From: Lysobacter soyae
GTDB lineage: Bacteria > Pseudomonadota > Gammaproteobacteria > Xanthomonadales > Xanthomonadaceae
Direction: 5' to 3'
NCBI RefSeq assembly: GCF_019551435.1
Contig: NZ_CP080544.1
Location: 1,798,001 to 1,862,000 of the forward strand
DNA length: 64,000 nucleotides
In this document: positions 1 through 64,000 of the stretch, piece after piece
Position numbering within the stretch: position 1 is the first letter of the stretch
Layout: each line of letters begins with the position of its first letter
The notes under the pieces: generated by a model
Told to the model about the DNA's origin: nothing
What the model saw: only the letters and a program-made list of their open reading frames with translations
Database searches by the model: none
Translations under genes and position numbers: made by a program

Positions 1-3000
1 CCATTCAAACTGCCGGTTGCATCGAAGTTTCCGACATTCAGGGATGTCTGCAATGCCAGATTGATTTGGGCTGCATTCAAGGCGCCCGTCAAGGTGGCCG
101 TCGTGAACGGCCCCAAATTGAAATTGCCTGTCGTGTTGACCGTACCGTTGATTGCCAGGTTGCCCGCGGTTGCAATCGACAGACTGCCTGCATTGAAATT
201 GCCTAACGCCGAGATCTGGTTGCTCAGATTGTTGAAGCCGGCACCGCCCGAGACATCACCGGTGAGAATGCCGGTACGCACCACGCCCGTGGCCGCCACA
301 TTGCCTGCGCTATCAGACACATTCAAGCCATTCGCTGCAGTGACATTTGCGAGATTCATTTGCCCCGCGGCGCGCAAATCGATGTTCGCGCCGGAGAGGT
401 TGCCGCTCGTGGTAAGTCCCGCACCGGACTGCAAGCTCAGATTCGAAGTGCCGGTATCAATATTCGTCGTCGGCAAAGACAACGCGCCTCCAGCCGTCAA
501 TGAAACGGCCGCATTGGTGGCATTGGTCAACGCAGTCACATTCAAACTATTGACATCGCTGACCTGGATTGAACGTCCCGTCAACGACACAGCGCCTACG
601 AAATCATTGTTGGCGTTCGACAAGGTGATGTCACCGGACGCGGCATTCAACGTGCTGGTGCCGCCCACAACCCACGCACCCGATTGGCCAAGGCTGCCCT
701 GCGCAGACGCATTGAGCGCGCCGGCGATGTTGGCGTTTTGCATGCCGAAACTTCCGGCGATGGACGTGGCGGTGAGGCTTGCGGCGTTCACCGTACCGAG
801 ATTCAGGGTGCCCAGATTGGTGATGGCGGTGGTGCCGCCGGTCAGATTGACGTTGCCCGTGAAGGCATTGAGACCGCTCAGATTGATGGCGTTCGAACCC
901 GCGTTGAAATTCGACGTGCCACCCACCGTGTAGACACCTGCGGTTTGCGTGATCGATCCCGCCGTGGTGCGAATCGACAACGGGCCGGTCACGGTGACAT
1001 CCGATGTAGTCACGCTGCCGCTGCTGACATCCAAAGCACTCAGGGAAACAGGGCCGTTGAAGGCAGTCATGCCGTTCGTCGACGTGGTCAACGCATGCGC
1101 GCCTGACATGCTGTTGTTGAAATTCAAATCACCGCTTGCAGTGCTGGTGAGCGTTGCATCCGCGCCCAGTACAAACGCATCGTTGTAGGTTTGCGCGCCT
1201 GATGTCGTGATGTTGCCGGACACAAGGGTCTGGCCACCCGCATCGGTTGAAAGACCGGCCAAAGCGGTTGTGCCGCCGACCGCACCATTAAAGCGGGTCG
1301 TGCCGGCGGAGTTGAATGACACTACGTTCGCGCCGTTCAACGTGCCGTTGAAAGTGAGATCACCACTCGAGGTGCTTGTGAACGCCAAATCGGCATTGAC
1401 CCTTACCGGTCCATTGAAGGTCTGCGCGCCGGGCGTGACGATGTTGTTGAACACATGAATTGCCGTCGGCGAACTCACTTGCAGATTTTGAACATTGAGC
1501 GCGCCCAATGTGATCGCACTATTCGCGACCAGCGCCGCCGAATTGCCGGTCATGGCGACCGAGCCAGCAAAGGTATTGCCCGCGTTCGTCAAGCTGATAT
1601 TGCCGGTGCCCGCATTCAACACCGTATTGCCGGTGACGTTCAGTGCACCGCCCTGGGTCAAACTGCCATTGTTCGAGTTCAGCGTCAGGATTCCGCCCAC
1701 GCTGCCCGTGCCGGCATTCAATGCACCGTGACTTGTTGCAGTCATATTGCCATTGGTGCTCAAGCTGCCAAGCGTCAGTGCATTTGCATCATTGATTTGT
1801 GCATTGCCCGCCGCGGTCACATTGACCGTGCCGGAAAAATCATTGGCCGCATTCGTGAAGGTCACATTGCCGCCGTTGGACCGAAGCGACGTGTTGCCGG
1901 CCAGACTTACCGCGCCGTTACTCAAAACATTGCCCGCGGCCGTAGCACTGACATTGCCCGCCACACGCATGTTGCCCAATGCGACGGCGCCGCCGCTGGT
2001 CACAGTTAGCGCAGATAGCGGTGCGGTGCCACCGGTGATGCCATTGAACGAGACGATGTCCCCGGCGTCGATGGTCAGCGCATAGCCCCCGTTCAAGGTG
2101 TTGTTGAAACGCACGATGGAATTGCTTGCCAGCGAGGTATTCGCGGTGAGCACGACCGGGGTGTCGAAGGTGTAGCTGCCCGTTGCCGTGAGCGTCGGAC
2201 CGGCGAGTGCTAGGGTGCCGAAACCCGTCGTCCACAAACCGCCTGCGCCCGACACCGGACCGGCGAGCGTGAGTGTCCCACTGGTGATGCGGAAGAGTCC
2301 GCCCGTGGCGCCCAGCACCATGTCGTTGAACAGCGTGAAGGACGCGCCTTGATTGTCGAGTGCGCCACCATTGTGCGTAAAGGTCCCAGTACCGAGTGCC
2401 GCGCCGGAGGTGATGCCGAGGTTGCCGCTGGTCAGCGTCAACCCGCCGCTGAAGGTATTGGCACCGGTCAGGAGCAGCGTCGCCGGCCCTTTCTTTTCGA
2501 CGCTCCCGTTCCCGGTGATCTGCGCATTGTGCTGGTAGGACGTGGCTGTGTTGTACACCAGGGCCGCCCCTGCATTCAGGCTAACGACGCCATCGCCAAT
2601 GCCGCCACCCGGCGTGACCCCGTCCCCCAACTGAAGTGTGCCCGCTTGCACTTGTGTGGTGCCGGTCCGACTACCCCCGCCGAGGTAAATCATCGTGCCC
2701 GCACCTTGCTTGATCACGGCGCCCGAACCGGACATCTGGTTGTTCACGGAGAAGACGTCGGAGCGATTGAAGATCAGGTTCCCAAAATTGGAAACCGCAC
2801 CGCTACCCAAACTGCCCGTAGTGCCGCCATTGCCCACTTGCAGCGTGCCGGCGTTGATTTGTGTGAGACCGGTGTAAGTGTTGTTGCCTGCGAAGACCGT
2901 GGTACCTGAGCCGCTTTGTACCACAGTACCCGCGCCTGAAATGCCGTCAGTTCTTGTGAATTGGTCCGCATTATCGAACACCAGCCTGGCGCCTGTGGCA

Positions 3001-4265
3001 ACGTCAATCGCACCTGACAATTCGCCATGCGTGGTGCTGCTGCCGACCTGCAGCGTGCCCGCCGAGATCACAGTATTGCCGGTTCGTGTCGAATTGCCGA
3101 GCAGCGATAGCGTACCCGTCCCCGTCTTGGTCAAAGTGCCCGAACCGTCTGTCGCCTTGATCGAGTTGTTATTGGTGGACGTATTCCAGGTTACCGCGCC
3201 GTTGTTGATCAATGCGCCGTTGATGTTCTGGTTGTTGGCATTCGAATTGACGGTCAGGCTGCTTCCGGCGAACGTCTCGATGGCGCCCACGATGTTGGAG
3301 CCGGCCTGCATGTTCAGGGTGTTGTTTCCACCCGTCACCAAAAGTGCATCGCCGGCAGTACCTGCCGATGCGCCCGTACCGCCTGCACCGGCAGCACCGC
3401 CTTGCAAGGTGCCACTGTTGCTGATGGACAAGTTGTCCCCGGTGATGGCGTGTCCGCCACCCCCACCGCCGCCGCTGTAAGCGCCAAGGCCTCCTGTTCC
3501 GCCCGCGCCACCGGTGATCGTGCCCGTGTTGTTGATGGTGAGTGCACCGCCACTGACCGCACTGCCGCCACCCCCACCACCACCGGCATATGCAAAGTCG
3601 GCACCATGGCCACCGGCGCCGCCGGTTATCACGCCCGTGTTGCTCAGCGCGCCGCCAGTGACAAATTGGATGCCCGCACCAGCGGCGCCGCCCCCGCCAC
3701 CGGTTCCGTCGAAGGTGCCCGCACCGCCCGCGCCGCCGGTGACATTGCCTGTTCCCGAGACAGTGACGGAGACGTTGGCGCCGACGTACACGCCCGGCGC
3801 GCTGATGCCCCCCCCGCCCGTTGCGAAAGTGCCTGCCGCGCCGGCGCCCCCTGTGACCGCGCCACTGACAGTGCCATTGGAAAAAAAGTAGGAGCCCACT
3901 GCGCCCGTGCCCGTGTTGATCGCATTGCCGCCACCTTGGCCACCGTAGCCGTTGGCCCCGTTGCCCGGGCCCGTCGGGCAATTCGTCGGATATCCGCACT
4001 CGCCGCCTGCGGTCGTATCCCCGCCTCTCCCATTAACGCCGCTCTCCCCGGCCCCACCGCGTCCACCAACCGATTGCGCGGCGGCCGGCAACCCAACTAA
4101 CAACAAGCTTGTGCCGAAGGCCAGTGCGCAAGCGCGGCTCAACGGATGCCATGCATTGGCCCGCCGCCGTGCCACACGACCACCGCTACCTCCGGAGGAC
4201 CGTTCCGAAACCACCTGCAAGCAACGCTTGGCGCAATTCCACACCAGACGATAGATATGATTCAT
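1..4265 (-). CDS. ESPR-type giant secreted adhesin (autotransporter or two-partner type), 3' end outside window
   Basis: The reading frame stays open from the ATG at 4265 to the window edge, about 1421 codons, with a GGGGG Shine-Dalgarno just upstream. The N-terminus (MNHIYRLVWN, then VVSER) is a typical extended signal peptide region of type V secreted proteins. A hydrophobic signal core follows, ending LPAAAQ near residue 65. Residues ~65-300 are very glycine-rich (GGAGG runs). Residues ~375-605 hold four autotransporter-associated beta-strand repeats, each with a G-T-L-x-K-x-G core and ending AGTLQVG or similar. From ~610 onward there are repeated N-D-F-x-G-x-V-x-L-T segments like filamentous haemagglutinin beta-helix coils. 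The likely role is a cell-surface adhesin. The C-terminus is missing, so a beta-barrel autotransporter cannot be told from a TpsA protein. Gly/Asn/Thr/Ser richness and lack of Cys fit a secreted beta-helix. Confidence 0.85.
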   Translation of the reverse strand, partial: MNHIYRLVWNCAKRCLQVVSERSSGGSGGRVARRRANAWHPLSRACALAFGTSLLLVGLPAAAQSVGGRGGAGESGVNGRGGDTTAGGECGYPTNCPTGPGNGANGYGGQGGGNAINTGTGAVGSYFFSNGTVSGAVTGGAGAAGTFATGGGGISAPGVYVGANVSVTVSGTGNVTGGAGGAGTFDGTGGGGGAAGAGIQFVTGGALSNTGVITGGAGGHGADFAYAGGGGGGGSAVSGGALTINNTGTITGGAGGTGGLGAYSGGGGGGGHAITGDNLSISNSGTLQGGAAGAGGTGASAGTAGDALLVTGGNNTLNMQAGSNIVGAIETFAGSSLTVNSNANNQNINGALINNGAVTWNTSTNNNSIKATDGSGTLTKTGTGTLSLLGNSTRTGNTVISAGTLQVGSSTTHGELSGAIDVATGARLVFDNADQFTRTDGISGAGTVVQSGSGTTVFAGNNTYTGLTQINAGTLQVGNGGTTGSLGSGAVSNFGNLIFNRSDVFSVNNQMSGSGAVIKQGAGTMIYLGGGSRTGTTQVQAGTLQLGDGVTPGGGIGDGVVSLNAGAALVYNTATSYQHNAQITGNGSVEKKGPATLLLTGANTFSGGLTLTSGNLGITSGAALGTGTFTHNGGALDNQGASFTLFNDMVLGATGGLFRITSGTLTLAGPVSGAGGLWTTGFGTLALAGPTLTATGSYTFDTPVVLTANTSLASNSIVRFNNTLNGGYALTIDAGDIVSFNGITGGTAPLSALTVTSGGAVALGNMRVAGNVSATAAGNVLSNGAVSLAGNTSLRSNGGNVTFTNAANDFSGTVNVTAAGNAQINDANALTLGSLSTNGNMTATSHGALNAGTGSVGGILTLNSNNGSLTQGGALNVTGNTVLNAGTGNISLTNAGNTFAGSVAMTGNSAALVANSAITLGALNVQNLQVSSPTAIHVFNNIVTPGAQTFNGPVRVNADLAFTSTSSGDLTFNGTLNGANVVSFNSAGTTRFNGAVGGTTALAGLSTDAGGQTLVSGNITTSGAQTYNDAFVLGADATLTSTASGDLNFNNSMSGAHALTTSTNGMTAFNGPVSLSALDVSSGSVTTSDVTVTGPLSIRTTAGSITQTAGVYTVGGTSNFNAGSNAINLSGLNAFTGNVNLTGGTTAITNLGTLNLGTVNAASLTATSIAGSFGMQNANIAGALNASAQGSLGQSGAWVVGGTSTLNAASGDITLSNANNDFVGAVSLTGRSIQVSDVNSLNVTALTNATNAAVSLTAGGALSLPTTNIDTGTSNLSLQSGAGLTTSGNLSGANIDLRAAGQMNLANVTAANGLNVSDSAGNVAATGVVRTGILTGDVSGGAGFNNLSNQISALGNFNAGSLSIATAGNLAINGTVNTTGNFNLGPFTTATLTGALNAAQINLALQTSLNVGNFDATGSLN

Positions 4266-4406
4266 TCCGATCCCCCTTGTTCGACCCAGATGCGGCGGCG
4301 TTCGCGCAACCGTATTCAAAGTGTACCCCTCGAACTTTTACGACGCAGGCGTATGGAATCGAGAATTTTTCCGTGTTTTATCGGTATCGGACACCGTTGA
4401 GAGAAA
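4266..4406. other. adhesin gene upstream region
   Basis: This gap lies between the sucCD terminator and the adhesin start. It must hold the adhesin promoter on the minus strand. I see no -35/-10 pair good enough to assign, and no coding frame. Confidence 0.4.
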
Positions 4407-4438
4407 GCAAAAGGCCACCCGAAGGTGGCCTTTTCTTT
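4407..4438 (-). terminator. rho-independent terminator of sucCD
   Basis: A perfect 7-bp stem GGCCACC/GGTGGCC closes a CGAA loop (TTCG on the minus strand). Read leftward it is followed by TTTTGCTTT; read rightward by TTTTCTTT, so it may act in both directions. It lies about 55 bases past the sucD stop. Confidence 0.8.
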
Positions 4439-4490
4439 CCCCCCTCTCCACAAAGTGGAGAGGGGGGCGCGAATGCGCCAGGGGAGGCGC
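4439..4490. repeat. REP-like palindromic element, single unit (copy 1)
   Basis: A perfect 13-bp stem (CCCCCCTCTCCAC, loop AAA, matching right arm) is followed by GGCGC-gaat-GCGCC and GGGGAGGCGC. This is one unit of the dispersed family found at six other places in the window, in a variant form. It sits directly after the sucD stop codon. Confidence 0.75.
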
Positions 4491-4492
4491 TT

Positions 4493-5368
4493 TTACTTTG
4501 CAAGACGCTTAGCGATCGCCGCACCCAAATCACCCGGCGACTTCACCGTGGTGACACCGGCTTTTTCCATCGCGGCAAACTTGCCTTCGGCCGTGCCCGA
4601 ACCGCCCGATGCAATCGCACCGGCGTGGCCCATGCGCTTGCCCTTCGGCGCAGATGCACCGGCGATGAAGCCGACCACCGGTTTGGTGACGTGCTTGGCG
4701 ATGTACTCGGCAGCTTCTTCTTCAGCCGAACCACCGATTTCGCCCACCATGATGATGCCTTCGGTTTGCGGATCTTCTTGGAACAACTTCAACGCGTCGA
4801 TGAAGTTGGTGCCGTTGATCGGATCACCGCCGATACCGATACAGGTCGATTGGCCGAGGCCGGCGTCGGTGGTTTGCTTGACCGCTTCATACGTCAAGGT
4901 GCCCGAACGCGACACGATGCCGACTTTGCCCGGCATGTGGATGTGGCCCGGCATGATGCCGATCTTGCATTCGCCGGGGGTGATCACGCCCGGGCAGTTC
5001 GGACCGATCAAACGCGCGTCCGGATACTGCTTCAACACGTTCTTGACGCGCATCATGTCGAGCACCGGAATGCCTTCGGTGATGCACACGATCACTTTGA
5101 TACCCGCAGCGGCGGCTTCCATGATGGAATCGGCAGCGAACGGCGGCGGCACATAGATGACCGATGCGTCGGCACCGGTGGCAGCCACGGCTTCAGCCAT
5201 CGAGTTGAAAACGGGCAGACCGAGGTGTTCGGTGCCGCCTTTGCCCGGGGTCACGCCGCCGACCACTTTCGTGCCGTAGTCGAGCATTTGTTGTGCGTGG
5301 AAAGTACCTTGCGAGCCGGTGAAACCTTGCACCAGCACCTTGGTGTTTTTATTGATCAGAACAGCCAT
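4493..5368 (-). CDS. sucD: succinyl-CoA synthetase alpha subunit
   Basis: With SucC this 291-residue protein interconverts succinyl-CoA and succinate with nucleotide triphosphate formation in the TCA cycle, in the cytoplasm. The N-terminal CoA-binding Rossmann domain starts [20 protein letters not shown]. The phosphohistidine is His248, in GHAGAI, followed by [10 protein letters not shown]. Length matches the family (about 290). Its ATG shares one base with the sucC stop (TAATG), which implies translational coupling. A terminator follows at 4407-4438. Nothing is unusual in the protein. Confidence 0.97.
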
Positions 5369-6537
5369 TAGTTGAGTCCTTTGACGGCTTCAACCGCCTT
5401 CTTCGCGCCGTCGTTGATGTCGTCGGCCGGAATGATGGCCAAGCCCGAGTTCTTCAGCAGTTCTTTACCGGCATCCACATTGGTGCCTTCAAGACGCACG
5501 ATTACCGGCACCTTGACGCCCACTTCCTTGACTGCCGCGATGATGCCTTCCGCGATCATGTCGCAGCGGACGATGCCGCCGAAGATGTTCACGAAAATGG
5601 CTTTCACGGTCGGCGAGCGCAAGATCAGCTTGAACGCTTCGGTGACTTTTTCTTTGTTCGCGCCGCCGCCGACGTCGAGAAAGTTGGCCGGCTCACCGCC
5701 GTTCAACTTGATGACGTCCATGGTGGCCATGGCGAGACCGGCACCATTCACCATGCAACCGATGTCGCCGTCCATGGTGACGTAGTTGAGGTCGTACTTC
5801 GAAGCCAACACTTCGGTTTCGTCTTCTTGACGCGTGTCGCGCATGGCGACGAGGTCGGCGTGACGGAACGAAGCGTTGTCGTCGGAATCGATCTTGCCGT
5901 CGAGCACGGCGAGGTTGCCGTCATCGAGAATGGCGAGCGGGTTCAATTCGACCAGCGCCAGATCTTTTTCGTTGAACAGTTTGTACAGGCCCAGCATGAT
6001 TTTCGACAGTTGGCCGACTTGCTTGGCGTTCATGCCCAAGGCAAATCCGAGGTCGCGCGTTTGGTACGGCTGCAGACCTTCAACGAAGTTCACGTGCAGG
6101 GACTTGATCGCTTCGGGTTTTTCTTCGGCGACTTGTTCGATGTCCATACCGCCTTCGGCCGAAGCGATGAAGGTGACGGTTTGGGTGGCGCGGTCGACCA
6201 GGACTGACAGATACAGTTCTTTGTCGATATTGGTGGCTTGGGTCACCAGCACCGAATCGATCGGCAGTTCAACCCCGGCCGTTTGGTAGGTGGCCATCTT
6301 GGTGCCGAGCATGTTCTTGGCGTATTCACGCACTTCATCCAAGGTCTTGGCGAGCTTGACGCCGCCGGCCTTACCGCGGCCGCCCGCGTGGATTTGCGCT
6401 TTGACGACCCAGAAATCGCCACCGATTTCTTTGGCGACCGTCACGGCCTCGTCTGGGGAATGGGCAACTTTGCCCACGGGAACTGCAATGCCGTAGTCGG
6501 CAAACAGTTGTTTTGCCTGATATTCGTGGAAATTCAT
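5368..6537 (-). CDS. sucC: succinyl-CoA synthetase beta subunit (ADP-forming)
   Basis: A 389-residue ATP-grasp protein beginning [20 protein letters not shown], the classic SucC start. It binds the nucleotide and supplies the beta subunit of succinyl-CoA synthetase. The N-terminal ATP-grasp domain ([16 protein letters not shown]) is followed by the C-terminal CoA-ligase domain with [12 protein letters not shown] and [12 protein letters not shown]. Length is normal (E. coli 388). It is the first gene of the sucCD operon and is divergent from pilS. The intervening 274 bases include a palindromic repeat. Confidence 0.97.
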
Positions 6538-6641
6538 GGCTCACCGGTAGTAAGAAGGAAGCAAGCGCTGACAGGGTGCCCGGAGGCCGGGCGGCCGAAC
6601 GCCGCGCGATATTGTCTCAAAAAATGACGCGGCGCGGCAAA

Positions 6642-6750
6642 AGCGCCTCATCCGCCCCTTTGGGGCACCTTCTCCATCGGAGATGGAGAAGGGAGAGCTG
6701 TCCTTATCCACGGAGTGGAGAAGGTGGCGCGCAGCGCCGGATGAGGCGCT
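6642..6750. repeat. REP-like composite palindromic element (copy 2)
   Basis: Two inverted units. The left begins AGCGCCTCATCCGCCCC with a TTTG loop and CACCTTCTCCATC/GATGGAGAAGG. The right ends GTGGAGAAGGTGGCGC, then CGGATGAGGCGCT. The outer arms AGCGCCTCATCCG and CGGATGAGGCGCT are perfect inverted repeats. It lies between the divergent sucC and pilS genes, where promoters should be. Confidence 0.85.
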
Positions 6751-6811
6751 CTTGAAGGCACTCTTCCCCCCACCCCGATATATTCAACCCATACCCCCCA
6801 GCCCCCGCCCC

Positions 6812-8431
6812 ATGCTCAAACTCTTCCCCACCGCCCGTTTCGCCCACGACGGCAACCAAAAGGAGTTGTTCGCCTACAGCGTGTTCCGCGCCTTCCAAGC
6901 GAGCATGGTCAGCTGGGTGGTGGTCGGTCCCGGGCATGGCTGGTTCGGTGAAACACGACACGACGTGATCGGACCCTGGATCTGCATCGCGTATCTCGTC
7001 TACTCACTCGTCATGATCGGCGTGGCACGCAGCCACACGAAGGTGGCCACCCAGGTCGCCATCGGCACCCTCATCGATGTCGTGTTCGCCAACCTGGCGA
7101 TCCGCATCCTGCCGGACGCATCCCCCGTCATCGCCATCATGTTGCTGTTGAACGTCGCGGCCAGCTCGCTGCTGATCTCGATGACCTTCGGCCTCGCCAC
7201 CGCCACCCTCGCAGGCGCCACCTTCATTTTGCAAGGCGTTATCAACCAAGCGGTCGGCAGCGACTACGCCGTGCGCCCTATCGCTGAATCCATCGTCTTC
7301 GCCGCTGCCTTCGTCGCCACCGCACTCTTCGCCAATTCATTGGGAAGACGCGTGGTGAAATCGGAAGAGGTCGCGAAAGTCTTCAGCGAAGAAGCCCGCG
7401 ACCTCGCCGCGATCAATGAAGTGATCATCCGCCGCATGCCGACCGGCGTCATCATTGTTGACGGCGAAGGCTATATCCAACTGGCCAACGAAGCCGCCAT
7501 CGCCCTGCTCGGCGAGGCCGGCGAAGGTTTGCGCTCTATCGCCTTGTCGGCACCCAACCTCGCCGACCGCCTCGAACTCTGGCGCCAATATCCAACGGTG
7601 AAGTTCCAAGAGAGCGAAAACTTCGGCCCCATCCGCATGGGTCCCGACCAGCTGGAAATCGTGCCGAAATTTTTGCGCCTGCACGCGGAAGGCGATGAGG
7701 ACGTGATCATTTTTCTCGATGACACCACCATCGCCTCACGACGCGCCGAAGGCATCACCCTCTCGGCACTGGGGCGTTTTTCCGCCAGTCTTGCGCATGA
7801 AATCCGCAACCCGTTGTCGGCGATCAGTTATTCGACTCAACTCTTGGAGGAGTCGCGCGACCTGTCGGTGATGGATCGCAAAATGCTGGAAATCGTTCGC
7901 CAGCAGGTCACCCGCGTGAACGGCATCATAGAAAGCGTGCTCGGCCTTGCCCGCCGCGAACGCGCACTGCCCGAGCCCATCCAACTCGGTACCATCGCAC
8001 GCGAATTCGCCGACGAATACGTGCGCAGCTACCCGCTCGATGCCGATATATTGAAAGTGGATTCGCCGGACAATCCGCAAGCCATGGCCGATCCGAAGCA
8101 CGTCCACCAAATCCTGCAGGTGCTGGTGAGCAACGCCCGCTACTACGGCCGCAAACCCGGCGAACCCGCGCGCATGACCATTCGCGCCTTCATGGCCGGC
8201 AACACACCGATGCTCTCGGTCATCGACCAAGGCCCCGGTATCAGCGAAAAGGATCAAGTGCAGCTGTTCCGGCCCTTCCACACCACGTCGCCGCACGGCA
8301 CCGGCCTCGGTCTGCACATTGCCCGCGAGTTGGCGCGAAGCAACGGCGGCGACCTGCGATACAAGCGTACGGGCGTGGGCAGCGTATTCGAACTGTCGCT
8401 GCCGGATTCGCTGGCGCTGCGTAAGACCTGA
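6812..8431 (+). CDS. pilS: type IV pilus sensor histidine kinase PilS
   Basis: A membrane kinase that phosphorylates PilR to control pilin transcription. I start it at the ATG at 6812 (MLKLFPTARF, 539 residues). A longer in-frame start at 6683 would translate the palindromic repeat. Residues ~20-190 are several membrane segments. A PAS-like region at ~210-310 follows (INEVIIRRMPTGVIIVDGEG). The HisKA domain carries His329 in SLAHEIRNPL. The ATPase domain has an N box (LVSNARYYG), G1 (DQGPGIS) and G2 (GTGLGLHIA). No clear ribosome binding site precedes the ATG. It sits 48 bases before pilR. Confidence 0.93.
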   Translation: MLKLFPTARFAHDGNQKELFAYSVFRAFQASMVSWVVVGPGHGWFGETRHDVIGPWICIAYLVYSLVMIGVARSHTKVATQVAIGTLIDVVFANLAIRILPDASPVIAIMLLLNVAASSLLISMTFGLATATLAGATFILQGVINQAVGSDYAVRPIAESIVFAAAFVATALFANSLGRRVVKSEEVAKVFSEEARDLAAINEVIIRRMPTGVIIVDGEGYIQLANEAAIALLGEAGEGLRSIALSAPNLADRLELWRQYPTVKFQESENFGPIRMGPDQLEIVPKFLRLHAEGDEDVIIFLDDTTIASRRAEGITLSALGRFSASLAHEIRNPLSAISYSTQLLEESRDLSVMDRKMLEIVRQQVTRVNGIIESVLGLARRERALPEPIQLGTIAREFADEYVRSYPLDADILKVDSPDNPQAMADPKHVHQILQVLVSNARYYGRKPGEPARMTIRAFMAGNTPMLSVIDQGPGISEKDQVQLFRPFHTTSPHGTGLGLHIARELARSNGGDLRYKRTGVGSVFELSLPDSLALRKT

Positions 8432-8479
8432 CCTACGCTCGCGCTATCATGGCTGGACTCAATGGAATGAAATTCTGGC

Positions 8480-9889
8480 ATGACCGAAGACCGCTGCGCC
8501 CTAGTTGTCGACGATGAACGCGATATCCGAGAGCTCCTCGTTCTGACCCTGACACGGATGGGCTTGCGCGTTGAAACCGCGGCAACGCTCAGCATGGCTA
8601 AAAGCCAGCTCAGTAACGCGAAATTCGACTTCTGCCTGACCGACATGCGCCTGCCCGACGGTTCCGGTTTGGACCTTCTGTCCCATATCGCGGACAACTA
8701 TCCAGAGATGCCGGTGGCGATGCTCACCGCATTTGGCAACATGGAAGCGGCGGTTGAAGCCCTGAAGCGCGGTGCGTTTGACTTCGTGGCCAAGCCTGTG
8801 GATTTGAAGGTCCTGCGCAATTTGGTGCAGCATGCGCTGGACTTGCGATCGGAACGCAAAGAAGCCCCGAAATCCCCGGCACCCGAAAAGCGCATGGACG
8901 GCAATTCGCCCGCCATGGAGCAACTGCGGCAAACCATCGCCAAAGTGGCACGCAGCCAAGCACCGGTTTACATCTTGGGAGAATCCGGCGCCGGCAAGGA
9001 ATTGGCCGCACGAAGCATTCACGAAACTTCTCCGCGGGCGGAAGGCCCATTCGTGCCGGTGAACTGCGGCGCGATTCCACCCGAACTCATGGAAAGCGAA
9101 TTCTTCGGCCACAAGAAAGGCAGCTTCACCGGCGCCCATGCCGACAAGCAAGGGCTGTTTCAAGCCGCCAATGGCGGCTCGCTGTTCTTGGACGAAGTGG
9201 CCGAACTGCCCCTTGCCATGCAGGTAAAACTGCTGCGTGCCATTCAAGAGAAGTCTGTGCGCCCCGTGGGTGGACAGGTGGAAGAGACGGTGGATGTACG
9301 GCTAATTTCTGCCACGCACAAGGACTTGGCCGCCTTGGTCGAAGAAGGCAAATTCCGCCACGACCTTTACTACCGCATCAATGTGATCGAACTTCGCGTG
9401 CCGCCGTTGCGCGAGCGCGTGGAAGACCTCGACATGCTCACCCAAACCATTTTCGGCAAGTTGGCTGAGCGCCACTCGGCGGCCGTACCGACATTGAGTG
9501 CCGAAGCCAAGGCGGCCCTTCGCGACTACCCGTTCCCGGGCAACGTGCGCGAACTTGAAAATATTCTTGAGCGCGCCATGACGCTGTCCGACGGCCAGAC
9601 GATCTATGCCGAAGACTTGAATTTACCCAAGCAGACGGTGGCGGCGCCCGCGCCGAGCTTCCCGGTAGCGGACCTTGAGCCGGAGGCAGCACCCGCATTG
9701 CCGGTGACACCGCAAAATCAGGCACCCGCCGGCACCGCGGCGCTGCCTGAGGCACTGGAAGAGCTGGAAAAGCGCGCCATCGAGCACGCCCTGCTGGAAA
9801 ACCGCTACAACAAGACCAAAACTGCCGCACAGCTGGGCATTACCTTCCGGGCTTTGCGCTACAAGCTGAAGAAGCTGGGTCTCGACTGA
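8480..9889 (+). CDS. pilR: sigma-54-dependent response regulator PilR
   Basis: A 469-residue activator of pilA transcription. The receiver domain (1-~120) has phosphoacceptor Asp55 in LTDMRLPDGS and Lys in AKPVD. The AAA+ domain has Walker A GESGAGKE (~167), the sigma-54 contact loop GSFTGA (~214) and Walker B GGSLFLDEVAEL. A proline/alanine-rich linker follows. The C-terminal Fis-type helix-turn-helix ends with KTKTAAQLGITFRALRYKLK. It forms a two-component pair with the upstream pilS. Its expected targets, two pilin genes with -24/-12 promoters, lie just downstream. Confidence 0.96.
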   Translation: MTEDRCALVVDDERDIRELLVLTLTRMGLRVETAATLSMAKSQLSNAKFDFCLTDMRLPDGSGLDLLSHIADNYPEMPVAMLTAFGNMEAAVEALKRGAFDFVAKPVDLKVLRNLVQHALDLRSERKEAPKSPAPEKRMDGNSPAMEQLRQTIAKVARSQAPVYILGESGAGKELAARSIHETSPRAEGPFVPVNCGAIPPELMESEFFGHKKGSFTGAHADKQGLFQAANGGSLFLDEVAELPLAMQVKLLRAIQEKSVRPVGGQVEETVDVRLISATHKDLAALVEEGKFRHDLYYRINVIELRVPPLRERVEDLDMLTQTIFGKLAERHSAAVPTLSAEAKAALRDYPFPGNVRELENILERAMTLSDGQTIYAEDLNLPKQTVAAPAPSFPVADLEPEAAPALPVTPQNQAPAGTAALPEALEELEKRAIEHALLENRYNKTKTAAQLGITFRALRYKLKKLGLD

Positions 9890-9895
9890 GCCGGC

Positions 9896-9918
9896 ATTCT
9901 CGGAATTATTCCTAGAAT
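9896..9918. promoter_or_regulatory. 23-bp dyad just after pilR
   Basis: Half-sites ATTCT-c-GGAAT and ATTCC-t-AGAAT are arranged around a central T, symmetric except for one pair. There is no loop and no T-run, so it looks more like a protein-binding dyad than a terminator. Function is unknown. Confidence 0.35.
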
Positions 9919-9992
9919 GTGCGCCACCTCCCAGTTTTCAGCGCCCTAGGGACTTGCCCCGTTACAGGGTACTTGGTTAAATCGTGGCTGAA

Positions 9993-10011
9993 TGTGACGC
10001 TAAGTGTCACA
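9993..10011 (+). promoter_or_regulatory. candidate PilR binding site upstream of pilA1
   Basis: TGTGAC and GTCACA form a perfect 6-bp inverted repeat with a 7-base spacer, about 85-100 bases upstream of the -24 element. The right half includes GTGTC, which resembles the PilR recognition core described in Pseudomonas aeruginosa. The rest of the 319-base pilR-pilA1 gap shows no gene. Confidence 0.5.
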
Positions 10012-10094
10012 TTGGGACCGGGGATACGTCAGGGGATTCAGGGGAATCCTACCAGGGAATGACGTAAGCAATTGATTTTTGGTTGTGCATCTTT

Positions 10095-10110
10095 TGGCAT
10101 GGCCTCTGCT
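10095..10110 (+). promoter_or_regulatory. sigma-54 promoter of pilA1
   Basis: TGGCAT-GGCCTC-TGCT has the -24 GG at 10096-10097 and the -12 GC at 10108-10109. They are exactly 10 bases apart, as sigma-54 requires. Transcription should start near 10121, giving a leader of about 88 bases. The upstream PilR-like site and the adjacent pilR support this. Confidence 0.8.
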
Positions 10111-10208
10111 TAACCAGTAATGCACGTGCACCGTCGCACGGCACCCAAGGACCGGATTTGCTGGCCACGGGTACGTGAAAACCAATCCTTCTAGCTAGGA
10201 AGAACACA

Positions 10209-10577
10209 ATGAACAAGCAACAAGGCTTTACCCTTATCGAATTGATGATCGTTGTCGCGATCATTGCCATCTTGGCCGCTATTGCTTTGCCGCAATACCG
10301 TAACTACACGCAGCGTTCGTCGAACGGTGCTTGCTTGGCTGAAGCCAAGGCTTACATGAATGGTGCGGTTTCGAACCTTGCCGATGACCGCGCTGCAGAC
10401 CCGGTGAACCCCGTTGCTTGCTCAGCTGGCGTCCTGCCGACCACCACTATGTACAACACCGCCGGCGCCACCGTTCACTTCACCGCGCGCACCCGCGGCA
10501 ACGCTGCCATCATCCAAGGCACCACCTGCGAAGTGGGCAGCGGTACCTGCCGTTTGGCAGCAGTCGGCACCCCGTAA
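10209..10577 (+). CDS. pilA: type IV major pilin (first copy)
   Basis: A 122-residue prepilin. The leader MNKQQG is cut before Phe7, giving a mature [20 protein letters not shown] helix with the conserved Glu5. This is followed by [11 protein letters not shown], typical of class IVa pilins. The AEAKAYMN segment is found in Xanthomonas-group pilins. Cys pairs late in the protein ([10 protein letters not shown]) can form the disulfide-bounded D-loop. A sigma-54 promoter lies upstream and a strong terminator downstream. A second pilin gene follows 2 kb on, beyond a membrane glycosyltransferase candidate. PilD (18354-19220) would be the processing enzyme. Confidence 0.96.
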
Positions 10578-10600
10578 TTCGCAATATTCTGTTTCAGGAA

Positions 10601-10625
10601 GCCCCGCTTCGGCGGGGTTTTTTTT
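10601..10625 (+). terminator. rho-independent terminator of pilA1
   Basis: Stem CCCCGC/GCGGGG with a TTCG loop is followed by eight T. It lies 23 bases past the pilA1 stop and separates the highly expressed pilin from the downstream membrane protein gene. Confidence 0.93.
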
Positions 10626-10647
10626 GCTTGCAGCCGAAAGGATAGGG

Positions 10648-12480
10648 ATGTCTAAGCGGTCGCGCCTAACAGGTTTGGGGTTATTACTGGTCAGCCTGCT
10701 GGCAGCTGCGTTTTTGTTGCCAGGCGTCAGCGGTCCATTCTTGTTTGACGATGGCCCCAACATCCTCACGAACAACGCGCTGCACATATACCGGCTGAGT
10801 TTCAACGACCTTCTCTACGCCGCTTACAGCTTCCAACCGGGTCACGGCTCTCGCGCCCTGTCGATGTTGAGCTTTGCCTTTGATTTCTGGCGCAGCGGCG
10901 GTTTGGATGCGCGAACGTTCAAGATGACGAACCTCGTTATCCATGTGTTGACGGTCCCGGCGGTTTTCGGCTTTTTGCTAGGCGTATTGCGCGCCGCGAG
11001 AGCCAAACCCAATTCCGCTGAACTCTCCGCGCTCTTCTTGACTTTGATTTGGGCGATTCACCCGCTGCAAGTCTCCTCGGTTTTGTACGTCGTACAACGT
11101 ATGCAAACGCTGTGTACGTTGTTCATCGTGCTCGCACTCTGGTCTTACGTCCGTATGCGCGAGGCTCAACGAGCAGGCAAGGTCAGCCGAAATTTTGCGT
11201 TTCAAGCCGTCCTCTACTGGGTGATGGCGTTTGCGGCGAAAGAGGATGCCGCACTTTTCCCGCTTTACGTGCTCGTGCTTGAGTGGACAGTCTTTCGCTT
11301 TAGAGCTACGACCGCTCGACTGTCGCGATCACTGCGTCTCTCGTTTCTGGCGTTCTTTCTGCTTGGACTCGCCGCGTTCATGCTGCTTGTCGTTCCACAT
11401 TATTGGACGGAATCGCCTTACCCCGGTCGCAATTTCAATACCCCGCAGCGCCTGCTGTCAGAAACGCGTGCTTTAGGGCTTTACCTCAGCCAGATTCTTG
11501 CCCCCTATCCGGGGAGTTTGAGATTCTATTACGACGATTTCGTTGTCTCCCAGAATCTTTGGACGCCGGTCAGCACATTATGGTGTTCAGCAGGGCTCTT
11601 GGGTCTCTTGATTTGGGCCTTTTGCTGGCGAAACTCCCGCCCCCTGTTCACGCTTGGGATCGGACTTTTTTTTGCCGGCCACCTGATGACCAGTACAGTC
11701 ATCGGCTTGGAGTTGGTGTTCGAGCATAGAAATGCAATCCCGATGCTCGGCCTTTTGTTGTCGGCCTTTGAACTCCTGCGGATCGCAGCGATGCGTTGGG
11801 CCGTGAAACCAAAAATCATCGTGGCGTTTGGGGCGATCGCAGCCTTGCTTATGGGATGCATTACCCTCAGGAGCGCGATTATTTGGGGCGACGAAGAACG
11901 ACTGGCCCGGGAACTCGTTGCAAGATCCCCGCGTTCCGAACGTGCGTGGCTGCAGCTTGCAACGATTTACGCCGCCCGCGCACAAGCGCGGCCCGGTCCG
12001 CTGCTTGCCAAATCGATCGCGTTGAGTGAGCAGGGCGCGCAGATCACCAACGGCACAGCTCTATTGGCCAATCTTGTTGTGAATAAATCGATTGAAGGCA
12101 CGGTGGGCCCTGACGATTGGCGCCGATTCCTGACCCGGCTTGCAGAGGCGCCCTTGAGCAAGCAAAACGAAAGCATCGTCTGGATGCTGATGGATAATGT
12201 TGACCGCGGTCTGCCCTTGGACGCGGACGGTGTCGCCAGAGCCATTGAAATTGTTGCGTGGCGAGGAGACTTCGATGCTTACGAGCACCTCCGCTTTGCC
12301 GCCTTCATTTACAACCGCTCCCGCTCGCCCGAACGGGCCCTTCCTCACCTCCGTCGAGCCGTGGCTGTTGCCCCCCGCGGCGACGCGGATATCGAGCAAA
12401 TGCTTGATCAACTGGCGGCGGCAAATCGTCCCGACTGGCTTCTGCTCCTCCGGGCGGAACAAGCCACTAAAGCGAATTAA
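10648..12480 (+). CDS. GT-C-type polytopic membrane protein with TPR-like tail; candidate pilin glycosyltransferase
   Basis: The 610-residue protein starts at the ATG at 10648 after an AAGGAT ribosome site; longer frames would run back through pilA1 and its terminator. After one N-terminal membrane helix comes FLFDDGPNIL, with Asp34-Asp35 in the first periplasmic loop. This is the position of the catalytic acidic pair in GT-C glycosyltransferases that use polyprenyl-linked sugars. About ten more membrane helices follow to residue ~420. The last ~190 residues are soluble and helical, with TPR-like spacing (AWLQLATIYAARAQ; RALPHLRRAVAVAP). By position between two pilin genes it is probably a pilin-modifying glycosyltransferase, comparable in place to TfpW or TfpO of Pseudomonas. 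Function is inferred, not shown. Confidence 0.7.
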   Translation: MSKRSRLTGLGLLLVSLLAAAFLLPGVSGPFLFDDGPNILTNNALHIYRLSFNDLLYAAYSFQPGHGSRALSMLSFAFDFWRSGGLDARTFKMTNLVIHVLTVPAVFGFLLGVLRAARAKPNSAELSALFLTLIWAIHPLQVSSVLYVVQRMQTLCTLFIVLALWSYVRMREAQRAGKVSRNFAFQAVLYWVMAFAAKEDAALFPLYVLVLEWTVFRFRATTARLSRSLRLSFLAFFLLGLAAFMLLVVPHYWTESPYPGRNFNTPQRLLSETRALGLYLSQILAPYPGSLRFYYDDFVVSQNLWTPVSTLWCSAGLLGLLIWAFCWRNSRPLFTLGIGLFFAGHLMTSTVIGLELVFEHRNAIPMLGLLLSAFELLRIAAMRWAVKPKIIVAFGAIAALLMGCITLRSAIIWGDEERLARELVARSPRSERAWLQLATIYAARAQARPGPLLAKSIALSEQGAQITNGTALLANLVVNKSIEGTVGPDDWRRFLTRLAEAPLSKQNESIVWMLMDNVDRGLPLDADGVARAIEIVAWRGDFDAYEHLRFAAFIYNRSRSPERALPHLRRAVAVAPRGDADIEQMLDQLAAANRPDWLLLLRAEQATKAN

Positions 12481-12481
12481 C

Positions 12482-12497
12482 TGGCACGTTTCTTGCT
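12482..12497 (+). promoter_or_regulatory. sigma-54 promoter of pilA2
   Basis: TGGCACG-TTTC-TTGCT matches the sigma-54 consensus at every defined position, with GG at 12483-12484 and GC at 12495-12496, ten bases apart. It begins two bases after the stop codon of the upstream membrane protein gene. Predicted transcription start is near 12508, about 32 bases before the pilA2 ATG. Confidence 0.9.
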
Positions 12498-12539
12498 TTA
12501 AAAATCTAAGCCATCCTTTCAGGACCCGAGCGTTCAGCA

Positions 12540-12899
12540 ATGAAAAACAAGAGCCGAGGTTTCACCCTCATCGAATTGATGATCGTTGTAGCGATCATTG
12601 CAATCCTGGCCGCAATTGCACTGCCGCAGTATCGGAATTACACCCAACGTGCGGCGAACTCGAGTTGCTTGGCAGAAGCCAAGGCCTACATGAACACCGC
12701 CGTCGTTGAGCTTTCCAATCCGACCTTGCCCGCCGCATTCGTCGCGCGTGCATGCGACCCGTCCACAAATCCCGGTCTCACCTTGACTGATTTCTCGAAC
12801 CCGCGAACCGTGACATTCGTAAGTCGGGTTCGTGGTAATGCCGCACTGAAGACAGACGTTGATTGCAATACCGGCAGCGCACAGTGTGCGCTTCAATGA
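12540..12899 (+). CDS. pilA: type IV major pilin (second copy)
   Basis: A 119-residue prepilin with leader MKNKSRG cut before Phe8, then the [20 protein letters not shown] helix and [11 protein letters not shown]. The first ~55 residues are nearly identical to the first pilin, while the C-terminal head differs completely. It has Cys in ARACDPS and a terminal pair ([10 protein letters not shown]) for the D-loop. Its own consensus sigma-54 promoter starts 58 bases upstream. The 48-base gap to the convergent gene at 12948 contains only a short AGATATATCT palindrome and no clear terminator. It may be an alternative or co-expressed major subunit. Confidence 0.95.
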
Positions 12900-12947
12900 T
12901 GTAGATCGGCTTTTGCTTCAGCGCAGTTGTACGGCGTAGAGATATAT

Positions 12948-13838
12948 CTACCTAGTCACGGACCGTGATCGCGGCCATACCCACCAAAGCGCCACTACAA
13001 TGGCGTCCCCGACGACTACGAGCGCTCGTTGCAGGGCAGTGATTGCGGCTGCCTGCTTCCAGCCCAACTGCGGCGCCAGCGCGGATGCCAGCACAACTTC
13101 GCGTACGCCCAGACCTGCGGGCGCAAATAGAGCCAAGACGCCGATCGTGTGCGCGGCAGATAAGAGGCCAATACTCTCCAAAAGCGTAGGCGCCACCGGC
13201 ATTAGTGTCAGAAGCAAACAATGGAAACCCACGCCTGCGCTCACATGAGCCGCGAAAGACCAACCTAGCAAGCGCAGACCCCAAGCGCGCGAATTCAGGC
13301 CGGGTAATTTGCCAAAGACAATGAAAGTTATGACGGCGAAACCTAGAGCAGGCATGCATGCCGCCACAATTAGGATGCCGACATGCGGCGCCACCGCGGG
13401 TGAAACGAGTGCGGCCAAATACGGCATGGCAAAGGAAGAAAGGGCGAGACCGCTGGCTATGAACGCCAATTGCTCGCTTAGTACAGATGCGGCAACCCCT
13501 TTCCATCCTGCGCCCATTTCGCAGACTTGCATTTTTCCTGCCAACAACCCGACTTTTCCGGGCAAGTATCGCCCCGTCCAAGCCGACGCTTGCATGGGAA
13601 TCCATTGCTTCAAACTGAGACGCAAGCCGGTCCACGACCGCAACGCACCGGACCACCCCGTCCCCAGCAGAAAAACCATCGCCAACCATCCTGTAATCGC
13701 GGCAGTGGCACCGGGCAAGATTCGATATGGACTCCACTGGGCGATTGCGGGCCATGACTTCCAGACTGCCCAACAAAGCAATAGCACAATGGCGATGGCG
13801 TAAATTCGTTTCAACCACAACCAAAAAGACGCTTTCAT
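12948..13838 (-). CDS. lysylphosphatidylglycerol synthase TM-region family membrane protein (flippase-like)
   Basis: A 296-residue integral membrane protein with about seven or eight helices. It matches the UPF0104/LPG_synthase_TM family (Pfam PF03706) by pattern: YLPGKVGLLAGKM, LSEQLAF, and FAPAGLGVREVVLAS in the C-terminal half. Family members are membrane proteins often found with polyprenyl-sugar glycosyltransferases, and some flip lipids. It is the last gene of a three-gene operon; its ATG overlaps the methyltransferase stop (ATGA). A role in moving a lipid-linked glycan across the inner membrane is inference from the neighbours. Confidence 0.75.
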   Translation of the reverse strand: MKASFWLWLKRIYAIAIVLLLCWAVWKSWPAIAQWSPYRILPGATAAITGWLAMVFLLGTGWSGALRSWTGLRLSLKQWIPMQASAWTGRYLPGKVGLLAGKMQVCEMGAGWKGVAASVLSEQLAFIASGLALSSFAMPYLAALVSPAVAPHVGILIVAACMPALGFAVITFIVFGKLPGLNSRAWGLRLLGWSFAAHVSAGVGFHCLLLTLMPVAPTLLESIGLLSAAHTIGVLALFAPAGLGVREVVLASALAPQLGWKQAAAITALQRALVVVGDAIVVALWWVWPRSRSVTR

Positions 13839-14443
13839 CGGCGCGGGAGCAGCTTCAAAATGGTCCAGGGCGTTGGCCTGCTAATCGCCTCAACATGGAA
13901 ATAACGACCAGCCTCATGCGCGAGTGAGGCGCTCGACCAATGCTGGATGTGACCTGGCGTATTTCCCAAAGTTTTCAAGTACTTGCCTCGCGCCACATTC
14001 AACACTCTCCAAATCGGCTCACGAGGGGTACTGATCACGACCCTTTGACGGGTAATTCGTTGAAGTTCCTCCAGTGCCTTTCGGGGATTTTCCAAGTGTT
14101 CCAGTACTTCCAGCATTACTACACTGTCGACGGATTTGTCTGGAATCGGCATTGAATAGACAGAGGACTGAAAGTATTCAACGCAGGGATTGCGTCTGCG
14201 GGCCGAGGCCAACAGCGTGTTTCCGATGTCGCATGCAAACAGTGATTGGTCTGCTTGCAGGGCGGTCCTCAAGTAATGCGTTGAGTAACCGGCACCGCAT
14301 CCAACTTCCAGAACCAAATCCCCCGCGGTCGGAAGATCCAAGAGTTGCAGGACACGCGCGTGGAATCTGTCGATGAGGATCTGTGACAATGCGCTTGCCT
14401 GCTCATACTTTCCAGTGAATTCTCGGTCGTCCGTCGAGATCAT
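13835..14443 (-). CDS. SAM-dependent class I methyltransferase
   Basis: The 202-residue protein starts at the ATG at 14443 (MISTDDREFTGKYEQASAL). This ATG overlaps the glycosyltransferase stop as ATGA. An open frame extends much further upstream, but that part is out-of-frame shadow of the glycosyltransferase gene. Motif I for AdoMet binding is LVLEVGCGAGYSTHYLR. Motif II/III includes VDSVVMLEVLEHLENP. It looks like a Methyltransf_11-type small-molecule or sugar/lipid methylase. The substrate is not evident. Its own stop overlaps the next gene. Confidence 0.82.
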   Translation of the reverse strand: MISTDDREFTGKYEQASALSQILIDRFHARVLQLLDLPTAGDLVLEVGCGAGYSTHYLRTALQADQSLFACDIGNTLLASARRRNPCVEYFQSSVYSMPIPDKSVDSVVMLEVLEHLENPRKALEELQRITRQRVVISTPREPIWRVLNVARGKYLKTLGNTPGHIQHWSSASLAHEAGRYFHVEAISRPTPWTILKLLPRR

Positions 14444-15288
14444 CTGGGCTGGTATGTCAAATTCGTGATCTGCTCGGAAATCAGCCCGATCAGGAAGACG
14501 ATCACTGATGCGCTGATCAGCAAAGTACTCATGTTCGTCAGCCTGTGCTCGGTGAGGAACGTATAGATGTAGTAGCCCAAACCCGTGAGCCCAAAGGCCG
14601 CTGAGACCGGTGCGAACAATTTCAATGGCGCGTACAACGTGGCGATTTTGAAAATGATCAAAAGGAACCGCAGACCATCGCGGAGAGGACGGATATGGCT
14701 GCGCCCCATCCTTTTGGCCACCGGAATCGGAACATAAGCCACCGGATACGCACTGCGAAAAAACGCCATTGTGCTGGTTGTAGGGTACGAGAACCCGTTC
14801 GGCAGCAGATGCAAGAATTCCTTGAAACGGTGTGCTCGAACGGCCCGGAATCCTGACGTCAAATCCAATATTTTCCGGCCCGTTATCCAACTGGACAAAC
14901 GGTTGTAGAACGCGTTGGCGACCCCACGTCCGGCGTTGGCCTGGCCCGAGGCATTGCGCGCTCCCACCACCATGTCGAAACCGGCGTGTAATTTGTCCAA
15001 TAGCCTGCTGATCAAGGCCGGGTCGTGCTGAGCATCCGCATCCATGAATACGAACACATCGCCTGTCGCAGCCCGACTGCCGGTCTTGATCGCAGCACCA
15101 TTGCCCATGGGATAGGGATGGCTGAGACATACAATGCCCAAGCTGTCGCAGATTTGAACAGTCGCGTCGGTCGACCCGTCGTTCACCACGATGATTTCAG
15201 CATCGGGCCACGCCGCCTTGAGCGCTGGCAATACTGCGGTCAAACCTTCCGCCTCGTTCTTCGCCGGAAGGATGATGGAAATCCCCAT
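14440..15288 (-). CDS. GT2 family polyprenyl-phosphate glycosyltransferase (DPM1/ArnC-like)
   Basis: The 282-residue protein starts MGISIILPAKNEAEGL, a typical GT2 beginning. The nucleotide-sugar site has VVNDGSTD (~35) and the metal-binding FMDADAQHD (~85). TSGFRAVRAHRF is the segment typical of dolichyl- and undecaprenyl-phosphate sugar transferases. Two membrane helices end the protein (~225-275). It probably moves a sugar from an NDP donor to undecaprenyl phosphate on the inner leaflet. It is first in an operon with a methyltransferase and a flippase-like protein, and divergent from pilB by 75 bases. Confidence 0.85.
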   Translation of the reverse strand: MGISIILPAKNEAEGLTAVLPALKAAWPDAEIIVVNDGSTDATVQICDSLGIVCLSHPYPMGNGAAIKTGSRAATGDVFVFMDADAQHDPALISRLLDKLHAGFDMVVGARNASGQANAGRGVANAFYNRLSSWITGRKILDLTSGFRAVRAHRFKEFLHLLPNGFSYPTTSTMAFFRSAYPVAYVPIPVAKRMGRSHIRPLRDGLRFLLIIFKIATLYAPLKLFAPVSAAFGLTGLGYYIYTFLTEHRLTNMSTLLISASVIVFLIGLISEQITNLTYQPR

Positions 15289-15290
15289 TG

Positions 15291-15346
15291 GTACCCCAAA
15301 ATACTTACATTCACATGAGTTTACGGTACATTCTTGTATTGGGGTC
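15291..15346. promoter_or_regulatory. imperfect inverted repeat in the divergent GT2/pilB promoter region
   Basis: GTACCCCAAAATAC at 15291-15304 is mirrored by GTATTGGGGTC at 15336-15346, with two extra A in the left arm. The 75-base gap must drive both pilB and the leftward operon. No confident -35/-10 pair could be assigned. Confidence 0.3.
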
Positions 15347-15363
15347 GAACTTTGGAATAGGCC

Positions 15364-17097
15364 GTGAGCACCGTAGCCACATCCAATCTAACTGGCATTA
15401 CCGGCATCACCCGCCGCTTGGCGATCGATGGACTGATCGATCCTGACGCGGCGCGTGATGCGCAGTCCGCTGCCAGTGCGCAACGTAAGCCCATCGGGCG
15501 GTTTCTGGTTGAAAACGGATTGGCCACCACGCCGCAGGTCATGGGGGCGACGTCGGCCGAGTTCGGCATTCCCCTGTTCGATCCAAGCGCCATGGACCCA
15601 GCCCAATCGGCCTTCAGATTGGTATCTGAAGAGCTGATCAACAAACACAATGTGCTACCGCTGTTCAAGCGCGGCGGCAAGCTCTTCGTCGGTACGTCAG
15701 ATCCGACCAACCTCTCCGCCATTGAAGACCTGCGCTTCACCACCAATTTGGGTGTGGAGATGATTTTGGTCGACGAAGACCTGATCAAACGCACGTTGGA
15801 GTCTTGGCAAGCGGCCTCCGGCAGCAGCTTCGACGAAATGATGGGCGGCGGCGACGGCGACTACAACCTAGACGTCTCCGGCGGTGACGACGAAGAAGCA
15901 GCGGCGGGCGACAAAGGCGTCGATGCCGGTGGCGACGACGCCCCGGTGGTCAAGTTCGTCAACAAGGTGCTGATCGATGCCATCCGTCGCGGCGCTTCGG
16001 ACATCCACTTCGAACCCTTTGAAACGGATTACCGGGTCCGCCTTCGTGTTGACGGTCTGCTTAAGAATGTGGCCGTCATCCCGAACAAGATGCATTCCCG
16101 CATTGCTGCCCGTCTGAAGGTGATGGCGCAGCTGGACATCGCCGAAAAGCGGATCCCTCAGGATGGCCGGATCAAGCTCAATATCTCCAAAACCAAGCAA
16201 ATGGATTTCCGGGTGAGCACCCTGCCCACCTTGTTTGGTGAAAAAGTCGTGCTTCGTCTCTTGGACGGCAGCGCTGCCAAGCTCGGTATCGACAAGCTGG
16301 GCTATGAAGACGACCAGCGCAGATTGTTCGAAGACGCCATCAAAAAACCGTACGGAATGGTATTGGTGACCGGGCCAACGGGTTCGGGTAAGACGGTGTC
16401 GCTCTACACAGCGCTGAACATCCTGAACGACGAAACCCGCAATATCTCCACGGTGGAAGACCCGGTCGAAATCCGGGTGGCCGGCATCAATCAGGTTCAG
16501 CAGAACAACAAGCGTGGCATGACCTTCGCCGCGGCTCTGCGAAGCTTTTTGCGTCAAGACCCGGACGTCATCATGGTGGGTGAAATCCGTGACCTCGAGA
16601 CGGCGGAAATCGCGGTCAAAGCCGCCCAAACCGGCCACATGGTGCTTTCCACCCTGCACACCAACGACGCGCCGCAAACCATTTCCCGCTTGATGAACAT
16701 GGGCATTGCGCCTTTCAACATCACCTCTTCTGTCACCTTGGTGATTGCCCAGCGATTGGCGCGGCGCTTGCATGACTGCAAGCAGCCTGTCACTCTGCCG
16801 GAAGCGGCCTTGCTGGCCGAGGGGTTTACCGAAGAAGAAGTAGCGGAAGGCATTACTTTGTATGAAGCAAAGGGCTGCCCGGATTGCACCGACGGCTACA
16901 AGGGGCGAACGGGTATTTATCAGGTCATGCCCATGACCGAAGAAATCCAAGGCATCGTGTTGCAGGGGGGCAACGCGATGCAAATTGCCGAGGCGGCGCA
17001 GCGAAGTGGCGTAAGAGATTTGCGTCAATCTGCTCTGCTGAAAGCGAAAAACGGGGTCACAAGCCTCTCTGAAATTAACCGTGTGACCAAGGATTAA
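15364..17097 (+). CDS. pilB: type IV pilus extension ATPase PilB
   Basis: The 577-residue protein starts with GTG. It powers pilus extension as a cytoplasmic hexamer. An MshEN/T2SSE N-domain covers ~1-150 and is followed by an acidic glycine-rich linker (~160-185, GGGDGDYNL, GGDDEEAAAG). The ATPase domain has Walker A GPTGSGKT (337-344), the Asp box, Walker B MVGEIRDLETAEIA and the His box GHMVLSTLHTND. A zinc knuckle uses Cys in LHDCKQ and CPDC. It is followed two bases later by pilC, so pilBCD and coaE probably form one transcript. Confidence 0.96.
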   Translation: MSTVATSNLTGITGITRRLAIDGLIDPDAARDAQSAASAQRKPIGRFLVENGLATTPQVMGATSAEFGIPLFDPSAMDPAQSAFRLVSEELINKHNVLPLFKRGGKLFVGTSDPTNLSAIEDLRFTTNLGVEMILVDEDLIKRTLESWQAASGSSFDEMMGGGDGDYNLDVSGGDDEEAAAGDKGVDAGGDDAPVVKFVNKVLIDAIRRGASDIHFEPFETDYRVRLRVDGLLKNVAVIPNKMHSRIAARLKVMAQLDIAEKRIPQDGRIKLNISKTKQMDFRVSTLPTLFGEKVVLRLLDGSAAKLGIDKLGYEDDQRRLFEDAIKKPYGMVLVTGPTGSGKTVSLYTALNILNDETRNISTVEDPVEIRVAGINQVQQNNKRGMTFAAALRSFLRQDPDVIMVGEIRDLETAEIAVKAAQTGHMVLSTLHTNDAPQTISRLMNMGIAPFNITSSVTLVIAQRLARRLHDCKQPVTLPEAALLAEGFTEEEVAEGITLYEAKGCPDCTDGYKGRTGIYQVMPMTEEIQGIVLQGGNAMQIAEAAQRSGVRDLRQSALLKAKNGVTSLSEINRVTKD

Positions 17098-17099
17098 GT

Positions 17100-18350
17100 A
17101 TGGCGATCACTAAATCTGCAGCAAGGGTCAACGCCACCGACAAGATGGAGACCTTTGTCTGGAAGGGGACAGACAAGCGCGGCGTCGTGATGAAAGGCGA
17201 ACAGACTGGAAAGAGCTTGAATCTGGTCAAGGCAGAATTGCGCAAGCAGGGTATTAATCCGACCGACGTCAAGGTCAAGCGCAAGTCGATGTTTGGCAAT
17301 AAAGGCGGCAAACCGATCAAACCGCTCGACATCGCCATTTTCAGCCGCATGTGGGCAACGATGATGAAGTCCGGTGTGCCGATTGTGCAGGCCTTGGAAA
17401 TCATCGGTTCGGGTCAGAAGAATCCGAGAATGGCCGCAATGGTCAACCAGGTTCGCGATGACATTTCCGGCGGTAATTCGCTATACGACTCGCTGAGCAA
17501 GCACCCGGTCCAGTTCAATGAGCTGTACCGGAACTTGGTGCGCGCAGGCGAAAGCGCCGGTGTGCTCGAAACCGTGCTGGAAACGATTGCCTCGTATCAA
17601 GAAAACATCGAAGCGATCAAAGGCAAGATCAAGAAGGCGCTTTTCTACCCGGCCATGATCATCGTGGTGGCGATCCTGGTGAGCGCCGTGCTGCTGATTT
17701 TTGTGGTGCCGCAGTTCGAAGAAGTGTTCAAAGGCTTTGGCGCCGAGCTCCCGGCATTTACCAAGTTGATTGTTGCCGCCAGTAAATTCCTGGTGGCGTG
17801 GTGGTGGTTGATGCTGCTCGTTGCCGTGGGCGCGATTGTCGGTTTTATCTTTGCCTACAAGCGATCAGTACCGCTCCAGCACGCGATAGACCGGATTTCA
17901 CTTCGTATTCCGATCATCGGTAAGATCCTGAACGATTCCGCCGTCGCGCGTTTCGCCCGGACGTTGGCGGTGACCTTCGCTGCGGGTGTGCCGTTGGTGG
18001 AAGCATTGGACTCGGTCGCCGGCGCCACCGGCAACAGCGTCTACACCCAAGCTGTACTTCGCATTCGCGACGACGTCGCGGTCGGCTACAACGTCAACAC
18101 AGCAATGAAGCAAACCAACCTCTTCCCGCATATGGTGGTTCAGATGACCGCTATCGGCGAAGAAGCCGGTGCGCTCGATACGATGTTGTTCAAAGTCGCC
18201 GAGTTCTACGAGCAGGAAGTGAACAACGCTGTTGACGCACTGGCCTCGTTGATCGAACCGTTCGTGATGGTGATCATCGGCGTGCTGGTGGGCAGCATGG
18301 TGATTGGCATGTACCTGCCGATCTTCAAACTCGCCTCCGTCGTCGGTTGA
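17100..18350 (+). CDS. pilC: type IV pilus inner membrane platform protein PilC
   Basis: The 416-residue protein anchors the pilus machine in the inner membrane and couples PilB to pilin assembly. It has two T2SSF domains, one at ~75-195 (IFSRMWATMMKSGVPIVQAL) and one at ~280-400 (FARTLAVTFAAGVPLVEAL). Membrane helices lie after each domain and near the C-terminus (MVIIGVLVGSMVIGMYLPIF). Length is normal for the family (about 405-420). The start lies two bases after the pilB stop, and pilD follows after three bases. Confidence 0.96.
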   Translation: MAITKSAARVNATDKMETFVWKGTDKRGVVMKGEQTGKSLNLVKAELRKQGINPTDVKVKRKSMFGNKGGKPIKPLDIAIFSRMWATMMKSGVPIVQALEIIGSGQKNPRMAAMVNQVRDDISGGNSLYDSLSKHPVQFNELYRNLVRAGESAGVLETVLETIASYQENIEAIKGKIKKALFYPAMIIVVAILVSAVLLIFVVPQFEEVFKGFGAELPAFTKLIVAASKFLVAWWWLMLLVAVGAIVGFIFAYKRSVPLQHAIDRISLRIPIIGKILNDSAVARFARTLAVTFAAGVPLVEALDSVAGATGNSVYTQAVLRIRDDVAVGYNVNTAMKQTNLFPHMVVQMTAIGEEAGALDTMLFKVAEFYEQEVNNAVDALASLIEPFVMVIIGVLVGSMVIGMYLPIFKLASVVG

Positions 18351-18353
18351 TTC

Positions 18354-19220
18354 ATGGCTTTTCTTGATACCCAGCCCGCCTTGGGCTATGCCTTGGCGGC
18401 GGGCTTGGGTGCCTGCGTCGGCAGTTTCATCAATGTGGTGGTGTTGCGCCTTCCCTTGCGCATGCAATGGGAATGGCGCAAGGAAGCGCGGGAAATCCTG
18501 GAGATTCCGGAAGTCTACGAGCCCGCACCACCCGGTATCGCGGTCGAGCCATCGCATTGTCCACATTGCAAAGCCAAGCTCTCTTGGTACGAAAACATTC
18601 CGCTGTTGAGTTGGATCGCCTTGCGCGGCAAGTGCCGCCACTGCCACGCACCGATTTCAAAGCAGTATCCGCTGGTTGAACTGGTGACCTTGCTGTTGTC
18701 TTTGGTCTGTGTGTGGCGCTTCGGTTTCGGCTGGCAGGGCTTTGGTGCTTTGGTGTTCACCTGGTCGCTGGTTGCCGCCGTGGGCATTGATGCCAAGCAT
18801 CAGTTGTTGCCGGACGTCATCACCCTGCCCCTGCTATGGCTTGGGCTATTGGCCGCCACAGACAGTCTGTACGTGACGCCGAAGAAAGCCATCATGGGCG
18901 CAGCCGTGGGTTACGTGGTGCTTTGGTTGGTGTGGTGGTTGTACAAACAATTCACCGGTAAGAACGGCTTGGGCGGGGGCGACTTCAAGCTGCTTGCCGC
19001 CATCGGCGCTTGGACCGGCACCGCCGGTTTGTTCCCCACCATCCTGCTTTCCTCGTTTGTCGGCGCGGTGCTGGGTTCCATCTCACTGAAACTGCAGCAA
19101 CGCGGCTACGACACGCGCATTTCCTTCGGTCCTTATCTTGCAGTGGCTGGGTGGATCGTGTTCATGTGGGGGCCGGAGTTGGTGGCCTGGTACTACAACA
19201 CGATGGGCTTCAGGCGCTGA
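18354..19220 (+). CDS. pilD: prepilin peptidase / N-methyltransferase PilD
   Basis: The 288-residue inner membrane aspartyl protease removes the pilin leader and methylates the new N-terminal Phe. The cytoplasmic loop has the tetracysteine zinc site, Cys69, Cys72, Cys94 and Cys97. The catalytic aspartates are Asp146 in GIDAKHQLLPD and the Asp of GGGDFKLLA (~211). Eight or so membrane helices are visible. Its substrates include both pilins upstream. It shares the pilBCD-coaE order common in pseudomonads and xanthomonads. Confidence 0.96.
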   Translation: MAFLDTQPALGYALAAGLGACVGSFINVVVLRLPLRMQWEWRKEAREILEIPEVYEPAPPGIAVEPSHCPHCKAKLSWYENIPLLSWIALRGKCRHCHAPISKQYPLVELVTLLLSLVCVWRFGFGWQGFGALVFTWSLVAAVGIDAKHQLLPDVITLPLLWLGLLAATDSLYVTPKKAIMGAAVGYVVLWLVWWLYKQFTGKNGLGGGDFKLLAAIGAWTGTAGLFPTILLSSFVGAVLGSISLKLQQRGYDTRISFGPYLAVAGWIVFMWGPELVAWYYNTMGFRR

Positions 19221-19221
19221 C

Positions 19222-19839
19222 ATGGATCGTTTCGTCGTCGCGGTCACCGGCGGCATCGCGTCTGGGAAAACCGCCTTTGCGGATGCGTTACATCGTTTAG
19301 GTGCCGATTTGATCGATGCGGATGTTGTCGCGCGCGAAGTGGTCGAACCGGGATCCGAAGCCCTCACGCGTATCGCAGAGCACTTCGGCCCCGAGTTGCT
19401 GTTGCCGGATGGCCGAATGGACCGCGTCGCGATGCGCGCACGTGTCTTCGCCGATGAAGACGCGCGCACGTGGCTGGAAGGCTTGCTGCATCCGTTGATT
19501 CGCGCCCGCATGCAAGCAATGGCTGCCGCGTCCGACGCGCCTTACGTTGTGGTGGTGATTCCACTGCTGGCAGAAGGCGGCGGCCGTAAGAACTATCCGT
19601 GGGTCGAACGCATCGCCGTTGTCGACGTTCCGGAGTCGGTGCAGGCCGAACGATTGATGGCCCGCGACAAGGCCGACGCCGACATGGCGCGGAAAATGAT
19701 TGCGGCACAAGCTACACGCGCGCAGCGTTTGGCGATTGCCGATGACGTGGTCTCGAACACCTCGACTTTGGCGCGGCTGGAAGGCGTGGCGCGGAATTTG
19801 GATGTGTTGTATCGGAGTTTGGCGGTTGTTGGGGTTTGA
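19222..19839 (+). CDS. coaE: dephospho-CoA kinase
   Basis: The 205-residue protein starts at the ATG at 19222, one base after the pilD stop; a longer upstream frame would overlap pilD. It catalyses the last step of CoA synthesis, phosphorylation of the ribose 3'-OH. The P-loop is GGIASGKT (10-17), followed by DADVVAREVVEPG, which contacts the adenine end. The lid region has ARDKADADMARKMIAAQ. Length matches the family (about 200-206). A composite palindromic repeat begins three bases after its stop. Confidence 0.94.
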   Translation: MDRFVVAVTGGIASGKTAFADALHRLGADLIDADVVAREVVEPGSEALTRIAEHFGPELLLPDGRMDRVAMRARVFADEDARTWLEGLLHPLIRARMQAMAAASDAPYVVVVIPLLAEGGGRKNYPWVERIAVVDVPESVQAERLMARDKADADMARKMIAAQATRAQRLAIADDVVSNTSTLARLEGVARNLDVLYRSLAVVGV

Positions 19840-19841
19840 AG

Positions 19842-19953
19842 AGCGCCTAATCCGGCGCTTCGCGCCACCTTCTCCATCGAAGATGGAGAAGGGAGAAGCT
19901 TTCCCTTCTCCACGCAGTGGAGAAGGTGCCCCTTCAGGGGCGGATGAGGCGCT
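19842..19953. repeat. REP-like composite palindromic element (copy 3)
   Basis: The left unit is AGCGCCTAATCCGGCGC-ttcg-CGCCACCTTCTCCATC and the right unit ends GTGGAGAAGGTGCCCC, CGGATGAGGCGCT. The two units are inverted and carry different internal G/C stems. It fills most of the gap between coaE and the Nudix-ThiE gene. Confidence 0.87.
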
Positions 19954-19983
19954 TCTAAAGGCGCTTCCAAAGGCCACCCAAAA

Positions 19984-21009
19984 ATGATCCACGTCATGGC
20001 CGCCCTAATCACCGACCCCAAAGGTCGAATCCTCATGGCCCGCCGTTTGATCGGCCGAGATTTCGCTGGCTACTGGGAATTCCCCGGCGGCAAGGTCGAT
20101 CCCGGAGAATCCCCCGAAGCCGCGCTCGCCCGTGAGTTGAAAGAAGAGCTGGGCATCAATGCCCGCATCGACGAAGCGGTGATGTTGGTTCCGCAACACG
20201 CGCCCAAAGCGCTCAAGCTCGATGTGCGTTGGGTGCGGCATTGGACCGGCACACCTAAGGGATTGGATGGCCAAGCATTGGCCTGGGTGCCCCGAGCGAA
20301 GTTAAACCAGTACGCAGTGCCGCCACCGGATGTCCCGGTGATTGCCCATTTGCTGACACCCGATTTGGTGTGGATCACGCCGGCGCTTGAGGATGTCGGC
20401 GGGTGGGACGCGTGGTTGTTGGAATTGCAGCGCGTGTTGGCGCTCGAGGTGAAGCGGGTGCAGTTGCGGCCTTGGAAGAGCGCCTCATCCGCCCCTGACG
20501 GGGCACCTTCTCCACTGCGTGGAGAAGGGTTGGATTTCCCCCTCTCCATCTCTGATGGAGAGGGTGGCGCGAACGCGCCGGGTGAGGCGCTCCTCGCCCT
20601 CCAATTCGCCATCGCCCTCTGCAAATCCGCCCAAGCCGACGTCGCCCTAAACGGCAACCTCGATCTCGCCCTAGCACTCGATTGCGGACTGCATCTCAAA
20701 TCCCATCAACTCGCAACGACTGACATCGAAGCCTTTAAATCACAGAACCTCCCCGTCAGCGCCTCTTGCCACAACGCCGACGAGTTACAGCGCGCGCACG
20801 CGCTCGGTTGCACTTATGCCCTGCTCGGCCCTGTCGCGCGGACACAAAGCCATCCCAACACGCCGCCCATCGGCTGGCCTGAATTCTTCAACATCCGCGG
20901 GCACGCGCCCGCACTTCCTACTTATGCGTTGGGCGGCATGACACCCGCGCACATCGCCCTAGCGCGCAGTTATGGCGCGCAGGGCATCGCAACGATCAGC
21001 GGGATTTGA
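19984..21009 (+). CDS. mutT: Nudix hydrolase (MutT-like) fused to a thiamine-phosphate-synthase-like domain
   Basis: The 341-residue protein has an N-terminal MutT domain (1-~135) with the full Nudix box between residues 36 and 58: GGKVDPGE, then ARELKEELGI. This would hydrolyse 8-oxo-dGTP. The C-terminal domain (~205-341) resembles the ThiE TIM barrel, with SASCHNADELQRAHALGC, YALLGPVARTQSH and YALGGMTPAHIALA. Such Nudix-ThiE fusions are known in gammaproteobacteria and probably do not make thiamine. Residues ~166-203 are the translation of a palindromic repeat (copy 4) placed exactly in the interdomain linker, in frame. The C-terminal domain role is uncertain. Confidence 0.88.
   Translation: MIHVMAALITDPKGRILMARRLIGRDFAGYWEFPGGKVDPGESPEAALARELKEELGINARIDEAVMLVPQHAPKALKLDVRWVRHWTGTPKGLDGQALAWVPRAKLNQYAVPPPDVPVIAHLLTPDLVWITPALEDVGGWDAWLLELQRVLALEVKRVQLRPWKSASSAPDGAPSPLRGEGLDFPLSISDGEGGANAPGEALLALQFAIALCKSAQADVALNGNLDLALALDCGLHLKSHQLATTDIEAFKSQNLPVSASCHNADELQRAHALGCTYALLGPVARTQSHPNTPPIGWPEFFNIRGHAPALPTYALGGMTPAHIALARSYGAQGIATISGI
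20479..20591. repeat. REP-like composite palindromic element inside the Nudix-ThiE gene (copy 4)
   Basis: The left unit is AGCGCCTCATCCGCCCC-tgac-GGGGCACCTTCTCCAC and the right unit CCTCTCCATC...GATGGAGAGG, then GGTGAGGCGCT. The reading frame passes through the whole element without a stop and resumes a recognisable ThiE-like domain, so it is predicted to be translated. Confidence 0.9.
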
Positions 21010-21134
21010 GTGGTTCGGAAGGAGACGGCCTTCTTGGAACTACTAACGAGATAGCTTCCGCTCGTCGATCCCGCAGATTGGGTCTACCTGACCGGGTCTT
21101 ACGCAAAAAGAATTAACTTATCCTTGGAAACACC

Positions 21135-21350
21135 ATGGCATTCCGCATCCAACCGCTTCGGTTCATTCTGGTCCTGCTGGCAATTTTTGCTTCAGGCCTT
21201 GCCGTGTACTTCATCGGTGGCCTGCTTCTATCCAAAACCATTGCAATCATTCTTGCATTGAGTTGGATCGCTTTGGGATCACCGTTTTTGGCGCGCGCAC
21301 TACTGCGATCGCGCCAGCCCTACCCTGGCAGATTCTATATTTTTACTTAG
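21135..21350 (+). CDS. small two-helix membrane protein, unknown function
   Basis: The 71-residue frame has an ATG preceded by TTGGAAA. It starts MAFRIQPLRFILVLLAIFAS and has two hydrophobic segments (~8-30 and ~33-50), followed by a basic tail ending RSRQPYPGRFYIFT. No family is recognised. The next gene is convergent and overlaps its end by eight bases. Base composition is more AT-rich than the flanking housekeeping genes. Confidence 0.5.
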   Translation: MAFRIQPLRFILVLLAIFASGLAVYFIGGLLLSKTIAIILALSWIALGSPFLARALLRSRQPYPGRFYIFT

Positions 21351-21558
21351 CGGACAGAACTGATTTTCTTTTTGCACTATGCCATTTGAGCAAGATGTGC
21401 ATTCCCAGCGCGTAAAACAATGCCGCAAACGTAATTGCGCCGAAGTGCGCATTCAAATCAAATGTGTCACCCGAGATCTTGTAAAACAGAATCAAGAACC
21501 AGCTCAGGCCGAATCCGAATACTGACGCCATGCAAATGGCAATGATCAGATTTTTCAA
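21343..21558 (-). CDS. small two-helix membrane protein, unknown function
   Basis: The 71-residue frame starts with TTG after AGAGGG at a spacing of four. Hydrophobic segments lie at ~3-25 and ~40-58 and the tail is basic (KWHSAKRKSVLSAK). It is convergent with the gene at 21135 and overlaps it slightly. No family recognised. The good ribosome site and clear helices argue for a real gene, but it is short. Confidence 0.45.
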   Translation of the reverse strand: MKNLIIAICMASVFGFGLSWFLILFYKISGDTFDLNAHFGAITFAALFYALGMHILLKWHSAKRKSVLSAK

Positions 21559-21837
21559 TGTACCCTCTTGGACTAATACGCAAAGTCTGAATATACCGAA
21601 GCACGAATAATAGAGAATAGCGCCGCTTTTCTACCTCAATCGCGGTCTGGATTCGGATTTTTCCTACAGTTCTTATTTGATTGAAAAGACACAATCATTT
21701 AAAGCGCTAATGCAAAAAGCTGCATCAGCGAACGAGAATATTCCCCTTATGGCAAGGCTTGGCTTTTCTGGTTTTTGCCGTGTATCTCGTAGTTGGCGGC
21801 TCGGCCGAACCTTGTTTCAGTTTGTCGGGAGATGCAA
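21559..21837. other. 279-base AT-rich gap without recognisable gene
   Basis: It separates two small membrane protein genes transcribed away from each other, so promoters for both should be here. I see no confident promoter pair, repeat or RNA. Confidence 0.4.
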
Positions 21838-22026
21838 ATGAAGAAGACTGTCTTTTCGATGACTGTTTGGGCGATGGTCATGACCGGCATCGCCTACTTC
21901 GCCCTACCCTCGTACGCCGGGCAATTGGTGGCGTCTTGTGTTTTTGGTATGGCGTGGGGAATCACCACTGGCGCGATTTTGTATTTCAGCTTAAAGCTGA
22001 TTCGGGCGTTGGTTGCGCGTGGTTGA
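21838..22026 (+). CDS. small two-helix membrane protein, unknown function
   Basis: The start is the ATG at 21838 (MKKTVFSMTVWAMVMTG, 62 residues), because CGGGAGA lies about six bases upstream; an earlier ATG in frame has no such site. Two hydrophobic helices (~5-22 and ~27-52) make up nearly the whole protein. It ends ALVARG. No family is recognised. A single-unit palindromic repeat follows within 30 bases. Confidence 0.5.
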   Translation: MKKTVFSMTVWAMVMTGIAYFALPSYAGQLVASCVFGMAWGITTGAILYFSLKLIRALVARG

Positions 22027-22054
22027 TTAGAACGAGACGCTGCTCAGAGCTAAG

Positions 22055-22104
22055 AGCGCCTCATCCCCCCTTTGGGGGCACCTTCTCCACTTTTTGGAGA
22101 AGGG
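22055..22104. repeat. REP-like palindromic element, single unit (copy 5)
   Basis: AGCGCCTCATCCCCCC-ttt-GGGGGGCACCTTCTCC with a second stem TCTCCA/TGGAGA and ending AGAAGGG. Only one of the two inverted units is present. Confidence 0.8.
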
Positions 22105-22207
22105 AGGAAAGAGCACGCGGCGCGGTCGGTGTAATCTTTTTAGGCGGCTGGGTCGGCGACAATTTCTTTCCAGCTCGAATTTCTGATCTTTGAGATGAGC
22201 ACTCTGC

Positions 22208-22456
22208 ATGAAGCGATTTGAGTTCAAAACAGCCAAGCTTTCAAGATTGATCGCTGCAGCCATCTGCTTCGGGCTGATTTTTTACGTGATGCTCAAGTTC
22301 GGATTCAAACAGACTCGCGGCACCGTAGCGAAATCACTGCTTGCTGGCGCACTGTTTTCCTTTGGTATGTGGTTCATTTCGAGCCTGTTTTCAAAACAGG
22401 GGACGCTCAATAATCGCTTGATGCGAGATCGCTCCAAAACTCATCAGAACTTCTGA
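22208..22456 (+). CDS. small two-helix membrane protein, unknown function
   Basis: An 82-residue frame, MKRFEFKTAKLSRLIAAAIC at the start. Two hydrophobic helices (~13-32 and ~43-62) are separated by a basic loop (FKQTRGTVAK). The tail is polar (NNRLMRDRSKTHQNF). It has the same general layout as the three preceding small genes but no obvious sequence identity. No family recognised. Confidence 0.5.
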   Translation: MKRFEFKTAKLSRLIAAAICFGLIFYVMLKFGFKQTRGTVAKSLLAGALFSFGMWFISSLFSKQGTLNNRLMRDRSKTHQNF

Positions 22457-22541
22457 CGTACGCGAGGCGGATCGAAGCCGCTCGCGGGCTGATGACACGC
22501 ATATCCCGAGCTTGATGGAAGTTTCGGGAGCCTGCTTTGAA

Positions 22542-22566
22542 GGCGCGCGTCCGAGGGACGCGCGCC
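22542..22566. terminator. strong hairpin downstream of secA
   Basis: An 11-bp perfect stem, GGCGCGCGTCC and GGACGCGCGCC, with a three-base loop, lies 12 bases past the secA stop. No T-run follows, so it may be an mRNA-stabilising or weak termination structure. Confidence 0.45.
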
Positions 22567-22578
22567 AGACGCCCTAAA

Positions 22579-25305
<2,727 letters not shown>

Positions 25306-25340
25306 GAACTTGTTCTGTTTCCTGAGGAATTCCGGACCAA

Positions 25341-25365
25341 TAAAAAAGGGCGCAATGCGCCCTTT
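25341..25365 (-). terminator. terminator between the M23 peptidase gene and secA
   Basis: Stem GGGCGC/GCGCCC with a three-base loop is followed, on the minus strand, by six T. It ends the M23 peptidase transcript, about 70 bases past its stop and 36 bases before the secA ATG. This leaves very little room for a separate secA promoter. Confidence 0.85.
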
Positions 25366-25436
25366 CATGGCTAGCCTATTGTAGCTGGGGCCGCCACTGC
25401 CTGTATGCAAGGCCGACCGCACCGCCACATTAAGCT

Positions 25437-26381
25437 TTATCCATGCGCCACGGCGCGGTTGTTCTGCGACTGCAAGAACGGTGTCGGATTGACGTAGGCG
25501 CCGTTTTTCCAGACTTCCAGGTGCACGTGGACGCCGGTGGAACGGCCGGTCGAGCCGGCTTTCGCCACGGCTTGGCCTTTGCGCACCAGGTCGCCCACTT
25601 GTTTGATCAGCGCCGAATTGTGCGCATAGCGGGTGACATAGCCGTTGCCGTGATCCACTTCGATGACATTGCCGTAGCCGGTGCGGACACCGGCAAAGCT
25701 GACCACACCATCGGCCACCGCAAACACCGGATCGCCGTAATCGGCGCTGAAATCAATGCCCTTATGGAACTGTCCACCGGCACCGAACGGATCAGCGCGC
25801 AGACCGAAACTCGACGTGATGATCGGGCTGTTGGTAGGCGAACGTGAAGGCAGGAAGCGCGAGGCGGCCATATTCGAGCTGAGCAGGTTTTGCAGCACTT
25901 CCAACTGGGCACCGGTGCTTTGCAGCTGGGCTTGCGTGCTATCGAGGCTCTTGCTGAAAGCTTCCGGCGGAATGTCGAACGCCGGGCCACCACCACCGGT
26001 ACCGACCGGTTGATCGAAGTTGAATTCGCCGCCTTCGAGGCCGCTGGTCTCCACCAAGCGCTTGCCGAGGGCATTGAGGCGGGTGGCGTCTGCCTGCATT
26101 TCCGCAAGGCGTGCCGACATCGCATTCAATTCACGCTGGGCATTCTTGCGCGTCAGTTCGATTTGATGGGATTGCTGGGCTTGCAGGCTGCGCAACTTCA
26201 GGACTTCGCCCTGTTGCACACTGAATTGAATGCCGAAGCCGGCCAGGAGGCCCATGCCCAACAAGGCGCCGCCGGCCCACAACGGGCGTTGCGAAATGGC
26301 TTTGGCGGCTTGTTGCACCTTCGGTGTCACGAAGGTTTCGGTAAAGTAGTTGAATTGTTTCTGGATGCGCGATGTCTTCAC
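25437..26381 (-). CDS. M23 family metallopeptidase (LytM-type) with N-terminal membrane anchor
   Basis: The 314-residue protein starts at the GTG at 26381, five bases after AAGGA ([13 protein letters not shown]). A membrane helix is at ~32-52 ([20 protein letters not shown]), then a coiled coil (~60-110). The C-terminal LytM domain has the zinc ligands HKGIDFSAD and HVHLEV. It cuts peptidoglycan peptide cross-links in the periplasm, or activates amidases if degenerate; here the ligands look intact. It lies between lpxC/dciA and secA as in other xanthomonads. Its start overlaps the divergent dciA start by ten bases. Confidence 0.9.
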
Positions 26382-26839
26382 GAAATTCCTTTGGTTCGGG
26401 TTCGCCCCCCCGCCCTGCGCGTAAACCGCGGAACGTGGTGGACGTGGCCATGCAATCGGCGTTGGCGGATCCGCTTCGTCGTGCCGCATGGCTTGGCAAA
26501 GTGGGTCTGCAACTGTCGACGGCATTGCCCCGCGAGTTGGTCGCGCATGCGCGCTTTGCCAATATCGAAGGGCGGACCTTGGTGTATTTGGTGGATGGGC
26601 CGGTTTGGGCGAATCGCTTGCGGCTTTCGGCGGAGCCAATTATTGCTTCTGCCCGTTCCGTCGGGCTGGATGTTGCGGAGCTCAAGGTGCGGGTGGCACG
26701 CAATCCGTTTCCGGTACCCCCATCTGCCAGCGGCCGGGCGCAACCGCCCTTGCCTGCCAGCGAACGAACAGCGCTACGCACCATCCGTCACCTGTTGGCC
26801 GACGCACAGAAGCGAGGCCACGAATCCGATAACAGCTGA
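26372..26839 (+). CDS. dciA: DciA-like DUF721 protein, replicative helicase loader
   Basis: The 155-residue protein matches DUF721. Its KH-like core has ALADPLRRAAWLGKVGLQLS, then LVAHARFANIEGRTLVYLVD and VWANRLRLSAEPI. DciA loads DnaB helicase in bacteria without DnaC. The C-terminal ~50 residues are proline-rich and disordered-looking. It is the only rightward gene between mraZ and secA. The chosen ATG at 26372 has a weak ribosome site (GGATG). Its 5' end overlaps the M23 gene, transcribed the other way, so each promoter must lie in the other's coding sequence. A later start at ~26450 is possible. Confidence 0.83.
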   Translation: MSSRNSFGSGSPPRPARKPRNVVDVAMQSALADPLRRAAWLGKVGLQLSTALPRELVAHARFANIEGRTLVYLVDGPVWANRLRLSAEPIIASARSVGLDVAELKVRVARNPFPVPPSASGRAQPPLPASERTALRTIRHLLADAQKRGHESDNS

Positions 26840-26947
26840 CCGCGGTTACCGGAGCCGTGCCATGTTAGCGGCGGTTTCCGTACGGGGTGTTAAGGAAGGC
26901 TTAAAGTGTGAACGGGGTGTGAAGATGAATGCGGAGGAGAGGGGTGA

Positions 26948-26997
26948 AGCGCCTCATCCGCCCCTTCGGGGCACCTTCTCCACTTACGCGGAGAAGG
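26948..26997. repeat. REP-like palindromic element, single unit (copy 6)
   Basis: AGCGCCTCATCCGCCCC-ttc-GGGGCACCTTCTCC followed by GGAGAAGG. It ends five bases before the lpxC stop codon, in the gap between the convergent dciA and lpxC genes. Confidence 0.85.
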
Positions 26998-27001
26998 AAA
27001 A

Positions 27002-27922
27002 TCAAGCCACCACCAAGTTGGGGTAGATGCCCGCCACCGTCGCAGGCGCCTGGTTGGCGTCCTCAAACGTCACAATCTCCCAAGCACTGACATCGGCCAG
27101 CACCGCGCGGACCAGACGATTGTTCAAGGCATGGCCGGATTTGAAGCCGGTGTAGGCGCCCAACACTTGATGGCCGGTGAGGTAGAGATCGCCCACGGCA
27201 TCGAGAATCTTGTGGCGGACGAATTCGTCCTGGTAACGCAGGCCGTCGTCATTGAGCACGCGGAATTCGTCCAGCACGATGGCGTTGTCCATCGAGCCGC
27301 CGAGGCCGAGGTTGCGCTCGCGCATGTATTCGAGGTCGCGCATGAAACCGAAGGTGCGCGCACGGCTCACTTCCTGGACGTAGGCGTTGCTCGAGAACTC
27401 GACCTCCGCGCGCGACAGCGACTGCGGTATGGCCGGATGATTGAAAACGACGGTGAAATCGAGCTTGAAGCCGTCGTAAGGTTCGAAGGCGGCGCGCTTG
27501 TCGCCCTCCGTCACTTCCACGGTCTTCTTGATTCGGATGAATTTCTTGGCTGCGTTCTGCTCGACGATGCCGGCGGATTGCAGCAGGAAAACGAACGGGC
27601 TCGAGGAGCCGTCCATGATCGGCACTTCCGGCGCCGACAGTTCGACAAAGACGTTGTCGATGCCCAGGCCCGCGAGTGCAGACAACAAATGTTCGACCGT
27701 CATCACACGGGCATCGCCCTTGATGAGACCCGTACAAAGGGTGGTTTCGCCGACCAGCTCGCCGCTGGCGGGGATCTCAACAACCGGGTTCATATCCACA
27801 CGACGAAACACCACGCCGGTATCCACCGGTGCGGGACGCAATGTGAGATAGACCTTTTCGCCGCCATGCAAACCGACGCCGGTGGCGCGGATGACATTCT
27901 TGAGCGTGCGTTGTTGAATCAT
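27002..27922 (-). CDS. lpxC: UDP-3-O-acyl-N-acetylglucosamine deacetylase LpxC
   Basis: The 306-residue zinc deacetylase catalyses the committed step of lipid A synthesis in the cytoplasm. The start is the ATG at 27922 ([19 protein letters not shown]), matching the family; E. coli has 305 residues. Zinc ligands are His78 in [13 protein letters not shown] and the His/Asp of [13 protein letters not shown]. The general acid/base His is in [11 protein letters not shown]. It follows ftsZ as in E. coli, separated by a terminator-like hairpin. Confidence 0.97.
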
Positions 27923-28006
27923 CGACGGGAATCGACCCTTGGGGGGCAGAAAGCTTAACACCAAAGCTTAAATCTGAACCCGTGAAGCTGAATGTGAGGA
28001 AAGTGC

Positions 28007-28039
28007 CAAAACCGGCCGCCAGCCGTGAGGCCGGCGGCC
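28007..28039 (-). terminator. terminator-like hairpin after ftsZ
   Basis: An 11-bp stem (arms GGCCGCCAGCC and GGCCGGCGGCC on the plus strand, one G-U pair) has a four-base loop. On the minus strand it is followed by GGTTTTGG. It lies 25 bases past the ftsZ stop and 85 bases before lpxC. The T-run is short, so read-through into lpxC is likely. Confidence 0.65.
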
Positions 28040-28063
28040 AAAAGAGAGGACAACTTTTCTAAA

Positions 28064-29323
28064 TCAATCTGCTTGGCGGCGCAGGAAAGCCGGGATGTTC
28101 AGGTAGTCGTTGGGGAGGTCGGCGATCGCCGGCGCTGCCGCTTCCGTGGTGCCCGTGCCGCGCTCACGCAGGCTGCGCGAGATGCTTTGGGTCGGGTTGT
28201 ACGGATCGGCGACATCGTCGATGGCCGTGGTCACGAATTGGCCGGTGGTACCGTCGCGCTTGGCTTCGGTTTGGCGAACCAGTTCGATTTTCGGCGCGCG
28301 CACGCGGCTGCTTTCACGTTCCATGCCATGGCCCTGCGACGGACGCACCGAACGGGCGGCAGCCGGGTTGAGGCCGGTGGCCACGACGGTGACGCGGACT
28401 TCGTCTTGCATGTCCGGATCCAACGAGGTGCCGATGATGACGGTGGCATCTTCCGATGCATAGTTTTCGATCGTGGCACCGATTTCGCTGAATTCGGAAA
28501 TGGTGAAATCCGGGCCTGCGGTGATGTTGACCAGGATGCCGTTGGCGCCCGACAGGTTGACGTCGTCGAGCAGCGGGTTTTGGATCGCGGCTTCCGCGGC
28601 GGCTTGGGCGCGGTCGTCGCCCTTGGCGATACCGGTACCCATCATGGCCAGACCCATTTCGCTCATCACGGTGCGGACGTCGGCGAAGTCGACGTTGATG
28701 ACACCCGGACGGACGATCAGATCGGCGATGCCTTGAACCGCACCTTGCAGCACGTCGTTGGCGGCGCGGAACGCTTGCACCATGGTGGCCGAGCGGCCGA
28801 GCACGGTGATCAGCTTTTCATTCGGAATGGTGATGAGCGAATCGACTTGTTGGGCCAGTTCTTCGATGCCCTTTTGCGCGGTTTGCATACGGCGCGGGCC
28901 TTCAAACGGGAACGGCTTGGTCACGACAGCGACGGTCAGGATGCCCATTTCTTTGGCCAATTGCGCTACCACCGGTGCCGCGCCGGTACCGGTGCCACCG
29001 CCCATGCCGGCGGTGATGAAGACCATGTCGGCGCCTTGCAACGCGTCCATGATGCGTTCGCGATCTTCCAATGCTGCTTGGCGGCCGACTTCCGGGTTGG
29101 CACCTGCGCCAAGACCCTTGGTGACGTTGCTGCCAAGTTGGAGATGCGTTTTGGCACCGATTTTTTTGATGGCTTGCGCGTCGGTGTTTGCCACCACGAA
29201 TTCCACGCCTTCCACTTGATTGGCAACCATGTGCGCGACGGCATTGCCACCGCCACCACCGACGCCAACCACCTTGATCACCGCATTCGGTGCAAGCTTT
29301 TCAACCAGTTCGAAGTGTCCCAT
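28064..29323 (-). CDS. ftsZ: cell division protein FtsZ
   Basis: This tubulin-like GTPase, 419 residues, forms the Z ring. It has [17 protein letters not shown] at the N-terminus and the tubulin signature [10 protein letters not shown]. The T7 catalytic loop [11 protein letters not shown] completes the active site. The C-terminal conserved peptide [14 protein letters not shown] binds FtsA and ZipA. A variable linker before it (~330-400) makes the protein longer than E. coli FtsZ (383). The ribosome site AGAGGA is eight bases upstream. A 96-base AT-rich leader separates it from ftsA. Confidence 0.98.
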
Positions 29324-29419
29324 TGTTGTGTCCTCTCGTTTTTAGTTTTGTTTATTGGTTTTTTTAAGTTGGGATGTTGCGTTGCCGTCCTGCCCTGCCC
29401 ACCGCTTTGTTGCTGAAAC

Positions 29420-30688
29420 TCAAAACTCGCCGCGATACCAATTCTTGAATCGCGAAATCATTTGCCCGAGACCGCCCGCGCCGTTGCCGACCGGCAAGAT
29501 AGAACGTGTGCGACGCGGCGTGTCGGCCATCGTGCCGAGCAACAACAGACCCACGCCGGTGGCGTGTTCGGGGTTGCCCACCACTTCGCCGAGGCCGGCG
29601 ACTTTTTGCGGAATGCCGATACGCACCGGCATTTGCAACATTTCTTCGGCCAACTCGACCACGCCTTCCATGCGCACGGCGCCACCGGTCAACACCATGC
29701 CGGCGCGCACTTGCGGTTCGAGACCGGCGCGGCGCAGTTCGGCCTGCACCATTTCGAAAATTTCTTCGTAACGACCCTGCACCGCCTGGGCCAAGGCATG
29801 ACGCGGCATCCGACGCGGCGGACGATCACCGACGCTCGGCACTTGGATCGATTCTTCCGCGGTGGCGAGCTGTGCCAGGGCGCAGGCATAGCGCACCTTG
29901 ATTTGCTCGGCTTCCGGGGTCGGCGTGCGCAGCATGTGCGCGATGTCGTTGGTGACGTGGTCGCCTGCCACCGGAATCGAGGCGGTATGCGCGATGGCAC
30001 CGTTGATGAAGACGGCGAGATCGGTGGTGCCGGCGCCGATGTCCACCAGGGCGACACCGAGTTCGCGTTCGTCATCAGTGAGGACAGCGGTCGCCGAGGC
30101 CAGCGATGACAAGGCGAGGTCATCCACTTTCAAACCACCGCGTTGGATGCACTTGGTGATGTTGGCTGCGGCCGACTCAGCGCACACCACCAAGTGCGCA
30201 TGCACTTCGAGACGAACGCCGCTCATGCCGACCGGATTGCGGATACCTTCTTGCGAATCGTCAAGCACGTATTCTTGCGGAATCGCGTGCAGGATGCGTT
30301 GATCGGACGGAATGGCGACGGCCTTCGCGGCTTCGAGCACGGCGTCGAGGTCGTCATAGGTGACTTCCGAATCACGCAACGGCACGATGCCCTTCGAATT
30401 GCGGCATTGAATGTGGTTGCCGGTGATCGACGCATGCACGCTGCGGATTTCGCAGCCGGCCATGAGTTCGGCTTCCTCAAGCGCGCGTTGAATGGAATGC
30501 ACCGTGGATTCGATATCCACCACGACGCCGCGCTTCAGGCCGCGCGATTCATGCGTACCGATGCCGATCACGTCGATGGGATTGTGCACACCGACGTCAC
30601 CGGGTGTGAATTCACCCACCAATGCCGTGATCTTGGACGTACCGATGTCCAAACCAACGATGAGGGATTTGTCGCCTTTGCGGGTCAT
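29420..30688 (-). CDS. ftsA: cell division protein FtsA
   Basis: The 422-residue actin-like ATPase tethers FtsZ to the membrane. The start is the ATG at 30688 ([19 protein letters not shown]), overlapping the ftsQ stop as ATGA. Actin-family phosphate motifs are GLDIGTSKI and VDIGAGTTDLAVF. The SHS2/1C insertion follows the first of these. The C-terminal amphipathic helix (MISRFKNWYRGEF) is the membrane-targeting sequence. Length is normal. Confidence 0.97.
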   Translation of the reverse strand: MTRKGDKSLIVGLDIGTSKITALVGEFTPGDVGVHNPIDVIGIGTHESRGLKRGVVVDIESTVHSIQRALEEAELMAGCEIRSVHASITGNHIQCRNSKGIVPLRDSEVTYDDLDAVLEAAKAVAIPSDQRILHAIPQEYVLDDSQEGIRNPVGMSGVRLEVHAHLVVCAESAAANITKCIQRGGLKVDDLALSSLASATAVLTDDERELGVALVDIGAGTTDLAVFINGAIAHTASIPVAGDHVTNDIAHMLRTPTPEAEQIKVRYACALAQLATAEESIQVPSVGDRPPRRMPRHALAQAVQGRYEEIFEMVQAELRRAGLEPQVRAGMVLTGGAVRMEGVVELAEEMLQMPVRIGIPQKVAGLGEVVGNPEHATGVGLLLLGTMADTPRRTRSILPVGNGAGGLGQMISRFKNWYRGEF

Positions 30689-31422
30689 GCCGGATCCTGT
30701 GTTTTTTCTGTGGGCTTGACCTGCGATCCCCAACGCAGGGCAAAGCCGTTTGTATAGCGGAGGTCCGCGCGCTCGAGCACACGGTTGGGTTGTTCGGCGG
30801 CGAGCTTGGGCAAAATGCCGGCGAAGCGTGCGATGCGTGATTCGGCGTCGTGACGGCCGACCACCACCTGCACACCGTTTTGCAAGGTCAACGACCAGCT
30901 GCCGCGTGCATCGGCGTTCAATGCACGTACGCGATTGCCGGTGGCCGCGAAGAGATCTTGTGATTTGGCGTACAACGCGAGCGCGGCGCCGACGTAACGC
31001 GGATCGCCATCCAACTGCGGCATGCCCTTCGGCAAAGCAATGCCCTTGGAGCGCGGATAAAGCGTGCCGCGTGTCGAGACCAATTGGTCCTTGCCCCAGA
31101 AGGCGAAGGGATTGTTCTCGGTGATCTGGACTTCAATCACATCCGGCCAGCGCTTGCGCACTTCCACCTTGTCGATCCACGGCAATCGCGCGACATCTTG
31201 CTGCGTTTCGGGCACACGGATGGCGAAGAACCCTTTCTTGGCATGGGGTGCCAAAGCGCGCTGCAACTCGAGCGCATGTTCGCGCGTGACCTGACCTTCC
31301 ACGCGCAGCGTGCGCAGCGGAAAACGTGAGCTGCCGACGACACCGCTCAAGACGAGCAGCAGCGGCATTGCGATCAAGGCGATCGCAATCAGTCCCACGG
31401 TCAGGCGCGCCGGTGCGTTCAA
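30685..31422 (-). CDS. ftsQ: cell division protein FtsQ
   Basis: A bitopic division protein of 245 residues that links early and late divisome parts through FtsB and FtsL. One membrane helix (~8-28) is followed by the POTRA domain ([20 protein letters not shown]) and the FtsQ beta domain. The start is TTG, overlapping the ddl stop as TTGA, with GGAGGT six bases upstream. A rare start codon with a strong ribosome site suggests set-point control of its level relative to ddl. Confidence 0.95.
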
Positions 31423-32378
31423 GCAGCGACCTCCTCAGGCAGCGTCATCTCAAGGATGCGCCAGCAAAGATTCTCGAAGCTGATGCCGATCTGTTGCGCG
31501 GCCTTCGGCACCAACGAGTGGCTGGTCATGCCGGGCGCGGTGTTTACTTCCAACAAGTAGAGCTTGTTGTCGGCGCGGTTGCGCATCACATCGACCCGGC
31601 CCCAACCGGTGCAACCGGCGGCCTTGAAGGCCTTCAAAGCCAGCGCGCGAATGGCCGCTTCGTCTTCGCCTTCCAGACCCGGGCAAAGGTATTGCGTGTC
31701 GTCAGCGATGTATTTCGCGTGGTAGTCATACCACTCGCCTTTGGGCACGATGCGGATGGACGGCAAGGCGATGTCGCCCAGAATCCCAACAGTCAGCTCG
31801 TCGCCCACAACGAGTTGCTCCATGAGCATTTCACCGTCGTACTCTTGGGCGACGCGCACGGCGTCGTCCAAGTCCTTGTCTTCCAACACGCGGGAGACGC
31901 CGACGCTCGAACCTTCGCAAGAAGGCTTGACGAACACCGGCAATTGCAAGGACTTCGCGGCTTCACGCACATCGTCACCGCGATTGAGGCGCACATAGCG
32001 CGGCGTGGACAGGCCTTCGGCAATCCACACTTGTTTGGTGCGGATCTTGTCCATGGTCAGTGCGGAACCCAACACGCCGGGGCCGGTGTAAGGCACTCCC
32101 AGTGCATCGAGCAGGCCTTGCAAGACACCGTCTTCGCCGCCGCCGTGATTGCCGTGCAGAATGTTGAAGACGCGATCGACCTTGCCGGTTTGGATCGCTT
32201 GCACCAACGCCGGAATGCCATCCACCGCGAAGGCGTTCACGCCTTTTGACGTGAGCGCCTCAAGGACGTTCGCGCCGGAATTCAATGACACTTCGCGTTC
32301 CGACGAAGTACCACCCATCAGCACGGCGACATTGCCGAAGTCCGAGGGGTTTTGCGTGCGCTGTGCCGGCACGTTCAT
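31419..32378 (-). CDS. ddl: D-alanine--D-alanine ligase
   Basis: The 319-residue ATP-grasp enzyme joins two D-Ala for peptidoglycan precursors. It has the N-terminal [14 protein letters not shown] motif and [17 protein letters not shown]. The central ATP-grasp part has [17 protein letters not shown]. The C-terminal [18 protein letters not shown] binds metal and substrate. The HGN in place of the usual HGKHGEDG-type segment (residues ~72-80) is a small departure. Its ATG overlaps the murC stop. Confidence 0.96.
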
Positions 32379-33835
32379 GCGTTGCTGTCTCCTTCGTTTG
32401 CCGCGAGGCCATCGCGTGCAATGTTTTGTGCGGCGGCGCCGATGTCACCGGCGCCCATCATCAGAACCAGATCGCCGTCCTGCAGCACATCCGCCAAGGC
32501 GGCGCGCAAATCGGCGGCACGCTCGACGACCACCGGTTCGACGCGACCACGCGTACGGATGGCACGGGCGAGCGATTTGCTGTCGGCGCCGGCAATCGGT
32601 GCCTCACCGGCCGGATAGACTTCGGTCAGCAACAGCGCATCGACTTCCGAGAGCACCATGGCGAAATCGTCGAACTGGTCGCGCGTTCGGCTGTAGCGGT
32701 GGGGTTGGAAAGCGACGACCAAGCGACGCTCCGGCCAGCCGCCACGCGCCGCTTGGAACACCGCTTGCAATTCCTTCGGGTGATGGCCGTAGTCGTCCAC
32801 CAACGTGGCTTCGCCGCCGTTGGCCAGCTGCAGGGTCCCCAGCTCGTTGAAGCGACGGCCGATGCCTTTGAATTTTTCCAAGGCCGCGGCGATCTTCTGT
32901 GGTTGGACGCCCAACTGCCAAGCGACCGCAGACGCAGCCAACGCGTTTTGCACGTTGTGGCGACCCGGCAAAGCCAACTTCACCGCTGTGCAGGTGCCAT
33001 CAGGCAAGCACAGGTCGAAATGCATCGCCCCACCGACTTGGCTGACGCTGTCGGCACGCACATCGGCATCTTCATGGAAACCGTAGGTCACCACGTGACG
33101 CAGGGTTTTCTCGGCGAGCGCAGCCACGTTGTCATCGTCGATGCAAAGCACGGCCAAGCCGTAGAACGGCAGACGATGCAGAAATTCTTCGAAAGCGGAA
33201 CGCACGTTGGCGAAATCGCCACCGTAGTTTTCCAAGTGATCGGCATCGATGTTGGTGATGACGGCAATCAACGGATTGAGGCGCAAGAAGCTGCCATCGC
33301 TTTCGTCCGCTTCCGCCACCAACCAATGGCTGTCGCCCAACTTGGCATTCGAGCCCGCGGCCAGCAATTTGCCACCGATGACGAAGGTCGGATCCAAGCC
33401 GCCTTCATAAAGCACGCTGGCGGTCAGTGAGGTGGTGGTGGTCTTGCCATGCGTGCCGGCGATCGCGATGCCACGACGGAAACGCATCAGCTCGGCCAAC
33501 ATTTCCGCGCGCGGCACGACCGGGATGCGTTGTGCACGCGCTTCCATCAACTCGGGATTGTCTTTGCGAATCGCCGAAGACACCACGATGCAATCCGCGC
33601 CCAAGACATTGGCCGCAGCGTGACCCTTGAAAATTTCGGCGCCGGCCTGTTGCAAACGCAAGGTCGCGGCATTTTCGGATTGGTCCGAGCCCGACACTTG
33701 ATAGCCTAGCGTGCACAAGACTTCGGCAATGCCGCTCATGCCGACGCCGCCGATGCCGACGAAGTGCACGCGACGGAATTGCTTGGAAAGATCCCCCGCA
33801 TTTTGCAGGCGGCGCTGATGAATGGTCGAAGTCAT
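32375..33835 (-). CDS. murC: UDP-N-acetylmuramate--L-alanine ligase
   Basis: The 486-residue protein adds L-Ala to UDP-MurNAc. The start is the ATG at 33835 ([16 protein letters not shown]), overlapping the murG stop as ATGA. The N-terminal UDP-binding motif is [17 protein letters not shown]. The ATP P-loop is [13 protein letters not shown]. The central ligase has [14 protein letters not shown] and [11 protein letters not shown]. The C-terminal domain has [10 protein letters not shown] and FQPHRYSRT. Length is normal (E. coli 491). Confidence 0.97.
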
Positions 33836-34899
33836 GCGGCGGCCTCCAGTGCAAGATCCGCGACACGATTGGCGGCATCGGGTTTCGCGAGCGTGCGTGC
33901 GCACAAGGACATGGCCAAGCGGCGTCGCTCGTCATTGCCGAGATCGCGCAAAACACCGGTCAGGTTTTCGGCAAGGCTGTCACCTTGTGCCAGCAACACG
34001 GCGGCACCGTGATCCACCAGGTAACGGGCATTGCGCGTTTGATGATCATCCACAGCTTGCGGGAACGGCACCAGGACGCTGGCCACACCGGCGGCACACA
34101 CTTCCGCCAAGGTGAGTGCACCGGCGCGGCACACCAACAAATCCGCCCAAGCATAGGCTTGCGCCATGTCGGTGATGAACGGCTCGACGCTGGCCTCAAC
34201 GCCGGCAGCGGCATAGGCCGCACGCGCTTCGTCGGCTTGGCGTTCGCCGCATTGATGCCGCACTTCCACAGTCAATCCGCTCTTGGCGATGGCCACCGGC
34301 ACCGCGTCGTTTAAAGCGCGGGCGCCTTGACTGCCGCCCAACACGAGCAAACGCAGGGTGTGTTGACCGCGATTCAAACGCGTGGCGGGCGATTCGATAT
34401 TGGCGATCACGTCGCGCACCGGATTGCCGACCACGGTTTCTTCTTCGAACGTATCCGGAAATCCGGTCATCACGACTTTTGCAAATTTTGCCAAGGTCTT
34501 GTTGGTCATGCCGGCCGCACGATTTTGTTCATGCACCAACAACGGAATGCCCAACCAACGTGCCGCGATGCCACCCGGACCGGCAGCGTAACCGCCGAAG
34601 CTGATGACCGCACGCGGGCGATGACGCGCCAGAATTTGGCGGGCGCCGATAATCGCGCGCAACAGTTTGAACGGCATGGTGGCCAACGCGGCGAGCCCTT
34701 TGCCACGCACGCCCTTCACCGGAATAGTGTCGATGGCAATGTCGTTTTGCGGCACGAGACGGGTTTCCATGGCATCACGCGCGCCCATCCAGCGCACGTC
34801 CACACCACGGGCACGCAACACCTGCGCCACAGCGAGACCGGGGAAAATGTGCCCACCGGTTCCGCCTGCCAGAATCATGACCGGGCCCTGCTTGCTCAT
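33832..34899 (-). CDS. murG: UDP-GlcNAc:lipid I N-acetylglucosaminyltransferase MurG
   Basis: This GT28 enzyme of 355 residues makes lipid II on the inner face of the membrane. Glycine-rich loops are [16 protein letters not shown] and [10 protein letters not shown] at the N-terminus, and [13 protein letters not shown] at the start of the C-domain. The UDP-GlcNAc site includes [16 protein letters not shown] and [10 protein letters not shown]. Length is normal. It overlaps both ftsW and murC by ATGA. Confidence 0.97.
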
Positions 34900-36272
34900 C
34901 GTCGGCTCTCCGACTGCATCACCGGTTCAACACGACGCGCACCACCGACGGCGGCGTCCTTTTCCGTCCGGCGCAGCAGGCTGGCGACGCGATCGGCGAC
35001 ATTGCTGAGCGGCGGCAACACATCACGCAACTGCAGACGTTCCGCGTCTGCGACCGCCGGCATCGGCGCTTCATCACGGCTGTTGTCACCGCGCAACACA
35101 TGACGTTGACGCATGGCTTTGTTGAGCTCGAAAGACACGCGCAGCAGCAAACCCATGGCGATGCAACCGATCGTCAAGCTGGAACCACCGTAGGAAATCA
35201 ACGGCAAGGTCAGACCCTTGGTCGGAAGCAAGCCGACATTGACGCCCATTGAGACGAAGCTTTGGATCGCGATCCACAAACCGATGCCGAAGGCACAGAA
35301 GCCGGAGAAGTAGCGACCCATTTCAACGCACTTCAAGCCAACCCAGAACGCGCGGCCGACCAAAAGGCCGTAAACCAGCATCAAACAGCAGACGCCGACG
35401 AATCCGAGCTCTTCTGAAATCACCGACATGATGAAGTCGGTGTGTGCTTCCGGCAGGTAACTGAGTTTTTGCACGGAGCCGCCCAAACCCACGCCCCAGA
35501 ATTCACCGCGGCCGATGGCCATCAGCGCGTTGGTCAGCTGATAGCCGGACCCTTGCGGATCGCTCCACGGATCCATGTAGGAGGTCAGGCGGCGCACGCG
35601 ATACGGTTCAATGATGATCATCAGCGCCGCAGCCGGCAGCAAAATCAACAAGGGCAGGATCAAGCGCTTCAATTGCACGCCGCCCATCACCAACATGCCG
35701 GCGGTGAGCGCGAGCAGCAATGCCGTCGAGCCGAAATCCTTTTGCACCGACAGCAGAATCGCACCAAGGAACAAAGCCACGCCCAATGCCTTCAACATGG
35801 CCGCCCAAGTGCCGCCGACCTCATCGCGGAAGCGCACCAGATAGCTGGAGAGCCAAACGATCATCAACAGTTTCGCGGCTTCCACCGGTTGGAAGCGCGC
35901 GGGACCGTAGCCGATCCAGCGGCGCGCACCTTTGACGGTGATACCGAGCCCCGGCACCAACACCAACAACAGCAGTACCGCAGCGACGATCGGGAACCAA
36001 TGGCTGTAACGTTCGATGTCTTTGAGCTCGGTGCGCATGACAAGGTAAGCGGCAGCGAGACCCGCGACTAAAAACACCACGTGTTTGATGAGAAAGGCGA
36101 AAGGACCACCGCCGTTATCCACCGCTTCGGGGAATGACGCCGAGCCCACCATGACCGTGCCGAAGGCCAGCAGTGAGGTGATGCAGAGCAACAGCCAGGT
36201 GTCGTAGTGCCCACCGATGGCATCCACGCGCGTGGCCTGATGCGAAAACGGACGGTTCATCACTGCGGCCAT
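34896..36272 (-). CDS. ftsW: septal peptidoglycan polymerase FtsW
   Basis: The 458-residue SEDS protein polymerises lipid II together with FtsI at the septum. The start is the ATG at 36272, sharing one base with the mraY stop (TGATG); the longer frame is mraY shadow. About ten membrane helices are visible. SEDS motifs include [40 protein letters not shown] and the C-terminal [11 protein letters not shown]. The polar C-terminal ~75 residues extend beyond the usual length and look disordered. Confidence 0.96.
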
Positions 36273-37360
36273 CAGCGCACCTTCAGGGTCGCGAGACCGA
36301 TCAAGACCAGCACCACCGAGATGATCCAGAAACGCACGATCACGCGCGGCTCCGGCCAACCTTTCAATTCGAAATGGTGATGGATCGGTGCCATACGGAA
36401 GACGCGCTTGCCGGTCAGCTTGAACGAGGCGACTTGGATCATCACCGACAGGGTTTCGATCACGAAAATGCCGCCCATGATCACCAGCACCAATTCCTGA
36501 CGCACGATCACGGCGACGGTGCCGAGCACTGCACCCAAAGCCAAGGCGCCGATGTCGCCCATGAACACCATCGCGGGATAGGTGTTGAACCACAGGAAGC
36601 CAAGGCCGGCACCGGCAATCGCGGTGCAGACGATGAGCAATTCACCAGCGCCCGGCACTTGCGGAATTTGCAGGTACTTGGAGAACTCGGCATGGCCCGA
36701 GGCATAAGCAAACACACCCAGGCCACAAGCAACTAATACTGACGGCATGATCGCGAGGCCATCGAGGCCATCGGTGAGATTCACCGCGTTGGAGAAGCCC
36801 ACCACCCAAAAATAGGCAATGGCGACAAAGCCAATGCCCGCGAGCGGCAAAGCCACCGACTTGAACAAAGGCACATAGAAGGTGGTCGCCGCCGGCACAC
36901 TGGCGAACTTCCACAAGTAAATGCCGATCGCCAGACCGAACAGGGATTGCAGCAAATATTTCCAACGCGACTTCATCCCGTTGGGATCGCGCTTGACGAT
37001 CTTGATCCAATCGTCCCACCAGCCGATCGCGCCGTAGGCAACCATCGCAAACAACACAATCCAGACGTATTTGTTGCGCAGATCACCCCACAACAACACG
37101 GTGGCCAAGATGGTGAGCAGGATCAACACACCGCCCATGGTCGGCGTGCCCGCCTTTGAGAAATGCGATTGCGGGCCGTCGGTGCGGATCGGTTGGCCGC
37201 CGCTTTTCAGACTGGCCAAATAGCGAATGACGACCGGACCCCACCACAGCGACAACGCGAGTGAGGTGAGCGCGGCGAGGATCGCGCGGAAGGTCAGGTA
37301 ATTGAACAGGCCGAAGTGGCGCTGCATCGATTCAAGATAGCGAAACAATTCAAGCAGCAT
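36272..37360 (-). CDS. mraY: phospho-N-acetylmuramoyl-pentapeptide transferase MraY
   Basis: The 362-residue membrane enzyme makes lipid I from undecaprenyl phosphate. The start is the ATG at 37360 ([20 protein letters not shown]), overlapping the end of murF by 11 bases. Catalytic signatures are [40 protein letters not shown] and [18 protein letters not shown]. Ten membrane helices are expected and visible. Length matches E. coli (360). Confidence 0.97.
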
Positions 37361-38729
37361 GATCTTCCCCCTCCAGCAATGCGTTGACGATGCGATCCAT
37401 CGCACTGCTCCGTGAGCCTTTGACCAAAATCCGTACCGGCGACGTCAGGTCGGCGACCAGTTGTGCAGCCAAGGCGGCATGGCTTTCAAATCTGTAGGCG
37501 CCTTCGCCGAACGCGGCAGCGGCTGCTGCGCTCAACTCGCCCAAGGTGTAAAGACGTTGGATTCCCGCCGCTTTGGCGCGACGGCCGCTTTCCGCATGCA
37601 GGGCTACGGCATCGTCGCCGAGTTCGCGCATGTCACCCAGCACCAGCCAACGCTCGCCTTTCGCGGCCGCCAGAGTGTCTATCGCGGCGGCGAGCGAACC
37701 CGGGTTGGCGTTGTAGCTGTCGTCGATCAGGACAGAACCGTTCGACAAGCGATGCGGCAACAAGCGACCTTTCACTTGTTCAGCGTTTTCCAGCCCCGCG
37801 ACGATTTGCGCGAAAGGCACATCCAATGCCATTGCCATCGACGCCGCAGCCAATGCATTGGCAACATTGTGTCGACCCGGCATTTTCAACACGACCCCGG
37901 CGTTGCCGATTGGCATATGCAAGTCGAATTGCGATTGGTCGGCGTCGCAGCGGATACTTGTGGCGATCACATCCGCGCTGGCGTCGAGCGCGAAGCGCAG
38001 CACACGGCGACCTTGGGCTCGCTCAGCAAAATAGCCCGCAAACGCGTCATCGGCGTTGATGACGGCGGTACCGTTGATTTTCAGCGCGTCGTAGATGGCG
38101 GCCTTGGTATCGGCGACGCCCAGCAAACTGCCCATGCGCTCCAAGTGTGCGGGTGCGATGTTGTTGACGAGCGCCACATCAGGCGCTGCCACACGTGTCA
38201 GGTAGGCAATGTCACCCGGTTTGCCCGCGCCCATTTCATAGACGGCGATGGCAGCCTCTTCGGGTGCCGCAAGGACTGACAACGGCAGGCCGATTTCGTT
38301 ATTGAGGTTGCCGGGATTGGCGTAGGCACCACCGGCTTCATTCAAGATCGACAGCAGCAGCGTTTTCACACTGGTTTTGCCGTTGCTGCCGGTCAGGGCC
38401 GCAACGCGCGTGGCACGCGCGGCTTGCATCGCGCCAGCCCAGGCGGCGAGCGCCAATTCCGTGTTGGCCACAACGATTTGCGGTACGGCGAGATCGGCGA
38501 ACTGACGCGATACCAACACCGCGACAGCGCCCGCTTCCACTGCGCGCGCCAAGTGGTCATGGCCGTCGAAGTTTTCACCCTTCAAGGCAATAAACAGAAT
38601 GCGGCCGTCTTGCGTGGCGAGCGTGCGGGTATCGATGGAGACAGCATCAATCGACGCATTGGCGTCATCGGTTTGGAACAACCGACCGCCACTCATGCGT
38701 GCGATATCTGCCAATTGGAGTGACTTCAT
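37350..38729 (-). CDS. murF: UDP-MurNAc-tripeptide--D-alanyl-D-alanine ligase
   Basis: The 459-residue ligase completes the UDP-MurNAc pentapeptide. The P-loop is [14 protein letters not shown]. Central motifs are [17 protein letters not shown] near the N-terminus, [18 protein letters not shown] and [12 protein letters not shown]. Later come [29 protein letters not shown] and [11 protein letters not shown]. Length is normal (E. coli 452). Its ATG overlaps the murE stop as ATGA. Confidence 0.97.
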
Positions 38730-40240
38730 TGCGCGCCCCCCAATTGCACATTGCCGTCCGGGAACGGATAGCTCAGGACCGCCCGCGCCACTTCGGTGTC
38801 ATCAAAGTGATGGCGTTCGCCGTTGACTTCTTGATAGTCCTCATGCCCCTTCCCGGCAATGAGCACCACGTCGCCGGCACGCGCAGTTTGGATGGCTGTC
38901 TTGATGGCATGCGCGCGATCGCGAATGACTTCGACATTGGCGGGTGATTGCATGCCTTCGAGAATCTGGGCAACGATGACATCGCCGTCTTCAGTGCGCG
39001 GATTGTCATCGGTCACGATGGCGACATCCGCCAATCGTTCGGCAATCGCGCCCATCTGCGGCCGCTTGCCGGTATCGCGGTCGCCACCGCAGCCGAAGAC
39101 ACAAATGAGTTGGGTGTCGGTGTGGATGCGCAAGGTTTTCAATGCTTGTTCGAGGGCGTCCGGGGTGTGTGCGTAGTCGATCACCACCAGCGGCTGATCG
39201 CCGCCGCCCAATTTGTTCATGCGTCCGTGGATGGGACGCAGTGCGCCCAATGCACCGGCGATGTCTTTGCCACCATGGTTTTGCGCGCGCAGCACGCCGG
39301 CAACGGCGAGCAGGTTGTCGACGTTGAAACGACCGAGCAAGGACGAATGCACCGCGTGCATCTCGTTAGCGATATACAAATCGAAATGGATGCCGTCGGT
39401 GTTGAAGCGCAGGTTTTTGGCGCGAACGTCTGCTTCCGACGCACCTTCGGCGCTGGTGCGGATAACTTGCACGTTCGGCGCAAGATCCGCCACCAGCGTC
39501 GCGCCGAACGCATCGTCCACGTTGATCACGGCATGCGACAGTGTCGGCCATTGGAACAGGCGACGTTTTGCCGCGCCGTATTCTTCCATGCTGCCGTGGT
39601 AATCGAGATGGTCACGTGTCAGATTGCTGAAAACGGCAATATCGAATGCGATGCCATCCACACGACCTTGATCGAGAGCATGGGAACTGACTTCCATCAC
39701 CAAGGCGCTTGCGCCCTGCGCGCGCATGTCGGCAATCAATGCATGGGTTTCCAACACCAACGGCGTGGTGAACCCGGTGGCGACTTCTTTGCCGTGCAGG
39801 CCGGCACCCAACGTGCCGATGGTGCCCACGGTTTCGCCAAGCCGGCTCCAGGCTTGTGCAATGAGTTGCGTAGTCGAGGTTTTGCCGTTGGTGCCGGTCA
39901 CACCCACGATTTCCATCGATTCGGTGACGTCGCCATAAAGGCGATTGGCGAGAACGGCCAAATGCGTGCTGAGCCCTTTGACTTCAATCGCATCCGCCGG
40001 AATGTCGATGCCTTCCGCGACCGGACCCTCATAAACGATGGCGACGGCACCGTTGGCGCGCGCGGCGTCGGCAAAACGCAGGCCGTGTTGGCTGCCTTCG
40101 CCACGCGGCGGCAGGATGGCAACGAAAACGTCACCTTGCCGGATCAAGCGGCTGTCTTGTTTCAATCCGCGCACCGACACGTCATTGGAGACCGAAGCAA
40201 AGCCTTCAAGCAGTGTGGACAAGGACATGGCTGCGCTCAT
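38726..40240 (-). CDS. murE: UDP-MurNAc-L-Ala-D-Glu--meso-diaminopimelate ligase
   Basis: The 504-residue ligase adds the third peptide residue. The N-terminal domain includes [11 protein letters not shown]. The P-loop is [16 protein letters not shown]. Other motifs are [30 protein letters not shown] and [14 protein letters not shown]. The C-terminal DNPRTEDGD is the DNPR meso-diaminopimelate selectivity motif of Gram-negative MurE. Length is close to E. coli (495). ATGA overlaps on both sides. Confidence 0.97.
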
Positions 40241-42021
40241 GGCGTCACCACCTTGGCAGCGGCTGCAGGTGCCTTGGTCTTGCTGTTGGCGGCGAGCCAG
40301 CTTTGCAAATCATCCGGCGGGACATCGTCCAAGCGCAGCGCGCCTTCAATCACGTTGCGGAACACCGGGGCGGAAACCGTGCCGCCGTAGTAACCCTTCT
40401 TCGACGCGTCGGGACTGTTCAGCACCACCACCATGGAAAAGCGCGGATTGTCGACCGGCGCCACACCAGCAAAAAAGGCGAAATAGCGACGTGAATAACC
40501 GCCACCGCTGGCAATGCGAGCCGTACCGGTTTTACCGGCAACGTGATAGCCGAGAATCGATGCCTGCGTGGCGGTGCCGCCCGGCTCCGTCACGGTTTGC
40601 ATCATCTTCATGACTTCGTGCGCGACTTTTGGCGAGAGCACTTCCTTGCCTTCGTCGCTACCGCCCTTGAGGAAGGTCGGGGTATGTGCGGTGCCGTTGT
40701 TGGCCAAGGTGGCATAGGCGCGCGCCACTTGCAGTGGCGTCACCGACAAGCTGTAGCCGTAGGACATCGTTTGCTTTTGCGTTCCGTCCCAACGCGAAGG
40801 ATCGGCGAGAATGCCCGCACCTTCGCCCGGGAAACCGCTATTGGTGCGCTGGCCGTAGCCCATCTTGCGAATGAAGTCGTAGAACTGGCGATCGCTCAGT
40901 CGACGCACCACCAACGACATGCCGACGTTCGAGCTCTTGGTGATGAGCCCGGTGGTCGTCAGCGTGCCGTAATTATGCGTATCTTTCGTTTGGTAACGGC
41001 CGTTGGCGATCCAACCCGGCGACGTGTTCCACAAGGTGTTCGGCGTGATCTTGCCCGCTTCCAAGGCAGCCGCAACCGTCAACGGCTTGATGGTGGAGCC
41101 GGGCTCGAACAAGTCGGTCACCGCGCGATTGCGATGGGCGTCTTGCTTGCTGCCGCTGACGGCATTCGGATTGAACGACGGCACATTGGCCATGGCCAGC
41201 ACTTCGCCGGTGCGGATATCCAACACGACGGCGGTGCCACTGATGGCGCCGCTTTCTTCCACCGCCTTGTTCAGTTCGCGATAGGTCAGGTACTGGATAC
41301 GACGATCGATGCTGAGCGCCAAATCCTTTCCGGGCTCCGCTGCTTTCAACAGATCGACACTTTCCACCGCGCGACCGCGACGATCACGCAAGACGCGTTG
41401 CTTGCCCGGCTTACCACTCAACCATTCGTCAAAGGCCAACTCCATGCCTTCCTGACCGTGGTCGTCAATATTGGTAAAACCGAGCACGTGGGCAATTGCT
41501 TCACCTTGCGGGTAGAAGCGCTTGAACTCGCGCTGCCCGTAAACACCGGGAATACGCAAGGCCAGCACTTTCTGCGCGGCAGCCGGATTAATCCGACGAC
41601 GCAGCCAGAGGAATTCTTTCTTCGACTTTTCGGAGATCATGCGCGCCATCTCCGCGCGCGGATATTGCAAGGCATCGGCCAGGCGGTCGATCTCACGCGG
41701 ATTGTTGGCAATGTCTTGCGGATTGACCCACAACGACATCACCGGCGTGGACACGGCTAGAGGCTCGCCATGGCGATCGGTGATCATGCCGCGATTGGTC
41801 GGAATCTCCACATCGCGCTGATACCGCTCGTTGCCTTCTTTGCGATAGAAATCGGAGTGGATGATTTGGCGATCGACCGCGAAAGCAAGCAATGCAAACG
41901 AGGACAAGCCGAGCAAACCGCCGACAATCATCAAGCGCTTGCGCACGTCATAGCGCGAGCGCGCCACGCGCGGTGCGCCGTTGCCACGGTTGTTGTTGCC
42001 GCGGTTGGAACGAAAGTTCAT
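40237..42021 (-). CDS. ftsI: peptidoglycan D,D-transpeptidase FtsI (PBP3)
   Basis: The 594-residue class B penicillin-binding protein cross-links septal peptidoglycan with FtsW. A cytoplasmic tail rich in Asn/Arg is followed by one membrane helix (~30-50). The pedestal has [18 protein letters not shown]. The transpeptidase has nucleophile Ser309 in STIK, SSN at 363-365 and KTGTA near 495. Length is like E. coli (588). It overlaps ftsL and murE by ATGA. Confidence 0.97.
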
Positions 42022-42284
42022 GGACGCACCGCCACGGTGTCTTGCGGCGTCGGATTGATCATCCCGAGATGCTCGCGCGCCGCGCGATCAATCAACGTCG
42101 GCTCAGCCATCGTGGCCTGTTCGAGTTGCAGCTGACTGAATTGAAGATCCAATTCATCGCGCGCTTTTTCCAGTTTGCGCAGTTCCGCGAACAGTTGGCG
42201 GTGGCGAAAACGGTCATAGGCCACCGACAAACCGGTTGCCACATTGGCGACCAACAGCACGGCAAAAATGAACCAGCGCATCAT
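42018..42284 (-). CDS. ftsL: cell division protein FtsL
   Basis: An 88-residue bitopic protein with one N-terminal membrane helix ([20 protein letters not shown]) and a periplasmic coiled coil ([19 protein letters not shown]). It forms the FtsQLB complex. FtsL sequences vary, so the call rests on length, topology and its place between rsmH and ftsI. ATGA overlaps occur on both sides. Confidence 0.92.
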
Positions 42285-43231
42285 GCCGCCACCTCCATCG
42301 TGCGCTCGGCCACGCGCAACACAGCACTGCGTGCGCGCGGATTCATCGACACTTCTTCCGCGCCTGCTTTTGCCGCCTTGCCGATTTCACGCAGCGTGAG
42401 CGGCGCCGCTTTGATTTCGGGCATACGGCGGTTGCCGGCCGGGGCCTTGGCATGCTGCGCGATGAATTGCTTGACGATGCGATCTTCGAGGGAATGGAAG
42501 CTGATCACGGCAAGGCGCCCTTCCGGACGCAGACGCGCGTGGGCGGCATTCAAGCCGAGCTTCAAGTCTTCGAGCTCGCGATTGATGAAGATGCGAATGG
42601 CTTGAAAGCTGCGCGTGGCCGGATGAATACCGTCACGACCGCGCGGCATGACCTGCGCGATCAGGCTCGCCAATTCGGCGGTACGCACAATCGGCGCGAT
42701 CGCACGCTTTTCCACAATCGCGCGTGCAATGCGGCGGCTTTGGCGCTCTTCACCGTACAGAAAGAGCACATCGGCGATGTCTTTTTCAGATGCTTCAGCG
42801 ATCCATTCCGCGGCACTCGGGCTGCGCGTGGTATCCATGCGCATGTCGAGCGGACCGTCCTTGCTGAAGCTGAAGCCGCGCTCAGCCACATCCAACTGCG
42901 GCGAGGACACGCCCAAATCGAACAAGATGCCATCCAGACCTTCGGCGGTGGCGTCCCACTCGGCCAGATCTGCGAAGCTACCTTGATAGATCGCGACACG
43001 CGCGTCGCCGGCGAAGTTTTTTTGCGCTTCGGCAATTGCCGTCGGATCCTTGTCCATCAGCAGCAAGCGACCGTTGGCACCCAATTTCGACAACACACCG
43101 CGCGCGTGACCTCCGCGTCCGAACGTGCCATCCAAATAGGTACCGTCTTCTTTCACCCGCAGTGCCTCGATCACTTCTGCAAACATCACTGGCAGGTGTT
43201 CGGCGCGCGTATTCGCGTCTACCGCTGCCAC
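42281..43231 (-). CDS. rsmH: 16S rRNA (cytosine-1402-N4)-methyltransferase RsmH
   Basis: The 316-residue enzyme, also called MraW, methylates N4 of C1402 in 16S rRNA. It starts with GTG, one base after the mraZ stop. The AdoMet site is [20 protein letters not shown]. Further motifs are [31 protein letters not shown] and [15 protein letters not shown]. The partner modification on the same nucleotide is made by RsmI, encoded at 44339-45175 in this window. Confidence 0.97.
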
Positions 43232-43232
43232 G

Positions 43233-43673
43233 TTAAATCCTCAGCTCCAGCATTTCGGGCGTGATGTCGTCGCCCACCGTTTGTTCGATTTGCGCTTGAT
43301 GCGCTTTTTCCGTCCAGAGTTCGAAGCGATCATCCATGCCGAGCAAGATGGTTTTTTTCTCGATACCGAGGGTCAAACGCATGCTTTGCGGGATGCTGAT
43401 GCGGCCGCTACCATCCACGTCGACAACGGCGGCCGAACCGATCAACTTGCGTTGCAGCTGACGATGCTTGTTCGAGGAATTGGGCAGCTTGGCGACTTGC
43501 TCGCGAACCTTTTCATAGACCGCGACCGGGTAGATGAACAGCGAGCCGTTTTCGTAGGGGTTGTAGGTGAAGACCAAACGGTTGCCCTGCTCGGCCACGG
43601 CATCGCGATAGACCGCCGGAATGGCCAGCCTGCCCTTGTCGTCTACCGTGATGGAGGTCTCACCTTGGAACAT
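43233..43673 (-). CDS. mraZ: transcriptional regulator MraZ
   Basis: A 146-residue protein with two AbrB-like swapped-hairpin halves: [15 protein letters not shown] (~12) and [14 protein letters not shown] (~90). MraZ forms a ring and represses its own dcw operon by binding spaced TGGG repeats. Such repeats are present just upstream (43713-43757). It is the first gene of the cluster. Length is close to E. coli (152). Confidence 0.97.
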
Positions 43674-43712
43674 GGTCTGGAGGTTCTACGACTCGAAGGG
43701 CGAATGGGTCTT

Positions 43713-43757
43713 TCCACTGGAAACCACAGAATCCCACGGCTTCCCACTGACGCCCAC
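43713..43757 (-). promoter_or_regulatory. MraZ box: five decameric repeats
   Basis: On the minus strand GTGGG occurs three times perfectly (plus-strand CCCAC at 43733, 43743, 43753). It occurs twice with one change (43723 and 43713). All are exactly 10 bases apart, 40-85 bases upstream of the mraZ ATG. MraZ is known to bind such repeats, usually three or four. The rest of the 305-base gap to rnpB holds the promoter and the rnpB 3' hairpin. Confidence 0.85.
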
Positions 43758-43759
43758 CT

Positions 43760-43783
43760 TAGCAGTTGACCAAAAGATGTCAA
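43760..43783 (-). promoter_or_regulatory. candidate sigma-70 promoter of the dcw operon
   Basis: A perfect -35 TTGACA lies at 43783-43778 (minus strand). Sixteen bases on, a weak -10 TAAGGT runs into the first MraZ repeat, so MraZ bound there would cover the -10 and start site. Confidence 0.5.
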
Positions 43784-43952
43784 CAAGCGTTTTTTCGTCG
43801 AATCATCAATCCAGTCAATGACTTGCGAACGACTTTAGAAAGTTGTTCAAGGTTTATCCACAAGCATTTGTTTTGTCTCAAATATTGAGATTGGCCATTT
43901 TCGATATAGCCCTGTTCAGGTTCAAGAGGGTCGAAAATCGGCGCTTGCCATT

Positions 43953-43971
43953 TATGTTGCGACGCAACATA
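43953..43971. terminator. hairpin at the rnpB 3' end
   Basis: An 8-bp perfect stem TATGTTGC/GCAACATA with a three-base loop lies eight bases past the mature rnpB 3' end. No T-run follows, so it may be a processing or rho-dependent end. Confidence 0.4.
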
Positions 43972-43978
43972 CAGGAGA

Positions 43979-44329
43979 GTGCGGAGCCGGCCGATAAGCC
44001 GGGTTCTGTCGTGGACAATCATTCGTCTAGGCTTTGTGTCACCACAAAACTCAAGCAACCTACCCGGAGACACTGCGGGCCGCAGCATAGCCTCCCTATT
44101 TGGTCTTGCTCCCGATGGGGTTTGCCGTACCGGCCGGTTGCCCGGCTCGCGGTGCGCTCTTACCGCACCATTTCACCCTTACCGTTCTGCCGAAACAGAC
44201 TTAGGCGGTATCTTTCTGTTGCACTTTCCGTCGGCTTTCACCGCCCAGGCGTTACCTGGCATCGCGCCCTATGGAGCCCGGACTTTCCTCGACGCTTGCG
44301 CGCCGCGATTGCCTGGCCGACTCCGCGCC
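43979..44329 (-). ncRNA. rnpB: RNase P RNA, bacterial class A
   Basis: On the minus strand the RNA begins with the P1 strand GCGGAGTCGGCC and ends with its partner GGCCGGCTCCGC (one G-U pair). Universal core segments are present: GAGGAAAGTCCGGGCTCC near the 5' end, AGGGTGAAATGGTGCGGTAAG in the middle, and ACAGAACCCGGCTTATCGG at the 3' end. Length, about 350 nt, fits class A. It cuts tRNA 5' leaders with the RnpA protein. It lies between rsmI and mraZ, an order seen in other gammaproteobacteria. The rsmI stop is only ~10 bases upstream, so its promoter lies in rsmI. Confidence 0.97.
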
Positions 44330-44338
44330 GGCATTGTC

Positions 44339-45175
44339 TCACGCTTCCGCGCTGCCGCCATACAGGGCTTTTCGCGGTGCACCGCTCAATTCAGCGGCGA
44401 TCTTGGCGGCAACCGACGGTTTGAGATGGGCTGTGAGTGCCTTATAGATGCGCATGCCCTCGTGCAATTTCGAATCCGCCGCGGCGGGGGCACCCGACAC
44501 CAAGACCACGAATTCGCCTTTTTGTTGGTTGCTGTCCGCCTTGACGCGGGCGAGCACTTGTTCGATTGATCCGTCGAGCACGGTTTCGAACAGTTTGGTG
44601 AGTTCACGTGCAATCACGATATGCCGCTCGGCGCCGAATGCCGCCAATGCATCTTCCAAGTGATCGACGATGCGGTGCGAAGACTCATAAAAAATGAGGG
44701 TGCGGGGCTCGACCGCGAGTTGTTGCATGCGTTCTCTGCGCGCCGAAGCCTTGTTCGACAGGAACCCTTCGAAGACGAACTTATCGCTGGGCAAGCCTGC
44801 CACGCTCAGCGCCGCGATCAATGCCGATGCACCCGGAACCGGCGTGACTTTGATGCCCGCCTCGCGCGTTGCGCGTACCAGTCGAAAACCCGGATCACTG
44901 ACCAACGGCGTGCCCGCATCCGACACCAAGGCCACCGATGCGCCGGATTGCATGCGCTCGATGATGAGCGCCGATGCCGCTTCTTCATTGTGGTCGTGCA
45001 AGGCGAAGAGCGGTTTGTCTATGCCGAAATGCGCGAGCAAGGGACGGGTGTGACGTGTGTCTTCGGCGCAAATCAGATCCACCGAGCGCAGTACGGACAG
45101 CGCCCGCTCGCTGATATCGCCCAAATTGCCGATCGGTGTGGCCACCACATGGAGGACACCATTTTCAGACTTCAT
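44339..45175 (-). CDS. rsmI: 16S rRNA (cytidine-1402-2'-O)-methyltransferase RsmI
   Basis: The protein (278 residues) is a tetrapyrrole-methylase-fold enzyme that 2'-O-methylates C1402, the base also modified by RsmH. Motifs are VVATPIGNLGDISERAL, AEDTRHTRPLLAHFGI, VALVSDAGTPLVSDPGFRLV and PGASALIAALSVAGL. The C-terminal half has FYESSHRIVDHLEDA and REL TKLFET. The ATG at 45175 is chosen; a GTG directly before it would add one residue. It is divergent from lpoA and 58 bases away. Confidence 0.95.
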   Translation of the reverse strand: MKSENGVLHVVATPIGNLGDISERALSVLRSVDLICAEDTRHTRPLLAHFGIDKPLFALHDHNEEAASALIIERMQSGASVALVSDAGTPLVSDPGFRLVRATREAGIKVTPVPGASALIAALSVAGLPSDKFVFEGFLSNKASARRERMQQLAVEPRTLIFYESSHRIVDHLEDALAAFGAERHIVIARELTKLFETVLDGSIEQVLARVKADSNQQKGEFVVLVSGAPAAADSKLHEGMRIYKALTAHLKPSVAAKIAAELSGAPRKALYGGSAEA

Positions 45176-45233
45176 CACCGGGATTCACATGCGGGGAAAG
45201 GTAGAATCCTAACCTTGACCGATGGAGGACCGC

Positions 45234-46355
45234 ATGCGCCCCGTGACCTTGAAGTTGAGCGCCGTGATCGCCGCCACCATGCTATTGGGTGCGTGTGCCG
45301 GCACCCGTACCGTGAATATCGCTCCGAAAGCGGCGGATGTCGTTCGCAACACCACCTTGTACGACATGAGCAAGCGCGCGCCCGCGGACCGTGACGGCTA
45401 CCAACCGCCGAACAAATTGGCAGTGCTTCTGCCCTTGTCGGGCAGCGCCGCCACCGCCGCCAAACCGGTGCGTGACGGATTCCTCGCCGCTTACTACAAC
45501 GAAAAACGCGCCCGCCCGCCGGTGAAGTTTTACGACACCGCGCAAGGGGTGTCCGCCGCCTATGCCAAAGCCGTCGCGGATGGTTCCGACTATGTGGTCG
45601 GTCCGTTGTTGAAGGACGAGGTGTCTTCGCTGTTTGCCAAGCCCGATGCCGAATTGACGGTGCCGGTGTTGGCACTCAATCGCGCGCAAGCAGCGACACC
45701 CGCAGGCAGCCTGAGCTTTGCATTGACGCCGGAAGATGAAGCCATCGCCGTTGCCAATGCCATGCGCACCGCCAACTTGAAGCATGTGTTGGTGTTCACC
45801 TCTTCCGACGCGACGCAACGACGTGCGGCCAACGCATTTTCCGCGCAATACAAGCTGCAAAATGCGCACGCCAGCGCACCGGTTTTGGTGAACCCGAAAT
45901 CCGATACCTTGCAAGCGGATCTTGCCGCCGCGATTGCCGCCGAGACGCAAGCCGGCGGAAAAATTGACGGCGTGTTTTTCTCCGCACGCGGTGACGTGGT
46001 CCGCGCGGTGATTCCGCTGCTGGCAGGCACGGCCGTGGCCACTGCGCCGCGTATGGCGACCTCGCAAATCCAACTGGGCAACGCCGGCGCGACCAACATG
46101 GCGCTGCTGGACGGCATTCAATTCCCGCTCGATTACGACGTGGAAAGCCAAGGTGCAGGCAAGGCCGCGTCGCGCCTGCGCGACTTCGGCAGTGACGCTT
46201 GGTTGATCACCGCTTTCCTCGGACGCATCGCGTCCGGCGAGTTCCGCTTGAATGGCGCTACCGGCAAACTCGGCTTGAACAACACCGGTTTGATCGTGCG
46301 CGATCCGGAATGGTCGGTGTACCGCAATGGCGTACCGGTTTCCACCGGGCGCTGA
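45234..46355 (+). CDS. lpoA: LpoA-type penicillin-binding protein activator lipoprotein, short form
   Basis: The start is the ATG at 45234 (MRPVTLKLSAV, 373 residues), with GGAGG five bases upstream; an ATG twelve bases earlier lies inside this ribosome site. A signal peptide ends in lipobox LLGAC, so it is an outer membrane or membrane-bound lipoprotein. The rest is the LpoA C-terminal periplasmic-binding fold: LAVLLPLSGSAATAAKPVRD, VVGPLLKDEVSSL and ALTPEDEAIAVANAMR. The N-terminal TPR-like domain of E. coli LpoA (678 residues) is absent. The family activates PBP1A. TAGAAT at 45202-45207 may be its -10. Confidence 0.85.
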   Translation: MRPVTLKLSAVIAATMLLGACAGTRTVNIAPKAADVVRNTTLYDMSKRAPADRDGYQPPNKLAVLLPLSGSAATAAKPVRDGFLAAYYNEKRARPPVKFYDTAQGVSAAYAKAVADGSDYVVGPLLKDEVSSLFAKPDAELTVPVLALNRAQAATPAGSLSFALTPEDEAIAVANAMRTANLKHVLVFTSSDATQRRAANAFSAQYKLQNAHASAPVLVNPKSDTLQADLAAAIAAETQAGGKIDGVFFSARGDVVRAVIPLLAGTAVATAPRMATSQIQLGNAGATNMALLDGIQFPLDYDVESQGAGKAASRLRDFGSDAWLITAFLGRIASGEFRLNGATGKLGLNNTGLIVRDPEWSVYRNGVPVSTGR

Positions 46356-46734
46356 ACGTAACGACCGTCGTGCCCAAGGCGCGCAGATCGAAAGGTCTGC
46401 GCGTTTTTTCTTGTGTGGGAAAGGACTGACACCATTCAAGGAGAATGCCCACGCGCGCGTCGGCGAAATCGATCTTGTGATGTTCGACGGCGAGGCACTG
46501 GTGTTTGTCGAAGTGCGCTATCGCGCTCGCGACACCCATGGCGGCGCACTGGCGTCCGTCGATTGGCATAAGCAACGCAAGCTCATCCGCGCCGCTGAGA
46601 TGTTCCTCTTGCGCCACCCGCGGCTCGCGCAGCGTCCTTGTCGTTTTGATGTGGTCTGCGTGAAGGGCGATATGGATTCACTGGATTTTCTCCACGTCCG
46701 TGATGCGTTTCGCGTGGATGATGTGTATCGCTAG
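46327..46734 (+). CDS. yraN: YraN/UPF0102 family endonuclease-like protein
   Basis: A 135-residue protein of the YraN family, with a Holliday-resolvase-like fold and unknown role. The core is RVGEIDLVMFDG, FVEVRYRARDTHGGALASVD and QRPCRFDVVCV, with the predicted Glu/Asp/Glu nuclease residues. It follows lpoA as in E. coli yraM-yraN. The start at 46327 overlaps the lpoA end by 29 bases. Codons ~18-28 (AQIERSARFF) lie on a strong intrinsic terminator, yet they align with the YraN N-terminal helix. A TTG at 46411, just after the terminator, would give a protein lacking that helix. Start is uncertain. Confidence 0.82.
   Translation: MAYRFPPGAERNDRRAQGAQIERSARFFLCGKGLTPFKENAHARVGEIDLVMFDGEALVFVEVRYRARDTHGGALASVDWHKQRKLIRAAEMFLLRHPRLAQRPCRFDVVCVKGDMDSLDFLHVRDAFRVDDVYR
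46380..46409 (+). terminator. intrinsic terminator of lpoA lying inside yraN
   Basis: Ten-base arms CGCGCAGATC and GGTCTGCGCG (one T-G pair) close a GAAA tetraloop and are followed by G and six T. It starts 25 bases after the lpoA stop, the expected place for its terminator, but is within the first 30 codons of yraN. Confidence 0.85.
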
Positions 46735-46764
46735 TTGTCGGGTGTCGACTGGCGGAGCGCGCAA

Positions 46765-47715
46765 TCAAAAATGCGCGTGGCCGCGTTTTTCCAAAGCGGA
46801 CAGGCGTCCTGCTTGCGTCAGATGCACGCCCTGTCCTGAGGTGAAGCTCCCGATCCGCGTCAATCGCAGATCCAGTTTTTCGGCCAAATCGACGAGCAGG
46901 TTGCGGTAACCCGGAGCCGCGCTGAAGCAGAGTTCGTAATCGTCACCAGAGGATTGCAGCTGAAGGCGCGCTTCGCGAGGAGCCAGAGCATCGAAGGCAT
47001 CCGATACCGGGAGCCAATCACCCGCCACTTCCGCGGCGAGTCCGCTCGCGGCACACACATGCCCCAAGTCTTGCAGCACGCCGTCGCTGACATCGATACA
47101 GGAGGATGCAAATCCGCGTAGTGCGCTGCCAAGCGCCACTCTGGGTGTCGGTCGGTCCAACGCATCCATCAGTTCAGCCGGCACGGATTCACCCGCCAGC
47201 ATTCGACGAAGTGCGAGTGCCGCGTCGCCCAAAGTGCCGCTCACCCAAATGTCATCACCGACTTTCGCGCCCGAACGTGTCAGCGCCAGTTCTCTGGGCA
47301 CGAAGCCACAGGCCGTCACGGAAATGGAGAGCGGTCCGCGTGTCGTGTCTCCGCCGACCAAGACCACATCGTGTGCCGCCGCCAGTTCGAAGAACCCATT
47401 GGTGAATCGCTCGAGCCAACGGGTGTCGGATTCGGGCAGACATAGATTGAGCAGGCACCACGACGGGCATGCACCCATCGCGGCAAGATCGGAGAGGTTG
47501 ACCGCGAGGGATTTCCATCCGATGGCTTCGGGATCTGTCCCGACCGGGAAGTGGACACCTTCATTCAGGGTGTCACTGCACATCACCAATGCATGATCGG
47601 CGGGGGCCTGAAGCATGGCCGCATCATCACCGATGCCCAACAGCACGTCGGGGCGAACCACACTTTGTTGTGTGCGAATGAATTCGATCAAATCGAACTC
47701 ACCCGCGGACTTCAT
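46765..47715 (-). CDS. thiL: thiamine-monophosphate kinase
   Basis: The 316-residue kinase makes thiamine diphosphate from thiamine monophosphate. The start is the ATG at 47715 ([16 protein letters not shown]), overlapping the nusB stop as ATGA. Motifs of the PurM/ThiL fold are LLGIGDDAAML, MCSDTLNEGVHFP, WKSLAVNLSDLAAMGA, LVGGDTTRGP and CIDVSDGVLQDLGHV. Length is normal (E. coli 325). It ends the rib-nus operon and is convergent with yraN, 30 bases apart. Confidence 0.96.
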   Translation of the reverse strand: MKSAGEFDLIEFIRTQQSVVRPDVLLGIGDDAAMLQAPADHALVMCSDTLNEGVHFPVGTDPEAIGWKSLAVNLSDLAAMGACPSWCLLNLCLPESDTRWLERFTNGFFELAAAHDVVLVGGDTTRGPLSISVTACGFVPRELALTRSGAKVGDDIWVSGTLGDAALALRRMLAGESVPAELMDALDRPTPRVALGSALRGFASSCIDVSDGVLQDLGHVCAASGLAAEVAGDWLPVSDAFDALAPREARLQLQSSGDDYELCFSAAPGYRNLLVDLAEKLDLRLTRIGSFTSGQGVHLTQAGRLSALEKRGHAHF

Positions 47716-48170
47716 TTGTGTTTGCCCGCTTGGGTTTCCACCGCACGCCATTCGAGCGCGGCTTGGTCGAGCACCCCGTTGACGAAGGTGTGGCCGTGCT
47801 CGGCGCCGAAGCGTTTGGCGGTTTCAATCGCTTCATTGATCACGACGCGATAGGGAACGTCAATGCGATGACGCAATTCGTAGGTGGCGATACGCAGCAC
47901 AGCGCGTTCGACGCCATCGACTTGGTCCACATCACGATCGAGATACTTGTTGAGCGCGGTATCGAGTGTGGCTTGGTGTTCGATTACGCCGCGCACCAGA
48001 TCTTCGAAATAGATCAGATCGGCTTGTTCTCGTGCTTGCTCGTGAGCGAATTGCGCAATGACAGAACGTGCCTCCCCACCCGACATTTGCCATGCGTAAA
48101 CGGCTTGCATCGCACGCCGGCGCGCACGCGTACGGAGAACGGGATCAACGCCATGGGGGGTACGACTCAT
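47712..48170 (-). CDS. nusB: transcription antitermination factor NusB
   Basis: A 152-residue all-helical RNA-binding protein used in rRNA antitermination with NusE. It has [19 protein letters not shown] near the start, then [20 protein letters not shown] and [30 protein letters not shown] near the end is the family signature. Position between ribH and thiL is widely conserved. ATGA overlaps on both sides. Confidence 0.96.
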
Positions 48171-48634
48171 TGGAAACGCTCCAGCAAATTGGCCATTTCA
48201 AGCACCACAAACGCAGCTTCTTCACCCTTGTTGCCATGGGATCCGCCGGCGCGTGCTTCGGCGTCTTCAAACTGTTCGACCGCGAGGACACCGTTGGCCA
48301 CCGGCACGCCCGTGTCGATTTGTACCTGCATAAGGCCGTTGGATGCACCGTCGGCCACTTGTTCGTAATGACGCGTGTCGCCGCGAATGACGCAGCCCAA
48401 GGCGACGATGCCCGAATGCGCGCCCGCTTTTGCGAGCGTGGCGCACACGACCGGAAGCTCCCATGCGCCGGGCACGCGAATCACGTCGATCATGGCTTCG
48501 GACACGCCATTGCCGGTCAATGCGGAACGCGCGCCTTCAATCAGGGTTTCGGTGATCTTCGAATTCCAGCGGCTGGCAACGATTGCAAACCGGGCATCCG
48601 GGTGGGCGCGCAGCTCGCCTTCAAAAATCGGCAT
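48167..48634 (-). CDS. ribH: 6,7-dimethyl-8-ribityllumazine synthase
   Basis: The 155-residue enzyme condenses the ribityl-pyrimidine and dihydroxybutanone phosphate in riboflavin synthesis. It has [26 protein letters not shown], and [19 protein letters not shown]. The catalytic His is in RHYEQV. Later motifs are [21 protein letters not shown] and the C-terminal EAAFVVLEM. It lies 26 bases after ribBA and overlaps nusB by ATGA. Confidence 0.97.
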
Positions 48635-48660
48635 GGGGTGCTCCTTGGTGGGCTGCCATT

Positions 48661-49770
48661 TTAACCGTTCGGGACCGGCACGTTTTCCACGATCTCGAGG
48701 CCATAGCCTGCCATGCCCACTTGCTTGCGTGCCGTACCGAGCACGCGCAGCTTGCCGTAGCCGAGGTCAGCGAGGATCTGGCTGCCCGTGCCGTTTTGGC
48801 GCCAGCCCGCCGTAGCCGCGTTTCCCTTCTTGGTTTCGGGCATCGGCTCCTGACGAAGACGGGCCAACAAAGCATCGGTGGACTCCGTTTCACCTAGGAC
48901 GACCAAAGCGCCATGACCCGCCTCGGCAATGCATCGCAAGGCCTCCAGGCTCGGCACACCGAAATCACCGCGACGCCAATGCAAGGCATCCGCCAGGGTG
49001 TTGCGCGTGTGCACGCGCACCAAGCTCGGACGGTCCCGTACCGCCTCACCTTTTTGCAGTGCGAAGTGCAGTTGGTGATCAACGCGATCACGATAGACAT
49101 GCAGCATGAATTCGCCGGCGGGCGTGTCAATCGGACGCGATTCGATACGCTCCACCGTGTGTTCGGTTTCCAAGCGATGGCGAATCAGGGCTTCGATCGA
49201 GCCCATTTTCAAACCATGCTCGCGCGCGAACACTTCGAGCTCCGGGCGACGCGCCATGGTGCCGTCCGCATTCAAGATTTCCACCAACACACCGGCCGGC
49301 TCGAATCCCGCCAACATGGCGAGATCACTGGCCGCTTCGGTGTGCCCCGCACGCGCCAACACCCCCGCGGGCTGCGCCTGCAAGGGAAAGATGTGACCTG
49401 GCTGCGACAAATCCTGGGGTTTGGTATCGGGACGGACCGCGGTGCGAATCGTGTGCGCGCGATCATAGGCACTGATGCCGGTGGTCACGCCCTCGGCGGC
49501 TTCAATACTCACCGTGAAGTTAGTGTGGTGCTGCGAGGTATTGTCCCGCACCATCGGCGGCAGGCCCAGTTGTTTGCAGCGTTCACGGGTGAGCGATAAA
49601 CAGACCAAGCCGCGTGCATGGGTGACCATGAAGTTGATGTCGCTCGGTTTGACGAGTTCGGCCACCATGATCAAATCGCCTTCGTTTTCGCGGTCTTCGT
49701 CATCGACGATGACCACCATGCGCCCTTGACGCAATTCTTCCAGCAACTCCGGGATAGGCGCGAAACTCAT
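48661..49770 (-). CDS. ribB: 3,4-dihydroxy-2-butanone 4-phosphate synthase with degenerate GTP cyclohydrolase II domain
   Basis: The 369-residue protein starts at the ATG at 49770, sharing one base with the ribE stop (TAATG). The N-terminal RibB domain (1-~205) is complete: [42 protein letters not shown] and [21 protein letters not shown]. The C-terminal RibA-like domain (~206-369) aligns to GTP cyclohydrolase II. The three zinc cysteines are replaced by Asn257, Gly268 and Phe270. It should therefore make the four-carbon precursor but not open GTP. A separate RibA is expected elsewhere in the genome. It is often annotated ribBA; similar RibBX-type hybrids are known in proteobacteria. Confidence 0.93.
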
Positions 49771-50369
49771 TATTGTTCCTTGTCCGATAACAGACGCTCG
49801 ACATAACGAGCGACAAGATCCACTTCGATATTGACCGCGTCGCCGACGCACGTCGTTTTGAAGGCGGTGTGTTCAACCGTGTGCGGAATGAGCGCGACTT
49901 CAAAGCTGTTCGCGTCCGCTTCGTTGACGGTCAGGCTGACGCCGTCAACGCAAATCGATCCTTTTTTCGCGATATAGCGCGACAGTGCCGACGGCACTTG
50001 GAAGTGCCAGCGTTGCGCGCGGGCGTCCTCACGAATGTCGGTGACGGTTCCCACGCCGTCGACATGACCACTGACCAAATGACCGCCCATGCGATCGTTC
50101 GCACGCAAGGCGCGTTCCAAATTGACCTGGCTGCCCGCTTTGAGTCGGCCCAGCGTGGTGAGTGCCAAGGTTTCGTTGGAGGCATCCGCCGCGAAGCTGT
50201 GCGCGTCAAAGGCGATCACGGTGAGGCACGTGCCGTTCACCGCAATACTTTCACCGAGGTCCACCGCGTCGAACGGAAGGCTGCCGACATCAATGTGGAT
50301 GCGCACATCGCCACCCAAATCTTCCAGACGCGACACCTGCCCCACCCCTTGGATCAAACCGGTAAACAT
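49770..50369 (-). CDS. ribE: riboflavin synthase alpha subunit
   Basis: The 199-residue enzyme dismutates lumazine to riboflavin. It begins MFTGLIQGVGQVSRLED, the family's invariant start. Two lumazine-binding repeats follow, with SIAVNGTCLTVIAF and SICVDGVSLTVNEAD in matching places. GGHLVSGHVDGVGTV starts the second barrel. Its ATG shares one base with the ribD stop and its stop shares one with ribBA, implying coupled translation. The symbol ribC is used in some species. Confidence 0.97.
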   Translation of the reverse strand: MFTGLIQGVGQVSRLEDLGGDVRIHIDVGSLPFDAVDLGESIAVNGTCLTVIAFDAHSFAADASNETLALTTLGRLKAGSQVNLERALRANDRMGGHLVSGHVDGVGTVTDIREDARAQRWHFQVPSALSRYIAKKGSICVDGVSLTVNEADANSFEVALIPHTVEHTAFKTTCVGDAVNIEVDLVARYVERLLSDKEQ

Positions 50370-51481
50370 CAGCGTTGCTCCCTCGCTTCGAGCGGGACGG
50401 GTTCAAGTAAGACGCGTGTGTCGTCGCCGAATTTGCGAAGATCAATCTGTTTGAAGCGCACGCGTTCGGACATGTGCTCGATGCGCAAACCGTCGAACAT
50501 CGGACGGGCGGCATCGCCCATGATCACCGGCGCGATATAGACGAGCAATTCATCGACCAAACCTTGCGAGAGAAAACCGCCGGTGAGCGTGGCGCCGGCT
50601 TCCAGTTGTACTTCGTTGACGCCGCGTTCTGCCAACAGCGTCAGCACCCGGTGCAAATCCAAACGCGATTGAATTTCCGGCACGGCGGCAATATCGGCAG
50701 TGAATCCGCGCGGCACTTTGGTGGTTTCGCCGTGGATGTAAAGCGTGGGCGCGTCACCTTCGCGCACGCGGCCGCGGGCGATGGTGGCAAGACCGGGATC
50801 GAGCACAACGCGCAGTGGCGCAACGAACGCCTCTTCCGCCGGCAAGCGAACAGTGAGCTGCGGGTCGTCTTTCAAAATCGTGCCGGCGCCGGTGATCAAT
50901 GCACCACAGCGCGCGCGCCAGCGATGCACGTCTTCCCGGGACTCCTCACCGCTGATCCATTGCGACTCGCCGTTCGCCAATGCGGTGCGTCCGTCCAAAC
51001 TCACGGCCAACTTCACACGCACCCAAGGGCGCCCGCGTGTCACTCGAGTGATAAAGGCGCGATTCAATCGCTGCGCCTGCGCTTCCATCAAACCGCTTTG
51101 TACTTCAATCCCTGCCGCGCGCAATTTTTCAAAGCCCGCGCCGTCCACTTGCGGGAACGGATCGCGCATGGCTGCCACGACGCGTTTGACGCCGGCGGCG
51201 ATCAGCGCATCGGCACAGGGGCCGGTTTTGCCCGTATGCGCACAAGGCTCCAAGGTGACGTAGGCCGTGGCGCCCTTGGCGGCATCGCCGGCCGCTTGCA
51301 AGGCAATCACTTCCGCATGCGCTTCGCCGGCGCGCACATGCCAGCCTTCGCCCACCACGAGTCCGCCTTTGCTGATGACGCAACCCACCATCGGGTTGGG
51401 TTTGGCGGTGAACGCGCCGCGCTCTGCCAAGCGCAGGGCGTGCGTCATCATCTGGTGGTCAAATGCGCTGAATTCGCTCAT
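50369..51481 (-). CDS. ribD: bifunctional riboflavin deaminase/reductase RibD
   Basis: The 370-residue protein deaminates and then reduces the first pyrimidine of riboflavin synthesis. The deaminase domain (1-~145) has zinc ligands His55 in HAEV, Cys80 and Cys89 (PCAHTGKTGPC), with catalytic Glu57. The reductase domain (~150-370) has RVKLAVSLDGRTALANGES and EAGATLTGGFL. Length is normal. A 74-base gap separates it from nrdR; it is too short for an FMN riboswitch. Confidence 0.97.
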   Translation of the reverse strand: MSEFSAFDHQMMTHALRLAERGAFTAKPNPMVGCVISKGGLVVGEGWHVRAGEAHAEVIALQAAGDAAKGATAYVTLEPCAHTGKTGPCADALIAAGVKRVVAAMRDPFPQVDGAGFEKLRAAGIEVQSGLMEAQAQRLNRAFITRVTRGRPWVRVKLAVSLDGRTALANGESQWISGEESREDVHRWRARCGALITGAGTILKDDPQLTVRLPAEEAFVAPLRVVLDPGLATIARGRVREGDAPTLYIHGETTKVPRGFTADIAAVPEIQSRLDLHRVLTLLAERGVNEVQLEAGATLTGGFLSQGLVDELLVYIAPVIMGDAARPMFDGLRIEHMSERVRFKQIDLRKFGDDTRVLLEPVPLEAREQR

Positions 51482-51555
51482 CGGGATCCCGGAGTGCGGC
51501 TTTGGAACCGCCTATTTTCGCATGCCGGGCCGGACAGCCGCCCGCGCCCGCCGAC

Positions 51556-52068
51556 TCAACGGTTCTTTCGACCCGCGTCCTTGATTTCCAGCAGCTGCAG
51601 CTGGCCTTCGCCGGGCAATTCGCGTTCGAGCCGGTCGAGCTCCTCGCGGAAGTCCGCAGCGTCTTCAAACTTGCGATACACAGAGGCAAAGCGCACGAAA
51701 GCGACCTGGTCGAGCTTGCGCATCTGCGCCATCACGAACTCACCGACCCGACGCGAGGGCAACTCGCGTTCGGCGGTCATTCGCAAGTCGTGCACCACGC
51801 CGCGCACAGCGGCCTCGATTTGCTCTTCCGACACCGGGCGCTTGTGCAGTGCCCGGTCAAAACTCAAGCGCAGTTTGCGGGCGTCGAAGTGTTCACGGCG
51901 GCCATCGGTCTTGATGATCACCGGCAACTTCAGTTCCACGGTTTCCAGCGTTGAAAATCTTTCGCCGCAGGCTTCGCACTCGCGACGCCGACGGATCGTC
52001 GCGCCATCGTCGCTGACACGCGAATCGATGACGCGGCTATCGGTGTGCTGGCAAAACGGGCAGTGCAC
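51556..52068 (-). CDS. nrdR: transcriptional repressor NrdR
   Basis: The 170-residue protein represses ribonucleotide reductase genes in response to dATP/ATP. It starts with GTG three bases after the glyA stop. A zinc ribbon uses Cys3, Cys6 and the pair in ECEACGERF. The ATP-cone domain runs from ~49 ([17 protein letters not shown]) to ~140. The C-terminal tail is charged ([19 protein letters not shown]). Position next to ribD is conserved in proteobacteria. Confidence 0.96.
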
Positions 52069-52071
52069 GAA

Positions 52072-53325
52072 TCAGCCGTAGACCGGGAATTGTTTGCACT
52101 GCTTCTCGACGTTTTCACGCACTCCGTTGATGACGTTCTCATCTTTCGGGTTGTCGAGCACATCGCAGATCCAGTTGGCCAACGCAATGCAATCGGGCTC
52201 CAGATAGCCGCGCGTGGTGACGGCCGGCGTGCCCAAACGCAGACCCGAAGTGACAAAGGGCTTGCGCGGATCATTCGGCACCGAATTCTTGTTGACGGTG
52301 ATATGCGCGCGACCGAGTGCTTCTTCAGCCTCTTTGCCGCTCACGTCTTTACCGATCATGTCCACCAACATCAAATGGTTTTCCGTGCCGCCGGACACGA
52401 TTTTGTAGCCGCGCGAAATGATCACCTTCGCCATGGCTTGGGCGTTCTTCACCACTTGGGTTTGGTAAGCCTTGAAAGCCGGATCGAGGGCTTCCTTGAA
52501 CGCCACAGCCTTGGCGGCAATGACGTGCATCAACGGACCGCCTTGGATGCCCGGAAATACAATCGATTGCAGCTTTTTGGCGATCTCTTCGGACGGGTTT
52601 TTGGCGATGATGATGCCGCCACGCGGACCGCGCAGGGTCTTATGCGTGGTGGAAGTGACGACATGGGCGTGCGGCACCGGGCTCGGATAGACACCGGCGG
52701 CGATCAAGCCCGCCACGTGCGCCATATCGACGAAGAAAATCGCACCGACTTTGTCGGCGATGTCACGCATGCGCTTCCAATCCACCACTTGCGAATAGGC
52801 CGAGAATCCGCCCACCAACATTTTCGGTTTGTGTTCGACCGCCAAACGCTCGACCTCGTCGTAGTCGATCAGGCCTTGGTCGTTGACGCCGTATTGCACC
52901 GCGTTGAACAGCTTGCCGCTGATATTGACGCTGGCGCCGTGGGTGAGGTGTCCGCCGTGCGCCAAGCTCATGCCGAGGATGGTGTCGCCGGGGCTCAGCA
53001 GTGCGAAGTACACCGCTTGATTGGCTTGCGAACCGGAGTGAGGTTGCACGTTCGCGTAATCGCAATCGTAAAGTTCCTTGAGACGATCGATCGCCAGTTG
53101 TTCGGCGACGTCGACGAATTCACAGCCGCCGTAGTAGCGCTTGCCCGGATAGCCTTCCGCGTACTTGTTGGTGAGCTGACTGCCCTGCGCTTCCATCACC
53201 GCGGGGCTGGTGTAGTTTTCCGATGCGATCAGCTCGACGTGATCCTCCTGACGCTGGTTTTCACCGGCGATGGCGCGGGCGAGGTCGGGGTCGAACTTGG
53301 CAATCGTCACATCACGCGAAAACAT
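52072..53325 (-). CDS. glyA: serine hydroxymethyltransferase
   Basis: The 417-residue PLP enzyme interconverts serine and glycine and supplies one-carbon units. The start is the ATG at 53325 ([15 protein letters not shown]) after GGAG; the longer frame is not supported. Motifs are [36 protein letters not shown] and [19 protein letters not shown]. The PLP lysine is in [15 protein letters not shown]. Length equals E. coli GlyA (417). It is probably the first gene of the nrdR-rib-nusB-thiL operon. Confidence 0.97.
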
Positions 53326-53431
53326 GGCAGCTCCGTTTGGGGGAAGAGGGTGTCGAATCAATCCCCATTGTAGGGGTGCGACCCGAGCCATGTCATTGAA
53401 ACGGTGGCGTATGCGGGGAAATAATCCGGAC

Positions 53432-53461
53432 AAAAAGAAAGCGCGCCACCAGGGCGCGCTT
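53432..53461 (-). terminator. terminator of the RcnB-like gene
   Basis: Stem AAGCGCGCC/GGCGCGCTT with a five-base loop is followed on the minus strand by TCTTTTT. It lies about 40 bases past the stop of the gene at 53503 and upstream of glyA. Confidence 0.85.
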
Positions 53462-53502
53462 CCCACTCCAATCTCGTTCGAGATTCACACCATTGCCGAG
53501 GC

Positions 53503-53979
53503 TTACAGACCGCGGGTCAGGATGTCTGCAATCACGCCGGAAACGATCGACACCAGCATGTAGTGGCCCATGTCGTCACGCACCCAGCGATAGCCTTGAC
53601 GCGGTTGGTACAGGCGATAGCGGTCGTAGTCGTTGTCGCGGACATAGACCACGCGGTCATAGCCGTAGCTGCGGTAGTCACGGCCACGTGCCCAAGACGG
53701 GGCACCGCGACGCCCATTGTCCCAATGACCGTTGCCGTGGTAACGACGGTTGCGGTCGTCATCGCGGATCACGATCACGCGGCCATTCCGGTCACGGCTA
53801 TAGCGACGGCCGTCCTGGCGTTCACCGTAGTAGCGGTGGTCACGGTCGCGGTCGATCACGACCACGCGGGTGTTCTTGTTCTTGTACTTGTGACCATGAT
53901 CATTGTCCTTCGCCATCGCCGGCGCTGCGATATACGCCGATGCGGCCAAGGCAATTGCGGCAAGTTTCAAAGTTTTCAT
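53503..53979 (-). CDS. RcnB-like periplasmic protein
   Basis: The 158-residue protein has a Sec signal peptide (MKTLKLAAIALAASAYIAAP, cut after AMA). The mature part is extremely rich in Arg, Asp, Tyr, His and Gly with tracts such as YSRDRNGRVIVIRDDDRNRR. The C-terminal part, YRLYQPRQGYRWVRDDMGHY followed by a hydrophobic segment, is the RcnB domain (Pfam PF11776). E. coli RcnB affects nickel/cobalt export, but many xanthomonad copies are uncharacterised. It is divergent from ettA with 204 bases between. A terminator follows. Confidence 0.8.
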   Translation of the reverse strand: MKTLKLAAIALAASAYIAAPAMAKDNDHGHKYKNKNTRVVVIDRDRDHRYYGERQDGRRYSRDRNGRVIVIRDDDRNRRYHGNGHWDNGRRGAPSWARGRDYRSYGYDRVVYVRDNDYDRYRLYQPRQGYRWVRDDMGHYMLVSIVSGVIADILTRGL

Positions 53980-54115
53980 CTAAACACTCCTGAGAGGTGC
54001 GTTTTGCACGAGACCAATATGCGTTTCTGAAACTGAACAAGACTTGGATTCGTCCTGAACCCTCGGAATCCGTTCACATTTCGTAAAACGCCGCAGGCCG
54101 ACCGATCCGCACCGT

Positions 54116-54121
54116 TATAAT
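54116..54121 (+). promoter_or_regulatory. candidate -10 element of ettA
   Basis: TATAAT is a perfect -10 hexamer, 63 bases upstream of the ettA ATG. No matching -35 lies 16-18 bases upstream and there is no TGn extension, so the assignment is tentative. Confidence 0.35.
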
Positions 54122-54183
54122 TGTGTATCCCCTTTTGTGCCGTCCGCAAAGCCGCGGAGGCCAGTTTTCGGCCCGGAGTCGCA

Positions 54184-55845
54184 ATGTCGCAATACATTTA
54201 CACCATGAACGGCGTGTCCAAAGTCGTTCCGCCCAAGCGCGAGATCATCAAGAACATCTCATTGTCGTTCTTCCCGGGCGCCAAAATCGGCTTGCTGGGC
54301 TTGAATGGTGCGGGCAAATCGACGGTGCTGAAGATCATGGCCGGCGTCGATACCGATTTCACCGGTGAAGCGCGCCCGCAGCCCGGCACCAAAGTCGGCT
54401 ATCTGCCCCAAGAACCGCAGTTGGACCCCGAACAAACCGTGCGTGAGGCGGTGGAAGAAGGCGTGGGTGAAGTGCTGCAAGCGCAAGCCAAGCTTGATGA
54501 GGTGTACGCCGCCTATGCCGAAGACGGCGCGGATTTCGACGCCTTGGCTAAAGAGCAAGAACGCCTTGAGGCGATCCTTGCCGCAGGCGATGCGCACACC
54601 TTGGAAAACCAATTGGAAGTGGCGGCCGATGCCCTGCGCCTGCCGCCGTGGGATGCCAAGATCGGCAACTTGTCCGGCGGTGAAAAGCGTCGCGTGGCGC
54701 TTTGCCGTTTGCTGCTGCAAAAACCCGACATGTTGTTGCTCGACGAACCTACCAACCACTTGGACGCCGAATCGGTGGAATGGCTGGAACAATTCCTCGC
54801 GCGCTATACCGGCACCGTGGTGGCGGTGACCCACGATCGCTACTTCCTCGACAACGCCGCCGAATGGATTTTGGAACTCGATCGCGGCCGCGGGATTCCG
54901 TGGAAGGGCAATTACACCGACTGGCTCGTGCAAAAAGACGAACGTCTGAAGCAGGAAGAAAACCAAGAAAAGGCGCGTCAAAAAGCCATCCAGAAAGAAT
55001 TGGAATGGTCGCGCCAAAATGCCAAAGGCGGCCGCTCGAAGGGCAAGGCGCGTTTGGCTCGCATGGAAGAGTTGCAATCGGTCGACTACCAAAAGCGCAA
55101 CGAAACCAATGAAATCTTCATTCCGCCGGGCGAACGACTCGGCCAGAAGGTCATGGAATTCAAGAATGTCTCGAAAAAGTTCGGCGATCGTTTGTTGATC
55201 GACGACCTTTCCTTCGTGGTACCGCAAGGCGCAATTGTCGGCATCATCGGCCCCAACGGCGCCGGTAAGTCGACTTTGTTCCGCATGATTACCGGTCAGG
55301 AAAAGCCGGATTCCGGCAGCATTGACATGGGTCCGACGGTCAATCTGGCCTATGTGGACCAAAGCCGCGACAAGTTGGAAGGCAACCACAACGTCTTCCA
55401 GGAAATTTCGGGCGGACTCGACATCCTCAATATCAATGGCATCGAGATCCAGTCACGCGCTTACATCGGCCGCTTCAACTTCAAGGGTCAAGATCAGCAG
55501 AAATTGGTCGGTTCCTTGTCGGGCGGTGAGCGCGGTCGTCTGCACATGGCCAAGACTTTGTTGCAAGGCGGCAACGTGTTGCTGCTCGACGAACCGTCCA
55601 ACGATCTCGACATCGAAACCTTGCGTGCGCTGGAAGATGCCTTGCTCGAATTCCCCGGCAATGCCTTCGTGATTTCCCATGATCGCTGGTTCCTCGATCG
55701 TATCGCGACGCATATTCTGGCCTTCGAAGGCGATTCGCACGTCGAATTTTTCCAAGGCAACTATCGCGAGTACGAAGAAGACAAGAAACGCCGCATGGGT
55801 GACGATGCCGGTCCGAAGCGTTTGCGCTTCAAGGCATTGAAGTAA
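54184..55845 (+). CDS. ettA: energy-dependent translational throttle ABC-F protein EttA
   Basis: The 553-residue ABC-F ATPase binds the ribosomal E site and gates entry into elongation by energy state. The start is the ATG at 54184 ([20 protein letters not shown]), which matches E. coli EttA (555). It has two ATPase domains: Walker [10 protein letters not shown] and GPNGAGKST, signatures LSGGEKRR and LSGGERGR, Walker [12 protein letters not shown] and [11 protein letters not shown]. The arm insertion lies in domain 1 and a basic P-site tether ([20 protein letters not shown]) joins the domains. pyrF follows after 11 bases. Confidence 0.95.
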
Positions 55846-55856
55846 GCGGCGGCGCG

Positions 55857-56675
55857 ATGTCGGAATTCATCGAAAAACTTCGTCACCGTTGGCAAGCGGC
55901 CGACACACTGTTGTGCGTCGGCTTGGATCCGGATCCGGCCAAGTTTCCCGATGCGTTTGTTTCCGACGATGATGCGCTGTTCAATTTTTGTGCGGCCATT
56001 GTAGACGCCACGGCTGAGTACGCCTGCGCGTTCAAGCCGCAAATTGCCTACTTCGCCGCCCACAATGGTGGCGAAGTGGCATTGCAACGTTTGATCGCGC
56101 ACATCAATGCCAACCATCCCGACATCCCGGTGGTGTTGGATGCCAAACGCGGCGATATCGGTTCGACCGCGGAGCAGTATGCGGTGGAGGCATTCGATCG
56201 CTTCGGCGCCGATGCGGTGACCTTGAATCCTTACATGGGTCGCGATTCGGCCGATCCGTTCTTGGCGCGCAATGACAAAGGCTGTGTCTTCCTGTGTCAC
56301 ACCTCGAATGCCGGTGCGCGCGATTTCCAAGAGCTGCTGATTGATGGTGCGCCCTTGTACACACATGTGGCACGCACCGTTGCCAACGACTGGAACAGTG
56401 CGGGAAATTGCGCCCTGGTAGTCGGTGCGACCTTCCCGAAAGAACTCGAAGTGATTCGCGCGTTGGTCGGCGATATGCCCCTGTTGATTCCGGGCATTGG
56501 CGCACAAGGTGGCGACGTCGAAGCCACCGTATTGAACGGTAAAACCGCCGACGGCACCGGCTTGATGATCAATTCTTCTCGCGGCATCTTGTATGCCTCG
56601 ATGGGTGCGGATTTCGCGGAAGCGGCTGCGCAGGCCGCGCGCAGCTTGCGCGATGAGATCAACCGTCATCGCTGA
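55857..56675 (+). CDS. pyrF: orotidine 5'-phosphate decarboxylase (type 2)
   Basis: The 272-residue enzyme makes UMP. The catalytic Asp-Lys-Asp set is in [17 protein letters not shown]. The N-terminal [12 protein letters not shown] and C-terminal [10 protein letters not shown] and [11 protein letters not shown] bind phosphate and nucleotide. The length and the KRGDIGST form place it in the longer type 2 PyrF group rather than the ~240-residue E. coli type. It probably shares a transcript with ettA. The next gene is convergent, 13 bases away. Confidence 0.96.
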
Positions 56676-56688
56676 CTTGCGCGCTGGA

Positions 56689-57495
56689 TCAGGTGTTGGA
56701 CAACACCCAAAACGTCGTCGCTAGTGCACCGCAGAACATGATCAATGTCAACGCAATCTGAAAAAGCAAAAAGCCGAATAAAGCGCGCAAGACGGATTTC
56801 CACTTGGCTTGCGTGTTGAACATTTGCGCCACAGTGAACACATTGATGCCAATACAAATCGGCAGCAGCGCGGCACGTGCAGCCGGCATCCACTGCTGAA
56901 GAACGATGACCAACGACCAAATGACAAATGTTTGAATGGTCAGATAGGTTGTCACCACCAACCACTCTGGATAGTTGAGTTTTGCCGATCGCAAGAACGC
57001 CACGCGCATCGCCGCTGCCTCGATCGGCAGCATGACGAGTGTGACGAAAGTGAGGTTTTGATTGGCCCAAAGTTGCGCCTGTGCAAACTTGGCTTTGAGG
57101 ACGCCTGCGGCGGCCGAGTGCGCAACGTCGCCACGGGCCAATCCGGCGGAAACCTCTTCGTTGAACCCTTCTCCCACCAATTCACCGCCCATCAAGTATT
57201 TCCCCAGCAACAGGGCAACGGCGGCCGTCAACAATAAGAGGGGCAATGGCTTGACGTGTCCCAAGCGTCGACCGGCGAGGTATTCGCGCAGAAAATGGCC
57301 GGGCCGGACGAACAGGTGCTTTAGTGTGAACAAGAGGCCGCGGTCAATCTCAAGCAGACCGTGTTGAATTTCCTCACGAAGAAAGGTCCAATCAATACGT
57401 GTGGCCTGCGTCGCTTGGCCGCAACCGTGACAGTATTTTTGTACTTCCAACACCGGGCGTACACCACAGTCTGCGCAAACGTCTTCAAATTGCAT
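56689..57495 (-). CDS. DUF3667-type zinc-ribbon membrane protein
   Basis: The 268-residue protein starts at the ATG at 57495 (MQFEDVCADCG). An N-terminal zinc ribbon uses Cys7, Cys10, Cys22 and Cys25. The region around 40-75 (GLLFTLKHLFVRPGHFLREY and LAGRR) is the typical DUF3667/DUF3667-like segment. It is followed by about five membrane helices (~80-265). Function is unknown. It lies 22 bases downstream of the GT2 gene and may be cotranscribed with it. Confidence 0.75.
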   Translation of the reverse strand: MQFEDVCADCGVRPVLEVQKYCHGCGQATQATRIDWTFLREEIQHGLLEIDRGLLFTLKHLFVRPGHFLREYLAGRRLGHVKPLPLLLLTAAVALLLGKYLMGGELVGEGFNEEVSAGLARGDVAHSAAAGVLKAKFAQAQLWANQNLTFVTLVMLPIEAAAMRVAFLRSAKLNYPEWLVVTTYLTIQTFVIWSLVIVLQQWMPAARAALLPICIGINVFTVAQMFNTQAKWKSVLRALFGFLLFQIALTLIMFCGALATTFWVLSNT

Positions 57496-57517
57496 GCGGG
57501 CTCCCCTTGGCCGTAGC

Positions 57518-58348
57518 TCAACGCGTGACTGCTTTCCCCATGGCGGAGAACACAAAGCGCGTCCAAATCATTGCGAACACGGCGTACCGGGTCAAGCGTC
57601 CCTGTGCCGGCGCGTCGAACTTGCGATAGTAGCGCCACAATCCGCGATGTTTGTGCCATTCGACAAAGACCGGTCGGGATTTCGAAGAGACACCGCGCAG
57701 ATGGAGAACACGCACGGCGTTGTCGATACAAACCGCATGACCTGCCTCACCTACCCGGCGACACAGGTCTAAATCCTCAGCGTGGAGTCGGTAGCCGGCA
57801 TCAAAACCCTCCACTTCGTCGAACACGCGACGCGATATCACCATCAGTGCCCCGGATATCGCCTCGACGCGCTGATATTGCTCGGCATTTGGCAACACGG
57901 AAAGGCGGCGTGCGGAGGCATCGCGCAGCATGGCGGCAAAATCCGGGGCGCGACGGCGAGATGCGGGATCTTCAACACCTGCCTCATCGACGAGCACCGC
58001 GCCCATCAGTGCGTCGTTGCGTGCCGCCGCTTCCGCCAAACGCAACAGGGAATCTCTTTCAACCATCAGATCCGGATTGACGAATGCGAGCCACGGCGAC
58101 GCACTCGCTTGCGCACCTTGATTGCAGGCCGTGGCAAAGCCCGGATTGTCGGGGTTCGCAATGAAGCGGATACGGGCATCGCGTGCCGACAGACTCTGCA
58201 CCACATCCATAGTGCCGTCATCCGAGCCGTTATCGACCACCCGTATTTCTTCAACCCCGCTTGCGGCTTTCAGAGCCTCAAGACAGGCCTCAATGGTTTC
58301 GGCGCTCCGGTAACTGACGACGATGGCCGCGATGCCTGTCGACGTCAT
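57518..58348 (-). CDS. GT2 family glycosyltransferase (rhamnosyltransferase-like)
   Basis: The 276-residue protein begins with a GT-A fold: IAAIVVSYRSAETIEACLEA, then VVDNGSDDGT and the DXD-type FVNPDLMVE. GALMVISRRVFDEVEGFD and AEDLDLCRRVGEAGH are typical of WbbL-like rhamnosyltransferases that build surface polysaccharide. A hydrophobic C-terminal segment (~255-270) may contact the membrane. Its ATG overlaps the stop of the preceding gene (ATGA), so the two glycosyltransferases are coupled. Sugar and acceptor are not known. Confidence 0.87.
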   Translation of the reverse strand: MTSTGIAAIVVSYRSAETIEACLEALKAASGVEEIRVVDNGSDDGTMDVVQSLSARDARIRFIANPDNPGFATACNQGAQASASPWLAFVNPDLMVERDSLLRLAEAAARNDALMGAVLVDEAGVEDPASRRRAPDFAAMLRDASARRLSVLPNAEQYQRVEAISGALMVISRRVFDEVEGFDAGYRLHAEDLDLCRRVGEAGHAVCIDNAVRVLHLRGVSSKSRPVFVEWHKHRGLWRYYRKFDAPAQGRLTRYAVFAMIWTRFVFSAMGKAVTR

Positions 58349-59178
58349 ACGAACAAATCCGATTGCGGACCTTGCGCATCCACATTGAGGAGTTTTTGCA
58401 GCACCATCCGGCGTGTGTCCTTCAACGGATCATCCATCAGGAACTGGACGACGCGCGCATGCCATGCCGGCCATCGCGCGATCAAAGCATCCTGATCGTC
58501 GCTATCGACGACGGGCTCATGGATACGCGCCACGAAGGCGGTTTCGCACAGGGCATTGCGCCAGCCCAATCCGGACAAACGCAGCGACAAGTCCGACAAC
58601 GCGGCCGGCCATGTGGCAAAACTTGCCTCATCCACACCACCGGCACGGGCATAGGCTTTGCCACGAATCAAGACGGTGTGCGCGCAGGCCGACGGAAGTT
58701 CCGGATGCAGCGCTGGCATCGCTGCCACCGCGCGCGCGAGACGTTCCGGATTTTCCGGCAAGGGATTCAGATCATCAACGCGCGGCCACGAGGCCGTCTC
58801 CCCGATGTTGCTCCAGGGGGTGGCGGTTGCGACAGCGGCATCGCGATCGAAGCAATCCTTGAGCGCTTGCAACCAACCATCAAAGGGAATGGCATCGGAG
58901 GGCAGCACGACGACATCGGACTCACCGCAAATCTTCAGCGCTTCGTGAATGTGCCGACTTTCACCCACCGGCTGATTGCGGCGCGTGTACTCGGCGAGCA
59001 AGGGCGTGCGTTCCAGCCAATGTTCAATCACCGATTGGCCGCGCGGGCCGGACTGCGCATCGTCGATCAACCAAACCCGTGTGCCCGCCGGCGTCGCCCG
59101 GTCGAGCGCACCGAGGCACGCATCCAAGGCGCCATCGTCCGTGCCGACATGCAGTAGGACGATGGGCAGTTCACTCAT
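58345..59178 (-). CDS. GT2-like glycosyltransferase
   Basis: The 277-residue protein has a GT-A type N-terminus (LPIVLLHVGTDDGALDACLG), WLIDDAQSG in the nucleotide-binding place and VVVLPSDAIPFDGWLQAL in place of the DXD region. Later, LIRGKAYARAGGVDEASF and DLSLRLSGLGWRNALCETAF resemble the acceptor half of GT2 enzymes. It is more divergent than its downstream partner. It begins one base after the purL stop and may be read through from purL. Substrate unknown. Confidence 0.78.
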   Translation of the reverse strand: MSELPIVLLHVGTDDGALDACLGALDRATPAGTRVWLIDDAQSGPRGQSVIEHWLERTPLLAEYTRRNQPVGESRHIHEALKICGESDVVVLPSDAIPFDGWLQALKDCFDRDAAVATATPWSNIGETASWPRVDDLNPLPENPERLARAVAAMPALHPELPSACAHTVLIRGKAYARAGGVDEASFATWPAALSDLSLRLSGLGWRNALCETAFVARIHEPVVDSDDQDALIARWPAWHARVVQFLMDDPLKDTRRMVLQKLLNVDAQGPQSDLFV

Positions 59179-59179
59179 A

Positions 59180-62100
59180 TCAGGCCAGTGCCTTGCGTGC
59201 GTTTTGGAACATACGCATCCAAGGCGAACGGTCCTTCCACTCAGGCGGATACCAAGAGAAGTTGGCGGCGCGCAGCGTACGTTCCGGATGCGGCATCAAA
59301 ATGGTGGCACGTCCATCGTCGCTGGTGACACCGGCCATACCACCCGGAGAACCGTTCGGATTTTCCGGGAACAAGGTGGCCACGTCGCCATTGCCGTCCA
59401 CAAAGCGCAGCGCCACACCCACCGAGTTCATCGCGGTGTCATCCGCAAAGGCCATGCGCCCTTCGCCATGCGCCACGATGATGGGCAGTTGCGATCCGGA
59501 CATGCCGTCAAAGAATTTCGACTGCGACGCTTCGATCACGACCTGGGCCAAGCGCGCTTCGTACTGTTCGCTCTTATTGCGCAAGAGCACCGGCCAATGC
59601 GTCGCACCCGGGATGATGTCTTTCAGTTGCGAGAGCATTTGGCAGCCATTGCAAGCACCCAGGCTCAGCGTGTCATCACGATCGAAGAACTGCGCAAACA
59701 TGTCGCGCAGTGCCGGACGTTCGAGAATCGACGTGGCCCAACCACGACCCGCACCCAAGACATCGCCATAGCTGAAACCGCCACAGGCGGCGATGGCTTT
59801 GAAGTCGATGAGGTCATGACGCCCGGCTATCAAATCGCTCATGTGCACGTCGACGGCATCGAAGCCGGCACGCATGAATGCCGAAGCCATTTCGACATGA
59901 CCATTGACGCCCTGCTCGCGCAAGATGGCAACACGCGGCTTCGCGCCCAACGACAACATCGGTGCGGCCACGTCTTCGCCCAAATCGTAGGTCAATTTGG
60001 GGCGCAGACCCTTTCGGGTGAAGTCGCGCTTGAGGTCGAATTCTTCGTCGGCCGATTGCGGGTTGTCGCGCAACTTTTGCATGGCATGGGTCACCGACCA
60101 CCAAGCGTCGAACAGCGATTCCCACGTCCATTCCGCGAGCGTCTTGCCACCGGCTTCGACGCGAATGTCGTCAGACGTGCTCGGCTTGGCAATGCGTTGC
60201 GCGCATTCGATCAACCCGTGACGCGCCACCATGTCGGCAAATGCGGCGCGATCTTCCGCGCGGATTTGGACGATGGCGCCAAGCTCTTCGTTGAACAGGA
60301 CTTCGAAGATGTCTTCATCGCTGCCGTCAGTCCACGCGTCGAGATCGATGTCGAGGCCGCAATGAGAGGCGAAAGCCATTTCGCACAAAGCGGTGAACGC
60401 ACCACCATCCGAACGGTCGTGATAGGCGAGCACCAAGTTGTTCGCACGCGCTTCATTCATCAATTCGAAGAAACCGCGCAACAACGAAGGGTCATCAACG
60501 TCGGGAACGCGATCTTCGGTGCCGGAGCCACCGAAGCCTTCATACACTTGGGCAAGAATCGAACCGCCCAAACGGCGCTGGCCAGCGCCGAGGCCGATCA
60601 ACCACAGTTCGGTCTCGGGTTCTTTCGCAAGCAACGGCGTGAGTTGCGCATGGACATCCTCGACCGGCGCGAACGCGGTGACGATCAGCGACACGGGTGA
60701 GACCACATTGTGCGTCCCCGACGCATCGCTCCACTGCGCTTGCATCGACAAGGAATCCTTGCCGACGGGAATGCTGAGGTCGAGGTCGGGGCACAATGCC
60801 ATGCCGATAGCTTGCACGGCGTCATACAGGAGTGCGTCTTCGCCCGGGTGACCGGCTGCCGCCATCCAGTTCGCCGACAGCTTCACGCGATTCAAGGCCG
60901 ACACCGGTGCGGCACACAAATTCGTAATCGCTTCACCGACCGCCATCCGCGCGGCTGCCGCCGAATTGATCAGCGCCAACGGCGTGCGTTCGCCGATCGC
61001 CATCACTTCACCGGCGTTGCCTTCGTAGCCGGCAAAAGTGATCGCGCAATCGGCAACCGGCATCTGCCACGGACCGACCATCTGATCACGTGCCGTGAGG
61101 CCGCCCACCGTGCGATCACCAATCGTGATCAAGAAAGATTTGGACGCAACCGTCGGATGCGACAACACGCGCAGTGCGGTTTCGCGCAGGTCGAGCTTGC
61201 CGGTATCCAATACCGCCCAAGCGGTTTCCGCCGGCCATTGCGTATCCCGATGCATCTTCGGCGCCTTGCCGAACAACACATCCATCGGCAAGTCAATCGC
61301 CCACTCAGTACCCCCTTCTCCACTCCGTGGAGAAGGTGCCCGCAGGGCGGATGAGGCGCTCTGTCCAGATGAGGTGCTCTCAACCCGAGCCCCATACCCC
61401 ACCACCAACCGCTCCTCCTGCGTCGCATGACCCACGACGCCGAACGGACAACGCTCGCGATGGCAAATGGCGGCGAACTCGGCCACACGATCGGCTGGAA
61501 TACCCAGCACATAGCGCTCTTGTGATTCGTTGCACCACAACTGCATGGGTGACAGCGACGGATCGTCACTCGGGACATGATCAAGATCGATCACGCCGCC
61601 GACACCCGAGTCATGCAGCAGCTCGGGGATGGCGTTCGACAATCCGCCGGCACCGACGTCATGCACCGAACGAATCGGATTGCGCGCGCCCAAGGCGACG
61701 CAGGCATCGATCACTTCTTGCGCGCGACGCTCCATTTCGGCGTTGTCGCGCTGCACCGACGCGAAGTCCAGCGCCTCGTTGCTTTCACCGGAGGTGACCG
61801 AACTGGCCGCACCGCCGCCAAGTCCAATCAACATGGCCGGCCCGCCCAACACGATCACGGCGTCACCGGGGGACAGACGGCGCTTCTCGACCAAAGCACG
61901 ATCAATGCTGCCGAGTCCACCGGCCAGCATGATCGGCTTGTCGTAGGCGCGGATCAGGCCGGGCTTTTCGACGACTTCGAAGGCGCGGAAGTAGCCGGTC
62001 AAATTGGGCCGGCCGAATTCGTTATTGAAAGCGGCGGCGCCGATCGGGCCGTCGAGCATGATTTCGAATGCAGAGGCCATGCGCGGATTCAACGCGCGCT

Positions 62101-63133
62101 CCCCTTCCCATTCGCGTTTCAAGCCGGGCACGCGCAAGTGCGACACCGAGAATCCGGCCAAGCCGCCCTTGGGTTTGCCGCCACGACCGGTGGCGCCTTC
62201 ATCGCGAATCTCGCCGCCGGCACCGGTCGCCGCACCGGCAAAGGGTGAAATGGCGGTCGGGTGGTTATGCGTTTCCACCTTGATGGCGAACGCCGACGGC
62301 TGCATTTCGGTCAGGTGATAGACGCCGCTGGCACCGTCGATGCGCAAGTTGCGCGTTCCGTAACCCTCGACAACCGCCGCATTGTCGCTGTAGGCCGACA
62401 AGGTGTACTCAGGCGTTTTCGCATGCGTGTTCTTGATCATGCGGAACAGCGATTGCGGCTGTTCACGACCGTCGATCGACCAAGTCGCGTTGAAAATCTT
62501 GTGGCGGCAATGCTCGGAATTCGCTTGCGCAAACATCATCAATTCGACGTCGTGCGGATCGCGGCCTAGCGCTTGAAAGCGGTCTTTCAAATAGACGATT
62601 TCATCGTCCGCCAACGCCAGACCAAGGCGCGCATTCGCGGCCTCGATGGTTGCTACGGGAACAACCTCCAGGGCCTGGCGTTCGGGCACCTCAAACAGGC
62701 GCATCGCCGCTTCCGCGCTGGCATGCACGGATTGGGTCATGGGGTCGTGCAGCACGTTTTGCAGTGCCTGTTGGGTCGCCGCATCCGACGGCCAATTCAA
62801 CAGATCCAGACGGGTGCCGCGTTCGACACGTTGCACCGCGAGATTTGCGCCGTGAAGCAGTTCGGTGGCCTTGCTCGACCAAGGCGAAATCGTGCCGACA
62901 CGTGAGGTGACAAACAAGGACGTGGCATCGGCCGCGGCCGGCTCAGCTTCGGGCTTCGCCTGCAGGATGCGCTCGAGAACCGGGAGCGACACGTCGGCCG
63001 CATCCTTTCGCAGTACCCAATACGTGTGCCAAGCGCCCAGGATACGGACGTCGGGATGGATGGTTTGCAGGCGCGCCTGCAGTCTCTCAAGCCGGAACGG
63101 CGACAGGGCCGACTGGCCCTCGAGCACGATCAT
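59180..63133 (-). CDS. purL: phosphoribosylformylglycinamidine synthase (large fused PurL)
   Basis: The 1317-residue enzyme makes FGAM in purine synthesis, using glutamine. The N-terminal domain is followed by two PurM-like halves: [37 protein letters not shown] and [17 protein letters not shown]. The second half has [14 protein letters not shown] and [19 protein letters not shown]. The C-terminal glutaminase has nucleophile Cys in [11 protein letters not shown] and PHPERTLR. E. coli PurL has 1295 residues. Residues ~584-608 are the translation of a palindromic repeat (copy 7) in the loop before [16 protein letters not shown]. The frame is intact on both sides. Confidence 0.97.
61311..61380. 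repeat. REP-like element inside purL (copy 7) with a short tandem duplication
   Basis: On the minus strand AGCGCCTCATCCGCCC-tgc-GGGCACCTTCTCC with stem TCTCCAC/GTGGAGA spans 61360-61311. At its outer end GATGAGGCGCTCT is repeated imperfectly as GATGAGGTGCTCT (61350-61362 and 61369-61381). The purL frame runs straight through it. Confidence 0.9.
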
Positions 63134-63184
63134 GTGGGCAAAAACCCTTGCGGAATCGGGCCTCTAATTGTACCCGTTTGCGAC

Positions 63185-63988
63185 TTACTTCGAGACAGAC
63201 TCCAACCATTGCAACAGATCACTCGGACTCAGGTAGCCCGGTGCGGCTTGGCCGTTTGCGGCAATGATCATCGGCGTGCCCTTCAAACCGGCGCGCTGCC
63301 CCATCGAATAATGTTTGGCGACCGGCGAAGTGCAGCGGATTTTTGCCGGCAACTTGCCGCTCTTCGCATCGGTGAGTGCTTTGTTGCGATTCGGTGCACA
63401 CCAAATGTTGGCCATGACTTCGGCGTCTTCCGACGCCATGCCCATGCGCGGGAACGCCAAATATTCGACCGCGATCCCGGCCTTGTTGTAGGCCGCGATC
63501 TCGCTGTGAAGCTTGCGGCAATAGCCACATTCGTAGTCTGTGAACACACTGACCGTGTATTTGGGATTGGCGGGAGCAAATACAATGCGTTCCGACTTCG
63601 GCGCCGTGGCCAGCAGTTCCTTGCGGAAGCTGTCCATGCTGCGCTCGCTCAAGTCCTTCTTCTGCGTCATGTCAAAGACCGACCCTTGCATCAGATACTT
63701 GCCGTCGTCGGATACGTACGCCGTCGTTCCGGCAACAATCACCTCGCGATAGCCCGGGAACGGCGCGGGTCCCACGCGATCCACTTCCAATTGCGAATTG
63801 ATTTTTTTGATCGCCGCCACCGCCCGGGCATCCGGTGTGCCGGCAGCGGGCGCGGCGGGCTTCAATTCGGCTGACAGCGGCGCTTGATTGGCGGGCGCGG
63901 CGGTTTGCTCGGCATCTGCGACGGCAGGTTTGGCACACGCGCCGAGTGACAAGGTGGCGAGGGCGAAGAGGGTCAGCAAACTGCGCAT
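63185..63988 (-). CDS. dsbC: DsbC-like thiol:disulfide interchange protein
   Basis: The 267-residue protein starts at the ATG at 63988; a TTG before it would add one residue. It has a signal peptide ending SLGACA, which also reads as a lipobox with Cys18. An Ala/Pro-rich linker follows (~20-50). The DsbC dimerisation domain (~52-125) has GYREVIVAGTTAYVSDDGKY. The thioredoxin domain has SVFTDYECGYCRKLHSE with the active-site CGYC (154-157) and GLKGTPMIIAANG with the cis-Pro. It would isomerise wrong disulfides in the periplasm. The upstream region lies outside the window. Confidence 0.9.
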   Translation of the reverse strand: MRSLLTLFALATLSLGACAKPAVADAEQTAAPANQAPLSAELKPAAPAAGTPDARAVAAIKKINSQLEVDRVGPAPFPGYREVIVAGTTAYVSDDGKYLMQGSVFDMTQKKDLSERSMDSFRKELLATAPKSERIVFAPANPKYTVSVFTDYECGYCRKLHSEIAAYNKAGIAVEYLAFPRMGMASEDAEVMANIWCAPNRNKALTDAKSGKLPAKIRCTSPVAKHYSMGQRAGLKGTPMIIAANGQAAPGYLSPSDLLQWLESVSK

Positions 63989-64000
63989 CAAACGAACTTC

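What the first reader, a model, noticed from the sequence alone, without database searches (positions are those of the whole stretch)
61311..61380. Palindromic repeat inserted in frame in purL
Seen: a unit of the dispersed palindrome family lies inside purL, adding about 25 residues (~584-608) just before the conserved [16 protein letters not shown] segment, without breaking the frame. Known: Rickettsia palindromic elements insert in essential genes in this way and are translated. Inference: this lineage has a repeat that is tolerated, or selected, as a peptide insert in an essential purine enzyme. The short duplicated GATGAGG(C/T)GCTCT at one end may be a trace of insertion.
Basis: partly seen in the sequence, partly recalled or inferred. 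Interest (0 to 1): 0.75.

Follow-up and report, generated by a model that had tools for sequence, protein, structure and literature searches.

The report
Mobile palindromes translated inside enzyme PurL
A short repeated palindrome has landed, in frame, in the flexible joint of an essential purine-making enzyme; relatives across the bacterial family carry other repeats in the same joint, which makes it a natural landing site for such DNA.

Summary
A 50-nt unit of a two-hairpin palindrome family lies in frame at window 61313-61362, inside purL (59180-63133, minus strand). The genome holds at least 74 units in 45 clusters. The nearest sister (PurL 90% identical) lacks the insert and nearly all of the family: one 26-nt fragment there, no match in 7 other congeners searched. 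So the family spread, or was acquired, and entered purL after that split, unless the others lost it.

The unit sits in the joint between PurL's two FGAM-synthetase halves, where solved PurL has 9 residues. At least four other proteins of this genome carry units in frame, between domain matches or in an early loop.

Across Lysobacteraceae the same joint holds other repeats. Of 30 perfect stems of 10 bp or more within PurL proper (126 frames, not all independent), 20 fall in residues 580-619. Four repeat types with dispersed copies at home occur there (two share a layout), and proteins 98% identical around the joint differ in the repeat.

Best reading: REP-like elements insert widely and the flexible joint tolerates the peptide. 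In-frame REPs are known; this recurrence in PurL was not among the papers my searches listed. Selection for the insert is not shown.

The parts
59180..63133 (-). purL, phosphoribosylformylglycinamidine synthase, 1317 aa, frame intact
   Evidence: 59 of 60 relatives searched have a match; solved PurL chains match residues 2-577 and 612-1316
61313..61362 (+). palindrome unit inserted in frame (antisense to purL), about residues 591-607
   Evidence: profile hit E 1.7e-13
61314..61336 (+). first hairpin: 10-bp arms 61314-61323 and 61327-61336, loop TCC
   Evidence: read; 10-bp stem
61338..61348 (+). second hairpin: GCCC / GCA / GGGC, one base per arm shorter than the nearest copy (C1:219505)
61368..61380 (+). 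half-copy GATGAGGTGCTCT, 18 nt downstream of the unit's own GATGAGGCGCTCT
   Evidence: 1 of 74 units
19948..21006 (+). open frame of a NUDIX-ThiE fusion that holds a pair of units in frame, after the NUDIX match and just ahead of the TMP-synthase match, which starts at profile position 48 of 180 (so probably an early loop of the ThiE-like domain)
   Evidence: sister without it L182
20477..20592 (.). inverted pair of units (minus then plus) inside that frame

Best explanation
The insert is one copy of a REP-like, two-hairpin element family that multiplied in this lineage after its split from G011, or was acquired since. A copy entered purL at the joint between its first and second FGAM-synthetase halves. 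The unit reads through without a stop and the joint is flexible, so the enzyme keeps working with 16 extra residues. Insertions elsewhere in such genes are purged. Survivors therefore collect at joints and loops, and the PurL joint of Lysobacteraceae is a recurrent one, reached by several repeat types. Shown: family, near-absence in the sister, position, recurrence. Inferred: transposition as the route (mobilizer unknown), translation of the insert, neutrality.
For: Family and copy number. Sister G011 without insert. Family nearly absent from the genus: of 8 congeners searched, G011 has two overlapping 26-nt matches at one place and 7 have none. Joint position. Four further proteins with units in frame. 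Perfect stems of 10 bp or more in 126 PurL frames: 51 in all, 21 ahead of the window's start position, 20 in residues 580-619, 10 in the rest. Stem score 9 or more: 23 of 45 long linkers against 17 of 675 same-length windows of purL; 2 of 75 short linkers against 6 of 1125. Dispersed copies of other inserted repeats in their own genomes. Sister pairs differing in the repeat: G105/G061 295/300 and 294/300 identical around the linker with different repeats; G029 against L088 287/300 and 289/300, with and without. In the five own proteins both orientations and more than one frame are used, although ValS and the mutase share one reading (LLHxVEK).
Against: No proteomic or enzyme data. No mobilizer is tied to the family: the genome's only Y1_Tnp match is flanked by other inverted repeats. 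A DNA search of the linkers that ignores frame finds 13 distinct type-A units, 13 of 13 in one orientation and one frame, which suggests shared ancestry, orientation bias or selection for that part of the record. Type-G palindromes are not dispersed and type E was not tested. The AlphaFold model is weak (mean pLDDT 60.5).
Confidence: 0.77

Rival explanations
1. Selection for a structured mRNA stretch or a longer linker at the domain boundary, for example to slow the ribosome while the first half folds.
For: Long linkers are rich in hairpins (23 of 45), and some are the most stable windows of their own purL frame (L029, L147, L098 and L112: none of 119, 100, 128 and 120 windows as stable).
Against: 75 of 120 distinct linkers are short and 2 of those 75 hold such a stem. 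In one search many long linkers are unremarkable within their gene (for example L163 48 of 50, L033 115 of 115 windows as stable). In the window's gene the linker is only modestly structured (z -1.4, 10 of 121 windows as stable; z -1.56).
Confidence: 0.1
2. One ancient insertion in an ancestor of most Lysobacteraceae, later lost, eroded or overwritten by gene conversion from each genome's own repeats.
For: 13 of 13 type-A units found by a frame-blind search share orientation and frame. In three genomes the purL unit has the first-stem form of the other copies shown from that genome, which gene conversion would also give.
Against: The window's unit is in the opposite orientation, of a family nearly absent from its sister. 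Type D in G029 and type F in G060 are different repeats with dispersed copies at home. The tree needs at least 8 forced changes for A, 5 for F, 4 for E, although changes can be losses.
Confidence: 0.13
3. A DNA-level target preference of the mobilizing enzyme makes the purL joint a hotspot.
For: Same short stretch hit in many lineages; a mild pyrimidine bias upstream of the units in this genome (T at -2 in 41 and at -3 in 39 of 73 rows read); one orientation for type A.
Against: Different repeat types land there, the junctions differ between lineages, and other multidomain proteins are hit between domains too, which points to a filter on protein function.
Confidence: 0.08
4. Sequencing or assembly artefact.
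For: None found; reads are not available.
Against: One-contig genome, 99.91% complete; open frame of 1317 aa; comparable inserts in separately assembled genomes.
Confidence: 0.01

Closest known systems
Intragenic REPs (GTAG and CGTC families; BMC Genomics 2013 14:522, PMC3733652; section 15 read in full, passages elsewhere)
   Same: Small dispersed palindromes, mostly between genes, sometimes in frame inside genes; [quoted passage not shown] campestris and X. oryzae.
   Different: These units bear neither a GTAG nor a CGTC end tag. PurL is not named in the main text (supplements not read). Here different repeat types share one site over many genera.
Rickettsia palindromic elements (RPE)
   Same: Palindromic repeats inserted in frame in protein genes (as described in PMC3733652; original paper not held).
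   Different: No sequence comparison with RPE was made; the host lineage differs. Works like an RPE, not filed as one.
BIME / REPIN (paired REPs; names recalled)
   Same: 19 of 45 clusters are pairs, 18 of these 19 in inverted orientation, and 5 are triplets.
   Different: The purL copy is single; no RAYT gene is tied to the family.

Membership tests
REP (repetitive extragenic palindrome) | Small palindrome in many dispersed copies | tested here: met
   At least 74 units in 45 clusters; two hairpins in about 52 nt
REP (repetitive extragenic palindrome) | GTAG or CGTC tag at one end (the two large superfamilies of PMC3733652) | tested here: not met
   In the 74 rows printed the units mostly start CCTTCTCC or CCCTCTCC and end GG(A/G)TGAGG-CGCTCTT
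REP (repetitive extragenic palindrome) | Mainly extragenic | tested here: inconclusive
   5 of 45 clusters found inside recognisable proteins (purL and four more). Of 30 frames sent to Pfam, drawn from those listed, 24 gave no match and 6 did; in two of the six (PilS-like kinase; a sub-cut-off antitoxin match) the units lie ahead of the matched domains. No gene annotation was available
REP with RAYT transposase (REPtron) | Y1_Tnp gene flanked by the same repeats | tested here: not met
   One PF01797 match, C1:1485827; its flanks hold a different inverted repeat; the nearest listed unit of this family is about 14 kb away
Rickettsia palindromic element | In-frame insertion in protein genes | tested here: met
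   purL frame intact with insert; sister without
Rickettsia palindromic element | Sequence homology to an RPE class | not tested
   RPE sequences were not fetched
Rickettsia palindromic element | Translated in the cell | not testable with these tools
   Needs proteomics

The most novel reading that the evidence does not exclude
The inter-half joint of PurL in Lysobacteraceae is a family-wide safe harbour for mobile palindromes: unrelated repeat families arrive, are replaced and are translated there again and again, so the joint is continually rebuilt from selfish DNA, and the hairpins may have been co-opted to time folding of the two halves.
Probability: 0.3. Interest if true: 0.8.

Novelty: new member of a known kind. 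Interest (0 to 1): 0.6.

Why it matters
It gives a clean natural experiment. One lineage holds at least 74 palindrome units that its sister almost wholly lacks, and at least five of its proteins took the peptide at joints or loops, so cost or benefit can be measured with the sister as control. The PurL joint shows how repeated selfish DNA becomes protein sequence, and it marks a position where PurL accepts long inserts.

Tried and rejected
Chance palindrome: rejected. Target-site duplication as a regular scar: rejected (1 of 74). Own Y1_Tnp as mobilizer: not supported. Known structured RNA: Rfam at gathering thresholds over the window gives only RNase P. All long linkers being dispersed repeats: not so for type G (in G195 a self match, its inverse and one weak match elsewhere; none in G120). 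Type E (GGGATTGGGG-like arms, partly Xanthomonas) was described but not tested for dispersal. mRNA-structure selection: weak. AlphaFold on residues 200-1000: mean pLDDT 60.5; the blocks over the insert score 38 and 39, but 300 of 801 residues are under 50, so it is not used as proof. One search was mis-aimed (it held PurL sequence beside the insert) and is not used. Paper searches: the 12-20 top results listed in each showed no report of repeats in purL; longer result lists were not seen and supplements could not be read.

Limits of counts: only 40 of 54 candidate stretches were scored, so 74 units is a lower bound. Match counts include the purL copy itself and, for some, short matches to the opposite arm. 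The 30 genomes were chosen because their PurL match was split, so fractions of long linkers are biased upward. About 75 of 289 matched genomes had split matches (counted by hand from the printed table). Three of 140 loci gave no anchors and were left out. L117 was mis-anchored and relabelled. Several loci are the same genome; identical rows were merged, but partial and full copies of one gene may both remain, so rows are not all independent. My earlier list of type-A loci was picked by peptide and could not test the frame; one search repeats it on DNA without regard to frame (it misses L117 and L147). would miss diverged relatives of the family.

Full report
What is there. The window lies at C1:1798001-1862000 of a one-contig, 2,135,137-base genome. 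purL is 59180-63133 on the minus strand, 1317 aa. At 61313-61362 it holds a unit CCCTTCTCC-AC-loop-GT-GGAGAAGG-TG-second hairpin-GGATGAGG-CGCTCT. In the coding strand this gives ...[16 protein letters not shown]... between VVGYGA and [15 protein letters not shown].

The family. A search with 110 bases around the unit gave 70 matches in the own genome, self and opposite-arm matches included; 40 of 54 candidate stretches were scored. A profile search of the window and fetched stretches gave 74 units in 45 clusters: 21 single, 19 pairs (18 inverted), 5 triplets. The nearest copy (C1:219505) is 96% identical over 50 nt; the purL copy is one base shorter in each arm of the second hairpin. The ends of the units are well kept and carry neither a GTAG nor a CGTC tag. 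In G011, the nearest sister, a 65-base query of the family finds two overlapping 26-nt matches at one place and nothing else; in the 7 other congeners searched it finds nothing. The expansion is thus particular to this lineage, or the family was lost from the eight others, at the sensitivity of that search.

The empty site. G011 PurL is 90% identical and 1300 aa long. Its linker is VGYGANIDAVYGEGKTGWAIDL, ours [38 protein letters not shown], 16 residues more. The 15 other rows of the genus in the tree have linkers of 18 or 22 residues between the same anchors. Against solved PurL chains the matches run 2-577 and 612-1316, leaving residues 578-611 opposite positions 598-606 of the chain shown (6jt9). 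That is the joint between the first and second FGAM-synthetase halves (domain assignment recalled from general knowledge of PurL). The predicted model has low confidence there, but also in much of the rest.

Other proteins hit in the same genome. Thirty open frames that hold a unit, drawn from those listed, were sent to Pfam; 6 matched. In three the unit lies between domain matches: an IcmF-type mutase (name recalled; unit between the MeaB match and the best mutase match, C1:1337019), ValS (between the catalytic and anticodon-binding matches, C1:1869825), and an open frame with two ketosynthase domains (three units, C1:338489-338653). In a fourth, a NUDIX-ThiE fusion (two units, window 20477-20592), the units follow the NUDIX match and precede a TMP-synthase match that starts at profile position 48 of 180, so they probably lie in an early loop of the ThiE-like domain. 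In the other two (PilS-like kinase; a sub-cut-off antitoxin match) the units lie ahead of the domains and may be untranslated. G011 has the four corresponding proteins without the repeat peptide. Its two ketosynthase domains are also joined in one frame, so that fusion is older than the repeats. Both orientations and more than one frame are used among the five proteins, but ValS and the mutase share one reading.

The same joint in other genera. In 140 loci with a PurL frame (3 gave no anchors), 120 linkers are distinct: 75 short, 45 long. Of the long ones 23 hold a hairpin with stem score 9 or more, against 17 of 675 random windows of the same length elsewhere in the same genes; for short linkers it is 2 of 75 against 6 of 1125. 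Mapped along 126 distinct PurL frames, perfect stems of 10 bp or more number 51: 21 lie ahead of the window's start position, 20 in residues 580-619 and 10 in all the rest. The genomes were picked for split matches, which inflates the share of long linkers but not the contrast with other windows; some rows are near-identical or from one genome.

Which repeats. Type A (peptide [15 protein letters not shown]) shares its layout with the window's family, but lies in the other orientation. It has 54, 12 and 11 matches in G128, G019 and G061, the purL copy and opposite-arm matches included. Of the copies shown that fit the pattern, 9 of 9 in G128 and 3 of 3 in G019 have the long first stem of their purL copy, and 5 of 5 in G061 the short one; second hairpins vary. 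Type D has 19 matches in G029. Type F has 15 in G060 and 3 in G206, self included. Type G forms perfect stems of 12 to 15 bp in three of its four rows but is not dispersed. Type E was not tested. Sister proteins differ: G105 and G061 are 295/300 and 294/300 identical on either side of the linker, yet one holds type F and the other type A; G029 (type D) and L088 (none) are 287/300 and 289/300 identical. On a FastTree tree built without the linker columns, the eight labels need 34 changes; starred branches force at least 8 for A, 5 for F, 4 for E and 4 for G. Changes may be losses.

Results against a simple story. A search of the linker DNA that ignores frame finds 13 distinct type-A units, all 13 in the same orientation and frame; only the window's own unit is reversed. 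Shared ancestry, an orientation bias or selection may therefore explain part of type A; I raised the rival of ancient insertion slightly for this. Outside PurL, type-A copies of the same genomes also lie in open frames of a glycine dehydrogenase (L219) and, between the E3-binding and catalytic matches, of a 2-oxoacid dehydrogenase acyltransferase (L225; not compared with relatives), so PurL is not unique. The mobilizer is unknown: the only Y1_Tnp match is flanked by other repeats.

Literature. REPs inside genes, their possible neutrality in flexible linkers, and REPs at about the same site in recB of two Xanthomonas species are in print (PMC3733652; section 15 in full and passages). The words purL, purine and Lysobacter do not occur in its main text. 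Seven searches of the held library listed no report of repeats in PurL among the top results shown; most subscription papers are not held.

Verdict. A true, in-frame, lineage-specific insertion of a REP-like palindrome in a PurL joint that repeatedly receives such elements. The kind is known; the member, the recurrence and the sister contrast are new to me. Whether any insert is useful remains open.

Noticed in passing
window 20477-20592: An inverted pair of the same units lies in frame in a NUDIX-ThiE fusion gene; G011 lacks it.
   Followed up: yes
L120 (C1:338489-338653): Two ketosynthase-domain genes are joined in one frame here and in G011; in G006 and G003 the first ends in a stop codon. 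In this genome three palindrome units form the junction.
   Followed up: partly
L175 (C1:1484327-1487650): The only Y1_Tnp gene is flanked by an inverted repeat AAAAGGGGGTCAGAGTGACTT; much the same sequence stands beside a palindrome unit at C1:471484, so it is probably a second repeat family.
   Followed up: partly
upstream of purL in 21 of 126 frames: Perfect stems of 10 bp or more just ahead of the PurL start position in many relatives, perhaps terminators or repeats of the preceding intergenic region.
   Followed up: no
PurL variable loops near residues 787 and 848-914 of L020, L025, L028, L029, L030: Further stretches with extra residues in some relatives; few stems fall there in the stem profile.
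   Followed up: partly
window 43979-44324: RNase P RNA, bacterial class A.
   Followed up: no
family units in the own genome: Two sub-forms go together: CCTTCTCC with GGATGAGG (43) and CCCTCTCC with GGGTGAGG (23), 1 mixed and 7 of 74 not readable, although these segments are not the two arms of one hairpin; this may reflect recognition by the mobilizer.
   Followed up: partly
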